Part shown: piece by piece, positions 1 through 48,511 of the stretch | Position numbering within the stretch: the stretch's first letter is position 1 | Layout of the letters: every line of letters starts with the position of its first letter | DNA from: a bacterium | GTDB taxonomy: Bacteria > Joyebacterota > Joyebacteria > Joyebacterales > Joyebacteraceae | Length of the DNA stretch: 48,511 nucleotides | NCBI GenBank assembly: GCA_025774245.1 | Contig: JALGWI010000018.1 | Span: 1 to 48,511 of the forward strand | Direction: 5' to 3' | The notes under the pieces: model-generated | Told to the model about the DNA's origin: nothing | What the model saw: the letters and a program-made list of their open reading frames with translations, nothing else | The model's database searches: none | Program-made: the position numbers and the translations under genes

Positions 1-1
1 G

Positions 2-358
2 TGGCTCCTCGAGGAGACGGAGCTGGACGTCCCCGCGGATCTCGTCGGGCAAGAGCTCTCGTTCGACGGGAGTGAGCAGGTCGACCCGGGCGGGGCCGAG
101 TGGACCGCCGCACTCCAGAGGGTCAGGCTCCTCCTCATCTTGGATGCGATCGCCCGAAGGGACGGCATCGAGGTCGACGAGAGGGACCTGGACGAGCGGA
201 TCGGTCAGATAGCCTCCGCGCGCGGAACGGAGCCCGCTTCGCTCAGGCAGCACCTGATGCGCACCGGTGGCCTGTCACGAATCTCGCGGTTCCTGCTCGC
301 GGAGAGGACCTTGGATTACATCATCGAGAAGTGCAGAGCGAAGACCGATCTCAAGTGA
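2..358 (+). CDS. tig: Trigger factor, C-terminal fragment (5' end outside window)
   Basis: The open frame enters from the left edge and ends at TGA 356-358, giving the last 118 residues. The visible part matches the helical C-terminal (chaperone arm) region of trigger factor. A LLLILDAIARRDGIEV stretch is followed by an acidic ERDLDERI segment and closes with FLLAERTLDYIIEKCRAK, the usual order at the end of this ribosome-associated folding factor and prolyl isomerase. The N-terminal ribosome-binding and PPIase domains are off the window. In many bacteria clpP and clpX follow tig; here a sulfatase gene follows instead after 84 bases. A SurA-type foldase is a less likely alternative because no parvulin domain is visible. 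Confidence 0.72.
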   Translation, partial: WLLEETELDVPADLVGQELSFDGSEQVDPGGAEWTAALQRVRLLLILDAIARRDGIEVDERDLDERIGQIASARGTEPASLRQHLMRTGGLSRISRFLLAERTLDYIIEKCRAKTDLK

Positions 359-442
359 GTTGCTGCCGAAAAGGGGGGATGCGACGGCAGGACGGTTTCA
401 GTGTGATCGTTGGTTTCGCAGTTGACAGCAAAGGAGGAAGAA

Positions 443-1948
443 GTGGCCAAGCCACACGCGAATCTCGGAAGGGCGGGCACCTGGGTCACCGTGGGAGCGG
501 TGCTGGCGACGGCAACGTTAGTCGCCGGAACGCCTCAGAAGGCCAGGGCGGCCGATGAGAAGCCGAACATCCTGGTGATCTTCGGCGACGACGTCGGCAT
601 GTGGAACATCAGCGCCTACCATCGCGGCATGATGGGAGGGAGTACTCCCAACATCGACAGGGGCCGAGCTGCGTTCATCACCGGCCAGCACCCGTTCCGT
701 ACCGGATTGCTGACGATCGGCATGCCGGGGGCGGAGGAGGGCCTGCAGGACAAGGACCCCACGCTGGCGGAGCTACTGAAGCCGCACGGCTACACGTGCG
801 GGCAGTTCGGGAAGAACCACCTCGGTGACCTGGACAAGTTCCTACCGACCGCGCACGGTTTCGACGAGTTCTTCGGCAACCTCTACCACCTCAACGCCGA
901 AGAGGAACCCGAGACCTACTACTACCCGAAGGACCCGGAATTCCACGAGAAGTTCGGGCCGCGCGGCGTTCTTCACTCGTATGCCGACGGGAGAATCGAG
1001 GACACGGGACCCTTGACCCGCAAGCGGATGGAGACGGCAGACGAGGAGTTCCTGAGCGCGTCAATCGACTTCATCGAGCGGGCCGTGGAGGCTGACACGC
1101 CGTTCTTCGTCTGGCACAACACGACGCGTATGCACGTGTGGACCCATCTCAGTCCGGAGTGGGACGGCAAGACCGGCTACGGCCTCTACGCCGACGGCAT
1201 GGCGCAGCATGACCACGACATCGGCATACTCCTCGACAAGCTCGACGAGCTCGGTATTGCCGACAACACGATCGTGATCTACTCCACCGACAACGGCGCG
1301 GAGAAGTTCACGTGGCCGGACGGCGGTACCATTCCCTTCCGCGGCGAGAAAGGAACAACGTGGGAGGGCGGCTTCCGCGTTCCTGCGGCCGTGCGCTGGC
1401 CGGGCCATGTCAAGCCGGGCACGATCGTCAACGACATCTTCTCTCACGAGGACTGGGTACCCACGCTGATGGCTGCTGCCGGTGACTCGGACATCAAGGA
1501 GAAGCTGAAGAAGGGCCTGAAGGTCGGCAAGAAGACATTCAAGACCCATCTCGACGGCTACGACCAGAGTGACGTTCTGGCCGGTAAGGGCCCAGGTCCC
1601 CGGAAGGAGATCCTCTACTTCGACGCGGGCGGGAACCTGAACGCGCTGCGCTATGATATGTGGAAGATCCACTTCACGATCATGGAGGGCTCGATCAACG
1701 AGGCTTACCGCAAGACCCCCAGTTGGCCGCTGGTTATCAGCCTCCGAGAGGACCCGTTCGAGGTAACGCCGGAGGCGGGGCTCTACACGCGCTGGTACGG
1801 TGATCAGATGTGGATGTTCGTGCCCGCGCAGGTCTACGTCCAGCAGTTCCTCGGGACGTTCGTCGAGTTCCCGCCCAGTCAGGCGGTGGGATCGCTGAGC
1901 GTGGAGAAGGCGCTGCAGCAGATGCAGGCAGCGAGCGCACGGCAGTAA
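443..1948 (+). CDS. Secreted arylsulfatase-family protein lacking the catalytic formylglycine motif
   Basis: This is a sulfatase-fold (alkaline phosphatase superfamily) protein. I choose GTG at 443 because AAGGAGG lies 5 bases upstream and a signal peptide ending near ARA-ADEK follows; a TTG at 410 in the same frame has no such site. Family landmarks are present: PNILVIFGDDVG (metal-binding Asp pair), GQFGKNHLGD (Lys/His), STDNGAE (Asp-Asn) and PFRGEKGTTWEGG. The segment that should lie between TPNIDR and GRAAFITGQ is missing. In related arylsulfatases, as I recall them, it is about 19 residues long and carries the Cys-Thr-Ala-Gly-Arg core whose Cys becomes formylglycine. The join is at residues 73-74 (base 661/662) and is in frame. 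As read, the enzyme should be inactive as a sulfatase. The C-terminal half looks full length. Substrate unknown. Confidence 0.85.
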   Translation: MAKPHANLGRAGTWVTVGAVLATATLVAGTPQKARAADEKPNILVIFGDDVGMWNISAYHRGMMGGSTPNIDRGRAAFITGQHPFRTGLLTIGMPGAEEGLQDKDPTLAELLKPHGYTCGQFGKNHLGDLDKFLPTAHGFDEFFGNLYHLNAEEEPETYYYPKDPEFHEKFGPRGVLHSYADGRIEDTGPLTRKRMETADEEFLSASIDFIERAVEADTPFFVWHNTTRMHVWTHLSPEWDGKTGYGLYADGMAQHDHDIGILLDKLDELGIADNTIVIYSTDNGAEKFTWPDGGTIPFRGEKGTTWEGGFRVPAAVRWPGHVKPGTIVNDIFSHEDWVPTLMAAAGDSDIKEKLKKGLKVGKKTFKTHLDGYDQSDVLAGKGPGPRKEILYFDAGGNLNALRYDMWKIHFTIMEGSINEAYRKTPSWPLVISLREDPFEVTPEAGLYTRWYGDQMWMFVPAQVYVQQFLGTFVEFPPSQAVGSLSVEKALQQMQAASARQ

Positions 1949-2014
1949 CGAACCTCGATACGGGGAGTCGTCCTTCTTCCATGAGGCATGGCTTTCCCGT
2001 TCGCGGACCACGAT

Positions 2015-2044
2015 GAACCCCCGCGGCGGCCGCCGCGGGGGTTC
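2015..2044 (+). terminator. GC-rich hairpin downstream of the sulfatase gene
   Basis: A perfect inverted repeat, GAACCCCCGCGGC paired with GCCGCGGGGGTTC around a GGCC loop, lies 66 bases after the sulfatase stop. It has no T-run, so it probably acts with the second hairpin at 2050-2076. Confidence 0.45.
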
Positions 2045-2049
2045 GCAGG

Positions 2050-2082
2050 GAGGCCGCTGGCAGTGCCAGCGGCCTCTTCGTT
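2050..2082 (+). terminator. Terminator-like hairpin, target site of the intron
   Basis: GAGGCCGCTGGC and GCCAGCGGCCTC form a 12-bp perfect stem with an AGT loop, followed by TTCGTT. The group II intron begins two bases later, at GTGCG 2084. Group IIC introns are known to insert just 3' of intrinsic terminator hairpins, so this stem is both the likely sulfatase terminator and the intron target. Confidence 0.65.
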
Positions 2083-2083
2083 G

Positions 2084-2761
2084 GTGCGCCGGGCATGGCG
2101 CGCAGCGCCAGGGACGGCGCTGTCAACCGGAGACCGAAAGGGAACCGGGAAGTGACTTGGAGGTGAGAGTCCTCTGGGGGCCCTGGTGGCGGGATTCCAC
2201 CGCGAGGTGGGCGGGAAGGCAGCTGTAGGCAAAGCCCCGGCCCGAGGAACACGAACTGCATACGAGGCGTTCACGTGGTGGGCGAGAGGGCCAACGGACT
2301 CGAAGCCCGATGCCACCCGGATCTCGTGGGCGTATATGCGGCGGGTATGTGGGGCGAAGGTCACGCGTCTTACCCCGGGAGAACTGTCCGTCTGTCCCTC
2401 TGTCTGGGACTAGTTGCGTCAAGAGGCGTAGCGAGGGGCGGGCAGGAGTCAGCCGAGGCCATAGTAGCCGCTCGCACAGCGGTGAAGGGCCGAACACGAG
2501 GAGCCGACCCTGCACGAAGCGTTCGATGCCCGAGGAAGACGCAGACACGACGGCTGAGATGCCTGAGTGGTCCCCGAGCGCAGGCGGCGGAACCGCCGAG
2601 GGTAGGGAGACCGAGCGTCAAACGGGCACGGCACGCGACGAGCATGCAAGCGAGGGGGCTCGCGCACCGGAGCCTCATGTGTTCCCCGTGAACCGCCGGA
2701 TACGGAACCGTACGTCCGGTGGTGTGGGAGGGTGGGGCCGCGAGGCCCCGCCCTACCCGCT
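2084..2761 (+). mobile_element. Group IIC-like intron without an encoded reverse transcriptase
   Basis: The 5' end GTGCGCCGGGCATGG matches the GUGCG start of bacterial group II introns. Domain V folds fully at 2692-2723: ACCGCCGGA pairs with TCCGGTGGT, a two-base CG bulge sits at 2713-2714, and TACG/CGTA closes a GAAC tetraloop. The triad is CGC (2694-2696), as in class IIC, not AGC. Domain VI (about 2726-2758) is a GC-rich stem with a GCGA loop and a bulged A at 2755, 6-7 bases from the probable 3' end. The insertion point follows a terminator hairpin, also a IIC trait. Domain IV, where the reverse transcriptase/maturase gene should sit, is only a few hundred bases and encodes nothing I recognise. 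The element may be a deletion derivative that depends on a maturase supplied in trans, or a dead copy. The 3' boundary is uncertain by a few bases because of a local duplication. Confidence 0.82.
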
Positions 2762-2778
2762 GCCCGCCCTACCCGCTG
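2747..2778 (+). repeat. 16-bp tandem duplication across the intron 3' end
   Basis: CCCGCCCTACCCGCTG occurs twice without a gap (2747-2762 and 2763-2778). The first copy contains the 3' strand of domain VI with the branch-point A, so the second duplicates the intron 3' splice region. Confidence 0.85.
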
Positions 2779-2825
2779 GTAGGCCTGCGGCCCCCGCGAG
2801 CCCCCGCGGTCCCGTCTCTCGGGGG

Positions 2826-2854
2826 TTGACGGCTCCCCGTGCAGCCGATAGCAT
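2826..2854 (+). promoter_or_regulatory. Sigma-70-type promoter for the SpeE-like fusion gene
   Basis: TTGACG (2826-2831), 17-base spacer and TAGCAT (2849-2854), about 120 bases before the TTG start at 2975. The sequence between 2779 and this promoter holds only GC-rich DNA with no feature I can name. Confidence 0.5.
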
Positions 2855-2974
2855 ACTGTAGACGCTGGAGCGGGGTCGTGGTTCGTGGCGCTCGCACTCT
2901 GGGGCGGCCCACGGGACCAGGCTCCGCCTGTGTTCTTCGGTTGACGGGAATTCACCCCGGCAGGAGGGGAGCCC

Positions 2975-5900
2975 TTGTCGCGCACCGCGAGGCCTTTGAA
3001 GCTCGTCTACTGGTTCTTCTTCCTCTCCGGGATCGCCGGGCTCGTCTACGAGGTCGTCTGGGCGCGGCTCCTCGAGCGGGTGATGGGGGCCACGGTCTAC
3101 TCGATCACGACCGTGCTCACGGTCTACATGGCCGGCCTCGCGCTCGGGAGCTACCTCGCCGGCAAGATGATCGACCGGCGCGACGATCCGCTCCGCGTGT
3201 TCGGCTTCCTCGAGGGCGCGATCGGCGTCTACTGCCTGCTCGTTCCCGCGATCGTCGCCGCCACGATTCCGATCTACCGTGCGGCCTACCAGAGCTTCGA
3301 CGCGACGTTCCACACGTTCAGCCTCGTCCGCTTTCTGATCTCCGGACTCGTGCTCATCATCCCGACGACGCTCATGGGCGCGACGCTGCCGGTTCTCTCC
3401 CGCTACTTCACGACGCGATACGACAGCCTCGCCCAGACCGTCGGCGGGCTCTACGCGGTCAACACGTTCGGAGCCGTCGTCGGCTCGTTCATCGCCGGCT
3501 TTCTGCTCATGCCCCTCCTCGGCATCATGGGGACGATCGTCGTCGCGGCGGCGATCAACATCGTGGTGGCGGGCGTCGTCCTCGTGCTCCACGCGCGCGG
3601 GTCCCGCGCGGGCGCACGGGAGAAGGGCGCGAAGGTCTCGGGCGCGGGCAAGAAGAAGCACCGCGACCGCGCCAAGAGGGGGGGCGGGAAGCGGTCGAAG
3701 AACAGGGCCGCGGACGACAAGGCCCGCGCGGCGGCGGAGGGCGCGAAGCGGAAGGCGACGCCTGCCGACCGGGGGAAGCGCGTTCCCGCGGATCGCGTGC
3801 TGGCGTTCGTGCTCGTGGCCTTCGCCCTCTCCGGGTTCGCCGCGATGGTCTACCAGATCGCGTGGATGCGCACGCTCTCGCTCGTGATCGGGTCGTCGGT
3901 CTACGCGGTGAGCCTGACGCTCACCGCCTACATCCTCGGCCTCGCGCTCGGCGCCGCGCTCTTCTCGCGCTTCATCGACCGCACGAAAGACCTCCTTGCA
4001 ACGATGAGCGGCCTCGAGATCGGCATCGGCGCGGCCGCGCTCATCGTCGTCCCGATCCTCGGGAGGCTGCCGCTCATGATGATCGGCGTCATCCGCAACT
4101 ACGGCGGATCGTTCGGGGCGCTCATGGCCGCCGAGTTCTTCATCGTCTTCCTCGTCGTGCTGGTTCCGACGGTCCTGATGGGAGCCGTCTTCCCGACCGT
4201 CATCAAGCTGTTCACGAAGCGTGTCGAAACGGTCGGGCGCTCGGTCGGTGACGCCTACGCGGCGAACACAGTCGGCGCGATCGTGGGCTCGTTCGCCGGG
4301 GGGTTCCTCCTGATCCCGTCGCTCGGCATCCAGGGCGCGATCAGCGTGGCCGTCGTCGTCAACATCGCGGTCGGAATCGCCCTGGTCTTCCTGAGCCCGG
4401 TCGCGCGGAAGACGATGAAGCTGGCGGTCGCGGCGATCGGGATCGTCGTGCTCACGATCTTCCTGACTCTCGTGCCCGACTGGGATCCCGTGATCATGGC
4501 GAGCGGCGGGTATCTCTACGCCGACATGTACGCCGAGCAGGCGCAGTCGTGGGACATGTCCCGGGAGGATGCCGTCAGGCTGTTCGGGAAGATCCTCTAC
4601 CACAAGGAGGGCGTGGCGACGACGGTCACGGTGCGACAGGCGAGGAGCGACCTCTACCTGCAGTCGAACGGGAAGACCGAGGCGTCGACCGGGCCCGACA
4701 TGCGGACGCAGAAGCTCCTCGCGCACGCGCCCATGCTGCTTCACCCCGATCCGAAGAACGTGCTCGTGATCGGCCTCGCGAGCGGCGTCACGAGCGGAGC
4801 GGCGCTCCGGCATCCGATCGAGAAGATCGACTCCGTCGAGATCGCTCCCGCCATGATCGAGGTGGCAGGCACGTTCTTCGCCGAGGCGAACCAGAACTGC
4901 CTCGCCGACCCGCGCCACCGGGTGATCGTCGAGGACGGGCGGAACCACGTCGCGTTCACCGACGAGAAGTACGACGTGATCATCTCGCAGCCGTCCAATC
5001 CGTGGATCGTGGGAATCTCGAACCTGTTCACGAAGGAGTTCTTCGAGCTTGCGAGGGATCGGATGAACCCGGGCGGCGTGGTCGGGTTCTGGTTCCAGGC
5101 GTACAACATGACGCCCGACGAGTTCCGCATGATCGTCCACACGTTCCACGAGGTCTTCGAGAGCGCGAGCATCTGGGAGCTCGACCCGGGCGCCGACTAC
5201 ATGCTCATCGGAGCCGTCGGCGAGATGTCGCTCGACTGGGGTCGTCTCACAGAGCGCCTGGCCGACCCCGAGATCGGGGGTGACCTCGAGTCGATCGGCG
5301 TGACGAGCCCGTTCGACTACACGGGGTTCTTCGTGATGAACCGGACGACGATCCCGGCGTACGTCGGCGACGCGCCGATCCACACCGACAACGGACTCGA
5401 GCTCGAGTTCTCCGCCCCGAAGAGCATGTACCTGACGTCGAAGACGGAACAGCTCGCCGCGCTCTCAGAGCATAGGCGACCCCCGACCGGGATTCTCACG
5501 GGGCTCCCGGAGGGGGAGGCGCGCGACGAGATCATCGAGGCCGTCCGCTCCCGCGCCGTTGCGCGGAAGCTCTTGGCCGACGGGCTCGTGGCCGAGGGAG
5601 AAGGCCGGTCGCAGGAGGCGCTCGAAGCCTACTCGATGGCGAACGAGGCGAGTCCGGACGAACGCGAGATCGACGAGGCGCTCTCGAGGCTGCTCTGCGG
5701 CGTCGCCGGGGGTCACGTCCGGAACCAGGAATACGAGACCGCCCTTCCGTACTACCTTGCGGCGGTCGACGCGGGACCGAGCTTCCCGCAGCCGCGCTGT
5801 CTCCTGGGTTCCGCCTACGTGAGGCTCGGCCGTCTCGACGAGGCGGAGGCCGAGCTCGTGGCGGCCCTCGAGCTCGATCCGGACTACGCGGACGCCCATC

Positions 5901-6058
5901 TCAACCTCTCGTTCGTCTACGAGCGGAGGGGGATGGTGGTGGAGCAGGTGCAGGCGCTCGAGCGCTACCTCGAGAACGCTCCGACGGCAAGCAACGTCGA
6001 GCAGGTGAGGTCGCAGGTCGCGCGCCTCAGGAGCCAGCTCGAGCGGGCGGGCCGGTAG
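2975..6058 (+). CDS. Polytopic membrane protein fused to a spermidine-synthase-like domain and TPR repeats
   Basis: The TTG start at 2975 is set by AGGAGGGG at 2963-2969. The 1027-residue product has two related membrane halves. Residues about 5-205 open with LSGIAGLVYEVVWAR and residues about 275-495 with LSGFAAMVYQIAWMR, joined by a very basic linker (about 208-272, rich in Lys, Arg, Ala, Gly). A spermidine-synthase-like Rossmann domain follows (about 535-790), with VLVIGLASGVTSG near 594, an acidic SVEI strand end, and IISQPSNPW. Tetratricopeptide-like helices fill about 830-1020. Fused SpeE-like membrane proteins of this plan are widespread, but their reaction is not established. The SQPSNPW loop suggests retained cofactor binding; polyamine synthesis itself is unproven. 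pcm follows after 78 bases. Confidence 0.85.
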   Translation: MSRTARPLKLVYWFFFLSGIAGLVYEVVWARLLERVMGATVYSITTVLTVYMAGLALGSYLAGKMIDRRDDPLRVFGFLEGAIGVYCLLVPAIVAATIPIYRAAYQSFDATFHTFSLVRFLISGLVLIIPTTLMGATLPVLSRYFTTRYDSLAQTVGGLYAVNTFGAVVGSFIAGFLLMPLLGIMGTIVVAAAINIVVAGVVLVLHARGSRAGAREKGAKVSGAGKKKHRDRAKRGGGKRSKNRAADDKARAAAEGAKRKATPADRGKRVPADRVLAFVLVAFALSGFAAMVYQIAWMRTLSLVIGSSVYAVSLTLTAYILGLALGAALFSRFIDRTKDLLATMSGLEIGIGAAALIVVPILGRLPLMMIGVIRNYGGSFGALMAAEFFIVFLVVLVPTVLMGAVFPTVIKLFTKRVETVGRSVGDAYAANTVGAIVGSFAGGFLLIPSLGIQGAISVAVVVNIAVGIALVFLSPVARKTMKLAVAAIGIVVLTIFLTLVPDWDPVIMASGGYLYADMYAEQAQSWDMSREDAVRLFGKILYHKEGVATTVTVRQARSDLYLQSNGKTEASTGPDMRTQKLLAHAPMLLHPDPKNVLVIGLASGVTSGAALRHPIEKIDSVEIAPAMIEVAGTFFAEANQNCLADPRHRVIVEDGRNHVAFTDEKYDVIISQPSNPWIVGISNLFTKEFFELARDRMNPGGVVGFWFQAYNMTPDEFRMIVHTFHEVFESASIWELDPGADYMLIGAVGEMSLDWGRLTERLADPEIGGDLESIGVTSPFDYTGFFVMNRTTIPAYVGDAPIHTDNGLELEFSAPKSMYLTSKTEQLAALSEHRRPPTGILTGLPEGEARDEIIEAVRSRAVARKLLADGLVAEGEGRSQEALEAYSMANEASPDEREIDEALSRLLCGVAGGHVRNQEYETALPYYLAAVDAGPSFPQPRCLLGSAYVRLGRLDEAEAELVAALELDPDYADAHLNLSFVYERRGMVVEQVQALERYLENAPTASNVEQVRSQVARLRSQLERAGR

Positions 6059-6136
6059 CGTGCGGGCCGGCAGCGCGCGGGTGATGGGGCGCGGGGGCGG
6101 CGCGGCTCGCTCTCCGTCCTGGTTGGAAGGACAGAC

Positions 6137-6904
6137 ATGCGGTATCGTCCCGTTCAGGTGATCGTGTTCGCGCTCGGCGCGGCGTGTCTTCTTGCCGTCT
6201 CGTGCGCGTCGTCGTCCGAGGAAGCGCCGCCGGCGACGGAGACCGCCGACGCGTTCGCTCAGGCGCGCGCGGCGATGGTCGACCGGCAGATCGACGCGAG
6301 GGGCGTCTCCGACCCGCTCGTCCTCGAAGCGATGCGGAGGGTCGAGCGCCACCTCTTCGTTCCCGACGAAGTCAGGGACGCCGCCTACAACGACCACCCG
6401 CTCCCCATAGGGCACGGCCAGACGATCTCCCAGCCGTACATCGTCGCGCTCATGACCGACCTCGCCGAGCTTTCGGGAGGGGAGACGGTGCTCGAGATCG
6501 GCACGGGGTCCGGCTACCAGGCCGCGATCCTGGCCGAGATCGTGGATGACGTCTACACGATCGAGATCGTGGAGCCTCTTGCTGTGAGCGCGGCCGAGCG
6601 GCTCGAGCGGCTCGGGTACGAGAACGTCCACGTGAGGGCGGGCGACGGCTACAGGGGGTGGCCTGAGCACGCGCCGTTCGACGCCATCGTCGTCACCGCC
6701 GCTCCCGGACACGTCCCCCAGCCGCTCGTGGAGCAGCTCAAGGTCGGGGGGAGGCTCGTGATCCCGGTCGGTGAGCGTTACCAGGAGCTTCTCCAGATCG
6801 TGAAGACCCCCGACGGAGCGACGGAGCGCGACGTCATCCCCGTGCGGTTCGTGCCGATGACCGGCGAAGCGCAGGAGAAGGAACCAGGGAGGGGCGAGAG
6901 GTGA
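6137..6904 (+). CDS. pcm: Protein-L-isoaspartate O-methyltransferase with a lipoprotein signal
   Basis: PCMT repairs L-isoaspartyl residues in damaged proteins using S-adenosylmethionine. The core is complete: ARAAMVDRQIDARGV, HLFVPDEVRDAAYNDHPLPI, IGHGQTISQPYIVALM, the SAM motif VLEIGTGSGYQAA (about residue 119) and IVVTAAPGHVPQPL. The oddity is the N-terminus. Residues 1-23 form a hydrophobic segment ending in LLAVSC, a plausible lipobox with Cys23, followed by a Ser/Glu/Pro/Thr spacer. This predicts export and lipidation, although SAM is a cytoplasmic cofactor. A start inside the core is unlikely because the signal-like segment is in frame and AGGACAG lies upstream of ATG 6137. The stop overlaps the next GTG (GTGA), so it is translated with the glycosyltransferase gene. 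Confidence 0.88.
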   Translation: MRYRPVQVIVFALGAACLLAVSCASSSEEAPPATETADAFAQARAAMVDRQIDARGVSDPLVLEAMRRVERHLFVPDEVRDAAYNDHPLPIGHGQTISQPYIVALMTDLAELSGGETVLEIGTGSGYQAAILAEIVDDVYTIEIVEPLAVSAAERLERLGYENVHVRAGDGYRGWPEHAPFDAIVVTAAPGHVPQPLVEQLKVGGRLVIPVGERYQELLQIVKTPDGATERDVIPVRFVPMTGEAQEKEPGRGER

Positions 6905-8604
6905 CGAGGCGCAGGCACATAGCGATCGCGCTCGCGGTCATGCTCGTCTGTGTCGGCTACTACCTCTGGCGGGAGTACACGACGGCCGGGGCCTTCGGCT
7001 TTCCGCTCGACGACTCGTGGATCCACGCGCAGTTCGCGAGGAACCTCGCGACGGGGAAGGGGTTCTCCTACAACCCCGGCGTTCCCGTGTCGGGCTCGAC
7101 GGCGCCCCTGTGGACGCTCGTCTTGGCCACCGCGCGCGCCGTGACTCGTGAGACGGTCGCGACGACGAAGATCCTGGGCGTTCTCTTTCATGGGCTCTCG
7201 GTCCTCTTCGTCTACGCGCTCGTCCGCACCATCTCCAAGGATGCGCGCGAGGCGCTCTTCGCGGCGATCCTCACGGCTTCACTTCCCAGGCTCCTCTGGG
7301 CGGGCCTCTCGGGCATGGAGGTGACGCTCGCCGTCACGCTGTCTCTGGCGGGGATCGTCGCGCACGTCCTCTACGGTCAGATCGACGATCGACGGCAGTA
7401 CGTCTCGACTCTGCTTCTGGGGCTCGCCACGCTCGCCCGGCCGGAGTGCGCGGTCTTCTTTGTCGCCACGGCGATCGACCGCGTGCTCGTGGGGACCGTC
7501 ATCGAGTGGCGCGACATGACGACGCGCAGCTGGCTCGTCCCGGCGACGCTCCACGTCGCGCTCTTCGTGCTCGTGCTCGCGCCGTTCCTGATCTTCTCGC
7601 GCCGGTTCGGGATCGGGTTTCTGCCGAACACCGCGTACGCGAAGGCGCTCCTCTGGCGAGTCGGGCTCATATCGGCCGTGGCGACCGGCGACACGGCGGA
7701 ACTCTTCAGGTCGTTCACCGTCAGGCCGTTCGACTACTTCGTGTCGTTCCTCCAGGAGAACCTGAGCAACAACCCTGTGCTCTTCATGTTCGCCGGCGTC
7801 GGTTTCCTCAGGATGATCTTCTACGAGCCGTACGCGAAGGGGAGCAGGTACCGCTCCTTCGTGGTGCCACTCGCAGTCGTGCTCTTTCCGCTGGCGATCG
7901 GCATCTTCGTCCCGTTCGGCGACGCGTCCTACCAGGAGGGGAGGTACGCAGCCCCTGTCGCCCCCCTCGTCCTCATCATCGGGGCCGTGGGGATGTACGG
8001 CGCGGCGCGCTACGCGGTCAGGCTCTTCGCCGATGCCAAGTTCCTCGGGGAGCCGGCGCGGATCGTGCTGGAGCGGAGCCTCATCGGGGTCTTCATGCTG
8101 ATGGCGCTCTTCGCGCAGGCCCGGAACGTCTGGTACGGCGGCCGGCTGCACGGGATGGAGGTCGCCAACATCGAAGAGATGCAGGTCACGCTCGGCAGGT
8201 GGATCGATCTGAACCTCCCCGAGGACGCCGTCGTCGCCACGAACGACGTCGGCGCGATAGCGTACTTCTCGCAGCGGGAGATCCTCGACACCGTCGGGCT
8301 CATCTCGCCCGAGATTCTCGCGCACATCAAGGGAGCAGAGTCCCGCGACCGGGCCGTCTTCACGTTCCTCGAGGAGAAGCGGCCCGGCTACGCGGTTCTC
8401 TTCCCGAACTGGTATCCGGAGATGGTGAAGCAGCGGGCCATCTTCGAGCCGATGCACCGCGCCGTCGTCCACGAGAACGTCATCGTCGGAGGTGACGAGC
8501 TCGTGGTCTACAAACTCGACTGGACGCAGCTGGATGCGCAGGAGGCCGAGGACCCGCCCGAGCGGGGCGAGCCGGTCGGCTGGCGCGATCGAGGGGGACG
8601 ATGA
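6901..8604 (+). CDS. GT-C-type integral membrane glycosyltransferase
   Basis: A 567-residue polytopic protein. An N-terminal membrane segment is followed by FPLDDSWIHAQFARNLATG and then GSTAPLWTL. This is the layout of bacterial GT-C (ArnT/PMT-like) transferases, where the acidic pair in the first outer loop is catalytic. About ten hydrophobic segments follow (for example 160-185, 215-235, 290-310, 325-345, 360-380), then a soluble C-terminal domain (about 420-550). These enzymes usually move a sugar from a polyprenyl-phosphate donor to a lipid or protein outside the cytoplasmic membrane; the substrate here cannot be read. It overlaps pcm at GTGA and the PAP2 gene at ATGA, so the three are probably co-translated. 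Confidence 0.75.
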   Translation: MTRRRHIAIALAVMLVCVGYYLWREYTTAGAFGFPLDDSWIHAQFARNLATGKGFSYNPGVPVSGSTAPLWTLVLATARAVTRETVATTKILGVLFHGLSVLFVYALVRTISKDAREALFAAILTASLPRLLWAGLSGMEVTLAVTLSLAGIVAHVLYGQIDDRRQYVSTLLLGLATLARPECAVFFVATAIDRVLVGTVIEWRDMTTRSWLVPATLHVALFVLVLAPFLIFSRRFGIGFLPNTAYAKALLWRVGLISAVATGDTAELFRSFTVRPFDYFVSFLQENLSNNPVLFMFAGVGFLRMIFYEPYAKGSRYRSFVVPLAVVLFPLAIGIFVPFGDASYQEGRYAAPVAPLVLIIGAVGMYGAARYAVRLFADAKFLGEPARIVLERSLIGVFMLMALFAQARNVWYGGRLHGMEVANIEEMQVTLGRWIDLNLPEDAVVATNDVGAIAYFSQREILDTVGLISPEILAHIKGAESRDRAVFTFLEEKRPGYAVLFPNWYPEMVKQRAIFEPMHRAVVHENVIVGGDELVVYKLDWTQLDAQEAEDPPERGEPVGWRDRGGR

Positions 8605-9209
8605 TCGAGAAGCTCCTGGCACTTGACGCGGAGTTCTTCCTGCTCCTGAACGCGAGGCTCACCCACCCGATCCTCGATCGGGTGATGACCGCGATGACGA
8701 CGCAGGAGAACTGGTATCCGATCCTGGGCGCGATCTTCGTGGCCATGCTCATCTGGGGAGGCCGCAAGGGAAGGCTGGCCGCGATCATGCTCATCGTGGC
8801 GATCGCCCTCACCGACCAGATCACGTGCAGCCTGATGAAACCGATCTTCGGCCGCATCAGGCCGTGCAACGTGTTCGGCGCCGACGAGTTCAGACTCCTG
8901 GTCGACCGCTCGGTGGCGTTCTCGTTCCCATCCGCACATGCGGCGAACTCGTTTGCGATGGCGACGGTGGCGTCCTGGAGGTACCGGAAGTTCGCGCTGC
9001 TCTTCTACGTGATCGCGGCCGCGGTGGCCCACTCGCGCGTCTACGTCGGGGTGCACTACCCCCTGGACGTGATCGTCGGAGCGGCCGTCGGGATCGCGCT
9101 CGGCTGGACGACCATCATCATCGTGCAGGTCGTGGCGCGTGTCGCGAAGAAGGCCTGGGTGGCGGCGCGGGCGGGCCGCGCCGGTGAGGCGCGCGACGCC
9201 GGAGCGTGA
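8601..9209 (+). CDS. PAP2-family membrane phosphatase
   Basis: A 202-residue membrane protein with the three-part phosphatase signature: KPIFGRIRPC (motif 1, residues about 80-89), PSAHAANS (motif 2, catalytic His, about 113-120) and SRVYVGVHYPLD (motif 3, about 144-155). PAP2 enzymes dephosphorylate lipid phosphates such as undecaprenyl pyrophosphate or phosphatidylglycerol phosphate at the outer face of the inner membrane. The ATGA overlap with the upstream GT-C gene suggests it recycles or trims a polyprenyl carrier used by that transferase, which is an inference. The C-terminal tail is rich in Ala, Arg and Gly. Confidence 0.85.
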   Translation: MIEKLLALDAEFFLLLNARLTHPILDRVMTAMTTQENWYPILGAIFVAMLIWGGRKGRLAAIMLIVAIALTDQITCSLMKPIFGRIRPCNVFGADEFRLLVDRSVAFSFPSAHAANSFAMATVASWRYRKFALLFYVIAAAVAHSRVYVGVHYPLDVIVGAAVGIALGWTTIIIVQVVARVAKKAWVAARAGRAGEARDAGA

Positions 9210-9313
9210 TCGGGGGTGAGCGTCCGGCGGGATCGGCGGGGGCGGCGGGGGCGGTAGGGCAGGCGATGTCGTTCGAGCGGCGCCAGGCTTGCAGGCACGA
9301 TCGACGAAAGAGA

Positions 9314-9344
9314 GAACGCCCGGCGGGAGTCCCGCCGGGCGTTC
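9314..9344 (-). terminator. Intrinsic terminator of the M16 peptidase gene
   Basis: GAACGCCCGGCGGG and CCCGCCGGGCGTTC form a perfect 14-bp stem with an AGT loop. Read on the minus strand it is followed by TTCTCTCTTT, a U-rich tail, 53 bases past the peptidase stop. It may also end transcription from the PAP2 side. Confidence 0.75.
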
Positions 9345-9396
9345 GTCGTGTCGGTGCGCTCACAGTGCTCGCGTGTCCGCGAGCGGGGGACCGGGA

Positions 9397-12012
9397 CTAC
9401 TCGGTCTGCGCGTGCTCCTCGGGCTCGGGCCTGCGAAGGATCGTGACGGGGTTCTTGAGGTACTTCGCGGCCACCGCCTGAACGTCCGCCCTGGTCACGG
9501 CCTTGATCCTGGCGCCGTAGTTCTCGTTGTAGTCGTAGCCGAGACCGTAGAGCTCGGCGATCGCGGCGTCCTTGGCCTGCGACTGGTTGGTCTGCTCCGA
9601 GGTCTGCTTCATGATCACGCAGAGCTGCTTCGCCAGCCCGAGCTCCTCGTCGCTCACCTGCTCGTCGACGATCTGCCCCATGTAACCGTTGATGATGTCC
9701 ACGGCCTGATCGAGGGCCTCGTCGTAGGTGGCCGCGTAGATGCCGAAGTAGCCGGCGTCGTATCCGGTCCAGTTGTAGGCGTGGACGACGTAGACGAGCG
9801 AGTTTCCGCGGAGGTCGGTGTGGAGCCAGCCGCCCGGGTAGTAGATGCCGGAGATGACGGCGTCGAGCACGTCCATCGCGTAGCGGTCCTCGGACTCGTA
9901 CGGCATCCCCCGGTAGCCCATGAAGATGATCGTCTGCGCGCGGTCGTGGTAGGTCGTGAAGATCTCGGGCTCCCCGCGGTCCGCCTCGCGGACGGCCCCG
10001 GGGCTGGCCTCGGCACCCGACTTCCACTTGCCGAGCGACTTCTTGAGCGTGGCCAGTACCTCGCCGGAGTCGACGTCGCCGAAGACCGTGATCACGGTGT
10101 TGTTCGGCGTCACGTACTCGGCGTGGTGCGCGGCGAGATCGTCGCGCGAGATGGCATCGACAGTCTCCGCAGTGCCGACCGGCGGCCTGCCGTAGGGGTG
10201 CGTCGGGTAGAGCTCGATGAGCATCCGGTCCATGGCGTCGGTCGTCCAGTTGTCGGCCCTTGCGAGGATCGACGCCTGGACGAGCTTACGCTCCTTCTCC
10301 ATCTCCTTGGCGTCGAACTTGGGGCTCCGGAGGACGTCGGCGAAGAGGTCGAGCCCCTTGGGGAGATCCTCGGCGAGGACGGTCATCTCGCACTCGATCC
10401 TCGTGTGGTTGGCCGAGCACGAGTAGGACGCGCCCATCGTGTCGAGCTCGCGGGCGATCTTCTCGCCGCTGCGCTTCCGCGTGCCTCGCGGCATCATCTT
10501 CGTCACGTAGTTGGCCACGCCGTTCCTGTCGGCCTCCTCGAACCGGGCGCCCCCGAACGAGTAGCTCCCGATCGAGACGATCGGCGTCGTGCGATTCTCC
10601 TTGATGAGGATCGTCAGCCCGTTGTCGAGAACGTGCTTCTCGATCTCGCCGACGTCGGGGGCCGTCCTGGTCTTCTTGACGGCGGCCTGCTCCTCGTCCG
10701 AGTGCGGTTCGAGGATCGCGATCCCGATGTTGTCGTCGTAGAAGTACCTGTTGACGACGTCGATGATCTCGTTCGCCGTCACGCCCTGGATGTTCGCGGC
10801 GTACGCCTCGTCGAAATCGGGGTTCCCGGACGTGAGCTCGGAGCGGCCGAGACTCGAGGCGATGCTCTCGACGTCCTGCATGCCGAAGAAGAACTCCGCG
10901 GTCTTGATCTTCTTGGCCTTTCCGATCTCGGCCTTCGTCACCTTCTTCTTCTTGAACTTGTATATCTCCTCGGTCACCGCCTCGATGGCCGCGTCGATGT
11001 TGGCCGGGTCCATCGTCATGGAGATGGCGAACGTGCCGGCGTCGTACGCGGGCGTGTGCGACCAGGTCGTGACGCTGTACACGAGCCCGAGCTCGTCGAC
11101 GAGCTTCCGGTAGAGCCGGGAGCTCTTCCCCTCGGAGAGGATGTGCGAGAACACGTCGAGCGGGTAGAGGTCCGGGTGCGAGAGCTGGACCGTGTGGAAG
11201 CCCATGAGCACGTACGCCATGTCGAGGTCGCGCTGCTCGCGGAGCACGCGGCGCCCGAGCTGCGGGGGCTCGGAGGGGAGCGTCGGCAAGTCGAGGGGCC
11301 GGCGCTCGAAGTCCTTGAAGGCCTCCCTGATCTTCTCGAGGGCCTCGTCCTGATCGAAGTCGCCGACCGCGACGAAGATGATGTTGTTCGGTACGTACAT
11401 CCGTGAGTGGTAGTCGACGACGTCCTCGCGGGTCAACCTCTCGAAGTTCTCGACGTATCCGATGACGGGGTACTTGGTCGGGTGGACGCGGAACATCACC
11501 TCGCCGAACATGTTGTAGATGCGCCGGCTGGGCTCGTCGTAGCCCATGTTGATCTCGCGGATGATGATCCCCTCCTGCGTGTCGACGGCTTCCTGGGGGA
11601 GGGTGACGTTCATCGCCTGATCGGAGAGAAGGTCGAGCGCCTGGTCGAAGTGCTCCTTCGACGTCTCGATGAAGTAGCAGGCGTGGTCCTTCGTGGTGTA
11701 CGCGTTGTAGCCGCCGCCGATCTCCTCGACCTCGCGCTCGATCTCCTCGAGCGTCCTGTTGGTCGTGCCGTCGCTCATCAGGTGCTCGAGGTAGTGCGTG
11801 ATGCCGGCGCCGAGGTACTGGCCCTCGTGGATGCTGCCGGATTTCACGTAGAAGCGGAGGTTGACCACGGGGGAGGAGTGATTCTCCCTCAGGATCACCG
11901 TCAGGCCGTTCTCCGGCAGGACGGTCTTGAAGGTCTCCTCGGCCCGGACGGCGCCTCCGAGGAGGACCACGGCCAGGGTTGCGAGGATCAGCACGCGCAT
12001 CGAGAGTCTCAT
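9397..12012 (-). CDS. M16-family zinc metallopeptidase, two-domain, exported
   Basis: An 871-residue insulinase-family (pitrilysin-like) protein. The ATG at 12012 is preceded by AGGAGAG and starts a signal peptide (about 1-24, ending GGAVRA). The first peptidase unit keeps the zinc site: H73-x-x-E76-H77 in GITHYLEHLM and a third ligand at about E153 in REINMG, 76 residues after H77, the classic spacing. The second unit (from about residue 460, HVLDNGLTILIKENRTTPI) has GVANYVTKMM where the HxxEH should be, so it is a non-catalytic partner domain, as is normal for this family. It probably degrades peptides in the periplasm. A divergent promoter and a repeat array lie upstream. Confidence 0.92.
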   Translation of the reverse strand: MRLSMRVLILATLAVVLLGGAVRAEETFKTVLPENGLTVILRENHSSPVVNLRFYVKSGSIHEGQYLGAGITHYLEHLMSDGTTNRTLEEIEREVEEIGGGYNAYTTKDHACYFIETSKEHFDQALDLLSDQAMNVTLPQEAVDTQEGIIIREINMGYDEPSRRIYNMFGEVMFRVHPTKYPVIGYVENFERLTREDVVDYHSRMYVPNNIIFVAVGDFDQDEALEKIREAFKDFERRPLDLPTLPSEPPQLGRRVLREQRDLDMAYVLMGFHTVQLSHPDLYPLDVFSHILSEGKSSRLYRKLVDELGLVYSVTTWSHTPAYDAGTFAISMTMDPANIDAAIEAVTEEIYKFKKKKVTKAEIGKAKKIKTAEFFFGMQDVESIASSLGRSELTSGNPDFDEAYAANIQGVTANEIIDVVNRYFYDDNIGIAILEPHSDEEQAAVKKTRTAPDVGEIEKHVLDNGLTILIKENRTTPIVSIGSYSFGGARFEEADRNGVANYVTKMMPRGTRKRSGEKIARELDTMGASYSCSANHTRIECEMTVLAEDLPKGLDLFADVLRSPKFDAKEMEKERKLVQASILARADNWTTDAMDRMLIELYPTHPYGRPPVGTAETVDAISRDDLAAHHAEYVTPNNTVITVFGDVDSGEVLATLKKSLGKWKSGAEASPGAVREADRGEPEIFTTYHDRAQTIIFMGYRGMPYESEDRYAMDVLDAVISGIYYPGGWLHTDLRGNSLVYVVHAYNWTGYDAGYFGIYAATYDEALDQAVDIINGYMGQIVDEQVSDEELGLAKQLCVIMKQTSEQTNQSQAKDAAIAELYGLGYDYNENYGARIKAVTRADVQAVAAKYLKNPVTILRRPEPEEHAQTE

Positions 12013-12126
12013 CTTTCTCTCCTGTTGTCTGGTTCGCGCTCGTGTCTCGAATCGTTGAGCGGCCGCCGACTTCGGGCCTGGCGTGCGTCCGAAACCGGCG
12101 GGCCGATGAACCGTACCCTGCGAGCC

Positions 12127-12155
12127 ACTATAGTCCCACGGGCCGGGGCGGTCAA
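12127..12155 (-). promoter_or_regulatory. Sigma-70-type promoter of the M16 peptidase gene
   Basis: On the minus strand: TTGACC (12155-12150), 17-base spacer, TATAGT (12132-12127). This leaves a leader of about 105 bases before the ATG at 12012. One of the best promoter matches in the window. Confidence 0.7.
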
Positions 12156-12180
12156 GGTCGGCGGACCGTTCGGGGTTGTC

Positions 12181-12220
12181 CGTCCGGGGACGTCCGGGAA
12201 CGTCCGGAGCCGTCCGGAAG
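12181..12220. repeat. Four 10-bp direct repeats between divergent promoters
   Basis: CGTCCGG starts at 12181, 12191, 12201 and 12211, so four CGTCCGG-purine-purine-N units repeat at one helical turn. The array lies 26 bases upstream of the -35 box of the M16 promoter and about 85 bases before the putative plus-strand promoter. The placement suggests a protein-binding array; no regulator is identified. Confidence 0.6.
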
Positions 12221-12304
12221 GGCCGCTCGGCTGCCGCCTCGGCGGCACGATCGTCGGCAAGGGTGAGTCGGTCGCCGGATTAGACCCGGGAGCGACCTTG
12301 AGCG

Positions 12305-12333
12305 TTGCCTCGCGGGTCCCGACCCGGTAGCAT
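12305..12333 (+). promoter_or_regulatory. Possible promoter for the inositol-phosphatase-like gene
   Basis: TTGCCT (12305-12310), 17-base spacer, TAGCAT (12328-12333). The -10 is identical to that at 2849. The -35 is weak, so this is tentative. The rest of 12013-12400 carries the divergent promoter and repeat array and no gene I can support. Confidence 0.35.
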
Positions 12334-12400
12334 TGACGGATGTTCACAGAGGCATCGGCGCCCGATCGGCGCCGAGAAGCCGCCCGGCGCAGGAGGGAGC

Positions 12401-13219
12401 GTGCGGGGCGGCTCGCGCATGAGAGGGGGATCCGCGTTGACAGAGACCACGACCCTCGCCGTGGAGGCGGCCAGGGAGGCGGGACGCCTCCTCCGCGAGG
12501 GTTTCAGGCAGCCGATGACCGTCAGCCGGAAGGGGCGGCGCGAGCTGGTGACCTCGTGCGACAGCGCGTCCGAGGACATCATCATCGGCGCGATCCGGTC
12601 GGCCTACCCGGACGACCTCATCATCGCCGAGGAGAGCTCGCCTGCGCAGGGCGATCGGGCGCGCGTCTGGATCGTCGACCCCCTGGACGGGACGAACAAC
12701 TTCGCGCACGGCTACCCGTTCTTCTCGATCGCGATCGCCATCGAGGAGGAGGGTGCCCTCGTCGCAGGGATCGTCTACGACCCGCTCCGCGAGGAGCTCT
12801 TCCTGGCGGAGAAGGGGGCGGGGGCGACACTCAACGGTGAGCCGATCGGCGTGTCGAAGTCAGAGACGCTCGACGAGTCGATCGTGGCGACCGGGTTCCC
12901 GTACGACCGAACCTCCGAGACCGGCAACAACCTCGCGAGCCTGAACCGGTTCATCCTGTCGGTTCGCGGTATCAGGCGCGCCGGCTCCGCGGAGCTCGAC
13001 CTCGTGTACGTCGCGGCAGGACGGCTCGACGGGTACTGGGAGATGGGACTCAAGACGTGGGACGTCTCGGCGGGCGGGATCATCGTCCGCGAGGCGGGAG
13101 GGACGGTGACGAACTTCGCCGGCGGGCACTGGGATCACCGGCTGGGCGACGTCGCCGCGAGCAACGGTCTCATCCACGACGAGATGCTCTCGATCGTGGG
13201 GAGGCCATCCGGGGAGTGA
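12401..13219 (+). CDS. Inositol-monophosphatase-family phosphatase
   Basis: A Mg-dependent sugar phosphatase of the IMPase/SuhB/CysQ fold. Metal-binding motifs are intact: the Glu pair in IIAEESS, WIVDPLDGTNNFAHGYPFF (the DPxDGT signature) and WDVSAGGIIVREAGG near the C-terminus. The likely substrate is inositol-1-phosphate or a related sugar phosphate; 3'-phosphoadenosine 5'-phosphate is possible. GTG 12401 follows AGGAGG by 4 bases. ATG 12419 and TTG 12437 are in-frame alternatives, and the family's usual N-terminus fits TTG 12437 equally well. The stop overlaps the next gene's ATG (TGATG), so the two are coupled. Confidence 0.86.
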   Translation: MRGGSRMRGGSALTETTTLAVEAAREAGRLLREGFRQPMTVSRKGRRELVTSCDSASEDIIIGAIRSAYPDDLIIAEESSPAQGDRARVWIVDPLDGTNNFAHGYPFFSIAIAIEEEGALVAGIVYDPLREELFLAEKGAGATLNGEPIGVSKSETLDESIVATGFPYDRTSETGNNLASLNRFILSVRGIRRAGSAELDLVYVAAGRLDGYWEMGLKTWDVSAGGIIVREAGGTVTNFAGGHWDHRLGDVAASNGLIHDEMLSIVGRPSGE

Positions 13220-15435
13220 TGACGTTGAAGGCTACGCCCCACATCCGATGCACGATACACGCGGCGCCGCTCGTGCTCGCGCTGGCGGGGTTGCTCTGTC
13301 TCGCAACCGCGGGGCAGGCTCAGGACCCGGCCACGGGCGACGACAAATCGATCACCGCGCACCGCGTCGACGCGCCGCCCGTGATCGACGGCGATCTCAA
13401 CGATCCGTGCTGGCAGGACTGCGAGGTGGCCGACGGCTTCTACCTCCGGCAGGGACAGGGCGACGTCCCGACCCAGGCGACGATCGTCCGCGTCTGCTAC
13501 GACGAGTCGAACCTCTACGTCGCCTTCGAGTGCCACGAGGCGAAGATGGACAAGCTCTCCGCCGCGATCGCGCTTCGGGACGCCGACGACCTCGGCGAGG
13601 ACGACATGGTCGTGATCGCCCTCGACACGTTCCACGACAGGAAGAGCAACTACGTCGTCGCCGCGACCGCGCTCGGGACCAAGAAGGACTTCCACGTGAG
13701 CGAGCGAGGGCGGTCGGTCGACGTCGGCTGGAACGCGGTGTGGGAGGTCGAGACGTCGCGCCACGACGACCGCTGGTTCGCCGAGTTCGAGATCCCGTTC
13801 AGCGCCCTGAGGTACCGGGGCGGCGACGAGATGACGTGGGGGATCGATTTCCGGCGCTCGGAGCGACCGCACCGCGAGTTCACGAGCTGGTCGAACGAGG
13901 ACGGCGGGACGCTCGACTCCTCCTTCTACGGTGTGCTCAACGGGCTCTCGGGCGTGGCGAGCCCCTACGCGCTCGAGGTGCGCCCGTACTTCCTGACGAT
14001 GCACGATCCGTACAACGCCTACCGGACCGACGACGCGTTCGACGCCGAGTGGAAGCTCCATCCCGACGCCGGGCTCGACATCGAGTATGCGCCGATCACG
14101 AACGTGACACTGAACGCGACGATGAACCCGGACTTTGCGCAGATCGAGTCGGACCCGAACGAGATCAACCTCACCGGGAACGAGCTCCTCCTCGACGAGC
14201 GGCGGCCGTTCTTCTCGGAGAACCTCAACATCTTCCGCCTGCCGCTTCCGCTTCTGTACACGCGTCGGATGGAGAACATCACCTACGGTGCCAAGGCGAC
14301 CGGCAAGGTCGGGGACGGGGACTTCGCGTTGTTCCACGTGCGGTCTGACGACCTCCCGCGCGACGAGGACGGCAACCCTCTCGAGGACGAGAACGGGAAC
14401 CTCCTCGCGCCGCGGGCGAACGATCACACGGCCGGTGTCTACCGGCACAGCTTCGGCGGGAACGCCACCCTCGGCGTCTTCGGCGCGAACCGCGAGCAGA
14501 AGGCCCTCTACAGCCGCGTGGCGGCCCTGACGGGCCAGGCGAACGTCACCACCAACCTCCGCCTGATCGGGCTCGCCGCGGGATCGTGGAACTCGGGAGA
14601 GAAGGGCCACGACCGGACCTACACGATGAACTGGTCGTACGAGACGTCGAAGCTCAGCAGCGAGGGCGAGGTCGAGTGGATCGGGGAGAACTTCGATACG
14701 GAGACGGGGTTCATCCGGCCCGACTGGCGCGGCCGGTACGGCGCCAACGGACACGTGTGGAAGCGGTACGACCAGGAGGTGGGCCCGACCGAGTGGGTCG
14801 ACTTGGTGGTATGGGGCGGGCGGTACGACGGCCTCGACGACGAGATGCAGGAGTACTGGTACGGAGGCGAGGTCGGGACGCTCTTCAGGAGCGACATCCG
14901 GGTCGGACTCGAGGGCAACCGGGCGTACGACTCCGTCAACTATCCCGACCATCCCGACAGGCTCGTCGGCACCGCGTACGTCGTCCTGAACGCGACGTCG
15001 TGGACCGGGTGGATCGCGTCGCTCGACGTTGGCGACTATCACAACTCGGACTACTACAATGCCCGGATCGGCGGGCGCTTCCAGCCGGTCGAGTCGTTCA
15101 CGGCCGAGTTCACCGCGCGGGGCGTCTTCCTCAGGCAGCACGAGGACCTCGACTGGTTCATCGGCGACGTCCTCGCCAACTACCGGTTCTCGAGCACGAT
15201 GAATCTGCGGGGCATCTTCCGGGGACTGCACGTCCGGGAGACCGTCGACGAGGGCGACGGCCCGTACGACGACGAGTACGACCGCTACGCCTTCGAGTTC
15301 CTCTACAGCTGGGAGTACCGCCCCGGCAGCTGGTTCTACGTGGTCTACAACCAGGTCTTCGAGGGCGAGGCCGGCGGGCTCGAGGCCCTCGACCCCCGAT
15401 CCGGCCTCAAGATCTCCTACCTCATGCGTTTCTAA
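13219..15435 (+). CDS. DUF5916-type outer-membrane protein with CBM9-like N-terminal domain
   Basis: A 738-residue protein with an N-terminal signal (about 1-35, ending ATAGQAQ). An N-terminal CBM9-like domain (about 40-245) opens with the family phrase APPVIDGDLNDPCWQDCEVA and contains NLYVAFECHE and WFAEFEIPFSALRY. The DUF5916 part follows, with MNPDFAQIESDPNEINLT and LDERRPFFSENLNIF, then alternating aromatic and polar strands ending in YLMRF. The terminal Phe is typical of BAM-inserted beta-barrels. No biochemical role is firmly known; transport or binding of a carbohydrate-like ligand at the surface is a guess. The start overlaps the upstream stop. Confidence 0.82.
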   Translation: MTLKATPHIRCTIHAAPLVLALAGLLCLATAGQAQDPATGDDKSITAHRVDAPPVIDGDLNDPCWQDCEVADGFYLRQGQGDVPTQATIVRVCYDESNLYVAFECHEAKMDKLSAAIALRDADDLGEDDMVVIALDTFHDRKSNYVVAATALGTKKDFHVSERGRSVDVGWNAVWEVETSRHDDRWFAEFEIPFSALRYRGGDEMTWGIDFRRSERPHREFTSWSNEDGGTLDSSFYGVLNGLSGVASPYALEVRPYFLTMHDPYNAYRTDDAFDAEWKLHPDAGLDIEYAPITNVTLNATMNPDFAQIESDPNEINLTGNELLLDERRPFFSENLNIFRLPLPLLYTRRMENITYGAKATGKVGDGDFALFHVRSDDLPRDEDGNPLEDENGNLLAPRANDHTAGVYRHSFGGNATLGVFGANREQKALYSRVAALTGQANVTTNLRLIGLAAGSWNSGEKGHDRTYTMNWSYETSKLSSEGEVEWIGENFDTETGFIRPDWRGRYGANGHVWKRYDQEVGPTEWVDLVVWGGRYDGLDDEMQEYWYGGEVGTLFRSDIRVGLEGNRAYDSVNYPDHPDRLVGTAYVVLNATSWTGWIASLDVGDYHNSDYYNARIGGRFQPVESFTAEFTARGVFLRQHEDLDWFIGDVLANYRFSSTMNLRGIFRGLHVRETVDEGDGPYDDEYDRYAFEFLYSWEYRPGSWFYVVYNQVFEGEAGGLEALDPRSGLKISYLMRF

Positions 15436-15467
15436 TGCGACGCTCGGGGCCCCGGGCGCTCTCTTCC

Positions 15468-15497
15468 TTGATTCCGCGGCCCCGGGCGGTGTATAGT
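15468..15497 (+). promoter_or_regulatory. Promoter of the tolC-MFP-RND efflux operon
   Basis: TTGATT (15468-15473), 18-base spacer, TATAGT (15492-15497), 113 bases before the tolC-like ATG at 15611. No regulator gene or obvious palindrome lies beside it. Confidence 0.5.
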
Positions 15498-15610
15498 TCT
15501 TCAATCCGGTGATATCGAGAGTCCGGATCGGTCTCGGCGGCGCGGTTGGTCGCCAGGCTGATTCCGGCCTCACCCGAAGCCCGAGAACCCGCTTCTCCTG
15601 GAGGAGGGAG

Positions 15611-17047
15611 ATGCCACAGTCGGAGCCCACAGCACGGCGGGCGCCTGCCCCGGCGGGCGCTGCGGTCGCCGCGGTCACCGCGACCGCAGCCGCGCTCGTC
15701 GCGCTCGCGGTCGTGACCGCGGCCGCGGCCGCGCCGGCGGAGCACCTCACGCTCGCACGCGCACTCACCCTCGCGCGCGAGGACAACCTCTCGCTTCAGG
15801 CCTCGCACGAGGACTACGAGGCGGCGGAGTGGGGCGTCAAGAGCGCGGCGGCCTCGCTCGGCCCGTCGATCACGTTCTCCTCGACGGCGACGCGCGTCGA
15901 TCCCGACACGTATCGCCGCGCGAACTCGTCGCTCGCCTTCCTCGAGGACATGGGGATCCAGGCCGAGCCGTTCCTCTACGAGACGACCTACGAGACGAGC
16001 TTCAACGCCACGTTTCCGCTCTACAACGGCCAGCTCTGGGGAGCGTTCGGCGCGGCCAGCGCCAGCCGCGACGCGGCGTACCACGCCTACGAGTCGACCC
16101 AGAGGGGCGTGGAGTATCAGACGAAGCAGGCATACCTCGCGGTCCTGCGGGCCGAGTCTCTCGTCGGAGTGGCGCGCGACGCCGTCGCGGCGACGCGGCG
16201 CAACGTCGAGAAGGCGCAGCGGAAGTTCGAGATCGGCTCGGTCCCGAAGGCCGAGGTCCTGCGCTGGGAGGTCGTGCTCGCCAACGACGAGAAGGCGACG
16301 GCCGACGCCGGCAACGCGCTCGTGCTCTCCATGACGCAGCTGTCGGACGTCATCGGTCGGCCGCTCGATTCCGAGTTCTCGCTCGAGACGCTCACGCGGA
16401 TCGAGCTCGACCTCCTGCGCGAGAGCTACGCCTGGCTGCTCGACGAGGGGGCACTCACGGAGGAGAGGGGGCGCGAGCTGTTGGCGACGAGCCCGGAGTT
16501 CCTCGCCCTCGCCGACGCGGCGAGGGTCAGCGAGGCCGGAATCTCGATCGCGCGGGGAGCGTTCCTGCCGTCGGTCTACGCCGGCGGGAGCTACGGGTGG
16601 AGGGCCGACGATGACATCTCGCCGGACGACGACACAGCCTGGTCGGTCCGGCTTGGTCTCGAGCTCCCGATCTTCACGAGCCTCAAGAACGTCTCGGACT
16701 ACCAGCGGAGCAAGCGGAGCTACCTCGCATCGCTCCGGCGGCAGGAGAACGTCGAGCGCGCCCTCATAGGTGGCCTCAGGAACTCACTCGCGTCGGTCAC
16801 CTCCAACATGAAGGGCCTCGACGCGGCCGAGACGCAGGTCGCACAGGCTGAGGACAATCTCGCGAACGTGAGGAACAGAAACGACCAGGGCATGGCTCCC
16901 TACATCGAGTTCGTCGACGCCCGGGTCACCTACGACAGGAGCAGGGTCGGATATGTGAACGCGCTCTTCGACGCCTACCTGGCGTTCGCCGACGTCGAGC
17001 GGCTCCTCGGAGAGAGGCGGTTCCCGGAATCCGGAGAGACACGATGA
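15611..17047 (+). CDS. TolC-family outer-membrane efflux protein
   Basis: ATG 15611 follows GAGGAGGGAG. The N-terminus is a long Ala-rich signal peptide ending near AAAAPAEH. The mature part begins LTLARALTLAREDNLSLQ, the typical opening helix of TolC-type outer-membrane factors. Two related helical halves (about 45-250 and 290-470) each carry long amphipathic stretches, with a YxAxL-type segment (TKQAYLAVLRAESLV) and FVDARVTYDRSRVGYVNAL near the end. It forms the trimeric exit duct for the RND pump encoded downstream. Its stop overlaps the MFP start (ATGA at 17044). Confidence 0.9.
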   Translation: MPQSEPTARRAPAPAGAAVAAVTATAAALVALAVVTAAAAAPAEHLTLARALTLAREDNLSLQASHEDYEAAEWGVKSAAASLGPSITFSSTATRVDPDTYRRANSSLAFLEDMGIQAEPFLYETTYETSFNATFPLYNGQLWGAFGAASASRDAAYHAYESTQRGVEYQTKQAYLAVLRAESLVGVARDAVAATRRNVEKAQRKFEIGSVPKAEVLRWEVVLANDEKATADAGNALVLSMTQLSDVIGRPLDSEFSLETLTRIELDLLRESYAWLLDEGALTEERGRELLATSPEFLALADAARVSEAGISIARGAFLPSVYAGGSYGWRADDDISPDDDTAWSVRLGLELPIFTSLKNVSDYQRSKRSYLASLRRQENVERALIGGLRNSLASVTSNMKGLDAAETQVAQAEDNLANVRNRNDQGMAPYIEFVDARVTYDRSRVGYVNALFDAYLAFADVERLLGERRFPESGETR

Positions 17048-18168
17048 GAGGACTTGTCACGTTGAGGGCGACCGTCCCGCTGCTCGTGGGGTGCCTCCTG
17101 GTCGCGGGATGCCTTGTTGCTGGATGCGTTCTGCTCGCCGGATGCGGCGGGCGCGGAGGGCCGCCGGAGGCGCCGCGCGCGCGCGTCATCCCTGTCGAGA
17201 TCTTCGAGGTGACGCCCGGCGCCGTGACGGCGACCGTCGCCGCGACGGGCACTATCGCGGCCCGAGACGACGTGCCCGTCCTCGCCGAGGCCGGCGGGCG
17301 GGTCGAGAGCGTCCTGGTCAAGGTGGGGGACTGGGTGGAGGCGGGGGACGTCCTGGTCACGCTCGATGACGAACTCGCGGCCCTCGGCGTGCAGCAGGCC
17401 GAGGCGCAGCGCCTCATGGTGGAGGCCGACCTCGCCGACGCCGAGGCGAACTTCGAGCGGGCCAGGACGCTCTGGGAGAACGAAGACATCTCGGACGTCG
17501 AGTACGAGGCCACCGAGCGGGGGGCCAAGGCCGCACGAGCCGGGCTCATGGCGGCCGAGGCAGGCCTCGGGACCGCTAAACGCCAGCTCCGGAACGCCCG
17601 CATCACCTCGCCGATTGCCGGCATGGTCGCCTTCGCGCAGGCGGAGCCGGGACACCTCATCGCCATCGGGACGCCGGTTGCCCACGTGGTCAACGACTCG
17701 AATCTCGAGATCGAGATCGGTCTCAACGAGGACCAGGTCGTCGACGTGGATCGGGGCCGCAGCGCCGAGGTACGCGTCCGCGCGCGCCCTGGCGAGGTCT
17801 TCGATGGGCGGGTCGAGTACGTCGGCCCGCGCGCCGACGATCTGTCGAAGACGTACCCGGTCCGCGTCACCCTCGCGAACCCGGGTCGCAGGCTCCGCGC
17901 CGGAATGGTCGCGGAGGTGACGATCGCCACCGCGAGCACCGGGGATGTGATCGTCATCCAGCGCGACTGGGTCGTCGACCGCTACGGCGAGCCCGCGGTC
18001 TTCGTGGCCGCCGACTCGCTCGCGCTCATCAGGAAAGTGTCCCTCGGGAGGGTCGTGGGGGACAGGGTCATCGTCGCGTCGGGGCTCGAGCCGGGGGACC
18101 TCGTGGTCTCGCTCGGCTACGACCAGCTCACCGACAGCACCCGTATCGACGTCAAGAACCTGCCGTAG
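17044..18168 (+). CDS. RND efflux periplasmic adaptor (membrane fusion lipoprotein)
   Basis: A 374-residue HlyD/AcrA-type adaptor. The leader contains four lipobox-like Cys sites in a row (C17, C23, C28, C34: LVGC, VAGC, VAGC, LAGC); the last, LLAGCGG, best fits the mature end. A biotinyl-lipoyl-like hairpin half (VPVLAEAGGRVESVLVKVGDWV, split here only for naming) precedes an alpha-helical hairpin (about 110-175). The second lipoyl half (ARITSPIAGMVAF), a beta-barrel (IEIGLNEDQVVDV) and a membrane-proximal domain follow. It links the inner-membrane pump at 18190 to the TolC-like duct. Substrate unknown. Confidence 0.9.
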   Translation: MRGLVTLRATVPLLVGCLLVAGCLVAGCVLLAGCGGRGGPPEAPRARVIPVEIFEVTPGAVTATVAATGTIAARDDVPVLAEAGGRVESVLVKVGDWVEAGDVLVTLDDELAALGVQQAEAQRLMVEADLADAEANFERARTLWENEDISDVEYEATERGAKAARAGLMAAEAGLGTAKRQLRNARITSPIAGMVAFAQAEPGHLIAIGTPVAHVVNDSNLEIEIGLNEDQVVDVDRGRSAEVRVRARPGEVFDGRVEYVGPRADDLSKTYPVRVTLANPGRRLRAGMVAEVTIATASTGDVIVIQRDWVVDRYGEPAVFVAADSLALIRKVSLGRVVGDRVIVASGLEPGDLVVSLGYDQLTDSTRIDVKNLP

Positions 18169-18189
18169 TCCGTCCGGGAGCGCCGTCCC

Positions 18190-21100
18190 ATGACCGTTGG
18201 TGAATTCTCCGTCCGACAGCCGGTCCTCGTGAACCTCGTTTTCATCGGCGTTCTCATCGTCGGCGTCTACACCTTCTTCAGTATGCCCGCCGAGATGCTG
18301 CCTAACGTCAACATGGACGAGGCGGTCGTCGTCGCCATCTACCCCGGGGTCTCGCCCGAGGAGATGGAGACGCTCGTCACGAAGCCGATCGAGGACGAGA
18401 TCGAGACCGTCGAGGACATCGAGCACATCGAGTCGCGATCGGGGGAGAGCCGGACGATCATCAACGTGCGCTTCAAGCCGGGCCTCCCGGACGACGAGTT
18501 CGACAAGAGGATCCTCGATCTCCGTGCGGCCGTCGACGCCGCGCGACCCGAGCTCCCCGACGACGTCGAGGCTCCCGAGGTCATCGCGATCAAGCTCGGC
18601 GAGGTCATCCCGATCCTGTCGGTCAGCATGGGTGGCCCAGTGGGCGACACGGTCCTGCGGGAGGTCGCGGATGACCTCCGCGAGGAGATCCTCGACGTCG
18701 ATCACGTCAGATCGGTCGACGTCGTCGGGACGCGCGAGCGGGAGGTCTGGGTGCAGCTCGACGCCGACCGACTGGCGGCGTACGACATTCCGATCGGCGC
18801 GATCGTCGCCTCGCTCGCGGCGAGGAACCTCAACGTCCCCGCCGGCACGATCGATCTCGGTTCGAGCGAGTACATTGTCCGGGTCCTCGGGGAGTTCGAG
18901 GCGCTCGAGGACATCGAGAACCACGTTATCGCCTCCGATCCGTTCGGCCGCCAGATCAGGATCCGCGACGTCGGCGTCGTCAGCGACACGCTCGCGGATC
19001 GCCTGACGCTCGCCCGCCTGAACGGTGAGAGGAGCGTGACCCTCTGGGTGACGAAGGACCGCGAGGGGAGCGTCGTCCGCGTCGCCAACGAGGTGAGGGG
19101 CGTCGTCGACGCGTTCGGTGCCGCGCTCGTCGAGGACGTGAGCTTCGAGATCCGGAACGACAGCTCGATCGAGGTGCGGGACACGCTCGCCACTCTCCAG
19201 AGGAACGCCGTCCTCGGGATCATCCTCGTCTCCCTCATTCTCTTCGTCTTCATCGGGTTCCGGAACGCGATGCTCGCCGTCATCGGGATCCCGTTCAGCT
19301 TCTTCTGCGCCTTCATTCTCATGAACGCCGCCGGCGTCACGATCAACACGATCTCGCTCTTCTCGCTCGTGCTGGTTCTCGGCATGCTCGTCGACGACGC
19401 GATCATCGTGGTCGAGAACATCTACCGGCACATGGAGCAGGGGATGCCGGCGAGGCAGGCCGCGATCCTCGGTACGCGGGAGGTGCAGGCGCCCGTCACG
19501 GCCGCGGTCCTCACGACGGTCGCGGCGTTCCTGCCGCTCCTTCTCATGACCGGGATCTGGGGCAAGTTCATGGGCGTCATCCCGAAGACGGTGACGTTCG
19601 CGCTCCTGGCGTCTCTCCTCGAGGCCCTCTTCATTCTCCCGTCCCACATGGCGGACTTCGGGCGCGTCGCGCCCCGGCAGAACAAGTGCCACCCGACCTT
19701 CGTGGCTCTCACCCGACGGTACGAACGGGCCCTCCGGAAGGCCCTGCGCCGGCGCTACCTGGCGGTCGCCTCGATCGTCGTCATGGCGATCATCGCGATG
19801 GGGCTCGTCTTCACGCTCGACATCATCATCTTCGAGGAGGAGGACGTCGACCAGATCGAGGTGCGTGCCCAGGCCCGCGTGGGAATGCGCATCGAGGAGA
19901 CCGACGAGATCGCGCGCGAGCTCGAGCGCATCATCTTCTCGCTCCCCGAGGACGAGGTGGAGGCCGCGGTCACGCGCGTCGGGTTCATGATCAGGAACTA
20001 CAGGGGCGAGCTGGCTTCGCACAACATGCAGTTCAACGTCGATCTTGTCGATGCCGGGCAGAGGGATCGCAGCGACGCCGAGATCATGGAGGCGCTCCGA
20101 CGCGAGATGCTGCAGGTGCCGGGCGTCACGTACCTGTCGCTCTCGAGGCCCCAGCAGGGACCGCCGTCCGGACGGCCGGTCGAGGTCCGCGTGAAGGGCG
20201 AGGACCCGAGGGTCCTGAAGCAGATCTCAGAACGGGTGCAGGCGAAGCTCGAGGAGTACGAGGGCGTCGTCGAGATCGAGGACGACATGCGGCCCGGGAA
20301 GTCGGAGCTTCGGGTCTCGATCATCCAGGACCAGGCGTCGCTCTACGGGCTCACGGTCGCCGACATCTCGTCGGCGGTCAGGATCGGGTTCGACGGGGTC
20401 GAGGCGACGAAGTACCGCGGAGCGGGCGACGACGAGATCGACGTCATCGTGAGACTCGAGGAGAGCGACCGTCGCGACCTCGCCGATCTCGAGAACCTGA
20501 GGATCCAGACCCCGATGGGGGTCACCGTGCCGCTCGGGAACGTGGTCGACATCGAGGTCGCGCCCGGCCCGTCCGAGCTCTACCGCCGAGACGGCGACCG
20601 CGTCGTCACCATCACGGCCGACGTCGAGGGCGGAACCACGTCGACCGAGGTCAACCGCCTGCTCGAGAGCGACTTCCGGGACATCTCGCGGATCTATCCC
20701 GGCTACCGTCTCGACTTCGCCGGGGAGTACCAGGAGACGCAGGAGTCTTTCCATTCGCTCCTCCTCGCGTTCATGGTCGCCATTCTCCTCATCTATCTGA
20801 TCCTCGGCACCGAGTTCCAGTCGTTCGTGCAGCCTCTGATCATCATGTTCACGGTGCCGTTCGCGTTCATCGGCGTCGTGATCGGGCTCGTCGTGATGCG
20901 GTACCCGTTTACGCTGAACGCCGGCGTCGCGATCGTCGCGCTGGCCGGCGTCGTCGTGAACGACTCGATCGTCCTCATCGACTTCATCAAGAAGGCGCGC
21001 GCGAGGGGCGTCTCGCGGTGGGAATCGGTCGTGCAGGGTGGCTGCATGAGGCTCCGGCCGATCCTGCTGACGTCGATCACGACGATCCTGGGAGTCCTGC

Positions 21101-21354
21101 CCCTGGCGATGGGCTGGGGAGGTGCCTCCGCCACGTGGGGTCCGATGGCGGCCGCGCTCGCCTGGGGACTCGCCTTCGCGACGATTCTGACGCTGTTCGT
21201 GATTCCCTCGCTCTTCTCGATCGTGGACGACGCTCGCAAGAGGTTCGGCAAGCTCGACGTCGACGGCGAGAGGTATCCCAGCCAGGAGGCCACGTTCACC
21301 GACCAGATGTGTGGGCTCGACGGAGATGGGCGGGCCATCGATGAGATCTCGTAG
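18190..21354 (+). CDS. RND-family efflux transporter (AcrB/MdtB-like)
   Basis: A 1054-residue inner-membrane proton-driven pump. It has the standard two-fold plan: a first membrane segment at about 12-32, a periplasmic porter domain, membrane segments about 335-490, a second porter half, then segments about 860-1020. The proton-relay acidic pair is in LGMLVDDAIIVVENIYRHME (transmembrane helix 4), and the second half has ALAGVVVNDSIVLIDFIK. PGVSPEEMETLVTKPIE near residue 55 is typical of the family. It lies 21 bases after the adaptor gene. Drug, lipid or metabolite export is possible; CusA-type metal-binding methionines are not evident. Confidence 0.93.
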   Translation: MTVGEFSVRQPVLVNLVFIGVLIVGVYTFFSMPAEMLPNVNMDEAVVVAIYPGVSPEEMETLVTKPIEDEIETVEDIEHIESRSGESRTIINVRFKPGLPDDEFDKRILDLRAAVDAARPELPDDVEAPEVIAIKLGEVIPILSVSMGGPVGDTVLREVADDLREEILDVDHVRSVDVVGTREREVWVQLDADRLAAYDIPIGAIVASLAARNLNVPAGTIDLGSSEYIVRVLGEFEALEDIENHVIASDPFGRQIRIRDVGVVSDTLADRLTLARLNGERSVTLWVTKDREGSVVRVANEVRGVVDAFGAALVEDVSFEIRNDSSIEVRDTLATLQRNAVLGIILVSLILFVFIGFRNAMLAVIGIPFSFFCAFILMNAAGVTINTISLFSLVLVLGMLVDDAIIVVENIYRHMEQGMPARQAAILGTREVQAPVTAAVLTTVAAFLPLLLMTGIWGKFMGVIPKTVTFALLASLLEALFILPSHMADFGRVAPRQNKCHPTFVALTRRYERALRKALRRRYLAVASIVVMAIIAMGLVFTLDIIIFEEEDVDQIEVRAQARVGMRIEETDEIARELERIIFSLPEDEVEAAVTRVGFMIRNYRGELASHNMQFNVDLVDAGQRDRSDAEIMEALRREMLQVPGVTYLSLSRPQQGPPSGRPVEVRVKGEDPRVLKQISERVQAKLEEYEGVVEIEDDMRPGKSELRVSIIQDQASLYGLTVADISSAVRIGFDGVEATKYRGAGDDEIDVIVRLEESDRRDLADLENLRIQTPMGVTVPLGNVVDIEVAPGPSELYRRDGDRVVTITADVEGGTTSTEVNRLLESDFRDISRIYPGYRLDFAGEYQETQESFHSLLLAFMVAILLIYLILGTEFQSFVQPLIIMFTVPFAFIGVVIGLVVMRYPFTLNAGVAIVALAGVVVNDSIVLIDFIKKARARGVSRWESVVQGGCMRLRPILLTSITTILGVLPLAMGWGGASATWGPMAAALAWGLAFATILTLFVIPSLFSIVDDARKRFGKLDVDGERYPSQEATFTDQMCGLDGDGRAIDEIS

Positions 21355-21393
21355 CAGCCCGGGCCGCGGCGGACGCGGCCCGGGGCCGAGAAC

Positions 21394-22449
21394 ATGACCG
21401 CCGACGGCGCAGAGGCGAGGCGCGCGGGGGATCCGGTCGATCCGGAAGCTCCGGACACGCTCACCGGCCTCGTTCTGGCCTGTTTCCACGACGAGTGGGA
21501 GGTCGCGCTCGATGGCGGCGACGTCGTGCGGACGTCGGTCAGGGCGCGTCATTTCGCCGGGCTGGCGAAGGAAGAGAAGCTCCTCGTTCCCGGCGATCAC
21601 GTCCGCGTTGTTCGCGGCGCCGACGCGTACGTGATCGAGGAGGGCCTGCCGCGGGAAACAAGCCTCTCGCGCCTCCTGCCCGGGACGCGCCGCCCGACCG
21701 AGCAGGTCATCATCGCGAACGTCGAGCAGCTCGTCGCCGTCGCCTCCTTCGTCCGCCCGTCCCTGAACCGGAGACTCCTCGACCGCTTCCTCGTCATCGC
21801 CGAGGACGCGGAGCTCGAGTGCGTCGTGGTCCTGAACAAGATCGATCTCGTCGAAGAGGACGAGTGGCGGCGCCACGCTGCGGTCTACGAGGGGATCGGG
21901 TACGAGGTCGTCCCGAGCTGCGCCCTCGACGGGCGAGGCGTGGAGAGGCTCGAGGAGATCATCGCCGGGAGGTTCTCGGTGTTCGCCGGGCCGTCCGGCT
22001 CCGGGAAGAGCTCGCTCCTCAACGTCCTCGAGCCGGGCCTCGGCATCAAGGTGCGCGAGGTGAGCGAGAAGACGCTCAAGGGGAAGCACACCACGTCGAA
22101 CGTGACCGTCTTCCGTCTCGACAACGGCTCGCTCGTGGCCGACACCCCGGGTTTCCGGGAGCTCGGCTTCTGGCGGATCGGGGTCCGGGACCTCGGGTTC
22201 CTCTTCCCGGAGTTCCGGGAGCATCTCCGGGACTGCCGGTACGGCGGGAGCTGCCTCCACTCGCCCGAGCCCGGCTGCGCCGTCAAGGAGGCGGTCGCAG
22301 CCGGATCGATCGATGCCGATCGGCACGACAGCTACGTGAGGCTCCTGGAGGAGATCCAGCGCGGCGCCGGCCGCCCGACCGGAAGGACGGTGGAACGTCC
22401 GGGCGCCGTGGGCGTGCCGATGGACGAGGATCCGGACGCCCGGGGCTGA
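21394..22449 (+). CDS. rsgA: Ribosome small-subunit-dependent GTPase A
   Basis: RsgA is a circularly permuted GTPase that helps mature the 30S subunit. The permuted motif order is clear: an N-terminal OB-like domain (about 25-105), then G4 NKID (148-151), G1 GPSGSGKSS (199-207), G2 in KHTTS, and G3 DTPGF (250-254). A zinc domain follows with C281, C287, H289 and C295 in the CLHSPEPGC context. Length (351 aa) is normal, with an extra acidic/Pro tail. It starts 39 bases after the RND gene, so it may share that transcript although the functions are unrelated. Confidence 0.94.
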   Translation: MTADGAEARRAGDPVDPEAPDTLTGLVLACFHDEWEVALDGGDVVRTSVRARHFAGLAKEEKLLVPGDHVRVVRGADAYVIEEGLPRETSLSRLLPGTRRPTEQVIIANVEQLVAVASFVRPSLNRRLLDRFLVIAEDAELECVVVLNKIDLVEEDEWRRHAAVYEGIGYEVVPSCALDGRGVERLEEIIAGRFSVFAGPSGSGKSSLLNVLEPGLGIKVREVSEKTLKGKHTTSNVTVFRLDNGSLVADTPGFRELGFWRIGVRDLGFLFPEFREHLRDCRYGGSCLHSPEPGCAVKEAVAAGSIDADRHDSYVRLLEEIQRGAGRPTGRTVERPGAVGVPMDEDPDARG

Positions 22450-22519
22450 CGCCCGATCGAAGAGCCGGCCGCCCACCGGCGACCAACGGCAGACGACGCC
22501 AGCGAAGGAGACACCCGCC

Positions 22520-23767
22520 ATGCAGACGGTCCTCTACGAAGACGGCAGCCATCGCTTCTTCGGCCCGCTGACCTACCTCCGGCCCCAGTTCGACCTCCGG
22601 TGCGGCGCGCTTCTCCTGCGCGAGAAGCTCGAAGTGCGGTTCCCGGCCTCGAAGGTCGTCCTCCTGCCTCGCCCGGAGCTCGCGCGGGTCGTGGCGGAGC
22701 AGCACCCCGGTCGAGGGATCGACGCGCTGGGGGAGGAGGTGACCCTCTTCCTCTGCGGCAGGGTGATCGTGGACGACGCGCTCCTCCGCGCGATCGCGGA
22801 CATCCCCGGGGAGGCGATCATCACGTCCGGCGACACGCCGGTCGGTGCGGTCGTGCGCGAGAACGTCGCGGGCCGCGCGGGGGCCGTCGGCGAATCGCTC
22901 GGCGATCTGGGGGCGCTCGGAATCGAGATCACCCTCGAAGTGCCGGCGCGCATCGTGAGCTACCCGTGGGAGCTCGTGAACCTGACGGGGGAGGAGATCG
23001 CGATCGACGCGCCCCTCGTCCGGCGCGCCGGATCGGTGGAGGGTTCGGTGCACCCGGCGGCGCATCTCCTCGAGCCCGCCAACGTCGCCGTCGGTGCGGG
23101 GACGGAGATCGGCCCCGGCGTCGTCGTCGACGCGAGGCACGGGCCGGTCCTCATCGGGCGGCGCGTCACCGTGATGCCGAACGCGGTCCTCGAGGGGCCT
23201 CTGGCGGTCGGCGACGACTGCCTCATCAAGGCCGGAGCGCGGATCTACGAGGGGACGTCGATCGGGGAGAACTGCAAGATTGGTGGAGAGGTGGAGGGAA
23301 GCGTCTTCCAGGGATGGTCGAACAAGCAGCACGAGGGGTTCCTCGGACACTCGTACGTCGGGAGCTGGGTGAACCTCGGCGCGGCGACGGACAACAGCGA
23401 CCTCAAGAATAACTACGGCCCGGTCCGGGTCACCATCGGGGGCCGGACGCTCGACACGGGCTTGACCTTCGTCGGCTCGACCATCGGCGATCACGCGAAG
23501 ACGGCAATCGGCACGAAACTCAACACCGGCACGGTGGTCGGCGTCTTCGCGAACGTCGTCACAGACGGGTTCCCGCCCAAGGCGATCCCGTCGTTCTCGT
23601 GGGGGACGCCCGCCGGCTTCGTCGAGCACGACCTCGCGCGGGCGGTCGAGACCGCACGGGGCGTCATGGCTCGGCGGAAGGTCGAGATGACACCAGCCAT
23701 GGAGTCGCTCATCGCGCAGGTTTTCGAGGCCACGCGGGAGGAGCGCATAGGCAAGCCCCCCGCCTAG
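22520..23767 (+). CDS. Alternative GlmU-like sugar nucleotidyltransferase/acyltransferase
   Basis: A 415-residue protein of the two-domain type seen in Bacteroidetes and relatives in place of classical GlmU. The N-terminal part (FFGPLTYLRPQFDLRCGALL, residues about 13-32) matches the start of that family's nucleotidyltransferase domain. Residues about 190-360 form hexapeptide repeats of a left-handed beta-helix (for example VAVGAGTEIGPGVVV and IGGEVEGSVFQGWSNKQHEG), ending in NLGAATDNSDLKNNYGPV. The likely role is making UDP-GlcNAc or a related nucleotide sugar for wall and surface glycans; the substrate is not proven. The ATG follows GAAGGAGA at 22504-22511. Confidence 0.75.
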   Translation: MQTVLYEDGSHRFFGPLTYLRPQFDLRCGALLLREKLEVRFPASKVVLLPRPELARVVAEQHPGRGIDALGEEVTLFLCGRVIVDDALLRAIADIPGEAIITSGDTPVGAVVRENVAGRAGAVGESLGDLGALGIEITLEVPARIVSYPWELVNLTGEEIAIDAPLVRRAGSVEGSVHPAAHLLEPANVAVGAGTEIGPGVVVDARHGPVLIGRRVTVMPNAVLEGPLAVGDDCLIKAGARIYEGTSIGENCKIGGEVEGSVFQGWSNKQHEGFLGHSYVGSWVNLGAATDNSDLKNNYGPVRVTIGGRTLDTGLTFVGSTIGDHAKTAIGTKLNTGTVVGVFANVVTDGFPPKAIPSFSWGTPAGFVEHDLARAVETARGVMARRKVEMTPAMESLIAQVFEATREERIGKPPA

Positions 23768-23829
23768 GCTGGAGACGGGGGGCCGGGGGGGGATGAGCGA
23801 GCAACTCATCCCTCGAACGCTGCAGGTGG

Positions 23830-24918
23830 TTAGTCCTTTATCTTCGCGAGCTCGTCCCTGAGCTCCTTGAGTTCCTCGCGGATGTCTTCCAGTTCGTCCT
23901 TGAGATCTTCCATCTCGTTCTCGGTGAGCTTGTGGCCGTAGAACTTGCTGGCGCCGCCCGCCTCGAATTCGTCGAGGGCGATCTCGTACTTGTGCAGGGC
24001 GTCGTCGAGCTTCAGCACGTGGATCTTCGCGCTCGTCTCGCCGACGGTGGTGTCGAGCGTGTGCTCCCTGCCCTCCCGGAGGACGATGACCGGGATCGCC
24101 ACGTCGGCTTCCATCTCGGCGATCGCCTCGACGAGCTCGCCGGTGTCACCGACCCGCTCGTCGCCGATCCTCAGGATCACGTCGCCGGCCTTGATGCCGG
24201 CCGCCTCCGCGGGGCTGTCCTCCACCACGTCCTCCACCAGCACGCCCCTCCCGTCGGGGACGTCGAAGTACTCGGCGAGGCCTTCGCTCAGGTCGTCGAC
24301 GTAGACGCCGAGACGCCCGCGCCCTCCCCATCCCGACACACCGATGTCCCAGGCGCCGAGCGCTGCCAGGCCCTCGAGTCCCTCAAGATCCTCGAGCACC
24401 GCGAGGGCCTTCAGGCCCTCGAGCCCCTCGAGGCCCCGCAGGTAGACGTCAGGTCCGACGCTCCACGTGACCTTCTTCTCCTTTCGCTCGGCAAGCTCTG
24501 CGGTGAACGTCTTCTTCTCACCGTCCCGCATGACCGTGATCTTGACCTCGCTGCCGGGCTCGTTGTCCTGGACGGCCTGGACCAGCTTGTCGATGTCGCG
24601 GGTCTTCTTGCCTGCGAACTCGATGATGATGTCGCCGTCCTCGAGACCGGCGGCGTCGGCGGGGCTGTCATCGTAGACGTCCGTGATGAGAACGCCCTCG
24701 ATCTCCCCGCTCTGGTCCCCGGTCTTCTTCACCTGGGCGATCCCGACGCCAAGCCAGCCGTGGCCCGTGCCGTCGCCCTCGCTCGATATGTAAATGTCCC
24801 CGCCGTGATCGCTGTCTTTCACCACGATCTTCGTCTGCGCAGTCGCCGTCGCGAAGACGGCGAGGCAGACGAGGACCACGACCGTGAGGACCGCTCCCGC
24901 GCCACTCCTCTTGGTCAC
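23830..24918 (-). CDS. Exported protein with two PDZ domains and a C-terminal coiled coil
   Basis: GTG 24918 is preceded by AGGAGG at a good distance. A signal peptide (about 1-28) leads to PDZ 1 (about 55-140: HGWLGVGIAQV, DDSPADAAGLEDGDIII). Residues 158-188 are a Leu/Gly/Glu-rich linker with LEGL repeated. PDZ 2 spans about 200-290 (RLGVYVDDL, EDSPAEAAGIKAGDVIL). Residues 333-362 form a charged heptad-like coiled coil (ENEMEDLKDELEDIREELK). No Ser-protease domain of the HtrA/DegP type is present, so it is not a protease by itself; it probably scaffolds or senses envelope proteins. It stands convergent to the GlmU-like gene. Confidence 0.8.
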   Translation of the reverse strand: MTKRSGAGAVLTVVVLVCLAVFATATAQTKIVVKDSDHGGDIYISSEGDGTGHGWLGVGIAQVKKTGDQSGEIEGVLITDVYDDSPADAAGLEDGDIIIEFAGKKTRDIDKLVQAVQDNEPGSEVKITVMRDGEKKTFTAELAERKEKKVTWSVGPDVYLRGLEGLEGLKALAVLEDLEGLEGLAALGAWDIGVSGWGGRGRLGVYVDDLSEGLAEYFDVPDGRGVLVEDVVEDSPAEAAGIKAGDVILRIGDERVGDTGELVEAIAEMEADVAIPVIVLREGREHTLDTTVGETSAKIHVLKLDDALHKYEIALDEFEAGGASKFYGHKLTENEMEDLKDELEDIREELKELRDELAKIKD

Positions 24919-25203
24919 TTGGCACCTCCTTGCCTGCGAGCCCCCGATCTCACTTGGGGACTCCTCTTGGCCGGCCCGCGCTACCGGTTTCAGTGCCGGC
25001 CCTCCTGTTTATTGGGCCCCGTGGGCCCTCTCTTCGTCTAACGTTTTCGACACGGAACCGGGGGTAAGGTTGAAGACCGCGACTCGCCGTACCGCCCGGA
25101 AGGCGGCATCCGCTGAGCGTTCCCGGGGCTCGGTGGCCGGCGTCGGCACGACGACCGGTCGGGCGGCCGGTCAGACGGCCCGCCCGGGTACCCTCGTGGC
25201 AAG
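24919..25203. other. Non-coding stretch between the PDZ and Yip1-like genes
   Basis: About 285 bases, rich in G and C, upstream of the PDZ gene. Apart from its ribosome binding site (minus strand, AGGAGG at 24925-24930) I see only short GC inverted repeats and no convincing promoter pair or gene. Confidence 0.4.
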
Positions 25204-25239
25204 AGAAAGGGGGCCCGAGCCTCTGGCCCGCGCCCCCTT
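25204..25239 (-). terminator. Terminator of the Yip1-like gene
   Basis: On the minus strand GAAGGGGGC pairs with a GCCCCCTTTC-type arm around a GC-rich loop, and TTTCTCTTGCC follows. It lies about 20 bases past the stop of the 25260-25778 gene. Confidence 0.6.
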
Positions 25240-25259
25240 CGAATCCTCGTATCGTCGCC

Positions 25260-25778
25260 CTACGTGGCGCCCAGCATCGCCGCCGTGAAGACACCCAGCA
25301 TGGCCATGAAGGCCGACAGAAGGAGCCCGATGACGACGGGCACGGCCACGACGATGACGGCCTTGCCGCGTTCGATCGAGTACACCTTCTCGATCGTGAA
25401 GACGGCCACGACACACAGCCAGAGAGCGGCGAGCCAGAAGAGAGGGAGGCCCGCGGCCGGGATGATGCCAACCCAGAGGATGATCGAGGCGCACCCCAGC
25501 GGCGAGAACAGGCCCTTGAACTCGCCCTTCCCGCCGAAGAACGAGGTCGCCACGAAGTGCATGATCCCTGTATCGATGAACATCCCGATGAGCACGAGAA
25601 TCGCCGTGACGATGACCAGGGCCGGCTGGAGCATGCCGAACGCCATGCAGGCGCCCCCGATCGCGACGATTCCGATGGCCGGAATGAACGCCTTCTCATC
25701 GGCCGCCAGCTTCTCGATCACTTCGACCTTGAGCTTCACGACCTCCCAGCCCGCCTTCATGTAATCGAAGAAAGACAT
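25260..25778 (-). CDS. Small polytopic membrane protein, Yip1-like
   Basis: A 172-residue protein with a short amphipathic N-terminus (MSFFDYMKAGWEVVKLKVEV). Five hydrophobic segments follow (about 31-48, 50-67, 92-108, 112-130, 140-165), with IMHFVATSFFGGKGEFKGLF between the second and third. This topology and the xxHFVATSFFGGKG loop resemble bacterial Yip1-domain proteins, whose role is not established. The start is supported by AAGGAG on the minus strand and by a promoter about 105 bases upstream. It is a single-gene unit with its own terminator. Confidence 0.62.
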   Translation of the reverse strand: MSFFDYMKAGWEVVKLKVEVIEKLAADEKAFIPAIGIVAIGGACMAFGMLQPALVIVTAILVLIGMFIDTGIMHFVATSFFGGKGEFKGLFSPLGCASIILWVGIIPAAGLPLFWLAALWLCVVAVFTIEKVYSIERGKAVIVVAVPVVIGLLLSAFMAMLGVFTAAMLGAT

Positions 25779-25882
25779 TGAGACTCCTTCCTCTCGCGGG
25801 ATCCTGGCCGCGCCCCAGGGATCGCTCCGCAGTGTCGTTCAGGTCCGACGCCGTTGGCGGCACGCTTGCCGCTCGCGGCCCG

Positions 25883-25911
25883 ACTATAGCGACGGCCCCC
25901 AGGCGGTGCAA
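25883..25911 (-). promoter_or_regulatory. Promoter of the Yip1-like gene
   Basis: On the minus strand: TTGCAC (25911-25906), 17-base spacer, TATAGT (25888-25883). The -10 equals those at 12127 and 15492. Confidence 0.5.
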
Positions 25912-26246
25912 GCGGAAACCGCACGCCCGGCCGAGGGGCCTCGAGCGGAGTGGGCGGGGTCCCGGAGCACGCCCGCCGCCGCAACGTGCCTGTGGGGAAC
26001 CCTCGCCTTCTGCCGGGTCAGGATTCGCCATGGGGGGCCCGGAGCCCGCTCCGGAAGGCCGCAGGACGGTGAGAGGGCGCCGGGCCGCCGCCGGCCGTGC
26101 CGGAAAGGCCCAGTGGGTGGGGGTGTTCTCGACAGGGTCTGCCGGAGGGCGGAGGCAATGGAGGAGCGGCCTGATAGCCGATCTGGCATAGTCTATGCAG
26201 TTGGGCATGACTGTTACACGTGACGAGGCTACGAGTAGGGGGAGTG
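25912..26246. other. Non-coding region upstream of the small lipoprotein gene
   Basis: No gene is supported here. Near its right end lies a palindrome GCATAG-T-CTATGC (about 26185-26197), which may be an operator or part of a promoter for the gene at 26356. No good -35/-10 pair is visible. Confidence 0.35.
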
Positions 26247-26284
26247 CCTGAGCGCCAGCCGCAGCAACGTACGGCACACTCAGG
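26247..26284 (+). ncRNA. Possible structured leader before the small lipoprotein gene
   Basis: CCTGAG (26247-26252) pairs with CTCAGG (26279-26284), and inside it GCCG (26258-26261) pairs with CGGC (26272-26275) around a CAGCAACGTA loop. The fold sits about 70 bases before the lipoprotein ATG. I do not recognise a known riboswitch family in it. Confidence 0.25.
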
Positions 26285-26355
26285 GAGAGGCGACTTCGGC
26301 ACCTAGGCTATCGCGTCCGATCCGCGAGGGTCGGCCCGAGGAGGAGGATTGCAGT

Positions 26356-26832
26356 ATGAGGAGTGATCGGCGCCTTTCGCGCTGGGCTACGGTAGGCGGC
26401 GCGCTGGTTATGGCGGCCGCGTTGGGGATCTCCGGCTGCAGCATGTCGGGGTCGGAATCGGCCTGGACCGGCGGCAGCGGTGATCTCGAGGGTACGGTGA
26501 CTTCAAACCGCGGCGTCACGCTCACCGGGATCGAGGTCCAGCTGTGGACGTCGACCGGCACGAGCGATTCGCAGACGGAGTACAACACCGCCACGGACGC
26601 CTGGGGCCGGTATCTGTTCGAGGGTGTGGAGCTCGAGACCGGCTACACCGACGAGCAGCCCTGCATGATCTACGTCAACCGGACGCAGGATGACGAGACC
26701 GCGATCGACCCGGAGTACGGGACGTACTGGACGACGACCACGGTCGAGAAGAACCAGATGAAGAGCCTGTCCATGTCGATCATGGAGATCGAGGACGGTC
26801 CGGGCGACCCGGAGTCGATGTACGACGAGTAG
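26356..26832 (+). CDS. Small lipoprotein with a carboxypeptidase-regulatory-like (Ig-type) domain
   Basis: A 158-residue protein. ATG 26356 follows GAGGAGGAGG. The signal peptide ends in ALGISGCS, a good lipobox with Cys27. The mature part has GDLEGTVTSNRGVTLTGIEVQLW followed by YNTATDAWGRYLFEGVELETGY, the pattern of a carboxypeptidase-regulatory-like beta-sandwich: a short extension, an added-value strand, then a GxYxFxGV strand. The C-terminal third is acidic (EIEDGPGDPESMYDE). No enzymatic motif. It stands alone between a possible structured leader and a terminator. Confidence 0.78.
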   Translation: MRSDRRLSRWATVGGALVMAAALGISGCSMSGSESAWTGGSGDLEGTVTSNRGVTLTGIEVQLWTSTGTSDSQTEYNTATDAWGRYLFEGVELETGYTDEQPCMIYVNRTQDDETAIDPEYGTYWTTTTVEKNQMKSLSMSIMEIEDGPGDPESMYDE

Positions 26833-26920
26833 GCGGTCTGACCCGCCCGTCGGAGACTACCGCGCGGGCGCGCTCTCCGAGGGAGAGGGGGAGCGGCACG
26901 ACGAGCACTGAGAACGAACG

Positions 26921-26951
26921 AAGGGGGCTGCCGCAGGACGGCAGCCCCCTT
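26921..26951. terminator. Bidirectional hairpin between the lipoprotein and tRNA-Leu genes
   Basis: AAGGGGGCTGCCG pairs with CGGCAGCCCCCTT, a perfect 13-bp stem with a CAGGA loop. It stands downstream of the plus-strand lipoprotein gene and immediately past the 3' end of the minus-strand tRNA-Leu. The minus-strand tail is CGTTCGTTCTC. Confidence 0.7.
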
Positions 26952-26953
26952 TC

Positions 26954-27042
26954 TGGTGCCGGAGGCCGGAATCGAACCGGCACGGACCGTAAGGCCCGCG
27001 GGATTTTGAGTCCCGTGCGTCTACCAGTTTCACCACTCCGGC
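26954..27042 (-). tRNA. tRNA-Leu (anticodon CAA)
   Basis: On the minus strand GCCGGAG pairs with CTCCGGC, followed by ACCA, so CCA is encoded. The anticodon loop is CTCAAAA (anticodon CAA, reads UUG). A long variable arm (CGGGCC-TTAC-GGTCCG) is typical of class II leucine tRNAs, and the T arm has GGTTCGATTCC. Confidence 0.97.
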
Positions 27043-27061
27043 GATCACAGGATTCGCGGTC

Positions 27062-27090
27062 ACTCTAGCACCGGCGGAAGGAGCGGTCAA
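27062..27090 (-). promoter_or_regulatory. Promoter of tRNA-Leu
   Basis: On the minus strand: TTGACC (27090-27085), 17-base spacer, TAGAGT (27067-27062), about 20 bases before the tRNA 5' end. Confidence 0.7.
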
Positions 27091-27113
27091 GCGGGCCTCG
27101 CGCCAGTTTCCCC

Positions 27114-27141
27114 TTGACTGCGGCTGTCAGGATGCTAGAAT
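27114..27141 (+). promoter_or_regulatory. Promoter of tRNA-Ala
   Basis: TTGACT (27114-27119), 16-base spacer, TAGAAT (27136-27141), 28 bases before the tRNA 5' end. It runs back to back with the tRNA-Leu promoter. Confidence 0.7.
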
Positions 27142-27169
27142 TCCCGAGAGAAACGATATGCACATGTGT

Positions 27170-27246
27170 GGGGCCATAGCTCAGTTGGGACGAGCGCCTG
27201 ACTGGCAGTCAGGAGGTCGCGGGTTCGATCCCCGCTGGCTCCACCA
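27170..27246 (+). tRNA. tRNA-Ala (anticodon GGC)
   Basis: GGGGCCA pairs with TGGCTCC. The D arm has GCTCAG...GAGC, the anticodon stem is CCTGA/TCAGG with loop CTGGCAG (anticodon GGC), and the T arm is GCGGG-TTCGATC-CCCGC. ACCA is encoded at the 3' end. Confidence 0.97.
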
Positions 27247-27280
27247 AAGACGGGATCCGCCGAGATTCGACGTAAGTGAC

Positions 27281-27318
27281 CGCCGGGTGGCATGTTAGCT
27301 GCCCGGCGATCTCTTTTC
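27281..27318 (+). terminator. Terminator after tRNA-Ala
   Basis: CGCCGGGTGGC pairs with GCTGCCCGGCG (11 bp with G-T pairs, ATGTTA loop), followed by ATCTCTTTTC. It ends the single-tRNA transcript 35 bases past the CCA. Confidence 0.75.
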
Positions 27319-27382
27319 GGCCCGGGCGCACGGATGGGTCGGCGAGGCCGGCCGAATCGTCAAGAAAGAGATGGACTAGCTC

Positions 27383-27412
27383 TTGACAAGTGACCGATAA
27401 CTGTGCTAGAAT
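27383..27412 (+). promoter_or_regulatory. Promoter of the C25 peptidase gene
   Basis: A perfect TTGACA (27383-27388), 18-base spacer, TAGAAT (27407-27412). The leader to the gene is about 140-190 bases and contains a GGGGG/CCCCC hairpin at about 27434-27450. I see no known riboswitch in it. Confidence 0.7.
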
Positions 27413-27608
27413 ATACTTAGGTCGTGAGAGCATGGGGGCGAGTACCCCCGGACCCTTTCTCAAAGCAGGAGCCTGCCTCTACCGTCACTGCTAACGCTCG
27501 AATCATCGGTACTTGAACGATGCGGCCGCCCGATAGGGCGCGCGAGGAGAGCTGGCAGTGAGAAGGTCGGAGCGCGTTCCTGCCTTCGCTATAAGAGAAA
27601 GGCTTCCG

Positions 27609-30600
27609 ATGCGACGTCTCCTTGTTCTAACGATGCTGGTGGCCGCGGCGCTCGCCGCGGTGGCCCAGGGGGGCTTGGCGCGAACTACCTCTCGAGCCGA
27701 ATTCGAGACCGCGGACGTTGCGGTCGAGGCCGTGCGATCCTTCCAGAAGCTCACCGTCGAAGGTTGCTCGACACTGTCCGAGGTGGGGGAGCCGGAGCTT
27801 CCCGTGCGGGTGGTGCGGTTCGTGATCCCGGCCACGTCTCGTGTGGAGGACGTGGTGGTCTCTCTCCTTGAAGAGGAGGAGCTGCCGGGAACGTACCGGG
27901 TGGTGCCGACGCAGCCCGACGTGCCGATCGGCGAGGCGGCCGAGTGGGCCGATCCCGATCCGGCGATCTACGAGAGCGACGCTCCGTTCCCCGGAAGCCA
28001 CGTCCGCTATCTGGGCGACGGCTACCTCGGTGGCTACCGCATCGCGAGCGTGGCGATCTACCCTCTGACATACGCCCCGCGCACGGGGAAGCTGACCCTC
28101 GCGAGGGACATCTCGGTGGAGCTCGTGCTCGGGCAGGGAGCCGACCGGTCGCATCCTCGCCAGCGCACGACCGCGCGCTCCGACGCCCTCTACAAGAGCC
28201 TCGTCGAGGGGCTCGTCGAGAACCCCGAGGACGTGGCGGGGAGACTCTCCGGGTCGGTCGAGGTCGTGGACGACTTCGGGCCTGACGGGTTCCTCCCTCG
28301 CTACACGCCTTCGCTCGAGGGGAGCCCCGTCGAGTACGTGATCATCACGACGGACGAGTTCGCCTCCCAGTTCCAGGAACTGGCGGACCGGAAGACCAGG
28401 AAGGGCGTGCCGGCGGTCGTGAGGACGATCTCCTGGATCGAGTCCAACTACCCCGGCGGTTGCGACACGCCCGAGCGGATCCGCCTCTTCATCAGGGACG
28501 CGTTCGCGTCCTGGGGCACCACCTACGTCCTCCTGGGCGGCGACACCGGGGTCGTGCCCGTCAGATTCGCCTCCACCGCCTACTACGGCGGCGAGGAGAT
28601 CCCGTGCGACCTCTACTACGGGGACCTCGACGGCAACTGGAACGACGACGGTGACGCTCTCTTCGGAGAGGCGTACGCGGGCCCGACGTCTCCCGGCGAC
28701 AGCATCGACTTCTACCCCGACGTGTTCGTGGGGCGCGCTCCCGTGAGCAGCGTCGTCGAGATCGAGACCTTCCTCGACAAGTGCGAGCGGTACGAAACGG
28801 ATCCGGTCCGCCACTTCACCGACCGGAACCTCTACCTCGCCGAGGTCGTCTTCCCCTACGACTGGGAATCGGGTCCGTACAGCCTGGACGGTGCGGCGGA
28901 CGTGATCGAGCCGATGCTCCCGTCGATCCCGACCACCATCAGGAACGTCAGGCTCTACGCCAACACCGTCGAGTACCCGGACGCGTACCCGCTCTCGGCC
29001 TCCGCGGCGATCGACTCGCTCGACGCCGGGTACAACCTGGTCGTGCACGTCGGCCACGGGAACAAGGACGTGATGCGCGTCGGGCAGGATAACTACATCA
29101 CGATGGCCGACGCCTCGGGCCTTGCGAACGGGATTGAGAAGGCGTCGTTCGCCTGGTTGCTGAACTGCAGCTCGGCATCGATCGACGCCGACTGCATCGC
29201 CGAGCGGGCGGTCAACAACCCGGACGGCGGAGCCATCGCGCTCTTCGGTCCGACGCGCTACGCGTTCCCGGCAACGCTCCGCGGCTACCTGTACGACTGG
29301 GTCGACCTCCTCTACAACGAGCCCGTTACTCAGATCGGAGCGATCTCGGCAATGTCCAAGGCGGCGCACGCCAGCCCCGAGGAGTCCGAGCACGAGAATC
29401 CGAACAGGTGGACCCAGTTCTGCACCCTGCTCCTCGGCGATCCCGAGCTGTCGCTCTGGACGCGTCGTCCGGGCAGCCTCAGCGTCCTTCACTCGAGCTC
29501 GATGAACGTCGGGGACGAGGGGCTCACCGTGAGCGTGACGGGCTCGGGTCCCCTCGAGGGCGCCCTCGTCTGCGCCTACAAGAACGGCGACGTCTACGGC
29601 TACGGGGTCACCGGGCCCGCCGGGCAGGTCGTGCTCGACGTGGTCCCGCACTCGACCGGCACGATCCTCGTGACCGTCACGGCGCCCGACTACATCCCGA
29701 AGGAGTCCAGCGTCAGCGTGACGCCGGCCGCCGGGGCCTACGTCCACCTCGTCGAGGCCGTGCCCGACGACGACGGCGCGGGCGGCAGCTACGGGAACGG
29801 CAACGGGGCGGCAGAGTCAGGCGAGACGATCGAGCTCGACGTCGAGATTCGAAACGGCGGCACCGTCCTGGCGAGCGGCGTGACGGCCACCCTGAGCTCG
29901 CTCGATCCGTACGTCACGATCGAGCAGACGATCGCTCTCGCGGGAGACGTGGGAGGCGGTTCGTCGGTCGTGGTCGACGAGGCCTTCAGGCTCTCGATCG
30001 ATCCCGATTGTCCGAACGAGCACGACGTGATCTTCACCATCGACTTCGCCGAGGTCGATGACCGCGAGTCGGACGACAACGGAAGGCGCTTCCCGTGCGC
30101 TCCCGAAGGCCGGGCCGCGTGGAGCGAGGAGTTCACCGTCAGGGTCTGCCGGGCCGAGCTCCTGAGCCTCCGCGTCGACTTCGACGATTCGGCCGGCAAC
30201 GGGAACGGCGTTCCCGACGCGGGCGAGACGGTCGATCTCGTGATCGGCCTCTGGAACGATGGAAACGGCGACGCGGAGGGCGTGACTGGCACGCTCCGCT
30301 ACCCGTCCCACCACGTGACGCTCATCGACAGCAGCGCGTCCTGGGGCAGCGTTCCCGCCGGCGCTACCGTGAGCGCCTCGGACGGCTTCCGGTTTTTCGT
30401 GAACCAGGCGATCTCCGAGCGCTTCGAGGTCGTTCTGGCAGGAACCTACGGAGCCACCTGGTCCGTCTCGATCGACGTCTACCCGCCGAGCGCTCCCTCG
30501 GGTCTCTCTGGGAGGGTGAGGGGCACGACGATCGAGCTCAGCTGGGAGCCCGTGGATGACTCCGACCTCCGGGGCTACGACATCTATCGCGCGGAGCACG

Positions 30601-32399
30601 TCGCCGGTCCGTACACGATGGCCAACGACGCGCTCATCGAGGGCTCGTCCTACTTCTCCGATCCCGACCTCGCCGAGAACACCCTCTATCACTACTACGT
30701 TGCCGCCGTCGACTCGTCCGGCAACACGAGCGCGGCCTCTGAGATCCTCTCGCTCTCGACGAACCCGCCGAGCCAGTCCGGCTGGCCGCTCGCCACCGCG
30801 AGCGCAATGTACTCGAGCCCGACGATCGTCGACATCGACGGCGATGGTGAGCTGGAGGTCCTGATCTCGTCCGACGAGATCTACGCCTGGCACGCGGACG
30901 GTTCCGAGGTGGTCGATGGCGACGGCGATCCGCGGACCGTGGGCATCCTGGCCGACGACGGCGATGGAGGCTACCGCTCCTCGGTGGCCGTCGGTGAGAT
31001 CGACGGCGACGCCGGTGTCGAGATCGTCTGCGCGGCGTGGGCCGACGTCGGGCCCGAGGGGAGCGCGCAGTATGCGGTCTACGTTTGGAACGGCGAGGAC
31101 GGGAGCGTGGTTCCCGGCTGGCCGGTCTACACGAAGAAGTTCTGCTGGGCGAGCCCCGCCCTCGCGGACTTCGATCTCGACGGCAGGTCCGAGATCGTGC
31201 TGCCGTGCGCGGACGGGAACCTCTACTGCTGGCGCCCCGATGGTTCGGAGCTGATCGACGGCGACGACGATCCCTCCACCACCGGCGTCTTCGCCTGGCT
31301 GGGCGGCAAGTGGGTCTATGGATCTCCCGCCATCGCGGATCTCGACGGCGACCTCGTTCCGGAGATCGTACAGCCCGCCTTGAACGACAGCGTGTACGCC
31401 TTCCACGCCGACGGGAGCCGCGTCGCCGGCTGGCCGATCCACGTGGGAGCAAGATCATTCTCCTCACCGGCGATCGGGGACGTCGACAACGACGGTGAGC
31501 TCGAGATCGCGATCGGATCGAACTTCGAGCGGGTCTGGCTCGTCGAGGCCGACGGAACGATCATGGACGGGTGGCCGCAGGTTCTCACGCTCGAGGGAGA
31601 CTTCCCTCCGTCGCCGGTCCTGGCCGACATCGCGGGCGACGGGTTCCTCGAAGTCGTCCTCGTCGGTTCCGACGGCGAGGTGATCGTGAGGGACTACCAG
31701 GGACTGGCGCTGCCCGGCTGGCCGCAGCAGATCAACGCCTATTGCGCCTCGAGCGCAGCCGTCGCCGACATCGACGGCGATCCCGGGATGGAGATCGTTG
31801 TCGGGTCGCACGACGGCCGCGTGTACTGCTTCGATGCCGACGGCGACCTCCTCAGAGGATGGCCGATCCAGACCGAAGCGGAGATCTTCAGCTCTCCCGC
31901 CGTCGCGGATCTTGACGGCGACGGCGACAACGAGGTGATCGTCGGCAGCATGGACACGATCGTCTACGCGTGGGACTGCGAGGGCGACTACGACGACGGC
32001 GACGGCGTCCAGTGGGGCATGTTCCTGCACGACCCGCAGAGGACGCAGAGCTACGGCTTCGTCGCCCCGACCGGCATCGACGAGGGCGACGACGAGTGGA
32101 ACGGCGGCAGGAGGGTCGCGCTCGAGCAGAACAGCCCGAACCCGTTCAACCCGGTGACGACGATCGCCTTCGCAGTGCCTGCGATCGGCGGCAGTTCCGT
32201 CGACGCGGCGCTCGCGATCTACAGCGTCGACGGCCGCCTCGTGAACGTGCTTGTCGACGGGCCGCTCTCGGGCGGCGAGCACTCGGTGACCTGGGACGGG
32301 CGCGACGGCAGCGGGAATCGCGTTGCGTCCGGCATCTACCTCTACCGCCTGACGGTCGACGGCGAGTCGGCCTCGCGGAAGATGACGCTCCTGAAATAG
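27609..32399 (+). CDS. Giant secreted C25 (gingipain-like) cysteine protease with Fn3, FG-GAP-like repeats and T9SS-type tail
   Basis: 1596 residues from ATG 27609, where a signal peptide (MRRLLVLTMLV, cleavage near GGLA) begins. GTG 27558, behind GAGGAG, is an in-frame alternative adding 17 residues. After a pro-region (to about 230) comes a peptidase C25 domain (about 245-620) with catalytic His in VVHVGHGNKD (His483) and Cys in LLNCSSAS (Cys520). CARDB/Ig-like modules follow to about 950, a fibronectin type III domain at about 958-1052, then six or more beta-propeller-like repeats (about 1056-1475) marked by GWP and DIDGDGELEV-type loops that should bind calcium. Residues about 1500-1596 are a FlgD-like sorting domain with ALEQNSPNPFNPVTTIAF and GIYLYRLTVDG. 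It is probably exported through a type IX-like route and kept at or released from the surface. Confidence 0.88.
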   Translation: MRRLLVLTMLVAAALAAVAQGGLARTTSRAEFETADVAVEAVRSFQKLTVEGCSTLSEVGEPELPVRVVRFVIPATSRVEDVVVSLLEEEELPGTYRVVPTQPDVPIGEAAEWADPDPAIYESDAPFPGSHVRYLGDGYLGGYRIASVAIYPLTYAPRTGKLTLARDISVELVLGQGADRSHPRQRTTARSDALYKSLVEGLVENPEDVAGRLSGSVEVVDDFGPDGFLPRYTPSLEGSPVEYVIITTDEFASQFQELADRKTRKGVPAVVRTISWIESNYPGGCDTPERIRLFIRDAFASWGTTYVLLGGDTGVVPVRFASTAYYGGEEIPCDLYYGDLDGNWNDDGDALFGEAYAGPTSPGDSIDFYPDVFVGRAPVSSVVEIETFLDKCERYETDPVRHFTDRNLYLAEVVFPYDWESGPYSLDGAADVIEPMLPSIPTTIRNVRLYANTVEYPDAYPLSASAAIDSLDAGYNLVVHVGHGNKDVMRVGQDNYITMADASGLANGIEKASFAWLLNCSSASIDADCIAERAVNNPDGGAIALFGPTRYAFPATLRGYLYDWVDLLYNEPVTQIGAISAMSKAAHASPEESEHENPNRWTQFCTLLLGDPELSLWTRRPGSLSVLHSSSMNVGDEGLTVSVTGSGPLEGALVCAYKNGDVYGYGVTGPAGQVVLDVVPHSTGTILVTVTAPDYIPKESSVSVTPAAGAYVHLVEAVPDDDGAGGSYGNGNGAAESGETIELDVEIRNGGTVLASGVTATLSSLDPYVTIEQTIALAGDVGGGSSVVVDEAFRLSIDPDCPNEHDVIFTIDFAEVDDRESDDNGRRFPCAPEGRAAWSEEFTVRVCRAELLSLRVDFDDSAGNGNGVPDAGETVDLVIGLWNDGNGDAEGVTGTLRYPSHHVTLIDSSASWGSVPAGATVSASDGFRFFVNQAISERFEVVLAGTYGATWSVSIDVYPPSAPSGLSGRVRGTTIELSWEPVDDSDLRGYDIYRAEHVAGPYTMANDALIEGSSYFSDPDLAENTLYHYYVAAVDSSGNTSAASEILSLSTNPPSQSGWPLATASAMYSSPTIVDIDGDGELEVLISSDEIYAWHADGSEVVDGDGDPRTVGILADDGDGGYRSSVAVGEIDGDAGVEIVCAAWADVGPEGSAQYAVYVWNGEDGSVVPGWPVYTKKFCWASPALADFDLDGRSEIVLPCADGNLYCWRPDGSELIDGDDDPSTTGVFAWLGGKWVYGSPAIADLDGDLVPEIVQPALNDSVYAFHADGSRVAGWPIHVGARSFSSPAIGDVDNDGELEIAIGSNFERVWLVEADGTIMDGWPQVLTLEGDFPPSPVLADIAGDGFLEVVLVGSDGEVIVRDYQGLALPGWPQQINAYCASSAAVADIDGDPGMEIVVGSHDGRVYCFDADGDLLRGWPIQTEAEIFSSPAVADLDGDGDNEVIVGSMDTIVYAWDCEGDYDDGDGVQWGMFLHDPQRTQSYGFVAPTGIDEGDDEWNGGRRVALEQNSPNPFNPVTTIAFAVPAIGGSSVDAALAIYSVDGRLVNVLVDGPLSGGEHSVTWDGRDGSGNRVASGIYLYRLTVDGESASRKMTLLK

Positions 32400-32478
32400 G
32401 GGAGGACGGTGGAAGCGCCGGGGAGCCACCCGGCCACCCGGGAGCCACCCGGGCGCCAGAGGACGAGAGCCATTGAAA

Positions 32479-32508
32479 CGGGCCCCGCCTGAGCGGGGCC
32501 CGTCTTTT
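32479..32508 (+). terminator. Intrinsic terminator after the C25 peptidase gene
   Basis: CGGGCCCCGC pairs with GCGGGGCCCG around CTGA, followed by TCTTTT. It lies 80 bases past the stop. Confidence 0.85.
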
Positions 32509-32575
32509 CGAATCGGTGTGTGGCCGTCCGGGCTCGGGTTCCGGGCAGGTCGCGGGCCCGCGCCGGGCAGGCCGG

Positions 32576-33463
32576 CTACGGCACGTACATGTTCGTGATC
32601 ATGATGGTCCACGAGAGGGGGATCGTGAGGTCGCCCTCAGCCCCCGCGGCCGTCGTGGTGCCGGTACCGCTGATCTCCAACACCTCCCTCACGAGATGGC
32701 CCTTCTTGTAGGCGAAGTACCACGTGCCCGCGCCCTCGATCTCACCCTCGGTGACCCACTCGACGCCCTGCTGCGCCCCGGTGCCCTCGACGGTTCCCGT
32801 CATCGCGGTGGCGATCCGCGCGCAGTCGATGCCCTCGATGGTCTCGTAACCGTCGAGCGTGTGGACGACATCGAACGCGATGATCATGTCTCCGGCGTCG
32901 CTCTCCTCGATGATCTTCTCCTCGCCGGTCCAGGTGTCGCCCGGGATCAGGGGACGCTCGGGCACGTTGCTGAAGATGGTCTGGAACGCCGACGCGGCGT
33001 TTCGCGTTCCGCCGGGCCCCATCGAGTACTCCATGTCATCCGGAGTGGTGACGTCGAGTTCCTCCCCGAGCGGAGTCACCGTCATCTCGAAGCTCTGGCC
33101 GGCGACGCCGGAGAGGTCGGCCTCGAAGTTGCCCTCCGGTGAGTCGGCGACGATGCTCATGGTGTCGACGGTGACCGACAGGCGGTAGTTCTCCTCCGCG
33201 ACCTCGAGGAGCTTGAGCGAGTACGCCGAATTCGTGGCGACGCCGACGGTCACCGAGCGTCCGCGGACCTCGAGGGTCTGGGCGAAGTCGTTCGTCATGC
33301 GGTACGCGAGCGCGTCGTCCTCCGGGAATCCGTAGCGGAGAACGAGCCCCGTCTCCGTGTCGCCCCACGACTGCGCCTTCGATCCGCATCCGCCCAGGGA
33401 GCACGCGACCAGGACGATCAGCCCGAACGACAGCCCCGCGCGCAGGTTTTTCTCTCGAACCAT
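32576..33463 (-). CDS. Lipoprotein of unknown function, DUF6263-like
   Basis: The start at 33463 (ATG) is set by AGGAGG just upstream on the minus strand. A longer in-frame reading to 33640 is rejected because it has no such site and lacks a signal. The 295-residue product has a lipobox SLGGCGS with Cys near residue 26. It continues TGLVLRYGFPEDDALAYRMTNDF, a mixed beta stretch, FEMTVTPLGEELDVT, then PLIPGDTWTGEEKI and a final ITNMYVP. This order resembles DUF6263-type lipoproteins of unknown role. It is convergent with the C25 gene, with the terminator between them. Confidence 0.72.
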   Translation of the reverse strand: MVREKNLRAGLSFGLIVLVACSLGGCGSKAQSWGDTETGLVLRYGFPEDDALAYRMTNDFAQTLEVRGRSVTVGVATNSAYSLKLLEVAEENYRLSVTVDTMSIVADSPEGNFEADLSGVAGQSFEMTVTPLGEELDVTTPDDMEYSMGPGGTRNAASAFQTIFSNVPERPLIPGDTWTGEEKIIEESDAGDMIIAFDVVHTLDGYETIEGIDCARIATAMTGTVEGTGAQQGVEWVTEGEIEGAGTWYFAYKKGHLVREVLEISGTGTTTAAGAEGDLTIPLSWTIMITNMYVP

Positions 33464-33633
33464 CACACTCCTCCTTCCGAGGTGTCTCTCACGATCTCTT
33501 CTACAAACTTGTCTTCCTTCTATTCGCTTTGGAGATGGTAGCACGGCTCGCGACGTGTCGATACCACAATGGCCGCACCATGGCCCGCCTGCGGAAGGCG
33601 CGGCGGGGCCTGACGTTGTGCCGCCGCGAGTGG

Positions 33634-33663
33634 TGGACACGCGCGCGACCGAGCGGTTAAACT
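33634..33663 (+). promoter_or_regulatory. Promoter of the P1B ATPase gene
   Basis: TGGACA (33634-33639), 18-base spacer, TAAACT (33658-33663), about 50 bases before the ATG. The spacer is not the 19-20 bases typical of MerR-controlled promoters. Confidence 0.45.
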
Positions 33664-33713
33664 CGTAGTGCGGGCGTGTACCCGCTCATCACTTTCGCGA
33701 GGGGACGCATCGG

Positions 33714-35885
33714 ATGGCGGAGAGGATCGAGTTCAAGATTGTCGGGATGGACTGCGCGGAGGAGGTCGCGATTCTCCGGAGGGAGGTCGGCGGCCGCCCG
33801 GGCGTTCTCGACATGGACTTCGACGTGATCGGCGGCCGCATGACCGTCGAGTACGATCCCGACGCCGTCGCGCCCGAGGCGATCGCGGCCGCCGTCGCTT
33901 CGACCGGGATGCGGGCCGTTCCCTGGGAGGAGTGGGGGGCGGGCGAGTCGGTCTCGTTCTGGGAGGCGCACGGCCGGCTCGTGATGGCGTGCGCGAGCGC
34001 CGCGCTCCTCGCCGCCGGCCTCGTCGTGCACTGGATCGCCCACGGGAGTCTCCTCGACGCCCTCACCGGCGGGATGGGTGCCGAGGGGCACGCGTTCCCG
34101 CCGGCGTCGATCGCCCTCTGGATCGGCGCCATCCTCACCGGCGCCTGGTTCGTCGCGCCGAAGGCGCTCCTCTCCGCGAAGCGCCTGCGTCCCGACATGA
34201 ACCTCCTCATGACCGTGGCGATCGTCGGCGCCGCGGCGATCGGGGAGTGGTTCGAGGCGGGGACCGTCGCGTTCCTTTTCGCGGTGGCGCTCCTCCTCGA
34301 GCACTGGAGCGTCGGACGGGCGCGCCGCGCCGTCACGGCGCTCATGGAGCTCACCCCTGCGACCGCGCGGTACCTGTGCCCGTGCGACGGCGACGTCATG
34401 GAGAAGGAGGTCGCTGAGGTTCCCGAAGGAGCGACGATCCTCGTGCGACCCGGAGAGCGGATCCCGCTCGACGGGGTCGTCAGCGCCGGGGAGTCGACCG
34501 TCAATCAGGCCCCGATCACGGGAGAGTCGATTCCGGTGACGAAGGGGCCGGGCGACGAGGTCTTCGCCGGGACGATCAACGAGGACGGCGCGCTCGAGTT
34601 CACCGCCACGAGGATGGCGAACGACACGACGCTGGCGCGGATCATCCACATGGTGCAGGAGGCCCAGTCCAGGAGGGCCCGGGCCGAGCAGTGGGTGGAG
34701 AAGTTCGCGAGGCACTACACGCCGGTCATGATGGGCCTGGCTGCCGCCATCGCCGTCCTTCCGCCGCTCCTGACGGGCGCGTCCTGGGCGGAGTGGCTCT
34801 ATCGGGGGCTCGTCATCCTCGTGATCGCCTGCCCGTGCGCCCTCGTCATCTCGACGCCGGTGAGCGTCGTGTCGAGCCTCGCCGCCGTGGCCCGCCACGG
34901 CGTGCTCGTCAAGGGCGGCATCCATCTCGAGGCCGCGGGGCGCATCCGGGCCCTGGCGCTCGACAAGACGGGGACCCTCACCCTCGGCCAACCGGAGGTG
35001 CAGGAGATCGTGCCCATGAACGGGCACACGGCGGGTGAGCTCCTCGAGCGGGCGGCGGCCCTCGAGGCCCCGAGCGAGCACCCGCTCGCGAGGGCCATCC
35101 TCCGACGGGCCGAGGCCGAGGGCGTTCGCGTCCAGCCCGCCGCATCATTCAGGGCGGTCCGGGGGAAGGGCGCCGAGGCCACGATCGACGGCCGGAGGTT
35201 CTGGATCGGGAGCCACCGGCTGATGCTGGAGGAGCACCAGGAGACCCCCGAGATCAGCGCGCTCGCGCTCGCGCTCGAGGACGCCGGCCACTCCGTGGTC
35301 GCCATCGGCAACGACCAGCACGTCTGCGGACTCCTGAGCGTCGCCGATGGCGTCCGCGAACGGGCCTCCGAGGCGCTCGGCGAGCTCAGGCGGCTCGGCG
35401 TCGCGAAGATCGTCATGCTCACCGGCGACAACGAGGGCACCGCCGCGGCCGTGGCCGCCGCCACGGGCGTCGACGAGTTCCGCTCGGAGCTCATGCCCGA
35501 GGACAAGGTCGCCGCCGTCGAGTCGCTCGTCGCGGAGTTCGGCGACGTGGCGATGGTGGGTGACGGGGTGAACGACGCTCCCGCGATGGCCGTCGCGACG
35601 CTCGGTATCGCGATGGGCGCGATCGGCACCGACGCGGCGATCGAGACCGCGGACGTCGCTCTCATGTCGGACGACCTGACGAAGCTCCCGCTTCTGATCC
35701 GGCACTCCCGCCGCACGCTCGCCGTCATCAAACAGAACGTCGTGTTCGCCCTCGGCCTCAAGCTCGCGTTCATCCTGCTGGCCCTCGGCGGACTCGCGAC
35801 GCTCTGGATGGCGATCGCCGCCGACATGGGCGCGTCGCTCCTCGTGATCGCGAACGCGCTCCGGCTCCTCCGCGTGCGCGAGTAG
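33714..35885 (+). CDS. Heavy-metal P1B-type ATPase, Zn/Cd/Pb-exporter-like
   Basis: A 723-residue pump. The N-terminal HMA-like domain (1-70) has GMDCAEEV, one Cys instead of the usual Cys-x-x-Cys. Membrane and actuator domains follow (VNQAPITGESIPVTKG), then CPC at 373-375 in transmembrane helix 6, phosphorylation site D417-KTGT, nucleotide site SEHPLA, and TGDNEGTA/GDGVNDAPA. Near the end, FALGLKLAF and ADMGASLLVI carry the Lys and Asp that mark P1B-2 (Zn2+/Cd2+/Pb2+) transporters and argue against a copper pump. It exports soft divalent metals from the cytoplasm. No metalloregulator lies beside it. Confidence 0.93.
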   Translation: MAERIEFKIVGMDCAEEVAILRREVGGRPGVLDMDFDVIGGRMTVEYDPDAVAPEAIAAAVASTGMRAVPWEEWGAGESVSFWEAHGRLVMACASAALLAAGLVVHWIAHGSLLDALTGGMGAEGHAFPPASIALWIGAILTGAWFVAPKALLSAKRLRPDMNLLMTVAIVGAAAIGEWFEAGTVAFLFAVALLLEHWSVGRARRAVTALMELTPATARYLCPCDGDVMEKEVAEVPEGATILVRPGERIPLDGVVSAGESTVNQAPITGESIPVTKGPGDEVFAGTINEDGALEFTATRMANDTTLARIIHMVQEAQSRRARAEQWVEKFARHYTPVMMGLAAAIAVLPPLLTGASWAEWLYRGLVILVIACPCALVISTPVSVVSSLAAVARHGVLVKGGIHLEAAGRIRALALDKTGTLTLGQPEVQEIVPMNGHTAGELLERAAALEAPSEHPLARAILRRAEAEGVRVQPAASFRAVRGKGAEATIDGRRFWIGSHRLMLEEHQETPEISALALALEDAGHSVVAIGNDQHVCGLLSVADGVRERASEALGELRRLGVAKIVMLTGDNEGTAAAVAAATGVDEFRSELMPEDKVAAVESLVAEFGDVAMVGDGVNDAPAMAVATLGIAMGAIGTDAAIETADVALMSDDLTKLPLLIRHSRRTLAVIKQNVVFALGLKLAFILLALGGLATLWMAIAADMGASLLVIANALRLLRVRE

Positions 35886-35963
35886 CGTCCGCGGGCGGTC
35901 GGCGCGGCTCCGACCACCGGTCCGCACGGTCCCGTCCTCTCCCGACACTCGACCTTCCAGTCA

Positions 35964-36002
35964 CGCCCGCGTCCCGACTAGGGAACCGGGCGTTCTCTTT
36001 GT
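35964..36002 (+). terminator. Terminator after the P1B ATPase gene
   Basis: CGCCCG pairs with CGGGCG with an inner TCCC/GGGA stem, followed by TTCTCTTTGT. The region from here to 36150 is GC-rich with a repeated CGGGCGCTCCC and no gene I can support. Confidence 0.6.
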
Positions 36003-36154
36003 TCCGCTCGTCAAGATCGAGCCGCGGAGGATCCCGCGGGCGCTCCCCCGGGCGCTCCCGCAGGTGGGGGAGGGCCCGACGGTCGCGCCCCGGCGCGTGG
36101 GAACTCGTCCCACCAGAAATCTCCCGTACTTCCGGCCGCTTCTCACATTTTCGC

Positions 36155-36184
36155 TTGACAGTTCCGCGCCGGTGGGACTAGACT
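36155..36184 (+). promoter_or_regulatory. Promoter of the dcw (division and cell wall) cluster
   Basis: A perfect TTGACA (36155-36160), 18-base spacer, TAGACT (36179-36184). Transcription should start near 36191, at the edge of the MraZ boxes. Confidence 0.65.
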
Positions 36185-36193
36185 CCCGCGAAA

Positions 36194-36217
36194 TGGGTTC
36201 AAGTGGGAGGAAGTGGG
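36194..36217 (+). promoter_or_regulatory. MraZ box: three TGGG repeats at 10-bp spacing
   Basis: TGGG begins at 36194, 36204 and 36214, exactly one helical turn apart, with a further TGGG at 36173 inside the promoter spacer. MraZ is known to bind TGGGN repeats with this spacing upstream of its own gene, so this is probably the autoregulatory operator. Confidence 0.75.
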
Positions 36218-36241
36218 AAACAGCACCTGAGCGGAGCGTTC

Positions 36242-36805
36242 ATGGCCTCCTTTCTCGGTACTCACCGTCACACCATTGACTCCAAGGGACGCCTCTCCAT
36301 CCCTTCCAAGTTCCGGAAGGCGACGGGGGAGGTGTTCGTCGTGACGCGAGGTCTCGACGGCTGCCTCTTCCTCTATCCGAAGGACGAGTGGGGGCGCCTG
36401 GAGGAGAAACTCCGCAGCCTCGAGTGGACCGAGGACGATCCGCGTTACTTCACCAGAGAGATCGCAGCGTTCGCGAGCGAGGTGACCGTCGACGGACACG
36501 GCCGCGTCGTGATCCCGCAGGAGCTGAGGGACCTCGTCGAGATCGAGATCGAGGTCCTCGTGATCGGCGCGTTCGAGAGGATCGAGCTCTGGGATCCCGA
36601 CAACTACCGCGTGTACCGCGAAGGCTACGCGCACTCGCTCGAGCAGGCCTCCGCCCGTCTCTACGGCAAGACGCCTTCGGCGGAGGTCGACAGGAAGTCC
36701 GGAACGAAGCGCAAGGCCAAGCCCGCACGCAAGACCACGGCGAAGCGCAAGGCGCCGGCCCGCGGGGTGAAGGCCAAGAGGACGAAGGGGAAGAAGGGGC
36801 GATGA
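36242..36805 (+). CDS. mraZ: Transcriptional regulator MraZ with a basic histone-like tail
   Basis: The start at 36242 gives the standard MASFLGTHRHTIDSKGRLS opening; an upstream in-frame GTG at 36203 would run through the operator. The two SpoVT/AbrB-like halves are present: DSKGRLSIPSKFR (about residue 12) and DGHGRVVIPQELRD (about 84). The family is normally about 145 residues long. Here about 40 more follow (from PSAEVDRK), half of them Lys or Arg in patterns such as KRKAKPARKTTAKRKAPA, resembling histone H1/HU-type tails. The core should be the DNA-binding regulator of the dcw cluster; the tail may add nonspecific DNA affinity. Its stop overlaps the next start (ATGA at 36802). Confidence 0.95.
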   Translation: MASFLGTHRHTIDSKGRLSIPSKFRKATGEVFVVTRGLDGCLFLYPKDEWGRLEEKLRSLEWTEDDPRYFTREIAAFASEVTVDGHGRVVIPQELRDLVEIEIEVLVIGAFERIELWDPDNYRVYREGYAHSLEQASARLYGKTPSAEVDRKSGTKRKAKPARKTTAKRKAPARGVKAKRTKGKKGR

Positions 36806-37161
36806 CGATCCATTCGAGCTACATCGACGGGGGAGCGGTGCTCTTCATGGCCGGCAGCATGCGAGGGACCGACTTCTCGCAGCTTCACCGCGAGCTCGTC
36901 GAGCTCCTCCGGACCAGGAGGAGCAACATCGTGCTGGACTTCCGGGGCGTCGACCACGTGAGCTACCGCGACGCCCACGAGCTCGCCCGCGAGTTCGATC
37001 TCGTCCGTTCGTACCAGGGGGATTTGAAGGTGGCCGGGCTGTCGCCCTACGTCAGGAATATCCTGGCGGCGGCGGGGCTCTACGGCTTCCTTGAGACGGA
37101 TACACTCGATTCGGATGGTGTTCACAGGCCGGGACCCGCACGCGTGCCGCGCGCGAGCTGA
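36802..37161 (+). CDS. STAS-domain protein inside the dcw cluster
   Basis: A 119-residue single-domain protein. Residues about 8-100 fit the STAS (anti-anti-sigma factor antagonist) fold: alternating strands and helices, with VLDFRGVDHVSYRDAHEL at the site where partner-switch proteins carry their conserved Asp-Ser-Ser-Gly. By my alignment the Ser that is normally phosphorylated is not conserved, so control by a Ser kinase is doubtful. The ATG overlaps the mraZ stop, so the two are translated together. An STAS gene between mraZ and rsmH is not part of the usual dcw order. Its partner is unknown. Confidence 0.68.
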   Translation: MTIHSSYIDGGAVLFMAGSMRGTDFSQLHRELVELLRTRRSNIVLDFRGVDHVSYRDAHELAREFDLVRSYQGDLKVAGLSPYVRNILAAAGLYGFLETDTLDSDGVHRPGPARVPRAS

Positions 37162-37233
37162 CCGCACCCCGGTTCGTTGCGAATCGATCGCGACCTGTCG
37201 TACCGCGTACCGCGAAACAACGCAAAGACTGAT

Positions 37234-38172
37234 ATGGATACCGGACACCTGCCGGTGATGGCTGCCGAGGTGATCGAGTTCCTCGTGACTCGCACCGACG
37301 GCGACTTCGTCGATTGCACGATGGGTTCTGGCGGCCACGCTCACCGGATTCTGCTCAACGCGCCGGGCGGCAGGTTGCTCGGGATCGACGTCGACGGGTC
37401 GGCGTTCGAGCAGGCCGAGGCGAGGCTGAGCGAATTCGGCGAGAGATTCGAGCTCACCATGGGCAATTTCGCAGAACTCACATCGATAGCGCGCGAGCAC
37501 GGCTTCGAGCACGCCGATGGTGTCCTGTTCGACCTCGGCTTCTCGTCCCGCCAGCTCGACGATCCCGCCAGGGGGCTGAGCTTCACGACGAGCGGTCCGA
37601 TCGACATGCGGCTCGACCAGACGACGGGCGAGACGGCGCGCCAGCTCATCGCCCGGTCGAACGAGCGGGAGCTCTCCCGCGTCCTCTTCGAGTTCGGGGA
37701 GGAGCGGCGGGCCCACCCGATCGCGCGGTCGATCATCGAGTCCCGCGACCGCGGGAGGCTCGAGACGACGCACGACCTCGCCGCCGCGATCCTGGCGACG
37801 AAGCCGAGCCGGAGGCAGAAGACGCTCGCGAGGTGTTTCATGGCGCTCCGGATCGCCGTCAACGACGAGCTCGAGAGCCTCAGGAGGGGACTCGAGGAGG
37901 CCGTCGAGCTTCTGCGGCCCGGCGGGCGGCTCGTGGCCATCTCGTACCACTCGCTCGAGGACACCATCGTGAAGCGCCACTTCGTGAGGTGCGAGAAGCC
38001 GTGCACCTGCCCGAGGGAGATCCCCGAGTGCGCGTGCGGCAGGAAACCGACGCTCCGGATCATCACGCGGAGGATCGTGAGGCCCAAGGAGTCCGAGGTC
38101 GCCGCGAACCCGAGAGCGCGATCCGCGAAGCTCAGGGTCGCGGAGAAGCTGGGGCCAGGGGAGGAGCCGTGA
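37234..38172 (+). CDS. rsmH: 16S rRNA m4C1402 methyltransferase RsmH
   Basis: RsmH methylates C1402 of 16S rRNA using SAM. The protein has HLPVMAAEVIEFL at the start, FVDCTMGSGGHAHRIL (SAM motif I), DGVLFDLGFSSRQLDD, RGLSFTTSGPIDMRLDQ and the C-terminal YHSLEDTIVKRHF with a Cys-rich CTCPREIPECACG segment. The ATG at 37234 places the family's conserved N-terminus correctly and gives 312 residues. A TTG at 37177 in frame has no ribosome binding site; the SD for 37234 is also weak. The stop overlaps the ftsL GTG (GTGA). Confidence 0.95.
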   Translation: MDTGHLPVMAAEVIEFLVTRTDGDFVDCTMGSGGHAHRILLNAPGGRLLGIDVDGSAFEQAEARLSEFGERFELTMGNFAELTSIAREHGFEHADGVLFDLGFSSRQLDDPARGLSFTTSGPIDMRLDQTTGETARQLIARSNERELSRVLFEFGEERRAHPIARSIIESRDRGRLETTHDLAAAILATKPSRRQKTLARCFMALRIAVNDELESLRRGLEEAVELLRPGGRLVAISYHSLEDTIVKRHFVRCEKPCTCPREIPECACGRKPTLRIITRRIVRPKESEVAANPRARSAKLRVAEKLGPGEEP

Positions 38173-38552
38173 AGCGTTCCGGCCGCATGAGACGACTAAC
38201 GGAAGGGCTCGCGGGATCGGCCCACACGCGGGGATTCGTCCTCTGGGTGGCCGCGCTCGTGACCGGGATCCTCTGTGTCTGGCAGCACGTCTACGCGATT
38301 CACCTCGCCGCGCACATCGAGGAGCAGCGCATCGTGAAGGAGGAGCTGGAGACACAGATCGGTTTCCTCCGCGTCGAGTGCGCCGAGCTTTCGAGCAGGG
38401 AGCGCATCGAGACGATCGCGGTGGAGGAGCTCGGGATGCGGCACCCGAGGAGCAAGGAGATCGTCCGCCTGGGGGCGGAACGCGAGTCCCCCGAGGCGTA
38501 CGAGCGCGACGAGTTCGTGGGGAGGGGAGACGATGGCCGGACGGACGGCTAA
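38169..38552 (+). CDS. ftsL: Cell division protein FtsL
   Basis: A 127-residue bitopic protein. A short basic cytoplasmic tail is followed by a membrane helix (about residues 24-43, VLWVAALVTGILCVWQHVYA), a periplasmic leucine-zipper-like stretch (EEQRIVKEELETQIGFLRVECAEL split at heptads) and an acidic tail. Size, topology and position between rsmH and ftsI match FtsL, which joins FtsQ and FtsB in the divisome; sequence identity alone would not prove it. The GTG start overlaps the rsmH stop, and its 3' end overlaps ftsI by 20 bases. Confidence 0.8.
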   Translation: MKRSGRMRRLTEGLAGSAHTRGFVLWVAALVTGILCVWQHVYAIHLAAHIEEQRIVKEELETQIGFLRVECAELSSRERIETIAVEELGMRHPRSKEIVRLGAERESPEAYERDEFVGRGDDGRTDG

Positions 38553-40758
38553 GCGTAAGGCCGGAGGAAGCGTACACGCCCGGCGCCTGAGGGTGGCGCT
38601 CGTGAGCGGGATCGCGATCTGGATGTTCATCGTCGGGAGGCTCGCGATGATCCAGATCGTGCACTCGCCCCGGCTGGCAGAGCGCGCTACCGACCAGCAG
38701 GTCACCGAGGTCGTGATCTCGGCGGACCGCGGGACGATCTACGACCGCAACATGGTTCCGCTGACCAACAACCTCACGGTCAAGTCGGTCTGCGCGTACC
38801 CGAAGAAGATCGAATCGGCGCACACGGTCGCCCACGCGCTCGCCAGGGTGCTCGGCGGGAGCTACCGGGACTACCTCCCGAAGCTCACGCACAACGGGAA
38901 CTTCTCCTGGATCAAGCGGCAGATTCCGCCGGACGTCGCCACGAGGCTCGCTGCGCTCGACCTCCCGGGGATCGGTTTCCTGACGGAGAGCAAGCGCGTC
39001 TACCCGTTCGGGAAGATCGGCGGACAGGTCATCGGGATGACCGACGTCGACGGGAACGGGCTCTCCGGCATCGAGCTTCAGCTGGATGAGGAACTCACCG
39101 GCGCGACCGAGACGGTCGTTCACCTTCTCGACTGCACGAGGAGGCAGACGCCGGCTCCGGCCTGCACGATGATCGAGCCGCGCGACGGGGCGTCGGTCGT
39201 TCTCACGATCGACATCCGACTCCAGGAGATCGCGGAGGTCGAGCTCGAGCGCGGCGTCCGGGAGCACGAGGCGAAGACCGGGATGGTGGTCATCCAGGAT
39301 CCGAAGACCGGGGAGATCCTCGCGATGGCGAGCTGGCCGTCGTTCGATCCGAACTGCCCCCAGCGCTACTCGACCGAGAGCCAGAAGAACCGGGTCCTGA
39401 CCGACCAGTTCGAGCCGGGATCGACGTTCAAGCTGATCACCGCGGCCGCTGCCCTCCAGACCGGCGCAGCCGACAGGACGTGCGTCTACCATGCGGGTCG
39501 CGGCAAGGCCCGCCTCGGGCCCTGTACGATCCACGACGTGAAGAAATACGGGTGGCTGCCGTTCGACCTCGCCTACGCGAAGTCGAGCAACGTCTGCTTC
39601 GCGCAGATCGGGAAGGCCGTGGGGGGGGTTCTACTCTACGCGATCGCGCGGGACTTCGGGTTCGGCTGCCTCACGGGCATCGGGCTCCCGGGCGAGGTGC
39701 GCGGGGTGCTCCGCGAGCCGGACGAGTGGAGCAGGCGCTCGGTCTACACGATCGCGATCGGGCAGGAGGTCGCCGTCACGGCCGTGCAGCTCATCGGGGC
39801 GTACAGCGCGATCGCCAACGGCGGCTACCTCATGGACCCGCGGATCACGAAGGCCCTGATCGCCGACGACGGGAAGGTCCTCGAGGAGACGAGACCGAGC
39901 GTCGTGCGGCAGGTCGTCGACCAGCGGGTCGCCGCCTCGATGCGCGAGCTCCTCCGCCTCGTCACCGTCTGCGGGACGGGCAAGCAGGCGCAGGTGGACG
40001 AGGTCGCGGTCAGCGGCAAGACGGGCACGGCCCAGAAGGTCCAGGTCGGGAAGCGCGGGTACGATCCGACCAAGTGGATCGGCTCGTTCGTCGGCATGGC
40101 TCCCGCGGACGATCCTGAGATCGTCTGCCTCGTCGTGATCGACGAGCCGAAGGGGAGGGGGCTCGGGGGCGTGGTCGCCGCGCCGGTCTTCTCGCGGATC
40201 GTGCAGCGGATCGTGCGCGGTCCCGGGTACGGGTACGTGCTCTCGAACGGCGACCGGTCGGAAGGTGTCGACGGAGCGCCCGACCTCCACGCGGACGCTG
40301 GAGGGGGCGGCGGCAGCAGGGAGCCCGGCCCGTTCGACGCGTCGGCCGCCTCGCCCTCGTCGGCCGACCAGACGGGGAGCGCGACCGACGTCGTCCACGC
40401 CCACCAGGCCGGCGGGAACGGCGGACGCGGCAGGTCGAGCGAGGCGACGTCTGACGTGGCGACGTCTGACGTGGCGTCGGCTGGCGCGGCGTCGGCTCGC
40501 GCGGCTTCCGAAGAGGACGCCAGGTCGTGGGCCGGCGGCGTCCCGCTCGATGTACTGCTGCCGGCAACGACGGACGAGGAGACGGTCGAGGTACCGGACC
40601 TCCGCGGACTGAGCGTGAGACTCGCGCGGAGGACGGCCTCGGCGAAGGGGTTGCTGGTCTCGTTCGACGGGACCGGGACGGTCGGGAGCCAGTCGCTCCG
40701 GGCCGGAAGCACGGCGAGGCCGGGCGACAGGATGACGGCGACGTGCGCAACGCGATGA
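38533..40758 (+). CDS. ftsI: Septal peptidoglycan transpeptidase (FtsI/PBP class B) with C-terminal PASTA domain
   Basis: A 741-residue class B penicillin-binding protein. An N-terminal membrane anchor (about 21-43) is followed by the dimerisation domain (about 60-215) with SADRGTIYDRN, then the transpeptidase domain with STFK (S297-K300), SSN (351-353) and KTGT (496-499). After about residue 575 comes a long Ala/Ser/Gly-rich linker (about 580-680) containing a 15-bp tandem repeat, then one PASTA domain (VEVPDLRGLSVRLARR onward, about 685-741). It crosslinks septal peptidoglycan with FtsW. PASTA tails on division transpeptidases occur in several phyla; the linker here is unusually long. Confidence 0.93.
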   Translation: MAGRTAKRKAGGSVHARRLRVALVSGIAIWMFIVGRLAMIQIVHSPRLAERATDQQVTEVVISADRGTIYDRNMVPLTNNLTVKSVCAYPKKIESAHTVAHALARVLGGSYRDYLPKLTHNGNFSWIKRQIPPDVATRLAALDLPGIGFLTESKRVYPFGKIGGQVIGMTDVDGNGLSGIELQLDEELTGATETVVHLLDCTRRQTPAPACTMIEPRDGASVVLTIDIRLQEIAEVELERGVREHEAKTGMVVIQDPKTGEILAMASWPSFDPNCPQRYSTESQKNRVLTDQFEPGSTFKLITAAAALQTGAADRTCVYHAGRGKARLGPCTIHDVKKYGWLPFDLAYAKSSNVCFAQIGKAVGGVLLYAIARDFGFGCLTGIGLPGEVRGVLREPDEWSRRSVYTIAIGQEVAVTAVQLIGAYSAIANGGYLMDPRITKALIADDGKVLEETRPSVVRQVVDQRVAASMRELLRLVTVCGTGKQAQVDEVAVSGKTGTAQKVQVGKRGYDPTKWIGSFVGMAPADDPEIVCLVVIDEPKGRGLGGVVAAPVFSRIVQRIVRGPGYGYVLSNGDRSEGVDGAPDLHADAGGGGGSREPGPFDASAASPSSADQTGSATDVVHAHQAGGNGGRGRSSEATSDVATSDVASAGAASARAASEEDARSWAGGVPLDVLLPATTDEETVEVPDLRGLSVRLARRTASAKGLLVSFDGTGTVGSQSLRAGSTARPGDRMTATCATR
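40444..40503 (+). repeat. 15-bp tandem repeat x4 inside the ftsI linker
   Basis: Two identical units GCGACGTCTGACGTG (40444-40458, 40459-40473) and two diverged units GCGTCGGCTNGCGCG (40474-40488, 40489-40503), all in codon phase. They encode ATSDV twice, then ASAGA and ASARA. Confidence 0.9.
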
Positions 40759-40775
40759 GGACGGTGGAGAACACC

Positions 40776-42360
<1,585 letters not shown>

Positions 42361-42383
<23 letters not shown>

Positions 42384-43749
42384 CATGGCGGCTGCGCTCG
42401 GAATGCCCACCGGAGGACTGTCCGGGATCGACGTCGGAGGCGTGTCGACCGACTCGAGGACGGTCGCCGAGGGTGACCTCTTCGTGGCGATCGAGGGAGA
42501 GCGCTTCGACGGGCACCGCTTCGTAGCGGACGCCTTCGCGAAGGGCGCGGCGGCGGCGGTCGTGTCGTCGAGCGCGGACGTCGTCGGAGCCGCGGGTCCG
42601 CTCCTCGCCGTCGACGACACGGTCGACGCCCTCCTGGACCTCTCGGCCTGGTACCGCTCCCGACTCGACCTCGCGGTCGTCGCGGTGACGGGCACGAACG
42701 GCAAGACCACCACGAAGGACATGACGGCGGCGGCGCTCTCGACGGGGATGAGCACGGTGAAGACGGACGGCAACTACAACAACCACATCGGCGTCCCGCT
42801 GACGCTCTTCCGGATCGACCGCTGCCACGAAGCTGCCGTCGTCGAGATCGGCATGAACCACCCCGGGGAGGTGACGAGGCTGGCGGGGGCGGCGCACCCC
42901 TCGGTCGCCGTCATCACGAACGTCGCGGAGGCGCACCTCGAGACGATGGGGAGCGTCGAGGCGATCGCGGAGGCGAAGGGCGAGATTCTCGATGCCCTTC
43001 CGGCCGACGGGGTATCCGTTCTGAACGCGGACGACCCGCTCGTGATGACCCAGGCCGGGCGCGCCCCGTTCAGGGTCGTCACGTTCGGGCTCACCGAGAG
43101 GGCCGACGTGCGGGCGGTCGGGATCGAGGAGGGGGAGGGGCGCGTGTCCTTCAACGTGATCGTCGACGGCGGGGAGCCGGTCGGGATCGAACTTCCGGTT
43201 CCCGGACGGCACAACGTGTCGAACGCGCTCGCGGCGATCGCCGTCGCCCGCGTCCTCGGAATCGACGCGCGGTCGGCGGCGGAGGGTCTGGCCGAGTTCG
43301 AGCCGAGCCCGATGCGCATGAAGCTCGTCCAGATCGGTTCCTGGACCGTCTTGAACGATGCATACAACGCGAACCCCGGGTCGGTCGTTGCCGCCCTCAA
43401 GACCCTGGTCGAGGTCGGCCGTGGTCGGACGACGGCGGCGGCGCTCGGGGACATGCTGGAGATGGGACGCCGGAGTGAGGAGACGCACCGCGAGGTGGGA
43501 GCCGCGGCGGCGGAGCTCGGCGTCGACTACCTGTTCCTCTTCGGGCGGGAGGTCGAGGCGCTCCGCGACGGAGCGCTCGACGCGGGCATGCCGCCCGAGA
43601 GGGTAGAGGTGTTCGAAAACAAGGACGACCTCGTCCAGACCGCAGGGCCGCGGCTCGGTGACGACGCCGTCCTTCTGGTGAAGGGGTCGCGCGGAATGCG
43701 CATGGAGGAAGTGGTTGAGTTGCTGACGATGGAGGCGCCCGCCTCCTGA
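42361..43749 (+). CDS. murF: UDP-MurNAc-tripeptide:D-Ala-D-Ala ligase MurF
   Basis: 462 residues. The MurF N-terminal domain has the family phrase DSRTVAEGDLFVAIEGERFDGH. The ATP site VTGTNGKTTTKDM is at about 112-124, then NYNNHIGVPLTLF, EIGMNHPGEV and NVAEAHLETMGS. The C-terminal domain has LNDAYNANPGSV. MurF adds D-Ala-D-Ala to complete UDP-MurNAc-pentapeptide. The ATG lies inside the end of murE (23-base overlap), which suggests translational coupling. Confidence 0.96.
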
Positions 43750-43786
43750 CCAGTGGGAGCTTGCACTCCCCTTCGGAAGGGCTGTT

Positions 43787-44869
43787 ATGTTGTATCATCT
43801 CTTATACCCCTTAAGGGACTTCGTTTCTGCCTTCAATGTCTTCAGGTATATCACCTTCCGATCGGCGTACGCGGCGGTAACAGCCCTGCTCATAAGCTTC
43901 CTCCTCGGCCCCCTCTTTTTGAAGATGCTCAAACGACGGCAGATCACGAACGGCGTCCGCGAGTACATGCCCGAGTCGCACGCGGCGAAGGCGGGCACGC
44001 CGACGATGGGCGGACTCCTGATCATCGTGGCGACGGTCATCCCGACGTTCCTGTGGGCCAGGCTCGACAACAGCTTCGTCTGGCTCATGATCGTCACGAC
44101 CCTCTGGCTGGGGCTCGTCGGGTTCACCGACGACTTCCTGAAGGTCGTGAAGAAGCGGAGGAAGGGACTCGTGGCGCGGTACAAGCTCACCGGCCAGCTC
44201 GCGCTCGGGCTCCTGATCGGTCTCTTCGTCTACATGACGAACCTGGTCCCGCACCCGTCACTGGTGGAGGTCCCGTTCCTCAAGGATGCCGTCATCTCGC
44301 TCGGGGCGGCCTACGTGCTCTTCGTGATGATCGTGATCACGGCGAGCTCGAACGCGGTGAACCTCACCGACGGGCTCGACGGGCTCGCGATCGGACTCAC
44401 GATCTTCTGCGCCATCGCGTTCGCCGCCATGAGCTACATGGTCGGGCACGTGAGGCTCGCCGACTATCTCAACATCCCGTACATCGCGGGAGTCGGTGAG
44501 CTGACCGTCTACTGCTCCGCGCTCGTCGGAGCCGGTCTCGGGTTCCTCTGGTTCAACGCGCACCCCGCGGAGATGTTCATGGGCGACACCGGAGCGCTCG
44601 CCGTGGGAGGGGCGCTGGGGACCCTCGCCATCCTGATCAAGAAGGAGGTCTGGCTGGTGATCGCCGGCGGCGTCTTCGTGCTCATCGCGGCGTCGGTCAT
44701 CATCCAGATCGCCTCCGTGAAGCTCAGGGGCAAACGGGTCTTCCTGATGTCGCCCCTGCACCACCACTTCCAACAGAAGGGGTGGCCCGAGAGCAAGGTG
44801 GTCGTTCGTTTCTGGATCGTCGGGGCGCTCTTCGCGCTCGTGGCGCTCTCGACGCTCAAAATGCAGTAG
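43787..44869 (+). CDS. mraY: Phospho-MurNAc-pentapeptide transferase MraY
   Basis: A 360-residue polytopic enzyme that moves phospho-MurNAc-pentapeptide onto undecaprenyl phosphate (lipid I). Landmarks: AGTPTMGGLLI (about 66-76), FTDDFLK (catalytic Asp pair, about 111), NLTDGLDGLAIG (about 186), FMGDTGALAVGG (about 264) and MSPLHHHFQQKGWPE (about 321). About ten membrane segments. The first 80 bases of the gene and the 37-base gap before it are visibly richer in A and T than the neighbourhood, and a short GGGAG/CTCCC hairpin lies in the gap. Confidence 0.97.
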   Translation: MLYHLLYPLRDFVSAFNVFRYITFRSAYAAVTALLISFLLGPLFLKMLKRRQITNGVREYMPESHAAKAGTPTMGGLLIIVATVIPTFLWARLDNSFVWLMIVTTLWLGLVGFTDDFLKVVKKRRKGLVARYKLTGQLALGLLIGLFVYMTNLVPHPSLVEVPFLKDAVISLGAAYVLFVMIVITASSNAVNLTDGLDGLAIGLTIFCAIAFAAMSYMVGHVRLADYLNIPYIAGVGELTVYCSALVGAGLGFLWFNAHPAEMFMGDTGALAVGGALGTLAILIKKEVWLVIAGGVFVLIAASVIIQIASVKLRGKRVFLMSPLHHHFQQKGWPESKVVVRFWIVGALFALVALSTLKMQ

Positions 44870-44988
44870 GCGATGGCAGAGCCGGGCCGGTGGCGCGACG
44901 TCGCCTGAGGCCCGAGACGGGCGGGGATCCATGAAGGCTGGCTGGGCCGACGACCCAAAGTCGAGACGCAGAGAGAGGTCGGGAAGAC

Positions 44989-46371
44989 GTGGGAGCGAGA
45001 ACTTCGGCATCGCTGCGATCCAAAAGAGTGCTCGTCGTTGGGCTCGCAAGGAGCGGGAGAGCGGCGGTGGACTTGTTGCTCGACTCCGGAGCCTCCGTCG
45101 TGGCCACGGACCTGAGAAGCGCGGAAGAGCTCGGACTCGAGCCGAACGCGCTCAGGGAGAGAGGGGTCACGCTCGTGCTGGGGGAGCAACCTCGTGAGCT
45201 TCTTTCGGGGATCGACCTCGTGGTCGTGAGCCCCGGCGTCCCGCTCGACGCGCCGCTCCCGGCGGCGTCGAGGGAGCGCGGCGTGCCCATGATCGGTGAG
45301 CTCGAACTCGCGTTCAGGGCCTCGCTCGCGACCTGGCTCGCGGTGACCGGCACGAACGGCAAGACGACGACGACGGCCCTTCTGGGGGAGCTTGTGAGGA
45401 CGACCGGAAAGCCGATCACGATCGCCGGCAACATCGGGATCGCCCTCTCCTCGGAGGTCGCCCGGCTCCCTGCCGACGGGCTCGTCGTCGCGGAGGTCTC
45501 GAGCTTCCAGCTCGACACCGCCGAGACCTTCGCTCCCCACGTCGCGGTGCTCTTGAACATCACGGAGGATCACCTCGACCGGTACGACTCGTTCGACCAT
45601 TACGCGGAATCCAAGCGGCGGATTTTCATGAACCAGACGACTGACGACTATGCGGTTCTGAACGTCGACGACCCGAGGGTCGCGTCGCTCGCCGACACCG
45701 TCGGCGGGCGCGTGATCCCGGTGAGCGTCGCGCGGGAGGTTCCGGATGGCGTCTTCGTGCGGGGCGGCACGATCGTGTCCCGGGTGGACGGCACCGAGAA
45801 GGAGGTCGTGGCGGCGGGGGAACTGGGCATCCCCGGCCCTCACAACCTTGCGAACGCGCTGGCCGCGACGGCGGCCGCTGCCGCGGTCGGCGTTGACGCC
45901 GCGGCTGCGGCGGAGGTCCTGAGGCGGTTTTCGCCCCTCGAGCACCGGATGGAGCGCGTGGCCGAGATCGACGGCGTGACCTACGTCAACGACTCGAAGG
46001 CCACCAACGTCGACGCGGTCGACTGCGCTCTCCGCAGCTACGAGAGGCCGATCGTCCTCATCGCCGGCGGCAGGAGCAAGGGAACCGACTTCACCGTCCT
46101 CGCCGGGCTCGTGGAGACCCGCGTCAAACGCCTCGTGCTCATCGGCGAGGCCGCGTCGGAGATGGAGCGGGCGTTTGGGGGGCTCGTTCCTATCGACCGT
46201 GCGGCAACGCTCAACGAGGCAGTAGATCTCGCGCACGCCGCCGCCCGCATCGGCGACGTCGTGCTCCTCTCGCCGGCGTGCGCGAGCTTCGACATGTTCG
46301 AGGACTTCGAGGACAGAGGCAGGCAGTTCAAGACGGAGGTCGCGCGGCTCGCCAGCCGCGGGCATGCGTGA
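44989..46371 (+). CDS. murD: UDP-MurNAc-L-Ala:D-Glu ligase MurD
   Basis: A 460-residue Mur ligase. Starting from GTG 44989 (GAGAGAGG upstream), the N-terminal Rossmann-like domain has VLVVGLARSGRAAVDLL. The ATP site AVTGTNGKTTTTALL is at about 116-130, then GNIGIAL, EVSSFQLDT and ITEDHLDRYDS, and in the C-terminal domain YVNDSKATNVDA and LIAGGRSKGTDF. It adds D-glutamate to UDP-MurNAc-L-Ala. A gap of 119 bases separates it from mraY; I see no terminator there. Confidence 0.96.
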   Translation: MGARTSASLRSKRVLVVGLARSGRAAVDLLLDSGASVVATDLRSAEELGLEPNALRERGVTLVLGEQPRELLSGIDLVVVSPGVPLDAPLPAASRERGVPMIGELELAFRASLATWLAVTGTNGKTTTTALLGELVRTTGKPITIAGNIGIALSSEVARLPADGLVVAEVSSFQLDTAETFAPHVAVLLNITEDHLDRYDSFDHYAESKRRIFMNQTTDDYAVLNVDDPRVASLADTVGGRVIPVSVAREVPDGVFVRGGTIVSRVDGTEKEVVAAGELGIPGPHNLANALAATAAAAAVGVDAAAAAEVLRRFSPLEHRMERVAEIDGVTYVNDSKATNVDAVDCALRSYERPIVLIAGGRSKGTDFTVLAGLVETRVKRLVLIGEAASEMERAFGGLVPIDRAATLNEAVDLAHAAARIGDVVLLSPACASFDMFEDFEDRGRQFKTEVARLASRGHA

Positions 46372-46455
46372 CCGGCGGCCGCCATCGCCGAGCGCGGAGC
46401 AGGGGCATCGCGCCGGCGACGGTAGGCCGCGTGAGGGAAGAGTGAGGAGGGGACG

Positions 46456-47628
46456 TTGAGGGAGGTCGTACGCTGCGACAGGGCGCTCATGTGGACCACG
46501 CTTCTGCTGGTCCTCATCGGGATGGTCACGGTCTACACCGCGAGCGCCGTGATCGCGGGGCGGATGGAGGGCGGGAGCCAGATCTTCCTCAAGCGTACCG
46601 TGCTTCGGGCCACGCTGGGGTTCGTCGCGATGGCGTTCGCGTACTTCGTCGACTACCGGTCGTACAGGAGGTATGCGAGGAAGGGGATCCTGCTCGCGGT
46701 CGTGCTCCTCGTCCTGACGCTCGCCTTCGGAGAGAGCGGCCGAGGGATGCGCGCCTCGTTCCTGATGATGCAGCCCGGGGAGATAGCGAAGCTGGCACTC
46801 GTCGTCTACCTCGCCGACGTCCTCGCGCGCCGGCAGGAGGAACTCGCGGACTTCAAGCGCGGCCTCCTGCCGCGGCTCGGGCTCGTCGGGGCGGTCGTCG
46901 TGCTCATCCTGCTCCAGCCGGACTTCGGGAGCGCGCTCGCCGTCGTCGTCCTCTCGTTCGTGATGCTCTTCCTGGGGGGAGCGCGGCTCCTGCACATCGC
47001 CGGCCTCGCGGCCGCCGCCCTGCCCGTCGCCTACCTGGCTGTGCGGAAGGTCCCGCGCATCGCCGAGAGGTGGGAGGTGTGGCGCGCGGCGTACGACCTG
47101 TCGCTCGAGGGGGTCGACACGCGCGGCGCCGCCTACCAGATCTACCAGTCGCTCGTGGCGCTCGGCTCCGGCGGCCTGACGGGCGTCGGCGTGGGGAAGA
47201 GCATGCAGCGCGCGTTCATTCCTGACCCGCACACCGACTTCGCGTTCTCCATCTGGGGCGAGGAACTCGGGTTCCTGGGCGCGTTCGGACTGGTCGTTCT
47301 CTTCACCATCCTGATGCTGCGCGGCCTCCGGATCGCGCGGCGGGCCCCCGATCTCTACGGGACGATCCTGGCCGGTGGGCTCACGGCGATGGTGAGCGTC
47401 TACGCCATCATCAACATCGCGGTCGCGACGGCGACCATCCCGACGACGGGGCTTCCCCTGCCGTTCGTGAGCTACGGAGGATCGTCGCTCATGGTCAACC
47501 TGGTGGCCGTGGGGATCCTCCTGAACATGTCGAAGCGCGCGGTGCTCGACGCGGGCGGGAAGTCGAGCCCGTCTGATCTTGCGAAGCGCTGGTCGACGAG
47601 CCGGAGCAGGACGAGGAAGAGGTCGTGA
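46456..47628 (+). CDS. ftsW: Septal peptidoglycan glycosyltransferase FtsW
   Basis: A 390-residue SEDS-family polymerase. The TTG start at 46456 follows GAGGAGGGG. Nine or ten membrane segments are visible. Family marks are MVTVYTASAV near residue 23, QPGEIAKLALVVYLAD (about 109), LLQPDFGSALAVVV (about 153), the long periplasmic loop ending PHTDFAFSIWGEELGFLG (about 257) and LPLPFVSYGGSSLMVN (about 335). It polymerises glycan strands at the septum with FtsI. The C-terminus is rich in Ser and Arg. Its stop overlaps the murG GTG (GTGA). Confidence 0.95.
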   Translation: MREVVRCDRALMWTTLLLVLIGMVTVYTASAVIAGRMEGGSQIFLKRTVLRATLGFVAMAFAYFVDYRSYRRYARKGILLAVVLLVLTLAFGESGRGMRASFLMMQPGEIAKLALVVYLADVLARRQEELADFKRGLLPRLGLVGAVVVLILLQPDFGSALAVVVLSFVMLFLGGARLLHIAGLAAAALPVAYLAVRKVPRIAERWEVWRAAYDLSLEGVDTRGAAYQIYQSLVALGSGGLTGVGVGKSMQRAFIPDPHTDFAFSIWGEELGFLGAFGLVVLFTILMLRGLRIARRAPDLYGTILAGGLTAMVSVYAIINIAVATATIPTTGLPLPFVSYGGSSLMVNLVAVGILLNMSKRAVLDAGGKSSPSDLAKRWSTSRSRTRKRS

Positions 47629-48511
47629 GGATCATGATAGCTGGCGGCGGAACCGGTGGACACATCTTCCCTGGCATCGCGATCGCAGAGGCGATCGAGC
47701 GCCGGGCGCCCGGCACCGAGGTCTTCTTCGCGGGCCGCCGGGGTTCGATCGAGGAGAGGGTCGTCGCCCGGAGCGGCCGGCCCTTCCTCGCGGTTCCGTC
47801 GATGGGGTTGAGGCGCGGCCTCGACCTCCGCAACCTCGTCATGCCGTTCGTCGTGAAGGCGGGGTACCTGAAGGCGCTCGCCGTCCTCTTGCGCCGGCGT
47901 CCCGACGCCGCCGTCGGGACGGGCGGGTTCACCAGCCTGCCCCCGGTCCTCGCGGCGGCGACGCTCCGGGTCCCGGTCGTCCTTCAGGAGCAGAACTCTT
48001 ACCCCGGACTCGCGACGCGGGTCCTCTCGAGGTGGGCTCGCGCCGTGCACGTGAGCTTCGAAGAGACACGCCAGTATCTGCCGCGGGCCCGCGCGGTCGA
48101 GCTTTCGGGGAACCCCGTGAGGGGCGATCTCGCCGGGGTCGACCGGAGCGACGCGAGGACCGCGCTGGGCCTTTCGGCAGACGCGCCCGTCGTCCTGTTC
48201 ATCGGCGGAAGCAGGGGTGCCAGGCGCATCAACGACGCCGTGGCTTCGGCGCTCCCCAGGTTCCGCGAACTCGGCATCGAGCTCGTGCTTCAGACCGGGG
48301 CCGACGACGCGGAGAGGCTCAGGGAGGCCATCGAGGCGTCGGGGGTCAAGGGCGTGGTGAAGGCCTTCTTCGACGACATGGCGACCGCCTACGCGGCGTG
48401 CGACCTCGTCGTTTAGCGCGCCGGGGCGACGGCGATCGCCGAGATCGCGTTCCTCGGCAAACCCTCGATCCTCGTTCCGTACCCGTACGCGACCGAGGGG
48501 CACCAGATGAA
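47625..48511 (+). CDS. murG: Lipid II synthase MurG, partial, with an in-frame TAG at codon 264
   Basis: MurG adds GlcNAc to lipid I, giving lipid II. The N-terminal half is typical: [36 protein letters not shown] and [19 protein letters not shown]. The C-terminal domain has [16 protein letters not shown]. At 48414-48416, after YAACDLVV, the codon is TAG where relatives have Ser or Arg. The same frame then continues as [19 protein letters not shown], standard MurG sequence, up to the right edge. One base change (TCG to TAG) explains it. The gene is otherwise intact and essential in other bacteria, so a sequencing or assembly error is the first suspicion; readthrough or a mixed population is possible. 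The 3' end is outside the window. Confidence 0.9.
48414..48416 (+). other. Premature TAG stop inside murG
   Basis: The codon interrupts the frame between GACCTCGTCGTT and CGCGCCGGGGCG. TAG is used as an ordinary stop elsewhere in the window (for example at 6056 and 23765), so a genome-wide code change is not supported. Confidence 0.85.

Follow-up and report, generated by a model that had tools for sequence, protein, structure and literature searches.

We found that the window, a 48,511-nt stretch of DNA, carries a group II intron without a reverse transcriptase (RT) gene, seated directly behind a terminator-type hairpin. Very probably, the intron descends from a IIC ribozyme that lost its RT through one deletion of ~1.24 kb and then spread non-autonomously, in trans, to terminators, its helper apparently having been lost since. 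The window belongs to a 3.23-Mb MAG (G000), whose relatives in the same family include Candidatus Eisenbacteria contigs.

Anatomy of the intron

The ORF-less group IIC-like intron spans positions 2084–2761 of the forward strand (678 nt, GTGCG...CCCGCT). Its ends were set from homologues, and all relatives diverge right past CCCGCT or CCCGAT at the 3′ end (2761). Three Rfam covariance models matched it above their gathering scores: RF02001 (group-II-D1D4-3) at 2196–2369 (116.7 bits, E 2.3e-23), RF01998 (D1D4-1) at 2410–2490 (65.3 bits), and, over D5–D6, RF00029 (Intron_gpII) at 2691–2761 (43.1 bits, E 2.9e-5). Domains I to III were recovered in this search. The signs by which a sequence-only reading had recognized an intron here also held: the GTGCG start at 2084, a domain V (beginning ACCGCCGGAT) with a CGC triad at 2694–2696 and a CG bulge at 2713–2714, and a domain VI with a bulged A. 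A consensus fold of five ribozymes, made with the RT removed, yields six domains (Table 1). Compared with the copy in G019, domain I of the window copy lacks ~22 nt of a peripheral stem, and the RT-bearing copy of G014 lacks ~52 nt at the same stem. Judged from its sequence, the element has the complete structure of an IIC-like group II intron ribozyme.

Table 1. Features of the intron and its flanks in the window
Feature	Position	Strand	Basis
First hairpin behind the sulfatase gene, inverted repeat CCCCCGCGG...CCGCGGGGG	2015..2044	+	sequence
Second, terminator-type hairpin directly before the intron	2050..2076	+	folding of 45 nt upstream
5′ exon tail TTCGTTG, presumed IBS1 region	2077..2083	+	sequence
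Domain I	2089..2378	+	homologue consensus fold
Domain II	2379..2450	+	consensus fold
Domain III	2457..2491	+	consensus fold
Domain IV (196 nt), RT gene deleted	2495..2690	+	consensus fold, alignment to RT-bearing copies
Domain V (34 nt)	2692..2725	+	Rfam match, consensus fold
Domain VI, bulged A at 2755	2726..2758	+	consensus fold
16-bp tandem duplication of the intron 3′ tip, into the 3′ exon	2747..2778	+	sequence
Promoter-like site for the gene downstream, within sequence conserved in G001 and G002	2826..2854	+	sequence comparison

No RT gene was found within the intron, as the earlier reading had stated, and an RT that might have been hidden in the element turned up neither there nor across the junction in other copies. 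A tblastn search for an RT remnant in the window gave nothing significant; the remnant is visible by DNA alignment only. Domain IV had been described as a few hundred bases in the place of the RT. This is amended to 196 nt (2495–2690) and to the remains of an RT-bearing domain IV, with a deletion junction near 2663/2664 and a small hairpin (GGCTC...GAGCC) that persists.

The start of the intron fits GTGYG. It ends in CT, where AY is usual and RT-bearing relatives have AT, and a penultimate C instead of A could weaken splicing. The tandem duplication of the 3′ tip offers a second possible 3′ splice site.

The consensus fold contains 27 pairs changed on both sides, versus 12.6 in shuffles (0/500) and 0–6 in slid controls. 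When the window copy was compared with that of G019 (both ORF-less), 74–88% of the changed pairs were still paired versus 56–59% expected for the same substitutions randomly placed, an excess that is somewhat flattered because the structure was derived from the same sequences. Base pairing has been kept since the ORF-less copies diverged.

Position behind a terminator hairpin

The sequence-only reading had placed the intron behind a terminator hairpin, and the folds bear this out: the 45 nt upstream of the intron fold at −29.7 kcal/mol versus a control median of −11.6, far more strongly than background. The stem at 2050–2076 ends 7 nt upstream of the intron start. It has no long T-run, which is why a simple terminator scan omits it from its list. 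An exceptionally strong hairpin precedes 29 of the 31 listed intron 5′ ends, window included; the two sites without one (L063 and L065) are probably chance matches.

Group IIC introns are marked by EBS1 and EBS3 and by the lack of EBS2. A scan of the exons against D1 for EBS1–IBS1 pairing gave no specific match, its hits being only G-rich stretches opposite T-rich exons. For the gene downstream, the orthologues in G001 and G002 match the window only from ~2812 and have other sequence upstream, which leaves no precise empty site.

A shared deletion at different sites

The reading had also suggested a genome search for full-length, RT-bearing copies and further ORF-less copies, and the family contains both. 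Three full-length introns (L034, L037, and L038; 1877–1934 nt) start with GTGCG behind a hairpin, end in CCCGAT, carry an RT in domain IV, and align with the window intron from both ends. The RT/maturase of L038, a G018 contig, is 418 aa long, contains RVT_1 and GIIM domains, and reaches 421 bits on TIGR04416. The domains of the RTs in the full-length relatives are RVT_1 and GIIM only, with no HNH. Nucleotides 1–563 of the window intron align with nucleotides 1–579 of the G018 intron, and nucleotides 581–676 with 1832–1927. What is missing from domain IV amounts to ~1.24 kb and includes the RT start and all but the last few RT codons.

The same junction (GCGAGGGGGCTC..GCACCGGAGCCTCA) occurs in six copies from four species and two genera: the window copy (G000, contig C80), G000:C100, G019:C194, G005:C172, G005:C131, and a fragment in G011:C140. 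Two of the six are complete, and the G019:C194 copy has 694 nt and is 86% identical to the window intron. The others are 113–172 nt of the 3′ part; G000:C100 and the two G005 copies are 3′ parts with the junction present, and the G011:C140 fragment (172 nt) has the junction plus a small further deletion. The start of contig C100 was considered as a possible RT-bearing copy and rejected, as its first bases span the deletion junction. Five copies (window, C100, G019, and both G005) have D6 changes and the CT end in common. In its D6 and its AT end, the G011 fragment resembles RT-bearing copies, so the D6 changes and the CT end probably arose after the deletion.

The ORF-less copies occupy about five distinct sites, of which only G005:C131 and G019:C194 are orthologous. 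Except for this pair, the flanks of the compared copies are unrelated (the flank of the G011 fragment lay outside the comparison). A tree of the aligned introns did not resolve the two complete ORF-less copies as sisters. The simplest account is a single deletion, then movement.

We considered whether the RT was instead lost independently at each site, or whether the copies are merely decaying remnants that did not spread after the loss. This is very unlikely. Other types of deletion do exist, in C15 of G000 (which keeps an RT remnant and has lost the 3′ end), in G011:C117 (internal deletions), and in G011:C77, but break points differ among all fossils, whereas the six copies have one junction in common together with further derived bases on either side, and pairing is preserved between the two complete copies. 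That the intron did not spread but was inherited vertically, retained at terminators through a role in the host, deserves no more credence: this would fit the one orthologous pair, found in genomes with diverged flanks, yet the sites of the other ORF-less copies are unrelated, and G001 and G002 have no intron next to their orthologues of the downstream gene. Contigs do break inside introns in several MAGs, but it is extremely improbable that an assembler simply dropped the RT segment, since the same junction occurs in different assemblies, one of them (G019:C194, in the MAG contig L039, which was deposited separately) with a complete element, and the flanks of the junction have several substitutions absent from RT-bearing copies.

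Possible helpers and probable spread in trans

A single deletion followed by spread in trans raises the matter of the helper. In the incomplete G000 assembly, no match to the RT family was found beyond a 27-aa RT remnant in C15. This fossil is a related intron of which the 5′ part and a shortened RT persist and the 3′ end is gone. The assemblies of G005 and G019, both incomplete, gave no match to a related RT either. G014 and G018 have intact RTs; G011 contains one distant RT and a piece of the right one. At several places, MAG contigs stop ~106–139 nt into the intron, as repeats collapsed in assembly would make them do, and RT-bearing copies may therefore be missing from the assemblies. Thus, the ORF-less copies in G000 may be orphans without a helper, or the fragmented assemblies may hide RT copies.

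Established group II biology and the precedent of TeI3/TeI4 suggest how the lineage could have moved. The RT/maturase gene would have been lost once, through the ~1.24-kb deletion in domain IV. Should read-through transcribe the intron, its RNA would fold and would splice with the aid of an L034/L038-type RT/maturase, and the intron–RT particle would reverse-splice behind another terminator hairpin and then be copied to DNA. We infer that the RT-less lineage reached new terminator sites by means of an RT that a full-length relative provided in trans; the idea of a trans-mobilised derivative had been raised from the sequence, and our comparisons support it. The helper would later have been lost from G000, leaving its fossil at C15.

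Short 5′ remnants

Searching 20 family genomes for matches to the 5′ end, we found some dozen independent loci at which nothing but the first 26–48 nt of the intron is left (L029, L055, L057, L058, L061, L062, L067, L018, L082, L083, L090, L134, and L137). Nearly all lie directly behind a hairpin. The 26-nt minimum was set by the search pattern; the shortage beyond 48 nt was not. Unbroken contigs had no remnants of 49–81 nt, and one site common to three genomes retains 82–83 nt of the 5′ end. Solo 3′ remnants are few (G011:C140; short matches in G013:C47 and G017:C263 may be others). The preponderance of 5′-only remnants is the opposite of what incomplete reverse transcription would leave. At one and the same site, G018 (C215) has a full intron while G005 (C170) and G011 have remnants, with a similar terminator upstream.

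Intron nucleotides 3–37 form a quasi-palindrome, matched at 13 of 16 positions in the window and at 16 of 16 in the L061 remnant. In the latter (start 1501, minus strand, G013:C45), one arm has acquired a few changes that make the inverted repeat perfect over 16 bp, a pattern like that of palindrome-templated mutation. In G000:C17, a weak D5-like match at 1625–1699 (L113; 35.4 bits, below the cut-off) is perhaps another fossil.

Our guess is that the remnants are old insertions eroded from the downstream side, with the terminator shielding their upstream edge and the palindrome determining where they break off. It is possible that the 5′ remnants retain a hairpin function. A bolder idea, that the ORF-less lineage is kept and moved in genomes without any related RT and that its first ~37–48 nt persist behind many terminators as a stable or useful hairpin element and not as random debris, seems unlikely to us. 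With these short 5′ remnants behind terminators, introns of this type seem to leave a scar that can be recognised.

Comparison with known systems

In the TeI3/TeI4 system of Thermosynechococcus elongatus, 17 ORF-less introns have one ORF deletion in common and were moved to many sites by driver RTs of related introns (PMC2882425). Like TeI3, the lineage described here has a single domain IV ORF deletion common to the family, with RT remnants on both sides, and occupies several sites. However, TeI3 is not reported as terminator-targeted and its drivers are present and tested (PMC2882425), whereas the window lineage is IIC-like and lies behind terminators, and its own assembly yielded no driver.

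Bacterial introns of class C (group IIC) are inserted downstream of intrinsic terminators (Robart et al. 2007; see the reviews PMC4424553 and PMC8919778). The window intron resembles them in its place just behind a hairpin, its GTGYG start, its 34-nt D5, and relatives whose RT appears to have no endonuclease domain; it differs from them in having no RT and in ending in CT. A review describes ORF-less introns in bacteria as rare and as occurring nearly always together with a related RT (PMC4424553). C.te.I1 of Clostridium tetani is ORF-less in a genome known to have no related RT and self-splices robustly in vitro (PMC4424553). The window intron is likewise ORF-less in a genome where no related RT was found, although here the assembly is incomplete and splicing is predicted.

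Three more ORF-less introns, none annotated in their records, were found in Rhizobium/Sinorhizobium plasmids (L078, 1441–2091; L079, 1441–2093) and an IncC plasmid (L077, 1501–2184). The L078 intron lies in a curli locus, and that of L077 before traL. Like the window intron, all three (~650–685 nt) have a GTGCG start behind a hairpin, match the same Rfam models, and have no annotated RT. They form a separate branch, however, with another domain IV and ~67–73% identity over the alignable part, and presumably represent independent RT losses.

We found no report in the literature of a group II intron in Eisenbacteria. Taken together, the window lineage is a further case of a known kind of ORF-less intron, with TeI3 as its nearest precedent. 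Within an uncultured phylum, it represents a lineage of IIC-like introns targeted to terminators, with one RT deletion, putative spread across species, and apparent loss of the helper. Over the 5′ part, copies with and without the RT show 83% identity, which makes the question of the helper directly testable.
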